From IMG/VR virus record IMGVR_UViG_3300017762_000073, positions 1-24,915 of that record: 24,915 nucleotides of DNA, one strand, 5' to 3'. The stretch is from a virus. The notes beneath the pieces were generated by a model. It made no database searches. It was given only the letters and a program-made list of their open reading frames with translations, and was not told the DNA's origin. The position numbers and the translations under genes are program-made. The first letter of the stretch is position 1, and each line of letters starts with the position of its first letter. Shown here piece by piece: positions 1 through 24,915 of the stretch.

Positions 1-1
1 A

Positions 2-1273
2 AATATGGGATATATTTTAGTTAGTGCCGATGGTCAGGCTGTAGCCAATGGTGATGCACCTAGTTTTATGGCGTTTGGAACTAGCGCAGATGGCTCAAGC
101 AATCCAACCGAACGTATGCGCATCGACTCAAGCGGTAACGTTGGTATTGGTGTTTCGCCTGCTAATCCTCTACATATAGCACGTACATCCGCTAATTCTA
201 TTATATCAATTCAAAGAACTACGAGCAATACTACTGGTGCATTTGGTGCATTACAATGGTTGGCTAATGATGGACATTCTGTTGCGTGTATTGATGTAAG
301 GGGGGATGGAGATGATAATGGGGGAGAAATAACATTTAGAACAACGAGTAATGCTTCCTCAAACGACCCTTATTCATTAACAGAACGTATGCGCATCGAC
401 TCAAGCGGTAACGTATTGGTGGGTAAGACTACATCATCAATAGCTAGCGAAGGTGTAGAATTATTTCCTAATGATAGAAGTGCATTTACTAGAGATAGTG
501 GCTTTCCTATACTTATTAATAGATTGACATCAGATGGCGATTTAATAAGTTTTCGAAAAGACGGCACAATAGTCGGAAGTATTGGTAGTACATCAGGCGT
601 TATAAGTCATATTATTCTTGACCCTAGAAGTAGCTTAAAAGGAGCAGGTATATTAGGTGCTTCTATAGATGCTAATACTGGAATAATACAACCTTGTGAT
701 AAAGCAGGAGCAGTAGCAGATAACGCAATCAATCTAGGAAGTACTTCAAATAGATGGAAAAACCTATATCTAGGTACTGGTGCTTATATAGGAACTACTG
801 GAACACCAAACGGTACTGCTAATTATGGCAGTGCATTCATTGATGGTGGAAGTGGTCTTAGGCAGTTACTTCAAGCTACAAGCACTACAAGTACTGTTTC
901 TGTGCAAAGATTTTACAACCCTAACGGAAATGTTGGTTCAATACAACTTGGTGGTTCTGCAACTGCTTTTGTCACTTCTTCTGACTACCGACTAAAGGAA
1001 AACGTTGTAGAAATGACTGGCGCATTGGATAGGGTTGACCAACTAAAGCCAAGCCGATTTAATTTTATTGCTGATGCTTATACAACAGTAGATGGTTTCT
1101 TGGCACACGAAGTAGCTGACGTTGTACCCGAAGCGATTACTGGTGAAAAGGATGCCGTAGATGAAGAAGGAAATCCAATGTATCAAGGTATCGACCAAAG
1201 CAAGCTAGTTCCTTTATTAGTAGGAGCGATTCAAGAACTTAGAGCAGAAATTGAACAACTTAAAAACCAATAA
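2..1273 (+). CDS. Tail fibre/spike protein with C-terminal peptidase S74 chaperone (5' partial)
   Basis: This is the C-terminal part of a receptor-binding tail fibre. The frame is open to the window edge, so the true start lies outside; the ATG at 5 is only the first in-window methionine. The body is Ser/Thr/Gly/Asn-rich, as in beta-structured fibres, and carries two copies of a TERMRIDSSGNV motif (near residues 35-46 and 126-137 counted from that ATG). From about residue 325 to the end is an intramolecular chaperone autoprocessing domain of the S74 family. Its SSDYRLKEN signature (Ser326-Asp327 region) marks the usual self-cleavage site, and the C-terminus is an ELRAEIEQLK coiled coil that normally trimerises the fibre. 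S74 domains assist folding of trimeric fibres and are then cleaved off. The next gene starts 3 nt after the stop. Identification is firm; receptor specificity cannot be read. Confidence 0.9.
   Translation, partial: NMGYILVSADGQAVANGDAPSFMAFGTSADGSSNPTERMRIDSSGNVGIGVSPANPLHIARTSANSIISIQRTTSNTTGAFGALQWLANDGHSVACIDVRGDGDDNGGEITFRTTSNASSNDPYSLTERMRIDSSGNVLVGKTTSSIASEGVELFPNDRSAFTRDSGFPILINRLTSDGDLISFRKDGTIVGSIGSTSGVISHIILDPRSSLKGAGILGASIDANTGIIQPCDKAGAVADNAINLGSTSNRWKNLYLGTGAYIGTTGTPNGTANYGSAFIDGGSGLRQLLQATSTTSTVSVQRFYNPNGNVGSIQLGGSATAFVTSSDYRLKENVVEMTGALDRVDQLKPSRFNFIADAYTTVDGFLAHEVADVVPEAITGEKDAVDEEGNPMYQGIDQSKLVPLLVGAIQELRAEIEQLKNQ
110..141 (+). repeat. 32-bp direct repeat in tail fibre gene, copy 1
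   Basis: A 32-bp stretch starting GAACGTATGCGCATCGACTC is repeated exactly at 383-414, 273 bp (91 codons) downstream and in the same frame. It encodes the TERMRIDSSGNV fibre motif. Exact conservation at the nucleotide level, not only at the protein level, points to a recent internal duplication or gene conversion. Confidence 0.9.
383..414 (+). repeat. 32-bp direct repeat in tail fibre gene, copy 2
   Basis: Second exact copy of the repeat at 110-141, in frame. The flanking codons differ (VGIG after copy 1, VLVG after copy 2). Such repeats can mediate in-frame deletion or module exchange in host-range genes. Confidence 0.9.
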
Positions 1274-1275
1274 AA

Positions 1276-1593
1276 ATGAACTGGAAAATTAACACACTAG
1301 AATACACTAACGACTCTGACAAAGGAGTTGTAACGGCACATTGGGATTGCACCCATACCGAAACTGTTGGCGAAGGCGATGACTCTGTGTCATACAGTTC
1401 AAGAAGGTACGGTTCTTGCTCTTTTCAACCTGATGCTTCATCTGAAGATTACATCGCTTTTGATGACTTAACCGAAGACATCGTTCTTGGTTGGGTACAA
1501 GCTGAAGTAGTCGATGACCATGTTGAAGCAAGTATAACTGCACAAATCGAAGCAAAAAAGAATCCTGCGACTTTGAAAGGAATGCCTTGGTAG
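1276..1593 (+). CDS. Small hypothetical protein downstream of tail fibre
   Basis: A 105-residue acidic protein of unknown function. It begins 3 nt after the tail-fibre stop and ends at a TAG followed by an AT-rich gap, so it is the distal partner of the fibre gene. It has many Asp/Glu, aromatic residues near the start (NWKINTLEY, AHWDCTH), two Cys, and the C-terminal sequence ATLKGMPW. There is no signal peptide or membrane segment. Small proteins coded directly after S74 fibres in marine phages are often fibre-associated or structural. That role here is inferred from position only. Confidence 0.75.
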   Translation: MNWKINTLEYTNDSDKGVVTAHWDCTHTETVGEGDDSVSYSSRRYGSCSFQPDASSEDYIAFDDLTEDIVLGWVQAEVVDDHVEASITAQIEAKKNPATLKGMPW

Positions 1594-1626
1594 TTATATT
1601 TAATTAAGAAAATTATTACTTTAAAT

Positions 1627-1645
1627 AGTAAGTAGTTACTTTTTA
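1627..1645 (+). terminator. Weak hairpin and T-run after the tail fibre operon
   Basis: AGTAA (1627-1631) and TTACT (1636-1640) form a 5-bp A/T-rich stem with a GTAG loop, followed by TTTT. It sits just after the stop at 1593 and before the small gene at 1668. The stem is short and has little GC, so termination would be inefficient at best. Confidence 0.25.
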
Positions 1646-1667
1646 TATAAATAAAATAATTAAATAA

Positions 1668-1811
1668 ATGACACTAGAAGAAAGAATCGAAGAATTAAAG
1701 ATCCAAGAAGCAAGATTGCAAATGCAACTTGATGAGATCAGGTACGTTAAGCAAGGGTATGAAAATACCTTAAAGGCTCAAGCTGAAGAAGCCGAAAAGA
1801 CTGAAGAGTAA
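1668..1811 (+). CDS. 47-residue coiled-coil miniprotein
   Basis: A short open frame (ATG 1668, TAA 1809-1811) encoding a very charged peptide, MTLEERIEELKIQEARLQ at its start. The Leu/Ile residues at heptad-like spacing (residues 3, 7, 10, 12, 17, 21, 24) and the high Glu/Lys/Gln content predict a single amphipathic helix or coiled coil over nearly the full length. There are no Cys and no membrane segment. It stands alone between the tail fibre pair and the phosphoesterase, with an A/T-rich leader. The function is unknown; similar coiled-coil miniproteins accompany tail modules. Reality of the gene is moderately likely, given the clean composition and start context. Confidence 0.6.
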   Translation: MTLEERIEELKIQEARLQMQLDEIRYVKQGYENTLKAQAEEAEKTEE

Positions 1812-1863
1812 TTCTAGTGTGTGGGTAACTTGTTGCTTATTTTACTTTTCCAATAAAAAAGTA

Positions 1864-1873
1864 TAATTTAGAT
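1864..1873 (+). promoter_or_regulatory. Candidate -7-like element TAATTTAGAT upstream of phosphoesterase
   Basis: The 10-mer TAATTTAGAT lies 22 nt before the ATG at 1896. The identical 10-mer lies 21 nt before the portal ATG at 15138. It matches 7 of 8 positions of the Bacteroidetes -7 consensus TAnnTTTG. No matching -33 TTTG at the normal spacing is evident at either site, so this remains a candidate. Confidence 0.35.
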
Positions 1874-1895
1874 AAACCTTCACTAACCAAAGGTT

Positions 1896-2786
1896 ATGAA
1901 ACATTTTGTTGAAGAGTTATCTGAAAATGTACATTTATTTGAATTTCAGAATGTAAGATCAACTGACGTAGTTCCCACACTTTTTTGCTCTGATATACAC
2001 CTTGACTCTATTGGGTGTAAGAGAGACATCTTAAAAAAACATTTCGATGAGATAAAGGAGGCTAATGGCCTCATTTTTATTTTTGGCGATTTATTAGATG
2101 TGATGGGATCATACGGAGATAGAAGATTACAGAGAGAAGATATTGATCCCATATTTATCCAACATGGCCGTACCTACCTTGACTTAGTAGCAGAGTTCAC
2201 TATTGAGTTTCTAAAGCCTTACGCAGAGAATATAGCGCTCATATCGTATGGTAATCATGAAAAGACTATAAACAAATTTCATAACCACGATATTTTACGC
2301 AGTATCGTTTGGACTCTTAATCTTGAAAATGATGTAAATATACAACTCGGCGCTTATTCCGGTTGGGTATTTTTAAGAATGAAGTCTCCAGGAGGTACTA
2401 GTACCGTTTGCAACATACACTATCACCACGGCTTTGGTGGAAGCGCTAAACGCTCAAAAGGTATGTTAGATGTACAGATTGAGGCGATGAAATATCCGGA
2501 TGCACATATATTAGTAAGAGGCCATACTCATCAAAAGTGGTTTGATCCTTCTACTGCTAGAATGCGAGTAACACGAAACGGGAAAATCTACAAAGATAAA
2601 ATCAAGTATATACAATCAGGATCTTATGTTGATGGTATAGGTACTGGTAAAGCAGGATGGCCAGTAGAAAAGAACTTTAATCCTACTGATATCGGAGGGT
2701 GGTTTGTTGATTTTAAGTACAAGAAATCTAACGACTCTCAGCTCATTATTACTCAAGTCATAGAAACACCAGTAGAAACATTTTAA
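1896..2786 (+). CDS. Calcineurin-like metallophosphoesterase
   Basis: A 296-residue cytoplasmic phosphoesterase. The family's metal-binding motifs appear in order: SDIHLD with Asp33/His35, FGDLLD with Asp65, YGNHEK with Asn120/His121, a histidine-rich NIHYHHGFGG (175-182), and RGHTHQKW with His210/His212. This set is characteristic of the calcineurin-like superfamily that uses a dinuclear Mn/Fe/Zn centre to hydrolyse phosphomono- or diesters. The protein aligns with phage MPPases of about 300 residues, so it is probably full length. It stands alone between the tail module and the cassette starting at 2878, with its own candidate -7 element upstream. The substrate cannot be inferred; nucleic-acid, nucleotide or hypermodified-base roles are all possible. 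Confidence 0.88.
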   Translation: MKHFVEELSENVHLFEFQNVRSTDVVPTLFCSDIHLDSIGCKRDILKKHFDEIKEANGLIFIFGDLLDVMGSYGDRRLQREDIDPIFIQHGRTYLDLVAEFTIEFLKPYAENIALISYGNHEKTINKFHNHDILRSIVWTLNLENDVNIQLGAYSGWVFLRMKSPGGTSTVCNIHYHHGFGGSAKRSKGMLDVQIEAMKYPDAHILVRGHTHQKWFDPSTARMRVTRNGKIYKDKIKYIQSGSYVDGIGTGKAGWPVEKNFNPTDIGGWFVDFKYKKSNDSQLIITQVIETPVETF

Positions 2787-2802
2787 TTCTTTTTAAAAAA
2801 AA

Positions 2803-2844
2803 TTTAAAAAAAGTTTTTTATTAATAAAAATACTTGTATATTGC
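2803..2844 (+). promoter_or_regulatory. Phage promoter copy A (A/T block plus TGTATATTGC)
   Basis: The block TTAAAAAAAGTTTTTTATTA (with one further 5' T, 2803-2823) is identical at 6214-6234 and 13615-13635. At 22-24 bp beyond the central G lies TGTATATTGC (2835-2844), followed by an A-rich leader containing AATAACAAA and ACAGA just before the ATG at 2878. Three conserved copies, each directly upstream of an operon, identify a phage-specific promoter. The TATATTG core resembles the Bacteroidetes -7 element, and the A7/T6 tract may be a bent upstream element. Confidence 0.75.
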
Positions 2845-2877
2845 TTCTGAACAAACAATAACAAAACATACAGAGCA

Positions 2878-3222
2878 ATGAAAATAAAAGTAATACAGAA
2901 TAAAACAGAAGCAAATCACATGATGCACATGTCAGGTTTTAAAGCTTACCTAGGTGGTTGTATTTCATATAAAGATTTAGTAGATACTTTTGGCGAGCCT
3001 ACTTTTACCCCGGAAGATAGTGGAGATGGTAAAGTAAAATACGAATGGGTATTTATGTTTGACGATTCGTACTTCAGCGTATATGATTGGAAAACTTATG
3101 ACGAAGAATACACTCGCAACGAATATACTAACTGGCATATTGGTGGTCATACTGGCGCAATAGATACTAATAATTTTATTAATGCTGTATTAGATCAAAT
3201 GCGCGAATCACTTTTTGCCTAA
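2878..3222 (+). CDS. Hypothetical protein, first gene of the 2878-6031 operon
   Basis: A 114-residue protein with no family I can name. It is rich in aromatic and acidic residues: WVFMFDDSYFSVYDWKTYDEEY around residues 59-80 and NWHIGGHTGAID around 87-98. There is no membrane segment. The start follows the conserved ACAGAGCAATG leader of promoter copy A. Its stop TAA shares one base with the next gene's ATG (TAATG at 3220-3224), so the two are translationally coupled. Being the promoter-proximal gene of a candidate base-modification operon suggests an early accessory role, but nothing in the sequence identifies an activity. Confidence 0.75.
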   Translation: MKIKVIQNKTEANHMMHMSGFKAYLGGCISYKDLVDTFGEPTFTPEDSGDGKVKYEWVFMFDDSYFSVYDWKTYDEEYTRNEYTNWHIGGHTGAIDTNNFINAVLDQMRESLFA

Positions 3223-4124
3223 TGAAAACAGCAATAGTAGGAATCTTAAATAACCCGGCCAAGTCGTTAAATTCACACTCGGCTGGCTGGGTTCATATTG
3301 TAAAAGAACTATTAGACAAGGATGCTGTAATAGAAACCGAAAATGGCAATTGGGACCAGTATGATAGGCTAATAATCTGCCATGGTACTAATTACAAAGC
3401 CGGATCGTTTAATGTTATAGGTGGCATACAGCAATCTCATATAGACAGATTACAAAAGCTTAATAATTTTAAGGGTATTATAGATAGCTTAGATGATTTT
3501 GATATACTAGAGTATATTGAAAAGCGTAAAATAGATTTTAAATGGACTAAGACTAAAGAGTTTTATAATAAAATATCTTTGCCTGATTACGAGAAAGAAG
3601 TAATCGGAGATAGTCATTCCTTGTCAGCTTGGAGACCTGGCTATAGTATTAATAGGAACGATGGTAAAACATTGTTTGGTTTTTTAAAAAACCCTAGCGC
3701 TAAAAAAGGATCAATAATATACTTTGGAAATATAGATATAAGATTCCATTTACCAAGACAAGACTCTGCTTTATTTGCTACGCTGCAATTAGCTAATAGA
3801 TATGTCGATTACTGTAAAGAAAATGATTTAACCCCTGTTTGTTTACTACCTATAGAAAGTGAATCAAGGAAAATACCTAAAAGCGGTATGTATAAGGGTC
3901 AGCCATTTTATGGCGATCAAAAGCTAAGATCTAAATTAGTAGAAATATTTAACGCGGTATTACTAGATAATTTAACCAATGTTATTACATGGCCAGAAAA
4001 ATGGTATAAAGATCTTTTGTTTTACGAGAATGAAGTAATGGAATCTAAGCAATCTGTGCACGTAAGGCCTAAGCATTATAAGCATAATTTCAATAAAAAG
4101 ATTGATGAGCCATTACTCTTTTGA
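3222..4124 (+). CDS. GDSH-motif (SGNH-like) protein of the candidate DNA-modification cassette
   Basis: A 300-residue protein. Residues 1-90 look like a Rossmann-type alpha/beta start (TAIVGILNNP, then RLIICHGTNY). The central part holds GDSHS (129-133) and FGNIDIRFHL (168-177), which recall block I and the GExDxRxH block of GDSL/SGNH-fold proteins. The C-terminus is basic and histidine-rich. SGNH members are esterases or acyl/carbohydrate-acting enzymes. I see the two motifs but cannot prove the fold. It is coupled to its upstream neighbour by TAATG and overlaps the next gene by 20 bp. The company of a transferase-like protein and a PLP enzyme suggests a step in synthesising or attaching a small-molecule group. 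It could also be a glycosyltransferase-like protein. Confidence 0.7.
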   Translation: MKTAIVGILNNPAKSLNSHSAGWVHIVKELLDKDAVIETENGNWDQYDRLIICHGTNYKAGSFNVIGGIQQSHIDRLQKLNNFKGIIDSLDDFDILEYIEKRKIDFKWTKTKEFYNKISLPDYEKEVIGDSHSLSAWRPGYSINRNDGKTLFGFLKNPSAKKGSIIYFGNIDIRFHLPRQDSALFATLQLANRYVDYCKENDLTPVCLLPIESESRKIPKSGMYKGQPFYGDQKLRSKLVEIFNAVLLDNLTNVITWPEKWYKDLLFYENEVMESKQSVHVRPKHYKHNFNKKIDEPLLF

Positions 4125-5145
4125 TATAAAGCCAGAGCTTCTTGAAATGCTAGATGATTATCATAATAAGTCTATGCTTATGGAGCGCCATGTAATAGAG
4201 AAAAAACCTTTTGAAGGTGATCTAGAAAAAAAAGTAAATGACGATTTAATCTATAATGTTCCTATATATGATATGGGATCAAGGAAATATGCTGCTTTTT
4301 GTAACTTTACTCAAGCAGTTGTTCATAAGGAAAAGGACGTAAAAGGAAATGGTAAATGGTTTAAAGATGCTGAGATAGCTGAGTTTGATTTGATATACAT
4401 GATGTATTTATTTAGACTATGCGGTAGCGGTATAAATTACAAGCCGATGCCTAGTGGTAATAATTTATTTGAAGACATACCTTTTTTAGGTAAACATGGA
4501 TTCGGTAATTTCTGGATTGTAAACTCATTATTGCAAGGTAAGTACACAAAAAAAGAATGGATAAAGGATTTAATAGATCATGACGGGCCTTTTAGCAATA
4601 ACAAGGGTTATATAATACCTCAGTTTAGTATTGGATTAAAACGATACATAGTAGATTACTCGGAAGATTTTTTACGCGCGTTATATAGCGAATTTACAAA
4701 GAGTAAAATGCAGATATATCAATTGACCGACCTTGGTAATAAGATACTAAAAGAAAAATATGGATTTAAACGGCAAAACTTTGTTTTAACAGCGCTAGCT
4801 GCTGACGTGGCAGAATATTTCCCTGAATATATAGACGCTAAAGGAATGGTTTATGCAGGTACTAATGCTCAATTATGCATTAAGACATTGTTTAAAAAAA
4901 CAAAAAGAATAAAAGACTTTGATTTCCTAAATGAAGTCTTACACTTTCAATCAGAAAGATATAATTTAAATCCAATAGATTGCGAAGATAGTCGTAATTG
5001 TGACGTTATAAGATACTTAAGAGAATACCAGTCTAAGTGGCATATACAAAAAAATAATGGCAAAACAATGAAAAATAATTCTAGTTTAAAAAATAAACTA
5101 GGTAACAAAGGATATTATGAATATACAAGCGAAATTCAAAAATAA
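4105..5145 (+). CDS. Candidate amino-acid:DNA transferase / aGPT-Pplase-like protein
   Basis: A 346-residue, mostly helical protein. The frame can be opened at a TTG (4102), but the ATG at 4105 is preferred. The central signature FRLCGSGINYKP (near 109-120) and GKHGFGNFWI (130s) is followed by GFKRQNFVLTALAADVAEYFP and a GTNAQLCIKTLF stretch. By memory of family patterns, FRxxGSG...HGFGN resembles the phage amino-acid:DNA transferases (ADDT, also called alpha-glutamyl/putrescinyl-thymine pyrophosphorylases). These replace an activated hydroxymethyl base with an amine-containing group. The family assignment is tentative; no P-loop kinase domain is present. The lysine/asparagine-rich tail overlaps the next gene by 29 bp. 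Its position beside a PLP enzyme supports the reading, since known hypermodification loci pair these functions. Confidence 0.6.
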   Translation: MSHYSFDIKPELLEMLDDYHNKSMLMERHVIEKKPFEGDLEKKVNDDLIYNVPIYDMGSRKYAAFCNFTQAVVHKEKDVKGNGKWFKDAEIAEFDLIYMMYLFRLCGSGINYKPMPSGNNLFEDIPFLGKHGFGNFWIVNSLLQGKYTKKEWIKDLIDHDGPFSNNKGYIIPQFSIGLKRYIVDYSEDFLRALYSEFTKSKMQIYQLTDLGNKILKEKYGFKRQNFVLTALAADVAEYFPEYIDAKGMVYAGTNAQLCIKTLFKKTKRIKDFDFLNEVLHFQSERYNLNPIDCEDSRNCDVIRYLREYQSKWHIQKNNGKTMKNNSSLKNKLGNKGYYEYTSEIQK

Positions 5146-6031
5146 TCAAATAGGGATAGAAAACAAAGACCTAGATACTTTTAGGAATTTAGATTACTAT
5201 TTAGATATAACAAAAGATCATAAGAGCAGCTTTGAAGATTTCTGCATAATAAATGAAAATGGTTTTAACGTAATAGATGAATCTAAGGCTTGTCCTGTTG
5301 GTTACAAAGCTAGAGCAGGTGAGTTATTAGTGCAGACGTTAAAAAAGCAAGGTGTAAAAGAAATCGTTTACGTTCAACCTAGAACAGGGTTCGCTGGTAT
5401 AAGTCTTTCTTATTTATGTAAAATACATAATATGGACTTAACGCTAGTTATGCCTGCCTCACAAAGAGTAAGTGATCACCAGGCCTTGTGTATAGAATAC
5501 GGTGCTAAACCTTTATTTGTTAGAATAGCTGCTATGCCAGTGGCTAATTCTTATGCAAAAAAATATGCACAACAAAGTTCTAGTAGAAAATACATAAAGT
5601 TAGGCTTGTATCACGAGCTCGTAATTGCCTGCGGAGTAAGATGCGTATACGATTATTTTGTAGACAAGGAAAAACCTCGCGTAATGTGGTCAGCAATATC
5701 AACAGGTGTACTAACTAGAACACTACAAATAGCATTGCCAGATACCGAATTTAGAGCCGTGGCAGTAGCTAGGAATATACAACAAGGAGAATTAGGTAAG
5801 GCTAAGTTTTATGGCTACCATAAGAATTTTACATCAATTAGTGATTATGTACCTCTTGGATTCGAAACAGAACCGACTTATGATGCTAAAGCTTTTGACT
5901 ACATGAATAGATACGGAGATCAAGGTGATTGGTTTTTTAATGTTGCCGGTGTTGCCCCAGAGCCTACCATAAATAGAAAAGATATACATTCTTATAGGGA
6001 ATGGAAGGATTTAAGCGATCTTAACTTATAG
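5117..6031 (+). CDS. Fold-type II PLP-dependent enzyme (cysteine/threonine-synthase-like)
   Basis: A 304-residue pyridoxal-phosphate enzyme of the tryptophan-synthase-beta/cysteine-synthase superfamily. CPVGYKARAGE places the probable Schiff-base lysine at Lys64. PRTGFAGISLSYL (89-100) corresponds to the substrate-binding loop and helix of SGNTGIALA type. LTLVMPASQRVSDHQALCIEYGA (109-130) is the conserved segment that follows it. WSAISTGVLTRTL (191-203) sits where the phosphate-binding glycine-rich loop normally lies, although it is glycine-poor for that loop. Such enzymes perform beta-elimination or replacement on amino acids. It starts at an ATG behind AAAGGATATT and overlaps the previous gene. 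In DNA hypermodification loci, PLP enzymes process an amino-acid adduct or its donor; the exact reaction here is unknown. It is shorter than cellular cysteine synthases mainly at the C-terminus. Confidence 0.8.
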   Translation: MNIQAKFKNNQIGIENKDLDTFRNLDYYLDITKDHKSSFEDFCIINENGFNVIDESKACPVGYKARAGELLVQTLKKQGVKEIVYVQPRTGFAGISLSYLCKIHNMDLTLVMPASQRVSDHQALCIEYGAKPLFVRIAAMPVANSYAKKYAQQSSSRKYIKLGLYHELVIACGVRCVYDYFVDKEKPRVMWSAISTGVLTRTLQIALPDTEFRAVAVARNIQQGELGKAKFYGYHKNFTSISDYVPLGFETEPTYDAKAFDYMNRYGDQGDWFFNVAGVAPEPTINRKDIHSYREWKDLSDLNL

Positions 6032-6190
6032 TCAGATCTTGACAGATCATGTTAGCAGCTGTTAGTTATTGACAGATATTAAAACTCAATATCAGTTATT
6101 GTTAGCAGTTGTTAGTTATTGTCAGCTATTGTAACAACATGTCAGTTATTGTCAGTTATTGTTAGCAGTTGCTAGCCATAGTAGCTATAT
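6031..6190. repeat. 10-bp-period tandem array (16 units), candidate protein-binding or origin element
   Basis: Starting at the last base of the upstream stop codon, 160 bp can be cut into sixteen 10-mers. Twelve begin exactly G-N-N-A-G, with consensus G-T-Y-A-G-Y-W-R-T-T. Examples are GTCAGTTATT at 6141 and 6151, and GTTAGCAGTT at 6101 and 6161. The 10-bp period is not a multiple of three and no frame is coding, so selection is on DNA or RNA. One unit per helical turn puts every site on the same face. An A/T-rich promoter block follows at 6214. The possible roles are iterons, a regulator array or a packaging site. Confidence 0.85.
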
Positions 6191-6213
6191 TTTTACCATG
6201 TTTTAAAAAAAAT

Positions 6214-6256
6214 TTTAAAAAAAGTTTTTTATTAATCTGGATTGTATGTATATTCC
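6214..6256 (+). promoter_or_regulatory. Phage promoter copy B
   Basis: Carries the same 21-bp A/T block as the copies at 2803 and 13615 (6214-6234). It is followed by TGTATATTCC (6247-6256) and a leader with AACAATAACAAAACTACAGAATGATG-type spacing to the ATG at 6284. It drives the recombination/nucleotide operon. The 10-bp array lies immediately upstream, so array occupancy could regulate this promoter. Confidence 0.75.
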
Positions 6257-6283
6257 TTATAACAACAATAACAAAACTACAGA

Positions 6284-6508
6284 ATGATGACAACAAATAA
6301 GCACCATAACACAACCTTATTAGAGCTACTTGATAAAAATAAAGAGCGACTAGATTCTGTACGCTCACTAAAACACTCTAAAGATGCAACAGAAGAATGG
6401 AAGCAAATAATGGATAGCCATTGGGATGTTGAATTTTGGTTAATTACAGAAGTAATAAAGCCTGCATTAGAAGAAGCTTTAATTAACCAAGAGTTAAAAA
6501 ACTTTTAA
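6284..6508 (+). CDS. Small hypothetical protein, first gene of recombination operon
   Basis: A 74-residue soluble, helical protein (HHNTTLLELLDKNKERLDSV at residues 7-26) of unknown function. It has two possible starts, ATG 6284 and ATG 6287. The preceding ACTACAGA leader is the same as at 13685. There are no Cys and no membrane segment; the C-terminus EEALINQELKNF is helical. The position directly behind promoter copy B marks it as the first expressed gene of the operon. Such proteins are often host-takeover factors, but that is only a positional inference. Confidence 0.7.
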   Translation: MMTTNKHHNTTLLELLDKNKERLDSVRSLKHSKDATEEWKQIMDSHWDVEFWLITEVIKPALEEALINQELKNF

Positions 6509-6535
6509 TTAAAAAACGATAACAAATAGATAACA

Positions 6536-6688
6536 ATGAAAAAAATACTAGCATACATTTGTGGCATCATATTCTTTTTTTTCCTTATGGCAGAAGGGGA
6601 AACTATGAAGCACATACTTATACAATTTGTAATGATAACAATAACTGGAACATACTTAGTAAATTATGTCAATAGAAGAACCGTATAA
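6536..6688 (+). CDS. 50-residue double-membrane-span miniprotein
   Basis: A short gene (ATG 6536, TAA 6686-6688). The peptide begins MKKILAYICGIIFFFFLM, a clear hydrophobic segment after two lysines. A short AEGETMKH hydrophilic turn follows, then a second hydrophobic stretch (ILIQFVMITITGTYLV), ending in basic NYVNRRTV. This is a hairpin of two transmembrane helices with positive ends. It overlaps the next gene by 23 bp in another frame and follows an A-rich leader (GATAACAATG). The function is unknown; an inner-membrane factor for exclusion or host interference is possible. The composition is too membrane-like for a random frame. Confidence 0.6.
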   Translation: MKKILAYICGIIFFFFLMAEGETMKHILIQFVMITITGTYLVNYVNRRTV

Positions 6689-7088
6689 CTTAATCAAGAA
6701 AGTCGAAGAAGGTAACCTTAAGGCAAGTAATGCCTATGTTACGCTTCGTGCTTTAAAAAGCGAAATTGAATACGCTATAAAGCAAATAGAAAGTCAAATC
6801 ATTGACGAGCTAACTTACTTAGATAACAAAGAAGCTTTAGTTGTAAGTGGGTATAAAATTACTCATGTTGCAGGTAGATCATCTTATGACTACAAAGAAA
6901 GCTTAATGTGGAAAGAAGCAGACACAGAAAAGAAGCGAATCGAAAGATTAATAAAGGTAGCAACTAAAGACGGTGTGTCAATAGTAGACCAACACACGGG
7001 CGAAGTAATCGAACCCGTACAAATTAAACAAGGCAATGGATATATTAAAATGGAACAAACAAATGAAGATTTACAAAAAATTATTTAA
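6666..7088 (+). CDS. Gp157-like accessory protein upstream of ERF
   Basis: A 140-residue protein with a helical N-terminal half (KASNAYVTLRALKSEIEYAIKQIE region) typical of the coiled-coil Gp157/DUF1351-like proteins that precede single-strand annealing genes in phages. The C-terminal half is more beta and charged (VVSGYKITHVAGRSSYDYKES; HTGEVIEPVQ). It overlaps the downstream ERF gene by about 50 bp, which implies coupling. The likely role is to assist recombination or protect DNA ends. The family assignment comes from context plus general composition and is tentative. There is no enzyme motif. Confidence 0.6.
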   Translation: MSIEEPYNLIKKVEEGNLKASNAYVTLRALKSEIEYAIKQIESQIIDELTYLDNKEALVVSGYKITHVAGRSSYDYKESLMWKEADTEKKRIERLIKVATKDGVSIVDQHTGEVIEPVQIKQGNGYIKMEQTNEDLQKII

Positions 7089-7599
7089 AGTAACAAGCAC
7101 AATGGATAAGATGAAAAAGGATTCTACTAATCCTTTTTATAATAGCAAATATTTTGATGTTAATCAGCTAGTAGAGGCTGTAAGGCCTGCGTTAATCGCA
7201 GAAGAATTATTACTATTACAGCCAATAAGAGATAATCAAGTTGGTACTATTATTATTGATACGGAAAGCGGTGATTCAGTAGAGGCGTTTTTACCTTTGC
7301 CAGATCTGCAAGACCCACAAAAAATTGGATCATGCATTACATACTACCGTAGATACACATTGCAATCATTGCTAGGTATAGAAGCCGAAGATGATGATGG
7401 TAATAAAGCAGTTGGATCTAAACCAGAGGTATCTAAAGCATTTAAAAAAGATGATCAAAAGCCTTGGCTTAACGAGGGCCAACCAGAATGGGATAAAGCT
7501 GAAGACTGGGTAAAATCAGGAGGTGATCCTAAGCTTTTACGGCAAAAGTATGCAGTATCTAAACCGAATATGGATTACTTCTATTCTATTGCTAAATGA
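7036..7599 (+). CDS. erf: ERF-family single-strand DNA annealing protein
   Basis: A 187-residue recombinase of the P22 ERF superfamily. The N-terminal domain shows the YNSKYFDVNQLVEAVRPAL segment (35-53) that corresponds to the family's KYxYxxxxxIxxxxxPxL. The hallmark GSCITYYRRYTLQSLLGIEAEDDDGN spans 98-123, with paired arginines and an acidic triplet. The C-terminal third is a lysine/tryptophan-rich linker. ERF forms rings on ssDNA and anneals complementary strands, useful for circularising terminally redundant genomes. A start at ATG 7063 would match family N-termini better than ATG 7036; both are in frame. The stop overlaps the next start as ATGA. The neighbours (NinB-like, NinG-like, SSB) form a complete recombination module. 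Confidence 0.85.
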   Translation: MDILKWNKQMKIYKKLFKVTSTMDKMKKDSTNPFYNSKYFDVNQLVEAVRPALIAEELLLLQPIRDNQVGTIIIDTESGDSVEAFLPLPDLQDPQKIGSCITYYRRYTLQSLLGIEAEDDDGNKAVGSKPEVSKAFKKDDQKPWLNEGQPEWDKAEDWVKSGGDPKLLRQKYAVSKPNMDYFYSIAK

Positions 7600-7979
7600 G
7601 ATTCAAAAGAATGTTTAGAATAACAGACGGTGAAACCACTAAGGCTTGGAAGTTTGACCTTCGGGACTATTTAGCTTCCTTGCCTAATGGTGAATACACA
7701 ATAGAAGTATGTAAGACCATTAACAGTAGAAGTGCTGAACAAAACAAACTATACTGGAAATGGATAGCAATAATAAGTGAAGATTTAGGCTACTACCCAG
7801 AGGAGCTACACGAAGCTTTTATAGATCAATTTTCACCTGTTTATACAACTAGGGATTTAAACAAGAAACCAAAACAAAAAAGAACAAGAACTAGCCAGAT
7901 GAATGTAGATCAGATGTCTAAATATATGGACCGTATTTCACACTTCTGCGCTGAACACTCAATAAAACTACCATTATGA
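7596..7979 (+). CDS. NinB-like recombination protein
   Basis: A 127-residue protein. RSAEQNKLYWKWIAIISEDLGY (near 45-66) followed by a C-terminal MNVDQMSKYMDRISHFCAEHSIKLP recalls the NinB/Orf family, where a QN..W helix and a terminal alpha-helical segment are conserved. In lambda, Orf (NinB) binds ssDNA and works with Red recombination and SSB. The gene lies between ERF and NinG-like genes, which supports the assignment. It is coupled to ERF through ATGA, and its own stop overlaps the following start in the same way. A basic KKPKQKRTRTS patch in the middle could bind DNA. Confidence 0.65.
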   Translation: MRFKRMFRITDGETTKAWKFDLRDYLASLPNGEYTIEVCKTINSRSAEQNKLYWKWIAIISEDLGYYPEELHEAFIDQFSPVYTTRDLNKKPKQKRTRTSQMNVDQMSKYMDRISHFCAEHSIKLPL

Positions 7980-8170
7980 CACCAGAAAAAGAACTAGAAG
8001 AAATAAGGGATTGGCTTACAACTCAGGATTTAGATGAGTTAAGCTATGCCATACAAGTACCAGTGCCAAGACTTAGGGCATTTAGAAACATGAACACAGT
8101 CGATCCTTCTTATACGACAATACGTAAATTACAAAACTATAAAAATGGAAATAATAAAAGTATTACTTGA
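7976..8170 (+). CDS. Small HTH-like protein (paralogue of 14523 gene)
   Basis: A 64-residue protein. The pattern EIRDWLTTQDLDELSYAIQ...PRLRAFRNMN...IRKLQNYK looks like a compact four-helix DNA-binding domain. The same spacing (EIxxWL...L...F.N...S...R.LQ..K) occurs in the protein at 14523, so the two are probably paralogues. It starts at an ATGA overlap with the NinB-like gene, and its tail overlaps the membrane miniprotein at 8145. A Cro-like or helicase-accessory function is possible. The HTH assignment is by pattern only. Confidence 0.65.
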   Translation: MTPEKELEEIRDWLTTQDLDELSYAIQVPVPRLRAFRNMNTVDPSYTTIRKLQNYKNGNNKSIT

Positions 8171-8300
8171 TTCAGTAGATTTGATAGCTAAAATACTAGG
8201 ATTTTTATCTCTTTACGCAATAGCTATAGCTTTATTAGATTGGCGCAAGACGTGTAAATATGAACAACAATGTAATGACATAAAAAATGGGCCTAAGTAA
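8145..8300 (+). CDS. 51-residue single-span membrane miniprotein
   Basis: A short frame (ATG 8145, TAA 8298-8300). The peptide MEIIKVLLDSVDLIAKILGF continues into a hydrophobic LSLYAIAIALLDW, then a basic/polar WRKTCKYEQQCNDIKNGPK. This gives one transmembrane helix (about residues 13-32) with the positive tail inside. The two Cys in the tail (37, 43) are near a possible metal or disulphide arrangement. It bridges the HTH-like and NinG-like genes with overlaps on both sides and covers what would otherwise be a 116-bp gap. The function is unknown. Confidence 0.6.
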   Translation: MEIIKVLLDSVDLIAKILGFLSLYAIAIALLDWRKTCKYEQQCNDIKNGPK

Positions 8301-8709
8301 AAGTAAGAACCTAAGTACTGCTAAAAAAACATGCGATGCATGGTTTAGTAGGTACATACGAATACGAGACGCGAATCATAATGGCTTGTGTAAATGTGTT
8401 ACTTGTAACACTATCAAGCATTGGAAAGAAATGGATTGTGGTCATTTTCAAAGCCGTAGATTTATGGCTACAAGATGGCACGAGCAGAACGCGCATGCGC
8501 AATGTCAATCTTGCAACAAATATAATGCAGGTGAACAGTACAGGCACGGCATCGAAATAGACTTACTATACGGTGAAGGAACTGCAGATTATATAGAACA
8601 ACTATCTAGAAGCATGATTAAACTTAATAAAGTTGAGGTTATGGAACTAGCACAGTATCACCAACAAGAAACAATAAAACTAGCAAAACAAAAATCATTA
8701 GAATTATGA
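8287..8709 (+). CDS. ninG: NinG/Rap-like recombination nuclease
   Basis: A 140-residue protein with the NinG (Rap) zinc-finger-type signature: CKCVTC (35-40), MDCGHFQSRRFMATRWHEQN (49-68), and AQCQSCNKYNAG (71-82). Cys35/37/40 and Cys73/76 are likely metal ligands. Asp50/His53 fit the DxGHF active-site region shared with HNH-type enzymes. Lambda Rap is a structure-specific endonuclease that resolves recombination intermediates. This protein is shorter than lambda NinG (about 200 residues) but keeps the core. It overlaps the downstream SSB by ATGA and sits in a NinB-like/NinG-like/SSB run. Confidence 0.85.
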   Translation: MGLSKSKNLSTAKKTCDAWFSRYIRIRDANHNGLCKCVTCNTIKHWKEMDCGHFQSRRFMATRWHEQNAHAQCQSCNKYNAGEQYRHGIEIDLLYGEGTADYIEQLSRSMIKLNKVEVMELAQYHQQETIKLAKQKSLEL

Positions 8710-9110
8710 ATAAAGCAATATTAATAGGCAGACTAGGCAGCAACCCTGAAACAAGATTTACGCAAAGCAATACGCCAGTATGTAATTGGTCTTTAGCGAC
8801 TAGCAAAAAAGTAAAGGGTGAAGATAAAACAGAATGGCATAACATAGTAGCGTTTAGTAAAACAGCTGAAATAGCTCAAAGATACTTAACTAAAGGTTCT
8901 TTAGTTTGTATTGAAGGTTCTATTACTACAAGTCAATATGAAAAAAATGGCGAAAAACGTTACAGTACACAAATTATCTGTGATAGATTAGAGATGCTAG
9001 GTGGTATGAATAATAACGATAATAAAGGTAGCGCGTTAGAACAAAAACCTGGAAGCCAGAAAGTAGATGTAAGCAACTGGGATCAAGTATCAGACGATTT
9101 ACCTTTTTAA
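8706..9110 (+). CDS. ssb: Single-stranded DNA-binding protein
   Basis: A 134-residue OB-fold SSB. NKAILIGRLGSNPETRFTQSNTPV opens the typical beta-barrel. It is followed by NWSLATSKKVKGEDKTEWHNIVAFSKTAEIAQRYLTKGSLVCIEGSI, with the conserved WHNIVAF core and GSL(V)CIEG strand, and then RLEML. The C-terminal tail ends in the acidic DDLPF, the tip that recruits partner proteins in bacterial SSBs. The length is near the lower end for SSB. It is coupled to the NinG-like gene by ATGA and fits the recombination/replication role of this operon. Identification is firm. Confidence 0.95.
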   Translation: MNKAILIGRLGSNPETRFTQSNTPVCNWSLATSKKVKGEDKTEWHNIVAFSKTAEIAQRYLTKGSLVCIEGSITTSQYEKNGEKRYSTQIICDRLEMLGGMNNNDNKGSALEQKPGSQKVDVSNWDQVSDDLPF

Positions 9111-9112
9111 TT

Positions 9113-9361
9113 ATGGAAACAGAATATAAAGTACTGCAAAAAATAGGCCCTTATGATGGCCCTTATCAGAAAAATTTAGTAACTTATATACTAGTTTCTA
9201 AAAGCAAAAGAGTGGCGTGGCATGAAAAACCTGGCAGAAGGTTCCCTCATAACAAAGGAGACGTTGTCACAGGTATAGCGCTTAAAGGCGATAATATAGA
9301 TTACAAAAAATCAAATCCTAAACTAATATTAAAACAACTTAATTTTTATGGAAATATTTAA
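9113..9361 (+). CDS. Hypothetical protein after SSB
   Basis: An 82-residue basic protein, start 2 nt after the SSB stop. It contains a short repeat, GPYDGPYQ (residues 12-19), encoded by near-identical 12-bp units at 9147-9170, and HEKPGRRFPHNKGDVVTGIAL in the middle, which has a small beta-barrel look. There are no Cys and no membrane segment. It overlaps the MazG-like gene by 14 bp. The function is unknown. Confidence 0.7.
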   Translation: METEYKVLQKIGPYDGPYQKNLVTYILVSKSKRVAWHEKPGRRFPHNKGDVVTGIALKGDNIDYKKSNPKLILKQLNFYGNI

Positions 9362-9662
9362 CAATATAAGATCATGGGCTAACGAAAGAGGCCTTTATGA
9401 CAAAGGAGATACTAAAACTCAATTTATTAAATTAAATGAAGAGGTAGGAGAATTAGCAGAAGCTATACTAAAAAAAGATGAAAAAGAACTTATTGATGCT
9501 ATAGGTGATATAGTAGTTGTTCTTACAAATTTAACATATTTAGCAAATGTTGATATAATTAGATCAGATTATATTAGGATAGAAGACTGTGTACGATCGG
9601 CATATAATGAAATAAAAGATAGAAAAGGCAAAATGGATAATGGAACCTTCAAAAAAGCATGA
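9348..9662 (+). CDS. MazG-like nucleotide pyrophosphohydrolase (candidate dCTPase-type)
   Basis: A 104-residue all-alpha NTP pyrophosphatase. The metal-binding ExxE motif appears as NEEVGELAEAI (30-40: Glu31/Glu32/Glu35). The partner helix has DAIGDIVVVLTNL (50-62: Asp50/Asp54). This is the minimal single-domain MazG fold that cleaves (d)NTP to (d)NMP plus pyrophosphate and is common in phages. It sits directly before the dCMP deaminase and two genes before the TS homologue. That order matches a T4-like scheme where dCTP is hydrolysed to feed dCMP hydroxymethylase. Substrate is inferred from neighbours only. It overlaps the deaminase by 23 bp. Confidence 0.88.
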   Translation: MEIFNNIRSWANERGLYDKGDTKTQFIKLNEEVGELAEAILKKDEKELIDAIGDIVVVLTNLTYLANVDIIRSDYIRIEDCVRSAYNEIKDRKGKMDNGTFKKA

Positions 9663-10047
9663 TTTATACATGCGTATAGCCGAGTCAGTAGCTTTAAGTA
9701 GCCACTGTAAAAGAAGCAAAGTTGGTTGTATTATTGTAAAAAATGATAATATTATAGGTATTGGCTACAATGGTACGCCTTCTGGCTTTGAAAATGACTG
9801 CGAATGTAATAACGTTACAAAAGACGAGGTATTACATGCAGAGTCAAATGCAATAACAAAATGTGCTAAAAGCACTATAAGTTCAGACGGCTCTATAATG
9901 TATTGTACATTAATGCCTTGTTTTAATTGCGCTAAATTAATAATTCAAAGCGGGATTAGGCAAGTTGTATACAAAGACGATTATAGAAATAGATCAGGAA
10001 TAGAACTATTAACAAAAGCAAACATAGAGGTAAATAAATATGAGTAA
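9640..10047 (+). CDS. dCMP deaminase (ComEB-like)
   Basis: A 135-residue zinc-dependent deaminase. HAESNAI (67-73: zinc His67, catalytic Glu69) and MPCFNCAKLI (92-101: Cys94/Cys97) form the classic active site. SKVGCIIVKNDNIIGIGYNGTPSGF (26-50) is the characteristic dCMP deaminase N-terminal segment that helps bind the nucleotide. The enzyme converts dCMP to dUMP. Viral family members are longer (T4 Cd is about 190), so this is the compact type. It starts within the MazG-like gene, with an ATG at 9640, and overlaps the DUF6378-like gene by 8 bp. In the context of a dCMP hydroxymethylase it would set the dCMP/dUMP split. Confidence 0.93.
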   Translation: MEPSKKHDLYMRIAESVALSSHCKRSKVGCIIVKNDNIIGIGYNGTPSGFENDCECNNVTKDEVLHAESNAITKCAKSTISSDGSIMYCTLMPCFNCAKLIIQSGIRQVVYKDDYRNRSGIELLTKANIEVNKYE

Positions 10048-10312
10048 ATCAATATGCGAAATAGCGCATGAAATAGTAAACGAAAGAAGCGAAGAAAAAG
10101 AAAGAGAATACGGGCCTTTCTCTGAAGGGATGGAAAGAGCCGCGCATATATTATCAGGATTAATAGGATACGAAGTATACGCTGAGCACATGTACTTAGC
10201 GATGATAGCTTTAAAATTAAGTAGAGAATCATACAACCATAAAAAGGATAATTTATTAGACGCGATAGCATATTTACAAGGATTAGAAAATTATTATAAT
10301 GAAAACAAATAA
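10040..10312 (+). CDS. DUF6378-like phage protein
   Basis: A 90-residue helical protein. The pattern REYGPFSEGMERAAHI...MIALKLSRESYNHKKDNLLDAIAYLQGLE matches a common phage family (DUF6378) that is often coded among nucleotide-metabolism genes. The acidic/basic helix pair LSRE...KDNLLDA looks like the ExxE/D-type arrangement of all-alpha NTP pyrophosphatases, so a distant MazG-like function is possible. It overlaps both neighbours (the deaminase by 8 bp, the TS homologue by 14 bp). The family call is from memory of the consensus. Confidence 0.75.
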   Translation: MSKSICEIAHEIVNERSEEKEREYGPFSEGMERAAHILSGLIGYEVYAEHMYLAMIALKLSRESYNHKKDNLLDAIAYLQGLENYYNENK

Positions 10313-10943
10313 CGCAACAACAGCCTTTGAGTATTATTACGATTTAATTATAAATATCGGCAAATCAAAAAAAGGCACAAAATATTTGAGAAATATTTCA
10401 TTTACAATGCTAAACCCATTGGATAATGTTATAAGTACAAAATGGAGGAATTTTAACTTAGACTACGCTGAAAGAGAATGGCAATGGTATTTATCAGCTA
10501 ATAGAAACATAAGCGCCATGGAGCCACCTGTGCCTAAAATATGGCAAGATATTAGCGATGATAATGGCGATACATTTTCTAACTATGGTTGGCAGTGGCA
10601 AAGATCTAATCAGATTGAATATGTAATAAACGAATTGAGATCTAATCCTACGAGTAGGAGGGCTTGTATCTCGATATATGATGCAAAAGAAAACCAAGAT
10701 TGGGCAAGAGACGTTCCATGTACATTAGCCATCTGTTTTTATATAGAAGATGATTCTTTATGCATGAGCGTATACATGCGATCTAATGATCTAGTCTTTG
10801 GATTTTGTAATGATCAATACTGCTTTAGTAAGCTACAAGAGTATATAGCCAAAGAAATTAATATAAAAATTGGTTATTATCATCACTCTGCTACAGATTT
10901 ACATATATACAAAAGACACTTTGATCTGAAGAAAAATGGATAA
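10299..10943 (+). CDS. dCMP hydroxymethylase-like member of the thymidylate synthase family
   Basis: A 214-residue TS-family enzyme. Its landmarks are PKIWQDISDDNGDTFSNYGW (79-98), NPTSRR (116-121), the nucleophile Cys141 in DVPCTLA (not the usual LPPCH), MRSNDLVFGFCNDQYCFSKL (160-179), and HIYKRHF (202-208). In thymidylate synthase the loop after RS.D..LG ends in a dUMP-binding Asn; here it is Asp172. The Cys-to-Asp distance is 31, as in T4 dCMP hydroxymethylase (Cys148, Asp179). From memory, SNYGW, SRR, CT and MRSNDxVFGFxND all match T4 gp42. Asn-to-Asp switches base preference from dUMP to dCMP. The enzyme probably makes 5-hydroxymethyl-dCMP. A plain ThyA is unlikely; dUMP hydroxymethylase remains possible. 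Confidence 0.85.
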   Translation: MKTNNATTAFEYYYDLIINIGKSKKGTKYLRNISFTMLNPLDNVISTKWRNFNLDYAEREWQWYLSANRNISAMEPPVPKIWQDISDDNGDTFSNYGWQWQRSNQIEYVINELRSNPTSRRACISIYDAKENQDWARDVPCTLAICFYIEDDSLCMSVYMRSNDLVFGFCNDQYCFSKLQEYIAKEINIKIGYYHHSATDLHIYKRHFDLKKNG

Positions 10944-11589
10944 AGGATGGATTAAACTACACAGGCAATTCCTTGAGTGGGAATGGTATGACGAGCCAAA
11001 TTGTTTGCGAGTATTTTTACACTGCTTACTAAAGGCTAATCATAAAGATAAGCGTTATAGAGGTGATGTAATCAAGCGAGGCACCTTTGTTACAAGCTTA
11101 GAAATACTTTCATTCGAGCTAAACTTAACGGTACAGCAAATTAGAACTGTTTTTGACAAACTGGAAAGTACTGGTGAGATTAACAGGCAAAGCAACAGGC
11201 GTGGAACTATTCTAAGTATATGTAATTACAATAGTTATCAAAATGATGAAGCAAAAAATAACAAACAGGATAACAGAAAGATAACAGGAAAACAACAGAC
11301 GTCTAACAGGAAACTAACAGGTACTAAGAATGAAAAGAATGAAAAGAATGAAAACAATATAATACCCACACTATCTGAAGTAGAAGAATACTTTAAAGAA
11401 TCTAATAAGATAGATAAAAGCCATGTTAAGTTAGAAGCAGAGAATTTTATTAACCACTATGAGTCATTAGACTGGAAGCGTAATCGTAAAAAGATTAAAA
11501 ACTGGAGGCTTCAGGCTTCTACTTGGTCTAATAATTATTTAAAATTCAATGCAACAAAAAGAAATATTCACGATAATCCATTTGATTAA
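10936..11589 (+). CDS. Replication initiator-like protein (DnaD/replisome organiser type) carrying iterons
   Basis: A 217-residue protein. The N-terminal KLHRQFLEWEWYDEPNCLRVFLHCLLKANH is typical of phage replisome organisers. A winged-helix segment follows (SLEILSFELNLTVQQIRTVFDKLESTGEI, about residues 54-82), then a hydrophilic Asn/Lys/Gln-rich linker (about 96-135). The C-terminal KLEAENFINHYESLDWKRNRKKIKNWRLQASTW resembles the DnaD-like C-terminal domain. The protein likely binds the origin and recruits the helicase. The linker coding sequence contains an 11-bp-spaced TAACAGG iteron array, as lambda O contains ori. It shares 8 bp with the upstream gene, and TAATG links it to the next. Confidence 0.7.
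   Translation: MDKGWIKLHRQFLEWEWYDEPNCLRVFLHCLLKANHKDKRYRGDVIKRGTFVTSLEILSFELNLTVQQIRTVFDKLESTGEINRQSNRRGTILSICNYNSYQNDEAKNNKQDNRKITGKQQTSNRKLTGTKNEKNEKNENNIIPTLSEVEEYFKESNKIDKSHVKLEAENFINHYESLDWKRNRKKIKNWRLQASTWSNNYLKFNATKRNIHDNPFD
11263..11321 (+). repeat. Iteron array TAACAGG (candidate replication origin)
   Basis: Five copies of the 7-mer (TAACAGA 11271, TAACAGG 11282, CAACAGA 11293, TAACAGG 11304, TAACAGG 11315) are exactly 11 bp apart. A further AAACAGG lies at 11263. Two more (TAACAGG 11181, CAACAGG 11193) lie upstream. The 11-bp period is not a codon multiple, so it is not a protein repeat. It lies in the linker-coding part of the initiator-like gene, the same layout as lambda ori within gene O. 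An A-rich tandem repeat follows immediately. Confidence 0.8.
11328..11354 (+). repeat. Three perfect 9-bp tandem repeats (GAATGAAAA)
   Basis: Three contiguous copies of GAATGAAAA directly downstream of the iterons, then the AT-rich CAATATAATA. The repeat is in frame (Asn-Glu-Lys units), so it could be a protein repeat. Its position next to the iterons also fits an AT-rich DNA-unwinding element. Confidence 0.8.
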
Positions 11590-12134
11590 TGAAAATACAA
11601 ATAGCCAATAACAAACAAGATGCTAAGAACTACAGTAGCCAAGGGATAGAATTTGATTACTCAAATGATCTTATGAAACTATTATACGACTTCCATACTG
11701 ATATAGGTGCGACTAAGGAATTACCAACTGATAAGGTTAAGGTAAAGGAGTATTTGATAAGATTACATGAAACTATAACAGTTAAAAACCCATTGTACCC
11801 AAACGATATTAACTTTGATATGATATATGGTATATGGATGATGGCTGTGATATATGAAGAAGCACCAAGATATGGTAATAACATATCAGCATTAGCAAGG
11901 TGTTTTAATGAATGGTATAAGAAAAATTCAGATCAATTTATTAAATCAAATCAAGATCATATAGTTAGTAAGTATAGAAATATTACAGATTTTACTAATG
12001 TAGAAATCGCACGACTTTATGATGTAGTAGAAATGCTAAATGATGGTGATCTAATAGGTGGTTTGTTTAATACAGGTGGTGCGCAATCATTCTTTAAAAG
12101 ATTAAAATCTGAGTATATTGCAAGAGGTTTATAA
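11589..12134 (+). CDS. Hypothetical protein, candidate replication partner
   Basis: A 181-residue helical protein without a P-loop or other enzyme motif. IYGIWMMAVIYEEAPRYGNN and ISALARCFNEWYKKNSDQF are its best-defined helices. It starts with TAATG overlap to the initiator-like gene, so the pair is translationally coupled. Phage initiator genes are typically followed by a helicase loader or helicase; no ATPase features are seen here, so an AAA+ loader is unlikely. A small adaptor analogous in position to lambda P is possible. I do not recognise the family. Confidence 0.7.
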   Translation: MKIQIANNKQDAKNYSSQGIEFDYSNDLMKLLYDFHTDIGATKELPTDKVKVKEYLIRLHETITVKNPLYPNDINFDMIYGIWMMAVIYEEAPRYGNNISALARCFNEWYKKNSDQFIKSNQDHIVSKYRNITDFTNVEIARLYDVVEMLNDGDLIGGLFNTGGAQSFFKRLKSEYIARGL

Positions 12135-12140
12135 ATTTTT

Positions 12141-12148
12141 TGTATATT
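12141..12148 (+). promoter_or_regulatory. TGTATATT element upstream of terminase
   Basis: The same 8-mer as in the three strong promoter copies, here after a T-run (TTTTTTGTATATTATAC) and 28 bp before the small terminase ATG. The 21-bp A/T block is absent, so this would be a weaker or differently regulated promoter for the packaging operon. Confidence 0.5.
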
Positions 12149-12175
12149 ATACTTAATTAATCAAGTTTTTTCAAG

Positions 12176-12430
12176 ATGGCACACGGTGGTAAAAGAGCTG
12201 GAGCAGGTAGAAAGCCTAAGGCTGATGAAATATCTATGATACAATCCATGGATGCTACATTAGCGCCAATAGAGGTATGGCAAAAATTAGCTCTTAGAGT
12301 CAACGAAGGATCTGACACTGCTATTAAGACTTGGTTATCTTATAGGTATGGGCAACCTAAGCAAAGCGTGGACCATACAACTGATGGTGATAAAATAGAA
12401 AGCGTAACGGTGAGAATAATTGAACCATAG
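12176..12430 (+). CDS. terS: Terminase small subunit-like protein
   Basis: An 84-residue protein beginning MAHGGKRAGAGRKPK, the basic GGxRxGAGRKP tail/arm found at the start of many phage small terminases and related DNA-binding proteins. After it comes a helical part (PIEVWQKLALRVNEGSDTAIKTWLSYRYGQPKQSV), whose WLSYRYGQP phrase is also common in small terminase C-termini. It recognises the packaging site and delivers DNA to the large subunit. It is short for TerS (usually 100-180). Its last 11 bp overlap the large terminase, which supports the role. Confidence 0.75.
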   Translation: MAHGGKRAGAGRKPKADEISMIQSMDATLAPIEVWQKLALRVNEGSDTAIKTWLSYRYGQPKQSVDHTTDGDKIESVTVRIIEP

Positions 12431-13607
12431 CTTTGATGCAAATAAGCTTTATTCATTAACCTATAATAGCAGGAAACCCTACGTAGTTCACCAAGGTGGC
12501 ACCTCAAGTGGAAAGACTTATGCTATATTGCAAGTCTTGATAATGAAAGCAGCTACAATTCCCAACTTAGTAATAACAGTAGTAGGCCAGGATATACCTA
12601 ACTTACGAGTAGGTGCTTATAGAGACGCTCAAAATATCATATTTAATGATCCATTTTTTACGCAAGAGCTTAAAGATCATAACAAGAGTAATAGGGTTTT
12701 TACTTTTAGTACTGGGTCTAAGATTGAGTTTAATTCATATAATGACGAGATAGATGCTAGATCAGGTAAAAGAACTCATTCTTTTTTTAATGAGGCCAAT
12801 GGTATAGATTATGGCATATTTGAGCAGATCAGTATGCGAACTACCGAGCAGACTATTATAGACTTTAATCCATCTGCGGCATTCTGGGCACATGAAAGAT
12901 TACAAAGCAGGGATGATGTTGATTGGTTTGTGTCTACATTTAGAGATAATGCATTTATACAATCTAGTATCAAACAAAAGATACAAAGTTACGAGCCAAC
13001 TGATGAGAATATAAAAGCCGGTACAGCTAATCAATACCGATGGCAAGTATATGGATTAGGAGAGGTAGGTAGGTTAGAGGGCTTAGTTTTTCCTAATTTT
13101 GAGATCACAAGCGAGTGGCCTGATAATTACAAATGGAGATGCTTCGGGCTTGATTGGGGATATACAAATGATCCGACAGCTTTAGTAGAGATAAGGTACA
13201 ATGGTGGCGCACTATACTGGAAAGAACATATTTACCGAAAGCAACTTACCAACCAATATATTAGTCGCTTAATAAAAGAACTAAACATAACTGATGAAAT
13301 AGTAGCAGATAGTGCTGAACCTAAAAGTATTGCCGAGTTACGCAATACAGGTATATGGGTAAAGCCTGCTAAGAAGGGTAAGGATTCTGTTATGTTTGGA
13401 ATCCAGTTGCTACAAGATTATCCGATTAAAATACATACTAAAAGTAAAAACGTGATAGAGGAATTTAGTAGTTATACATGGGCAAAGGATAGAAGTGGCA
13501 CATCGACAAACAAGCCTATAGATGATTTTAACCACGCTATAGACGCAGGTAGGTATGCAATAATGGACAGAATGAAGAAAAAAACACTAGATATTTCACT
13601 TGCTTAA
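12420..13607 (+). CDS. terL: Terminase large subunit (PBSX/Terminase_3-like)
   Basis: A 395-residue packaging motor. The ATPase part has Walker A GGTSSGKT (26-33), an acidic Walker-B region SFFNEANG (121-128), and DFNPS (148-152) as the coupling motif. The nuclease part has FGLDWGYTNDPTAL (242-254: Asp245), VADSAEPKS (295-303: Asp297) and DDFNHAIDAGRYA (368-380: Asp369/Asp375). It pumps DNA into the prohead and cuts it to unit length. The start must be a non-ATG codon. A TAA is in frame immediately before TTG 12420, and the next in-frame ATG comes after Walker A. It overlaps the small subunit by 11 bp and is near the typical 400-residue length. Confidence 0.95.
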   Translation: MNHSFDANKLYSLTYNSRKPYVVHQGGTSSGKTYAILQVLIMKAATIPNLVITVVGQDIPNLRVGAYRDAQNIIFNDPFFTQELKDHNKSNRVFTFSTGSKIEFNSYNDEIDARSGKRTHSFFNEANGIDYGIFEQISMRTTEQTIIDFNPSAAFWAHERLQSRDDVDWFVSTFRDNAFIQSSIKQKIQSYEPTDENIKAGTANQYRWQVYGLGEVGRLEGLVFPNFEITSEWPDNYKWRCFGLDWGYTNDPTALVEIRYNGGALYWKEHIYRKQLTNQYISRLIKELNITDEIVADSAEPKSIAELRNTGIWVKPAKKGKDSVMFGIQLLQDYPIKIHTKSKNVIEEFSSYTWAKDRSGTSTNKPIDDFNHAIDAGRYAIMDRMKKKTLDISLA

Positions 13608-13614
13608 AAAATAA

Positions 13615-13656
13615 TTTAAAAAAAGTTTTTTATTATTAAATAAGTTTGTATATTGC
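13615..13656 (+). promoter_or_regulatory. Phage promoter copy C
   Basis: The 21-bp A/T block at 13615-13635 is identical to the other two copies. It is followed by TGTATATTGC (13647-13656), the leader GAACAATTAATAACAAACTACAGA, then ATG at 13685. It starts directly after the large terminase stop. An apparent TTG start at 13646 falls within the promoter core and is not used. Confidence 0.75.
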
Positions 13657-13684
13657 TCTTGAACAATTAATAACAAACTACAGA

Positions 13685-14089
13685 ATGATGAAAATCACAG
13701 AAAACGAATTTACAGTATTACAAGCAATCGCTCAAAACGAGTATAATGTATGTAACTACGGAACACCAAGAAATTGGGACGATACCGTTACTTACCTTTG
13801 GACTTTTGGAGATGGTAATTACTTACTTATAGAAGGCCAAGAAATGCCAAAGAGAAAAGACTTAACCGAGGTTCTTAATAGTTTAATAGAAAAGGGACTA
13901 ATACTCACTAACCGAGAAGATTTATATTTAGCCTCTAGACATCACCAAGTTTGGCACACCGCCAAAGGATTTAAGGCCTGGGAAGCAGAATCCAAAAAGA
14001 GATACTCAGACGATGACGTTCTTACTTTGGTTTATGGCTTCGACTTGATGCCTCAATACGGGGGATGTAGCGAAGTATATTACAAATAA
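13685..14089 (+). CDS. Winged-helix-like hypothetical protein behind promoter C
   Basis: A 134-residue protein. The open frame extends upstream to a TTG in the promoter core, so the ATG at 13685 (then ATG 13688) is the real start; its ACTACAGA leader is shared with 6284. The N-terminus KITENEFTVLQAIAQNE, with RKDLTEVLNSLIEKGLILTN (about 70-90), looks like the MarR/MTH-type pattern of a short winged helix. The C-terminus is YGFDLMPQYGGCSEVYY. It may be a regulator. It is followed by a stable hairpin before the next gene. The protein function is unknown. Confidence 0.75.
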   Translation: MMKITENEFTVLQAIAQNEYNVCNYGTPRNWDDTVTYLWTFGDGNYLLIEGQEMPKRKDLTEVLNSLIEKGLILTNREDLYLASRHHQVWHTAKGFKAWEAESKKRYSDDDVLTLVYGFDLMPQYGGCSEVYYK

Positions 14090-14097
14090 TAATAACC

Positions 14098-14117
14098 AGG
14101 AAGCCTTCGGGCTTCCT
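14098..14117 (+). terminator. 8-bp stem with cUUCGg tetraloop (RNA hairpin, no U-tract)
   Basis: AGGAAGCC (14098-14105) and GGCTTCCT (14110-14117) pair perfectly around a UUCG loop closed by C-G, the most stable RNA tetraloop type. No T-run follows (ATAACTTAAA). This may be an attenuator, an mRNA-stabilising or processing hairpin, or a poor terminator between the genes at 13685 and 14138. Confidence 0.7.
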
Positions 14118-14137
14118 ATAACTTAAACTACAGAACA

Positions 14138-14344
14138 ATGACTGGAACACTTAGAACTATAGAATGCAAAGACTGGAAACTTGAACCCATTACTTACTAT
14201 GAAATGGATTTAAAATTCCAACACGCCTACCATAACTTTACCTACTTCAGCTTAGAAGGTGAAAGCATGATTGGATTCACGGACCGTATTAGATACGAAG
14301 TACGTAAGATGTATGGCGCAGAACTCACATGGGTAGAAGAATGA
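14138..14344 (+). CDS. Hypothetical protein
   Basis: A 68-residue protein of unknown function, with a start after the ACTACAGAACAATG leader that resembles those at 6284 and 13685. It has many aromatic residues (HAYHNFTYFSLEGESM, near 29-44) and GFTDRIRYEVRKMYGAE towards the end. There are no membrane segments or Cys pairs beyond one Cys. It lies downstream of the hairpin at 14098 and overlaps the next gene with ATGA. Confidence 0.7.
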   Translation: MTGTLRTIECKDWKLEPITYYEMDLKFQHAYHNFTYFSLEGESMIGFTDRIRYEVRKMYGAELTWVEE

Positions 14345-14523
14345 TTAAATGCGAATGTTCAGACGAAGAACTAGAAATAGAAGATTTGGAAATCGAAGAC
14401 AATAGCTTTGATCATGCATTCGGTACGAAATACGAATATGAAGTTACATGCCCTAACTGTCAAGCGTCTATGGGCGAATTTGCAAGCGTAGAAGAAGTTA
14501 TAGAAGCTAAACGAGGATACTAA
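14341..14523 (+). CDS. Small zinc-ribbon-like protein
   Basis: A 60-residue protein. ATG 14341 gives the ATGA overlap with the preceding gene and is preferred to the in-frame ATG 14329. Two Cys pairs, CEC (4-6) and CPNC (37-40), flank a very acidic stretch (DEELEIEDLEIEDNS), then ASVEEVIEAKRGY. Four Cys in two clusters suggest a zinc ribbon. The acidic part may mimic DNA or contact a protein. It is coupled to the HTH-like gene by TAATG. Confidence 0.65.
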   Translation: MIKCECSDEELEIEDLEIEDNSFDHAFGTKYEYEVTCPNCQASMGEFASVEEVIEAKRGY

Positions 14524-14714
14524 TGACACGACCACATAAAGAAGAACAAGAAATATGGGAATGGCTTCAAGATAAGCACGTTCCAGATCTAGCGAGAAAA
14601 ACTGGACTAGGTACAACGCCTATTTATTATTTTAAGAATGGTAAAGCTAAAAATGCTAGCTTCCAGCTGGTACGTTCACTTCAACTTATAAAGGAAAAAG
14701 AATGTACACCTTAG
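14523..14714 (+). CDS. Small HTH-like protein (paralogue of 7976 gene)
   Basis: A 63-residue protein. EEQEIWEWLQDKHVPDLARKTGLGTTPIYYFKNGKAKNASFQLVRSLQLIKE shares the EIxxWL...L...F.N...R.LQ..K pattern with the protein at 7976. The PDLARKTGLGTTPIYYFKNG segment looks like a real HTH (turn at TGLG). It probably binds DNA. It overlaps the DnaA-like gene by 13 bp. The existence of two dispersed paralogues suggests separate regulators or repeated acquisition. Confidence 0.7.
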   Translation: MTRPHKEEQEIWEWLQDKHVPDLARKTGLGTTPIYYFKNGKAKNASFQLVRSLQLIKEKECTP

Positions 14715-15022
14715 CACTAGATGCTTTTAAACGATTTGAACAATGTGTTACTGGGGAACTAGAGGATAACCACGTAGAACTGATTGCAGAATTTTGCGAT
14801 AAGATCAACATAGGATATGATACTTTGTTTATTAAAAGTAGAAAGTCTAAGTTTGTTAATTACCGTTCACTGTTTTTTAACTGGGTAAATATAAGCCATA
14901 TAGAACTTGCAAGATTATTTAATATGCATCATAGTAGTGTTATGCACTTAAGACAAGATCATGAATGTAGATTAGAACACGATATGCATTATAGGGAAAT
15001 ATATAATAAATTAAACTTATAG
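14702..15022 (+). CDS. DnaA domain IV-like protein
   Basis: A 106-residue protein. VNYRSLFFNWVNISHIELARLFNMHHSSVMHLRQDHECRLEHD (52-94) has the layout of the DnaA C-terminal DNA-binding domain: a basic-loop helix, a second helix, then a recognition helix with the HHSSVMH variant of RDHSTVLHA. This is the Trp-repressor-like HTH of the DnaA C-terminus. No AAA+ domain is present. Such phage proteins could bind DnaA boxes or compete with host DnaA. It ends just before a strong terminator. The match is by motif, moderate strength. Confidence 0.65.
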   Translation: MYTLALDAFKRFEQCVTGELEDNHVELIAEFCDKINIGYDTLFIKSRKSKFVNYRSLFFNWVNISHIELARLFNMHHSSVMHLRQDHECRLEHDMHYREIYNKLNL

Positions 15023-15047
15023 TAGAATCATTTACTCTGTAGATATG

Positions 15048-15079
15048 CCACTTGATTTGAAAGTCAGGTGGTTTTTTTT
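15048..15079 (+). terminator. Intrinsic terminator before portal gene
   Basis: CCACTTGA (15048-15055) pairs with TCAGGTGG (15064-15071), with one G-U wobble, around the loop TTTGAAAG. Eight T residues follow (15072-15079). This is a classic rho-independent terminator closing the 13685-15022 operon and separating it from the head module. Confidence 0.85.
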
Positions 15080-15106
15080 GCTTATTTCAATAGTTGTAAA
15101 TATTTG

Positions 15107-15116
15107 TTAATTTAGA
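15107..15116 (+). promoter_or_regulatory. Candidate -7-like element upstream of portal gene
   Basis: TAATTTAGAT (starting about 15107) lies about 21 nt before the portal ATG, after the terminator. The same 10-mer occurs at the same distance before the phosphoesterase at 1896. It could be the late promoter for head genes. Confidence 0.35.
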
Positions 15117-15137
15117 TGCAACTTTAAAAAGTAAATT

Positions 15138-16532
15138 ATGGCTTTATCTGACCTTCTACCTTTTGCTAGGACAAAAGCACCTAATAACAATTTGGTGAAC
15201 GAGTTAAACAGGCAATTATTTAGATTTCATAGGGGTATGCCTATTAGTCTTGATGATACCCAAAACGCTTACGTTGAAGATGGGTATGAATTAAACCCTG
15301 ACGTATATAGCGTAGTCAATGGAATCACGAAAGCAGCAGCTGCTGTGCCTCCAATTATTCATATCGTTAAAGATCAACAAAAAGCATTAAAATATAGACA
15401 AGTATCTAATACTGTAAAAGACAAAGCTACGCAAGGGAGTGTAGATAATTTATTAGAACTAAAAGAACAGGCTTTTGACGAGGTGCATGATGAGCGCGAT
15501 CCTTTATATAAACTAATTAATCAACCTAATCCATTACAAGGCTATCCTGAGTGGTATGAAAACATGAAAGGTTTTCAGTTGATTACAGGTAATGCTTATA
15601 CGCATTTTATAGAACTTGGAGACGGTACTTTTGGTGAAATGTGGGTAATGCCATCTCAATTTACTAAAATAGTAGCCGATCCTACTTACGAGACTTTGAT
15701 AAAGGGTTATATTATTGACATGTATGGCCATGATGGTCATCAATTGCCAGCTGAAACAGTAATGCACTGGAAGTATTGGAATCCTGATTACGATGCTGTT
15801 GGCTCTCACTTATACGGCATGTCTCCATTAAAAGCTGCTAGGCGAGCTATAAGACTAGGTAACGATGGTGATCAAGCACTAAGCAAAGCACTAAGAAATG
15901 GCGGCGCATCAGGCGTAGTCTATCCTACTGATCCAGATCTAGAGCAACTAACACCTATGCAGCGATCTCAATTAGAGACTTATCTAAGATCAATGCAAGG
16001 CCCTGATAATTATAAGGCATGGTTAGTAAGTAATGTCAAACTAGGATTCGAAAAATTTGGAATGCCGCCAGTCGATTTAGAGATCATAGAAGCTGGTAAA
16101 ATGACCCAACGTGATATATGTAATGTTTATAATTTCCCTAGTGAATTATTAAACGATCCAGATAATAAAACTAATGCTAATAAATCAGAAAGCCGAAAGC
16201 AGCTTTATTTAGATAATGTTATACCTGAGCTTACTAGAGATTACGCGGAACTAAACAGATCTTTAGTCCCTGTATTTAATAAGGCTACCGGCAAGAACTA
16301 TCATTTAGATTTTGATGTACAAGCTATTGATGCGTTAAATAAAGATAATAGTGAAAAGGTAGATTGGTTAAGTAAAGCATGGTGGCTAACTGCTGATGAA
16401 AAGCGTATCGAAATGGGTTACCAACCAGTTGGTGACAATAACAGATACATACCAATGAATCTAATACCAGATGCATCTAGTGAATTAACAGATGATGATA
16501 TTAAAATGTTAAAGAATGAGTACGGATCTTAA
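15138..16532 (+). CDS. Portal protein (HK97 family)
   Basis: A 464-residue portal protein that forms the dodecameric ring at the head vertex. The features are family-typical: an early DVYSVVNGITKAAAAVPP helix (54-72), GNAYTHFIELGDG (around 153), the VMHWKYWNPD...GMSPLKAARRAI clamp segment (about 210-240), and the C-terminal DICNVYNFPSELLNDPDNKTNANKSES part (about 328-355), followed by YLDNVIPELTRDYAELN. This is clearly the HK97-like type. It starts its own operon after the terminator and overlaps the M15 peptidase gene by 17 bp. It lacks a protease fusion, which is encoded separately at 19938. Confidence 0.92.
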   Translation: MALSDLLPFARTKAPNNNLVNELNRQLFRFHRGMPISLDDTQNAYVEDGYELNPDVYSVVNGITKAAAAVPPIIHIVKDQQKALKYRQVSNTVKDKATQGSVDNLLELKEQAFDEVHDERDPLYKLINQPNPLQGYPEWYENMKGFQLITGNAYTHFIELGDGTFGEMWVMPSQFTKIVADPTYETLIKGYIIDMYGHDGHQLPAETVMHWKYWNPDYDAVGSHLYGMSPLKAARRAIRLGNDGDQALSKALRNGGASGVVYPTDPDLEQLTPMQRSQLETYLRSMQGPDNYKAWLVSNVKLGFEKFGMPPVDLEIIEAGKMTQRDICNVYNFPSELLNDPDNKTNANKSESRKQLYLDNVIPELTRDYAELNRSLVPVFNKATGKNYHLDFDVQAIDALNKDNSEKVDWLSKAWWLTADEKRIEMGYQPVGDNNRYIPMNLIPDASSELTDDDIKMLKNEYGS

Positions 16533-16887
16533 ATATTTTTCACAATCAGATTTTGACAAGTGTAACCCGCCTTGCAAGTTAGAGGATATGGATGAAAAAT
16601 TCATGAAAAAACTAGATATTGCAAGACAAGTGTGTAAGACACCATTTATTGTTACATCGGCCTTTAGAAGCGAAATTTGGGAGCGAGAACAAGGAAGAAA
16701 CGGTACGAGTAGCCATACAAAAGGTTTAGCAATAGATTTAAAAGCTGAAAGTAGTATTTTTAGACACAAATTAATCGTCTCGTTGCTTTCTGTTGGTTTT
16801 AATCGTATAGGTATCGGTAAGAATTTTATTCATGTGGATATAGATAAAGATAAAGCATCAAACGTAATTTGGCACTATTATGAGTGA
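16516..16887 (+). CDS. Peptidase M15-type endolysin
   Basis: A 123-residue zinc peptidase. SSHTKGLAID (65-74) supplies the HxxxxxxD pair His67/Asp74, and FIHVDID (104-110) supplies His106 and Asp108, the conserved M15/VanY-type zinc and catalytic set. The length equals the compact M15_3 family (for example phage L-alanyl-D-glutamate peptidases). It degrades host peptidoglycan at lysis. No signal peptide is seen, so export needs a holin; the next two genes are candidates. It overlaps portal upstream and the next gene downstream by 8 bp. It is unusual to find it between portal and minor head protein. Confidence 0.88.
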   Translation: MSTDLKYFSQSDFDKCNPPCKLEDMDEKFMKKLDIARQVCKTPFIVTSAFRSEIWEREQGRNGTSSHTKGLAIDLKAESSIFRHKLIVSLLSVGFNRIGIGKNFIHVDIDKDKASNVIWHYYE

Positions 16888-17146
16888 TAAAGAAATGAAC
16901 GATTTAAAATTTAAAGTAAATAACCTTGAGGCTATGATTGAGTTGCTTGCTAAAGATATACAAGATATTAAAGAGGCCTTATTAGGTAACGAGTTCGGTC
17001 AGGAAGGGCTTGTAAAAAAAGTAACAAATAACGAAAAGCAAATAGCTGAACTAGTTAAGTTTAAACAAAAAATAATCGCATGGGCAACAGGCGCAGGCCT
17101 TGGTTCAAGTGCTTTATTTAATGCTATATCGGAGATGATGAAATGA
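16880..17146 (+). CDS. Coiled-coil plus transmembrane protein, holin-like (XhlA-type)
   Basis: An 88-residue protein with a long N-terminal coiled coil (EMNDLKFKVNNLEAMIELLAKDIQDIKEAL, then KKVTNNEKQIAELVKFKQK). One weakly hydrophobic C-terminal helix (IIAWATGAGLGSSALFNAI, about 65-83) may cross the membrane. This domain order matches the haemolysin XhlA/holin-accessory family. It is adjacent to the M15 endolysin and overlaps the next gene by 4 bp (ATGA), supporting a lysis role. Confidence 0.65.
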   Translation: MSDKEMNDLKFKVNNLEAMIELLAKDIQDIKEALLGNEFGQEGLVKKVTNNEKQIAELVKFKQKIIAWATGAGLGSSALFNAISEMMK

Positions 17147-17445
17147 AAAAACCAATAAAGGACTGGAAAATTGTACGTATCATATCACAAACTGCCGAAG
17201 GAAAAAATAAAGCAGGCGAAGTGTTGCACGGAGCGCTCGATATTTTGCCATTGCCAAACCAATTCCTGGGTAAAGCGCTTAAAGCAATCGTTGCAGGCGA
17301 ATGGAATCAAACTAAAAACGAACTTATCGAAGCTTTTACGCTCCGTAATATTGTAGCAATAGGTCTCACGACCGCGCTTATTATGGGTTGGTTAAGCCCT
17401 GAGGATATAGAAAAATTTATGCAAGTACTAAACGAGCTTCTGTAG
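17143..17445 (+). CDS. Small membrane protein, candidate holin
   Basis: A 100-residue protein. The first 60 residues are amphipathic with a hydrophobic patch (GALDILPLPNQFLGKALKAIVAG), and residues 69-84 (NIVAIGLTTALIMGWL) form a transmembrane helix. The end is LSPEDIEKFMQVLNELL. It is coupled to its upstream neighbour by ATGA, next to an endolysin. The product probably makes the lesion that releases the endolysin or assists it. No specific holin family was matched, so the role is inferred from position and hydrophobicity. Confidence 0.65.
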   Translation: MKKPIKDWKIVRIISQTAEGKNKAGEVLHGALDILPLPNQFLGKALKAIVAGEWNQTKNELIEAFTLRNIVAIGLTTALIMGWLSPEDIEKFMQVLNELL

Positions 17446-17466
17446 ACATATCTCTTTTGTTATTTT

Positions 17467-17497
17467 ATACTAAACTGTGAAAGGTTTAGTATTTTTT
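17467..17497 (+). terminator. Intrinsic terminator directly abutting the minor head protein start
   Basis: ATACTAAAC (17467-17475) and GTTTAGTAT (17484-17492) pair over 9 bp around TGTGAAAG, with a T6 run (17492-17497). The ATG at 17498 follows without any gap. A GTG at 17477, which would be an upstream start, lies in the hairpin. Either transcripts terminate here, or the hairpin regulates translation of the next gene. Confidence 0.7.
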
Positions 17498-18301
17498 ATG
17501 CCTATCCAAGAATCAAATACAAGCCAACAACACAAAAGATTTATTATTTGGAAAACATTCGATAATAAACGCCGAGCTTTTGAGCGTTTTGCCGAAAGGA
17601 CTTTCCATAATGCTTTACGTAAGCAATTAAAACAATATTTAGACGCCGTAGATAAAAGGCAAGTTATAAACTTTGATTTAGAGGGTATAGTAACAGCCGA
17701 TTCGGTATCAGATGCTTTTGAAAAAGTATACACTAGGGTAATGAAGGTATTTGGCCAAGAATCGCTTGCTAACTTAAAAGAATCCATGCAAAAAGAAGTA
17801 AGCGTTGATTGGGACGTGCTAATTGCACAATGGATAGCTGGTAATGAAATATTAAACCCCTCTGATACAACTAGTAAAATTGTTTTAGTAACAAGGACTA
17901 CCCAGGATCGTATAAGAAAAAACGTAGCAACAGCTTTAAAAGAGGGTACATCTATTCCTAATTTTGCTAAGCAATTAAAATCAGATTATGGCTTTAGTTT
18001 AAGGAGAGCTACTTTAATAGGGAGAACCGAGGTTATAGCCGCTTCGAACGCTGGCTCAGTTTTAGGTGCTCAAGCCTCAGGAATACCGACTAAAAAAGTA
18101 TGGCTAGCTACACAGGATGATAGGACTAGGGATTTACATTTAGCAGTAGATGGTCAAAAAGTACCTAATTTAGAAACGCCTTTCAATGTAGGCGGCGATG
18201 AAATGCAATACCCTGGTGATTCATCATTAGGCGCAGCTCCTAGTAACACGATTAATTGTAGATGTACGGTTATATACGAGCCTTATGATATTGATTTTTA
18301 G
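17498..18301 (+). CDS. Minor head protein (Mu F / SPP1 gp7-like)
   Basis: A 267-residue protein from ATG 17498; an upstream GTG at 17477 would add 7 residues but is within the terminator hairpin. The N-terminal half is helical and charged. The C-terminal half shows the family core: LIGRTEVIAASNAGSVLGAQASGI, TRDLHLAVDGQKVP, and a closing INCRCTVIYEP. This is the Mu F-like domain with the R.xH..xxG and CRC motifs. It occurs in the head at the portal, and some members are toxin-domain carriers; none is seen here. It overlaps the first glycosyltransferase by 17 bp. Confidence 0.88.
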   Translation: MPIQESNTSQQHKRFIIWKTFDNKRRAFERFAERTFHNALRKQLKQYLDAVDKRQVINFDLEGIVTADSVSDAFEKVYTRVMKVFGQESLANLKESMQKEVSVDWDVLIAQWIAGNEILNPSDTTSKIVLVTRTTQDRIRKNVATALKEGTSIPNFAKQLKSDYGFSLRRATLIGRTEVIAASNAGSVLGAQASGIPTKKVWLATQDDRTRDLHLAVDGQKVPNLETPFNVGGDEMQYPGDSSLGAAPSNTINCRCTVIYEPYDIDF

Positions 18302-18929
18302 TTACAATAGACCATCCATGTTGGCTAAGGTTATTGAGCAATGCCCAGAAGAACCAGTCGTTATTGATGATGGCTCTGACTTTGATTCTCTTTTATTCGC
18401 TAAGAAATGTCAGTTTCACAGATTAGAACATAAAGGCAAAGAACAATACTTTCTTAATTGGCAATATGCTTTTGAAATATGCAAGCAGTCTAATGATGAT
18501 TTCTTTTTATTCTTACCAGATGATTTTTTACAAATAGACTTCGACACGATTTACAAACTGCATTTACAAATCAAAGGCAAGTATGCTTACAACCTTTTGA
18601 ATGATGGCAGGCCTAAAATCTGGACTAGTATAGAACACAGAGAAGTAAAAGTAAAAGGTATTGATTCTATACAAGTTAGCTATTGTGATGGTGGTTATTT
18701 TACAAATAGACAAACACTAGAAGCTATAAATTTTGAACAAGATTTTATTACATCTAGTAGGTTTGGTAGATCAAAGATTTCATCGGGTATCGGTGAAAGT
18801 CAAAGCCATAAATTTTTTAAATTAGGGATTCCTATGTATTGCCCTAAAAAAAGCTTATGCTATCATGGTGATCACAAAAGCATGATGCATACAGAGCTAA
18901 GAAAACAACAACCACTTATAAGCTTATGA
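18285..18929 (+). CDS. Glycosyltransferase (GT-A-like)
   Basis: A 214-residue protein. ILIFSYNRPSML (2-13) is the nucleotide-sugar-binding first strand and loop of GT2-type enzymes, with VVIDDGSD (25-32) next. FLFLPDDFLQID (73-84) supplies the DxD-like metal site. There is no membrane segment, so it acts in the cytoplasm. It lies within the head operon, with overlaps on both sides (minor head protein 17 bp, next gene ATGA). The substrate may be a virion protein or the hydroxymethylated base. It is compact for a glycosyltransferase, which is common in phages. Confidence 0.75.
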   Translation: MILIFSYNRPSMLAKVIEQCPEEPVVIDDGSDFDSLLFAKKCQFHRLEHKGKEQYFLNWQYAFEICKQSNDDFFLFLPDDFLQIDFDTIYKLHLQIKGKYAYNLLNDGRPKIWTSIEHREVKVKGIDSIQVSYCDGGYFTNRQTLEAINFEQDFITSSRFGRSKISSGIGESQSHKFFKLGIPMYCPKKSLCYHGDHKSMMHTELRKQQPLISL

Positions 18930-19102
18930 ATAAATTAGGATTAGTTGCGGGCATAGCCTGCTTAATATGGTCTGCATTGTATGATTGGCAATTAGTAATA
19001 ATACTTACCTTATTCTTTATTGCATTAAAAAGTGATATAGTAATTTTATTGGAATCAAAGTTTGATGTATTCATTAAACAGTTGATAGATTCACAAAAAT
19101 GA
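18926..19102 (+). CDS. 58-residue membrane protein between two glycosyltransferases
   Basis: A short gene (ATG 18926, TGA 19100-19102). The peptide starts MNKLGLVAGIACLIWSALYD and continues WQLVIILTLFFIALKSDIVILLE, giving two hydrophobic segments. It closes with KFDVFIKQLIDSQK. Both ends use ATGA overlaps with the glycosyltransferase genes, so all three are translationally coupled. The gene is absent from larger-frame lists because of its length, but the pair of overlaps makes it convincing. It could anchor the enzymes at the membrane. Confidence 0.7.
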   Translation: MNKLGLVAGIACLIWSALYDWQLVIILTLFFIALKSDIVILLESKFDVFIKQLIDSQK

Positions 19103-19773
19103 TTAGTGCCAACCTCGCTACGATAAAAGCACGTAAAGAAAATTTACAACAAGTAGTAGATTCTTTAAGGCATCAAGTTGATATAGTTCGGGTATATGGA
19201 AATGATTACAAGCCAAAGCTCAAAGGTAGTAATGTCGAGATTTTTTTTGGTAAAGATTATACAGATAATGCTAAGTTTATTTGGTTACCTACAAGTAAAG
19301 GGATTTATCTTTCTTGTGATGACGATATTATTTATCCACCAGACTACGTAGAAACAATCCTAACGGCTTTAAAAAAATATCCTAATACATGGTTAACCTT
19401 TCATGGTAGAAAGCTAAAAGGGTTAAATTTACCATATTATACAGGGCACCATTCATATCAATGCCTTAGAAATGTAGACGCGGATTATCAAGTAGATGTA
19501 CCTGGAACTGGGGTATCAGCTTTTAATACGGATTTAATAAAATTTGATGCTACTACTTGGAGGGATTATAGGATGAGCGATTTAAGAGTTGCGTTAGAGT
19601 TAGCTAAAAAAGATATAAGAATTATATGCTTAAAACACAATATGCATTGGATAAAAAGCACAGAGACTTACTTGACGCAATCTATTCATAGAAGAGAACA
19701 AAAAAATAATAGGCAAAATAATTTAGCTAATGTTATTTATGAACTTGTCGCCAAAAACAAATTGCAAACATAA
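19099..19773 (+). CDS. Glycosyltransferase-like protein (GT2-type DDD motif)
   Basis: A 224-residue protein. ISANLATIKARKENLQQVVDSL (2-23) matches the start of GT-A folds. GIYLSCDDDIIYPPDYVETIL (68-89) holds the DxD metal-binding motif in the sugar-nucleotide site. VDVPGTGVSAFNTDLIKFD (about 135-153) and the YRMSDLRVALELAKK helix are typical acceptor-side segments. It differs in sequence from the GT at 18285, so the two probably attach different sugars or act in sequence. It starts at an ATGA overlap with the membrane miniprotein. The next 160 bp are non-coding on the + strand. Confidence 0.75.
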   Translation: MISANLATIKARKENLQQVVDSLRHQVDIVRVYGNDYKPKLKGSNVEIFFGKDYTDNAKFIWLPTSKGIYLSCDDDIIYPPDYVETILTALKKYPNTWLTFHGRKLKGLNLPYYTGHHSYQCLRNVDADYQVDVPGTGVSAFNTDLIKFDATTWRDYRMSDLRVALELAKKDIRIICLKHNMHWIKSTETYLTQSIHRREQKNNRQNNLANVIYELVAKNKLQT

Positions 19774-19852
19774 GCAAGGCTTGAATATCAGATTTCTCTA
19801 CTGCCCAATTATTATCTAGTTGCTCTTGTACTCTATTTATTAACTTTTCCAT
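19733..19852 (-). CDS. Possible 39-residue minus-strand peptide
   Basis: A minus-strand frame from ATG (19852-19850) to TAA (19735-19733) encoding MEKLINRVQEQLDNNWAVEK and a further 19 residues (ending FWRQVHK). It overlaps the 3' end of the second glycosyltransferase and occupies an otherwise empty gap. The amphipathic start followed by a hydrophobic LLMFAICFW patch looks protein-like, but it would be the only minus-strand gene in the window. Low confidence. Confidence 0.22.
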   Translation of the reverse strand: MEKLINRVQEQLDNNWAVEKSDIQALLMFAICFWRQVHK

Positions 19853-19910
19853 ATTAAAAATAAAGGGTTTAATCAAACTAATTATTGTAATTGTAAAATG
19901 ATGTTAAAAA

Positions 19911-19918
19911 TGTATATT
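19911..19918 (+). promoter_or_regulatory. TGTATATT element upstream of prohead protease
   Basis: TGTATATT 19 bp before the ATG at 19938, with ATAACAAACTA between them. That leader is the same one that follows promoter copy C. The long A/T block is missing, so it may be a weaker promoter for protease and capsid. Confidence 0.5.
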
Positions 19919-19937
19919 TTTATAACAAACTATTAGT

Positions 19938-21227
19938 ATGAGTTATACCGATTATCCAAAAAGCGCAAGTAATAATGCAAAACGTGCCTTAAAGTACAAG
20001 GAGGAATCCGGTAACCCTAAAGGGTGCGGTACTTCTGTAGGATGGAGGCGCGCTACACAGCTTGCAAACCGTGAACCTATTTCTGAGGACGTTGTAAAAC
20101 GTATGGCATCATTTAATCGCCATAGACAGCATAAAGATGTTCCTTATGAAGATGGATGCGGTGGATTAATGTGGGATGCTTGGGGTGGTACATCTGGAGT
20201 AGACTGGGCTATACGTAAATCAAAACAAATCGATGAAGAAAAAAGTATGAAAGCTAAAGCGGGTGACTTAAAAGTAGGTGATTTTGTTTCGTGGAATTCA
20301 CCAGGCGGTAGAGCTAGAGGAAAGATAACAAGGATCAAAACTAGTGGAAGCTTAGAAATACCAGATTCAGCATTAACTATTAGTGCTAGTGAGGATGATC
20401 CAGCTGCATTAATTAGAATTTATCGAGGCGACGAGGCTACTGATAGAATAGTAGGTCATAAATTTAGTACCCTTACAAAAATTAACCCAATAAAAAGTGC
20501 TATGAACTTACCGTGGAAAACTAAAAATACGAGTGCATCTGTAAAAGGTGTTGATATGGACCGTAGAATAATCGAAGGGTATTATTCTATCTTTGATTTT
20601 AAAGATTCTGATGGCGATGTAATGCTAAAAGGATGCTACGAAAAAACATTAAAAGAAAATGGCCCTAATGGCAAGAATAGGATAATGCACCTCTATCAAC
20701 ATGACCCACTACAGGTACTAGGTAAACCAATGACGTTAATGGAAGATGAAAAGGGTTTATATTTCCGCACTATGATCTCTGATACAGAGCTAGGTAATGA
20801 TGTTTTAAAACTATACCGAGATGGTATTTTAACTGAGCATTCAGTTGGTATTAATTTTATCCAGCGTGAGTACGATAGCCAAGAAGATTCATATCTAGTG
20901 AAAGAATGCAAGATGTGGGAAGGATCTACTGTAACCTGGGGCGCAAATGAAATGGCTATAGGCGGAATGGCTAAAGGATCTCAAAAAGATCAAGTAGAAA
21001 AATACAAAGAACTTAGTAAAGCGTTTTACTCTGGCGATTATACTGATGAAACATTTAGGCTAATAGAAGCGCAGCTAAAACATTTTGAGCAGTTATTTAA
21101 AGATTCACTTCAGACTGAAAAGCCGATTCAAGTCACTTTAAAGAATGAAGCCGATGTAATAAATGATACGTTCAAACAATTCAATCAATCATTCAACTTA
21201 CAAAAGGAGTTCCAAAAATGGACTTAG
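19938..21227 (+). CDS. Prohead protease with two N-terminal accessory domains
   Basis: A 429-residue fusion. Residues 2-98 (YTDYPKSASNNAKRALKY...GGLMWDAWGG...WAIRKSKQ) are a domain known at N-termini of phage prohead proteases and portal-associated proteins. Residues 108-163 (GDLKVGDFVSWNSPGG...DPAALIRIYR) are a DUF2945/HVA1 Tudor-like domain. Residues about 195-345 are the HK97-type (S78) protease: QHDP with His255, LTEHSVGINF with Ser302, and WEGSTVTWGANEMA closing the fold. It cleaves the capsid delta domain during maturation. It overlaps the capsid gene by 10 bp. The Tudor-like insertion in the protease is unusual. Confidence 0.88.
   Translation: MSYTDYPKSASNNAKRALKYKEESGNPKGCGTSVGWRRATQLANREPISEDVVKRMASFNRHRQHKDVPYEDGCGGLMWDAWGGTSGVDWAIRKSKQIDEEKSMKAKAGDLKVGDFVSWNSPGGRARGKITRIKTSGSLEIPDSALTISASEDDPAALIRIYRGDEATDRIVGHKFSTLTKINPIKSAMNLPWKTKNTSASVKGVDMDRRIIEGYYSIFDFKDSDGDVMLKGCYEKTLKENGPNGKNRIMHLYQHDPLQVLGKPMTLMEDEKGLYFRTMISDTELGNDVLKLYRDGILTEHSVGINFIQREYDSQEDSYLVKECKMWEGSTVTWGANEMAIGGMAKGSQKDQVEKYKELSKAFYSGDYTDETFRLIEAQLKHFEQLFKDSLQTEKPIQVTLKNEADVINDTFKQFNQSFNLQKEFQKWT
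21203..21209 (+). promoter_or_regulatory. Strong Shine-Dalgarno AAAGGAG for the capsid gene
   Basis: AAAGGAG lies 8 nt before the capsid ATG (21218), inside the protease 3' end. It is the best SD in the window; most other starts have only A-rich leaders. This fits high capsid output. Confidence 0.7.
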
Positions 21228-22447
21228 AAAAAACCTTAAAAGAAGGGCTTGAATCGGTTAAAGGACATGTAGATGTTCTTAAGTCTGATCTCGAAGCTCG
21301 TTATGATAAGCTACAAGAGCAGGTAAAACTTGCTGGCGAAGCTGATTCAGCTACAAAGTCTGAAATCCAAAACTTAGAAGCTTTGATTTCTGGACAAAAA
21401 GATCGTATCGAAAGTATCGAAAAAAGCACAAGTCGATTAGGCTCTAGTGCTCAGCCTACTTCTATGAAATCAAAAGTTCAAGAAGCCTTAGAAGCTAAAG
21501 AAGTACAAGATCAAATGCAAGCATTTAAGTCTGGTAATATCTCAGGCTTTACCATGAACACAAAAGCAGTTATAACTGAAGCTGATGCTTATACTGGTGA
21601 TGTTGTTCCTGCTGATTATGTTGCTGGATTTAAATTTGATCCAGAGCGAAGAACTCATGTACGCCAGTTCTTACCTAATGGCACGACTAATAGCGACAAA
21701 ATCCGTTATATCAAAGAAAGCAACTTTACTGATGGTACAGCTGTTACTGCCGAAGGCGTTGCCTCAGGTCAAAGTGATTTCGATTTAACCGCAACCGATG
21801 CTGTTGTTGAAAAAATCGCTGCTCATTTCCGAGTTTCTAAAGAAGCTCTTAATGATACTGCAGGTCTAGCTAGCCATATTTCACTACGTGGAATGGAAAA
21901 ATACATGGTAGAAGAAGATGCTTATTTGCTATATGATTCAACCTATGGATTGACAGTAACTTCTACTGACTATACTTTAGACCAATATACCGGCGATGCT
22001 GATGCTCAAGAGCATGATGTATTACTAGAAGCTATCAAACAAGTAGAAAATCGTAACTTCAGACCATCTGCGATCATGATGGGAATTGGTCGTTTCTATG
22101 AAATGATTCGTAGAAAAGATGCCGATGGACGTTACATTTTCCCTAATGATGTAGTGTTTGGCCAAAGAGTACCAGTAGTACGTGGTGTACCTATCATAGC
22201 TACTAACGCAATCAATGCAACAGACGGAAACGCTAACGATTTCTTAGTTGCTGATTTTGCACAATTAACTACTTTATTTGACCGTGAGTCTATGCAGGTT
22301 CGTTTCTACGAGCAAGACCAAGACAACGTGGTTAAAGATCTAGTTACTGTTCAGATCTCTGGCCGTTTAGCATTACCAACTTACTTGCCTAATGCAGGTG
22401 CCTTCGGTAACTTCACGAGTGCTATTACTAACGCAGGTAATTCTTAA
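21218..22447 (+). CDS. Major capsid protein (HK97 fold)
   Basis: A 409-residue capsid protein. Residues 1-75 form a Lys/Glu/Gln-rich coiled coil (KEGLESVKGHVDVLKSDLEARYDKLQEQ), the delta scaffold domain expected to be removed by the upstream protease. The rest fits Phage_capsid: VVPADYVAGFKFDPERRTHVRQFLP (around 128-150), AHFRVSKEALNDTAGL (near 200), GRFYEMIRRKDADGRYIFPND near 290-310, and PVVRGVPIIATNAI (315-330) near the P-loop. It is preceded by a strong Shine-Dalgarno. The next gene begins after a 72-bp gap with a tRNA-like hairpin. Confidence 0.93.
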   Translation: MDLEKTLKEGLESVKGHVDVLKSDLEARYDKLQEQVKLAGEADSATKSEIQNLEALISGQKDRIESIEKSTSRLGSSAQPTSMKSKVQEALEAKEVQDQMQAFKSGNISGFTMNTKAVITEADAYTGDVVPADYVAGFKFDPERRTHVRQFLPNGTTNSDKIRYIKESNFTDGTAVTAEGVASGQSDFDLTATDAVVEKIAAHFRVSKEALNDTAGLASHISLRGMEKYMVEEDAYLLYDSTYGLTVTSTDYTLDQYTGDADAQEHDVLLEAIKQVENRNFRPSAIMMGIGRFYEMIRRKDADGRYIFPNDVVFGQRVPVVRGVPIIATNAINATDGNANDFLVADFAQLTTLFDRESMQVRFYEQDQDNVVKDLVTVQISGRLALPTYLPNAGAFGNFTSAITNAGNS

Positions 22448-22456
22448 GATTACCAT

Positions 22457-22500
22457 AAGGATGTTTGGAACTTGGCAGGGTTCGATTCCCTGCCATCCTT
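22457..22500 (+). ncRNA. tRNA T-arm/acceptor minihelix-like element
   Basis: GGCAGGG (22474-22480), loop TTCGATT (22481-22487) and CCCTGCC (22488-22494) form a perfect 7-bp hairpin with a canonical T-loop: the sequence GGTTCGATTCC fits the tRNA B-box consensus. AAGGAT (22457-22462) pairs with ATCCTT (22495-22500), like an acceptor stem. Only 11 nt separate the 5' arm from the T-arm, so D- and anticodon arms are missing. A TTG at 22472 could open a frame through it, but the gene's ATG is 22520. It may be a reduced tRNA, a tRNA-mimic processing signal, or an attP-like tRNA 3' end. Confidence 0.6.
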
Positions 22501-22519
22501 CTTAATTAATTTTATTGCT

Positions 22520-22801
22520 ATGTATAGATGTAGAAAAAACTTTAGATATGGTAAAAAACCATATAAGATAGATCAGCCATTTAAAGGCCCCAAAGACATG
22601 GTTAATGACATGCTAAAACGAGGCTTACTTTACGAGACTAAAGAGGATAAAACTGCATATAGTTTAGATAATAAAGTATATATTGAAAAAGACAAGAATA
22701 CTAAGACAATGTATTACGTCAAGAAGGGTAATCAAATAATAGATAGACTGCCAGAAAGTAAAGCGGAACAATTAAAAGAAGAACTAAATGCTAAGAAGTA
22801 G
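22520..22801 (+). CDS. Small hypothetical protein in head-tail module
   Basis: A 93-residue basic protein starting at ATG 22520; the alternative TTG at 22472 runs through the tRNA-like hairpin and is not credible. There is a cluster of lysines (RKNFRYGKKPYKIDQPFKGPKD), then a charged helical C-terminus (LPESKAEQLKEELNAKK). It sits between capsid and connector, a place where capsid decoration or head-completion proteins are coded. The family is not recognised. It overlaps the connector gene by 14 bp. Confidence 0.7.
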   Translation: MYRCRKNFRYGKKPYKIDQPFKGPKDMVNDMLKRGLLYETKEDKTAYSLDNKVYIEKDKNTKTMYYVKKGNQIIDRLPESKAEQLKEELNAKK

Positions 22802-23387
22802 TTTAAAAACACCAGATTATGGACTAAATGGCGTTGTAACGGTCTCAAGCACTGCTACTGGTACTAATACACCATCGGATGTACTTAGCGCGTCAGATGC
22901 AAAATCTTGGATGAAGGTAGAAACCTCTGCGGATGACTCTTTGATAACGGATTTAATTGCTAGTACTATAGACGTAATAGAGCAAGCCTATTCTTTTCAG
23001 TTGATAGAGAAAACAGTAACAGCTGAATGGGAGATGTACGCTAAAAGAGTTGACTTGCCTTTATTCCCTGCCCAGTCGGTGAGTTCTGTCAAAACCATAA
23101 ATCACGAAGGCACTGAAACTACATTGACGGCAGGGGATGATTATTACTTACAAGGTGATACGTTAATCTTAAATACTTTGTATGATTACCAAGATCCATT
23201 TAATAGGTTACGACTTAAAGTAATTTATATAGCTGGTTACACCTCTATTCCTTCAGGGATAAAGCTAGGCCTTAAAAAAGCAGTTTTATCTAGCTACGAA
23301 GATAGACAGGATTTAGTAGAGGGTGGTGTTAGTGAGCTTCCTAATGGTTCTAAATCGTATTTCAAAAAGTACGCTAAACTAATCTGA
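22788..23387 (+). CDS. Head-tail connector (HK97 gp6 / DUF3199-like)
   Basis: A 199-residue protein. SASDAKSWMKVETSADDSLITDLIASTIDVIEQAYSF (36-72) is the N-terminal helical signature of gp6-like adaptors: a D.K.WL..D..... LI..lI..A....E pattern. It is followed by the beta-rich SSVKTINHEGTETTLTAGDDYYLQGDTLIL and LRLKVIYIAGYTSIPSGIKLGLKKAVLSSYEDRQDL, ending in FKKYAK. It forms the ring joining portal and head closure. The length is usual for the larger version. It overlaps the previous gene by 14 bp. Confidence 0.85.
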   Translation: MLRSSLKTPDYGLNGVVTVSSTATGTNTPSDVLSASDAKSWMKVETSADDSLITDLIASTIDVIEQAYSFQLIEKTVTAEWEMYAKRVDLPLFPAQSVSSVKTINHEGTETTLTAGDDYYLQGDTLILNTLYDYQDPFNRLRLKVIYIAGYTSIPSGIKLGLKKAVLSSYEDRQDLVEGGVSELPNGSKSYFKKYAKLI

Positions 23388-23390
23388 TGA

Positions 23391-23759
23391 ATGAAAACAA
23401 AAAACAGACAAGCGAACGTAGGTTTAATGAAGCAAAGGCTAACAATCCAGTATTACAACCTTTCATCAGATGGCATGGGTGGAAATACACAAACATGGAA
23501 CACGCTTGCGACTGTATGGGGTAACGTGAGCGCCGTAAGCGGCCGAGAAAGCTACGAAATAGGCGGGTTGAAAGGTAAAGTAAAGTACAAAATTATAACG
23601 CGTTACAGAGACGATTTTGTAAGTGCAGGATATGATAGGGCTACCTATGATTACTTATTAAGAATTCAATACGATGGTAGAACTTTTAACGTAGACTACG
23701 CTCAAGATAAGGGAGAGGAGCATAGTTATACAGAACTGATGGCGGTAGAAGATGATTAA
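23391..23759 (+). CDS. Head closure / head-tail adaptor protein (SPP1 gp16-like)
   Basis: A 122-residue protein. MKQRLTIQYYNLSSDGMGGNTQTWNTLATVWGNVSAVSGRE (13-53) is the classic Phage_H_T_join start: the R.ti....... D..G.....W.....vwa.v.p..g.E pattern. It is followed by ITRYRDDFVSAGYDR and YLLRIQYDGRTFNVDYAQD. It plugs the connector after DNA packaging. It starts 3 nt after the connector stop; an overlapping ATG in another frame (23387) is ignored. It overlaps the next gene by 8 bp. Confidence 0.85.
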   Translation: MKTKNRQANVGLMKQRLTIQYYNLSSDGMGGNTQTWNTLATVWGNVSAVSGRESYEIGGLKGKVKYKIITRYRDDFVSAGYDRATYDYLLRIQYDGRTFNVDYAQDKGEEHSYTELMAVEDD

Positions 23760-24183
23760 AGCAGAAATATCGCAAGCTGAAATAAACAAAGCAATTGGCA
23801 AACTTGACTTACTTTTAAAAAAGAAACGAGATCAAGTAGAGGTTGTAATAAATCACCATGCCTTAAAGATTGAAAGTGCAGCCAAAAATAGAGTGCCAAC
23901 TGATAGCGGCCGATTGAAAAGTTCTATAAAAACAGAAAAACTAGGCGAATTAGGCAGAAAAGTTTATACTAATGTAGAGTACGCCCCTTATGTTGAGTTT
24001 GGAACTTATGGAAATGTAGAAACTACTATTTCAGGTGTTGACTATTCTTCTGTTGCATTACCTTTTAAACGGTCTAATGGTGGGCCTGGGGGTATGCCTG
24101 GTAGATCATTTTTATTTCGTTCTTTTGAAGAGGCTAGACCAAAGATTATTAAAGATTTAAAAAAGGTAATCAATGCCAAATAA
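23752..24183 (+). CDS. Tail completion / neck protein (HK97 gp10-like)
   Basis: A 143-residue protein. KIESAAKNRVPTDSGRLKSSIKTEKL (44-69) followed by VYTNVEYAPYVEFGT (76-90) is the HK97 gp10 family signature. GGMPGRSFLFRSFEEARPKIIKDLKKVI closes it (C-terminal), with the PA-F..A....I motif. It joins the tail to the head in siphovirus-like phages. It overlaps head closure by 8 bp and the next gene by 11 bp. Identification is firm by motif and gene order. Confidence 0.88.
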   Translation: MIKAEISQAEINKAIGKLDLLLKKKRDQVEVVINHHALKIESAAKNRVPTDSGRLKSSIKTEKLGELGRKVYTNVEYAPYVEFGTYGNVETTISGVDYSSVALPFKRSNGGPGGMPGRSFLFRSFEEARPKIIKDLKKVINAK

Positions 24184-24915
24184 AAACGGTATAAAAAATC
24201 TGCATAGAACTACCGGTAGAATGATCCGTGAGGATGATACGTTTATAAACCGAGCAGATTATATCTATAACTCACACAGAGACTACTATAAAAAAGTCCT
24301 TGATTTCCCTATTGAAGCATCTAAAGGTAATGTTCCTAGTCATACGGTTATACATAAATTTGGCCGTAACTCAGCGATAACTAACTCATTCGATCCTATA
24401 ACAGAATCTACCTTTTATCGAACTCCTATATCAAATACAGCGCTCGAAGTAGTATCTGATGATGCTGATGATAATGCAACCGGTGCAGGAGCAAGATCAA
24501 TTACTTATGAAGGCTTACAAGAGTCCGGAGGAAACTTAGTAGTAGTAACTAATACAGTATCTTTAAACGGTACAACTCCAGTAGCTTTACCTGATTCGCT
24601 TATAAGATTGTACAGATGGCAAGTAGCAACCACTGGAACGTATGCTCATCAAACTGCGCCGAGTCATCAAGGAACTTTGACTATACAAGAAAGCGGAGGC
24701 GGTGATACTTGGTCAGAGATAGCAATAAACACATTTGGAAGAGGGCAGTCTCAAATAGGAGCTTATACAGTTCCTAGCGGATATACCGCTCTTATTTCCG
24801 ATGTAGTTTATAGCATAGAAAACGACAAAGAGGCTGAGATACTTTTATTTCAAAGAAATGGCGTTTTAAATACTACTGCTCCATTTGATCCTATAAGATT
24901 AGTAACAGAGATAAG
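24173..24915 (+). CDS. Virion structural protein (3' partial)
   Basis: The first 247 codons of a gene that continues past the right edge. It starts with ATG 24173, overlapping the neck gene by 11 bp. The N-terminus is basic, then VIHKFGRNSAITNS (59-72), with SDDADDNATGAGARSITYEGLQE (about 94-116), SLNGTTPVALPDSLIRLYRWQV (128-149) and the STTG/PSGYTALISDVVYSIE segments. The HKFGRN...D..GtGA.ti.i.GL...LNGtt pattern is familiar from structural proteins of marine phages of uncertain role (tail or capsid-fibre). No function beyond structural is claimed. No stop is seen. Confidence 0.75.
   Translation, partial: MPNKNGIKNLHRTTGRMIREDDTFINRADYIYNSHRDYYKKVLDFPIEASKGNVPSHTVIHKFGRNSAITNSFDPITESTFYRTPISNTALEVVSDDADDNATGAGARSITYEGLQESGGNLVVVTNTVSLNGTTPVALPDSLIRLYRWQVATTGTYAHQTAPSHQGTLTIQESGGGDTWSEIAINTFGRGQSQIGAYTVPSGYTALISDVVYSIENDKEAEILLFQRNGVLNTTAPFDPIRLVTEI

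Follow-up and report, generated by a model that had tools for sequence, protein, structure and literature searches.

A candidate three-gene cassette for hypermodification of 5-hydroxymethylcytosine in uncultivated phages

Described systems and the present locus

To our knowledge, amino-acid-based hypermodification of DNA bases by way of hydroxymethyl groups has been described for thymine only. The thymidine pathway of M6/SN1-type phages and of ViI proceeds through 5-hmdU and employs a 5-hmdU DNA kinase (HMUDK), the transferase ADDT and a PLP enzyme, with or without a radical SAM enzyme. In the T4 pathway, 5-hydroxymethylcytosine (5hmC) is made at the nucleotide level by gp42, and glucosyltransferases follow. 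A 5hmC carbamoyltransferase system, found by MetaGPA, is accompanied by a thymidylate synthase (TS) homologue with Asp at ThyA position 177, by dCMP deaminase (PF00383/PF14437) and by PRA-PH/MazG-type genes (PMC8670742). The CmoX/CmoY pathway, which leads to 5-carboxymethylcytosine-glycine, uses a Cx-SAM-dependent C5 transferase and an ATP amide ligase, both acting on DNA (PMC12783734). Aeromonas phages 44RR and 31 have gene 42 and no glucosyltransferase, and decoration of their hydroxymethylcytosine is a question raised in the T4-phage literature (PMC2993671).

The locus described here is on a 24.9-kb viral fragment (IMG/VR record IMGVR_UViG_3300017762_000073, positions 1 to 24,915), termed the window. 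It resembles the M6/SN1 and ViI loci in having clustered genes for a TS-type hydroxymethylase, a protein of predicted ADDT/HMUDK fold and a fold-type II PLP enzyme. However, the hydroxymethylase is of the cytosine type (Asp177) and not the uracil type (Asn177), an SGNH protein stands in place of the HMUDK helical or P-loop kinase, and no radical SAM gene is seen in the window. It shares with T4 the expected nucleotide-level formation of 5hmC by a gp42-like enzyme, but the decoration genes are unrelated and no glucosyltransferase was recognised in the cassette. The TS homologue, deaminase and MazG-type companions are of the same kinds as in the MetaGPA system, with three other genes where the carbamoyltransferase stands (PMC8670742). 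An amino acid finally placed on phage cytosine would be a likeness to CmoX/CmoY, whereas the present locus has a hydroxymethylase and neither Cmo enzyme (PMC12783734). A nucleotide search of the window and a protein search with its central gene product gave no match in annotated phage genomes. A literature search, with subscription papers outside its reach, found no earlier description of the cassette.

Gene arrangement

The features of the window are as follows.

2792–2865, + strand: promoter-like 74-nt A/T-rich repeat, copy 1, ahead of the operon; repeat family D2, promoter role putative
2878–3222, + strand: 114-aa open reading frame, leading gene of the unit, outside the conserved companions of the trio
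3222–4124, + strand: GDSH protein, 300 aa; N-terminal alpha/beta region and SGNH-hydrolase fold; PHROG 13881, 17781 (no function given)
4105–5145, + strand: MID, 346 aa (ATG at 4105), all-helical; predicted distant fold relative of ADDT and HMUDK_hel
5117–6031, + strand: fold-type II PLP enzyme, 304 aa, Lys64 invariant; related to the PLP enzyme of M6-like phage SN1
6203–6276 and 13604–13677: other copies of the 74-nt repeat, family D2
9348–9662, + strand: MazG-type nucleotide pyrophosphohydrolase, 104 aa (PF03819, 6e-8; PF01503, 2.9e-5)
9640–10047, + strand: dCMP deaminase, 135 aa
10040–10312, + strand: DUF6378 small protein, 90 aa
10299–10943, + strand: TS homologue of the dCMP-hydroxymethylase type, 214 aa

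Three overlapping genes, which encode the SGNH-fold GDSH protein, the all-helical MID and the fold-type II PLP enzyme, occupy positions 3222–6031. The sequence-only reading had described three overlapped and coupled genes, and the open reading frames of 300, 346 and 304 aa bear this out. The GDSH gene overlaps the gene before it by 1 nt (3222) and the MID gene by about 20 nt (4105–4124), while MID and PLP share 29 nt (5117–5145). The element which that reading termed promoter A is the 74-nt repeat, present in three copies in the window and promoter-like only in a putative sense. The first gene after the copy at 2792 is the 114-aa open reading frame, and the trio follows. Because the next copy, at 6203, is situated 3′ of the PLP gene, positions 2878–6031 look like a single transcription unit. 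Matches to sigma70-type promoters around the cassette do not exceed chance level. Both the 114-aa open reading frame and a metallophosphatase gene (1896–2786) were considered as parts of the cassette and rejected, as neither tracks with the trio.

A MID profile search of IMG/VR revealed about 563 relatives. At 143 distinct loci inspected, GDSH, MID and PLP genes co-occur wherever the contig has room, in the order GDSH-MID-PLP at 118 loci, GDSH-PLP-MID at nine and MID-PLP-GDSH at one. A single 713-aa GDSH-MID fusion is found at one locus (L204), and at another (L167) GDSH is encoded elsewhere in the genome; the others represent contig ends, duplications or one split. The trio is conserved across about 143 loci, which share descent and of which approximately 38 remain once redundancy across the four genes is removed; these fall into six deep clusters of MID. 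This arrangement is far beyond chance.

The target base

The TS homologue has Cys141, equivalent to ThyA C146, followed by Thr as in T4 gp42, and Asp172 at the position of ThyA N177. Asp at ThyA position 177, which is dCMP-specific as in gp42, is found at all 119 of 119 cassette loci, that of the window included, while Asn is found there at M6-like ADDT loci (30/30) and HMUDK loci (25/25). In one clade (L020–L028) the homologue is closely gp42-like. Asp177, together with residue 147, is the top TS marker of experimentally selected cytosine-modified contigs (PMC8670742). By the predicted specificity of this enzyme, the substrate base of the cassette is cytosine and not thymine, a point absent from the sequence-only reading. 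Residue 177 sets the base and not the last step; Asp177 alone cannot separate hydroxymethylation from methylation. The dCMP deaminase accompanies the cassette at 91 of the 143 loci and the DUF6378 protein at 93, and the MazG-type protein possibly depletes dCTP, its putative substrate.

These companions bear on whether the trio is DNA-related at all or forms a module of auxiliary metabolism or of the cell surface, active for example in amino-acid or lipid ester metabolism. Metabolism commonly employs SGNH and fold-type II PLP enzymes, and the PLP enzyme of the window matches PALP and cysteine synthase in Pfam and NCBIfam. Such a module is nevertheless very improbable: a dCMP-type TS homologue strictly accompanies the trio, genes for dCMP deaminase and MazG-like proteins are often present as well, the predicted fold of MID is that of DNA-modification proteins, and a search of about 85,000 cellular genomes gave only two matches.

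The MID protein

MID displays the motifs R104-x-x-G107-S108-G109 and H131-G132-F-G-N135, and residues R104, G107, S108, G109, G132 and N135 are invariant or nearly so in the family. The FRxxGSG...HGFGN pattern, earlier taken as that of amino-acid:DNA transferase/aGPT-Pplase-like enzymes, is thus present and its residues are conserved, but it is not an ADDT/HMUDK_hel signature, since the invariant motifs of those proteins, as seen in SN1 relatives, differ letter by letter. The suggested profile check against ADDT/aGPT-Pplase also gave no sequence match. At E<=1 the ADDT profile (PF18724) does not recognise the window MID or a single one of 47 members of its family, another difference from the M6/SN1/ViI loci. 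Local and global hhalign comparisons with profiles of ADDT and HMUDK derived from relatives of SN1 gave probabilities of ~0.1–1.4% (0.5% for the SN1-based ADDT profile), which are not usable. MID has no family assignment in Pfam, PHROGs or NCBIfam, and a profile search of PDB sequences found nothing; the best single MID member matches the PF18723 helical-domain profile weakly (E 0.031).

At the level of predicted structure, the AlphaFold model (pLDDT 91; 90.9) was compared with BFVD by Foldseek, and annotated matches above probability 0.5 are all ADDT, HMUDK/aGPT-Pplase or ORF233c of Aeromonas phage 31. The matches include A0A6J5L8T5, annotated as ADDT-domain (E 8e-11, TM 0.72, both structures being predicted), A0A6J5LCY1 (E 7e-4) and clade-1 Pplases (E about 1e-2, probability 1.00). 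The SP10 5-hmdU DNA kinase matches with a fold probability of 0.98; superposition on HMUDK proper is loose (TM about 0.4–0.5), and MID and HMUDK share six conserved motifs in identical order. As there is no profile match, the relation to ADDT or aGPT-Pplase rests on fold and motif order, together with genomic context. The MID model has no meaningful structural match in PDB, and therefore its mechanism is not shown by any solved relative. By these model comparisons MID matches the ADDT/HMUDK fold superfamily as a putative distant member, and it is proposed to be a DNA-base-binding transferase.

The GDSH and PLP proteins

The GDSH motif that had been pointed out is located at residues 129–132. 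Ser131 and His280 are invariant in the family, and His132 is invariant or nearly so. The structure model (pLDDT 94.6) matches SGNH hydrolases with a probability of 1.00 (PDB 4s1p, 3mil, 1z8h), in agreement with the suggested family. The Asp of the DxxH block is not conserved, its position being occupied by Q, G or S, and block III reads GN-x-D instead of the canonical GxND. The protein is proposed to be an acyl-transfer/activating or esterase component that works on 5hmC. In Aeromonas phage 25, GDSH is found without MID or PLP and adjoins UDP-galactopyranose mutase; because of this, the substrates of GDSH may instead be sugars or acyl groups.

The fold-type II PLP enzyme with Lys64 was correctly recognised, and this residue is invariant. 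The Schiff-base lysine K64, the phosphate loop S195-T196-G197 and Y255-D256-x-K258 are conserved over 134 aligned sequences, and the family matches the SN1 PLP profile (probability 97.5%, E 6e-12), with the C-terminal YD-x-K motif common to both. By analogy, it is proposed to be a decarboxylase or tailoring enzyme of an attached amino acid.

A fused form of GDSH is found in the 795-aa ORF233c of Aeromonas phages 44RR2.8t and 31 (PHROG 17781), where GDSH and an HMUDK_hel-like domain are in one chain in phages that have gene 42. The fused C-terminal domain of 44RR2.8t matches PF18723 (E 7.7e-4) and is nearer HMUDK_hel than MID is, but a PLP relative was not detected. This last property, as well as the phage 25 arrangement, would fit a decoration of the acyl or sugar-acyl type in place of an amino acid: GDSH, as an O-acyltransferase, would form an ester with the hydroxymethyl group or with a sugar attached to it, MID would present the base, and the role of the PLP enzyme would be limited to providing or editing the acyl donor. 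The GDSH fold matches not only SGNH esterases but the O-acetyltransferase PatB, and the phage 5hmC O-carbamoyltransferase is a precedent for simple O-acylation of 5hmC (PMC8670742). Against this, the PLP gene is present at all cassette loci with room for it, its nearest profile relative is from an amino-acid-based DNA pathway, and an amino acid transferase is among the fold relatives of MID. Acyl decoration is accordingly considered unlikely.

Kinases and the level of modification

The absence of a visible hydroxymethyl-DNA kinase, as first claimed, is upheld by searches with positive controls: PF18748/PF18723 (P-loop and helical domains of the 5-hmdU DNA kinase) was detected in none of 30 cassette-bearing records, which included contigs of 127–183 kb, and was detected in the SN1/M6-like control. 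A small thymidylate-kinase-like gene is found inside the cassette at 45 loci. It was rejected as the hydroxymethyl-DNA kinase, being absent from most loci and giving no PF18748 match among the searched records; a 5hm-dCMP kinase is the better explanation.

This gene raises the question of whether the enzymes act on 5hm-dCMP or 5hm-dCTP in the nucleotide pool, before polymerisation, and not on DNA. The 5hmC carbamoyltransferase does accept 5hmdCTP besides DNA (PMC8670742). Yet most loci, that of the window among them, lack the kinase-like gene, and known proteins of the MID fold family (ADDT, 5-hmdU DNA kinase) serve post-replicative modification of thymine; action on the pool thus appears rather improbable.

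Proposed pathway and significance

The trio and the hydroxymethylase probably constitute a post-replicative hypermodification pathway for 5hmC in phage DNA. The original proposal, that a transferase-superfamily protein and a PLP enzyme belong to a cassette for DNA-base hypermodification, is supported by the MID fold search, the PLP profile comparison and the dCMP-hydroxymethylase-type companion, and the addition of a GDSH (SGNH) protein also holds. The first step is strongly indicated: the predicted phage dCMP hydroxymethylase (10299–10943) would form 5-hydroxymethyl-dCMP, to be incorporated into DNA. GDSH and MID would then work together on 5hmC within DNA. MID, through its ADDT/HMUDK fold, would grip the base, and the SGNH protein would activate or acylate the hydroxymethyl group, in replacement of the kinase of the thymine pathway, with attachment of an amino-acid-type group. 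Homology suggests that the PLP enzyme may then decarboxylate or reshape the attached amino acid, as is thought for its M6-like relative. The outcome would be an amine-bearing cytosine and DNA shielded from nucleases.

A broader reading is put forward tentatively, with the odds somewhat against it. The cassettes may represent an undescribed, widespread phage class in which amino-acid-derived groups are placed on 5hmC without phosphorylation by a two-part transferase of SGNH and ADDT/HMUDK folds and are trimmed by the PLP enzyme, the fused pair decorating the hydroxymethylcytosine of Aeromonas T4-like phages. The cassette model offers a specific answer to what decorates hydroxymethylcytosine in 44RR and 31, if anything does (PMC2993671). 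If true, a cytosine version with different activation chemistry would be a new branch of hypermodification, shared by hundreds of uncultivated phages, and would provide a new enzyme pair that writes amines onto 5hmC, directly useful in epigenetic labelling.

Gene organization

The window record is a virus of 24,915 bases and carries three genes together with a recurrent repeat:

3222-4124, GDSH gene, 300 aa, SGNH-fold protein
4105-5145, MID gene, 346 aa, all-helical protein
5117-6031, PLP gene, 304 aa, PLP enzyme
2792-2865, 6203-6276 and 13604-13677, promoter-like repeat of 74 nt, A/T-rich, three copies

GDSH, MID and PLP overlap head to tail, and these ORF coordinates bear out the three overlapped genes of the sequence-only reading. 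The trio is flanked by the repeat copies at 2792 and 6203. A 114-aa ORF starting at 2878 is enclosed by the same two copies, and therefore it and the trio probably form one transcription unit. The repeat copies end in TATATTG-type boxes; they resemble Bacteroidetes promoters, and the host may be a bacteroidete. Immediately 3′ of the PLP gene and ahead of the promoter-like repeat, ∼10-bp units (TGTTAGCAGT / TGTCAGTTAT and similar) form a tandem array (6043-6175) suggestive of iterons or of a regulatory element. A ∼10-bp tandem array also follows the PLP gene of L002, a near-identical phage.

Conservation of the trio

A single-sequence search finds the three genes in the same order in L002 and in two distant loci (L003 and L004) whose MID is 25-26% identical. 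The MID profile search recovers 69 loci, and a broader profile yields 563 IMG/VR relatives (80 retained). Among ∼85,000 cellular genomes there are two matches, both metagenome-assembled. All 143 distinct loci have MID, 140 have PLP and 134 have GDSH; the order is GDSH-MID-PLP in 118, GDSH-PLP-MID in nine and MID-PLP-GDSH in one. Missing genes reflect contig ends, except in L167, where GDSH lies elsewhere on a 183-kb contig. In L204, a single 713-aa frame is a GDSH-MID fusion. Redundancy among loci is high: 38 loci that have the trio and a thymidylate synthase (TS) homologue are more than 15% divergent from one another in MID. MID falls into six deep clusters. As the unit is kept through rearrangement and fusion, joint action of the three proteins is very probable.

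In two loci (L017, 763-1758; L019, 1046-2041), GDSH and the normal MID are separated by a second, diverged MID copy. It lacks the GSG/HG motifs and is perhaps a partner subunit.

The substrate base

The change from Asn177 to Asp (E. coli ThyA numbering) switches TS from dUMP to dCMP. A TS homologue accompanies the cassette, with at least one Asp177 copy in 115/115 loci that have a complete copy in the fetched DNA. Four further loci have none in the flanks but carry an Asp177 copy in another part of the contig (total 119/119). Seven loci additionally have an ordinary Asn177 synthase; in these (L175, L177, L178, L180, L183, L191 and L192) the two types lie within a few kb. The thymine-hypermodifying relatives of SN1, an M6-like phage, show Asn177 in 30/30 loci with amino acid:DNA transferase (ADDT) and in 25/25 with 5-hmdU DNA kinase (HMUDK), these two sets sharing contigs.

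In environmental phage DNA selected for modified cytosines, TS positions 177 and 147 are the two best markers, and dCMP deaminase and MazG-type companions are also reported (PMC8670742). The window homologue (10299-10943) has Asp at 177 and a gp42-like Thr at 147, and adjoins genes of dCMP deaminase and MazG type. Taking the TS data together, the substrate base, as read from sequence, is cytosine, most likely 5hmC. Hydroxymethyl-dC in the DNA is strongly indicated.

The PLP enzyme

As the sequence-only reading had proposed, PLP is a fold-type II enzyme (PALP match); its Lys64 is invariant in 134 sequences. Profile comparison matches it to the PLP enzyme of SN1 (probability 97.5%, E 6e-12), and both have a C-terminal YD-x-K motif. 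Members of the same phage PLP clade in vB_EliS_R6L gp1 (L005, 10744-13175) and Mae-JY30 (L006, 5976-8294) are fused to or adjoin ParB-like and DNA-methylase-like domains, and their annotation reads 'DNA modification methylase'. This may be a further type of DNA modification that involves a PLP enzyme.

The MID protein

Searches of Pfam, PHROGs and NCBIfam give no match for MID. Its AlphaFold2 model, with 47 relatives as input, is confident and all-helical (pLDDT 90.9, pTM 0.89). The annotated BFVD fold neighbours with probability >0.5 are ADDT-domain proteins (E 8e-11 and 7e-4), aGPT-Pplase clade 1 proteins, the 5-hmdU DNA kinases of SP10, PhiW-14 and phiRSL1, and ORF233c of Aeromonas phage 31. 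The ADDT/aGPT-Pplase-like character ascribed to MID thus holds for the fold of the predicted model, but not for sequence profiles, and therefore MID is no demonstrated ADDT or HMUDK member.

Conserved motifs are D..RFCN..R..D / R..N / AY.I / G.F...D / GPG..RG / CE.DK..R in HMUDK and D.L..IYD...R..A / R..GSG / G...P.F / FV..A...D / G.NA / ED...CD..RY in MID. In our own unscored reading, they appear to share one order.

The GDSH protein

The SGNH relationship suspected for the 300-aa protein is supported: its confident structure model (pLDDT 94.6) has SGNH hydrolases as PDB fold neighbours (probability 1.00), and O-acetyltransferase PatB matches with probability 0.96. Ser131 and His280 are invariant in the GDSH family; the usual DxxH Asp of SGNH hydrolases shows no conservation there.

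Aeromonas phage 44RR2.8t encodes a 795-aa protein, ORF233c (L007, 8001-10388), in which a GDSH domain is fused to an HMUDK_hel-like helical domain (C-terminal part, PF18723 E 7.7e-4). Together with the L204 fusion, this supports the view that GDSH and MID function as a unit. This phage has gene 42 and no glucosyltransferase, and ORF233c is a candidate explanation for how its cytosines are decorated.

In Aeromonas phage 25, GDSH occurs without MID and adjoins a UDP-galactopyranose mutase. This is consistent with GDSH having an acyl- or sugar-type role, and so keeps alive the alternative that 5hmC is decorated by an acyl or sugar-acyl group instead of an amino acid. The phage 25 locus (L224, 1776-5047) also has a Rossmann/glycosyltransferase-like ORF, and the three adjacent genes suggest a galactofuranose-type decoration of hydroxymethylcytosine.

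Proposed pathway

In M6-like phages, according to reports by Lee et al. from 2018 and 2022, 5-hmdU in DNA is reportedly phosphorylated and an amino acid then attached by ADDT, after which further enzymes, including a PLP enzyme, are said to reshape it. This gene set is confirmed present in SN1. The HMUDK helical and P-loop kinase families are found in 0/30 cassette records, mostly fragments but including contigs of 127-183 kb, in agreement with the earlier remark that no hydroxymethyl-DNA kinase is visible; strong scores are obtained for the positive controls, SN1 and an M6-like record. Given the fragmentary records and the remote fold relationship of MID itself, this indicates that the known kinase is missing, though not that phosphorylation is absent.

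The trio likely acts on hydroxymethyl-dC in DNA. In the simplest scheme, GDSH and MID would act as a pair on 5hmC, GDSH would supply acyl-type activation or transfer, and the amino acid, once attached, would be the substrate of PLP. Both the amino-acid group and the part played by GDSH are what we infer.

By fold and context, the trio would work like the thymine hypermodification pathways. Its enzymes differ from those of T4 glucosylation and RB69 arabinosylation of cytosine and of the 5-carbamoyloxymethylcytosine and 5-carboxymethylcytosine-glycine pathways. No description of the gene set was found in the open-access literature searched. The trio is a real, widespread gene unit, and very probably constitutes a 5hmC hypermodification pathway.
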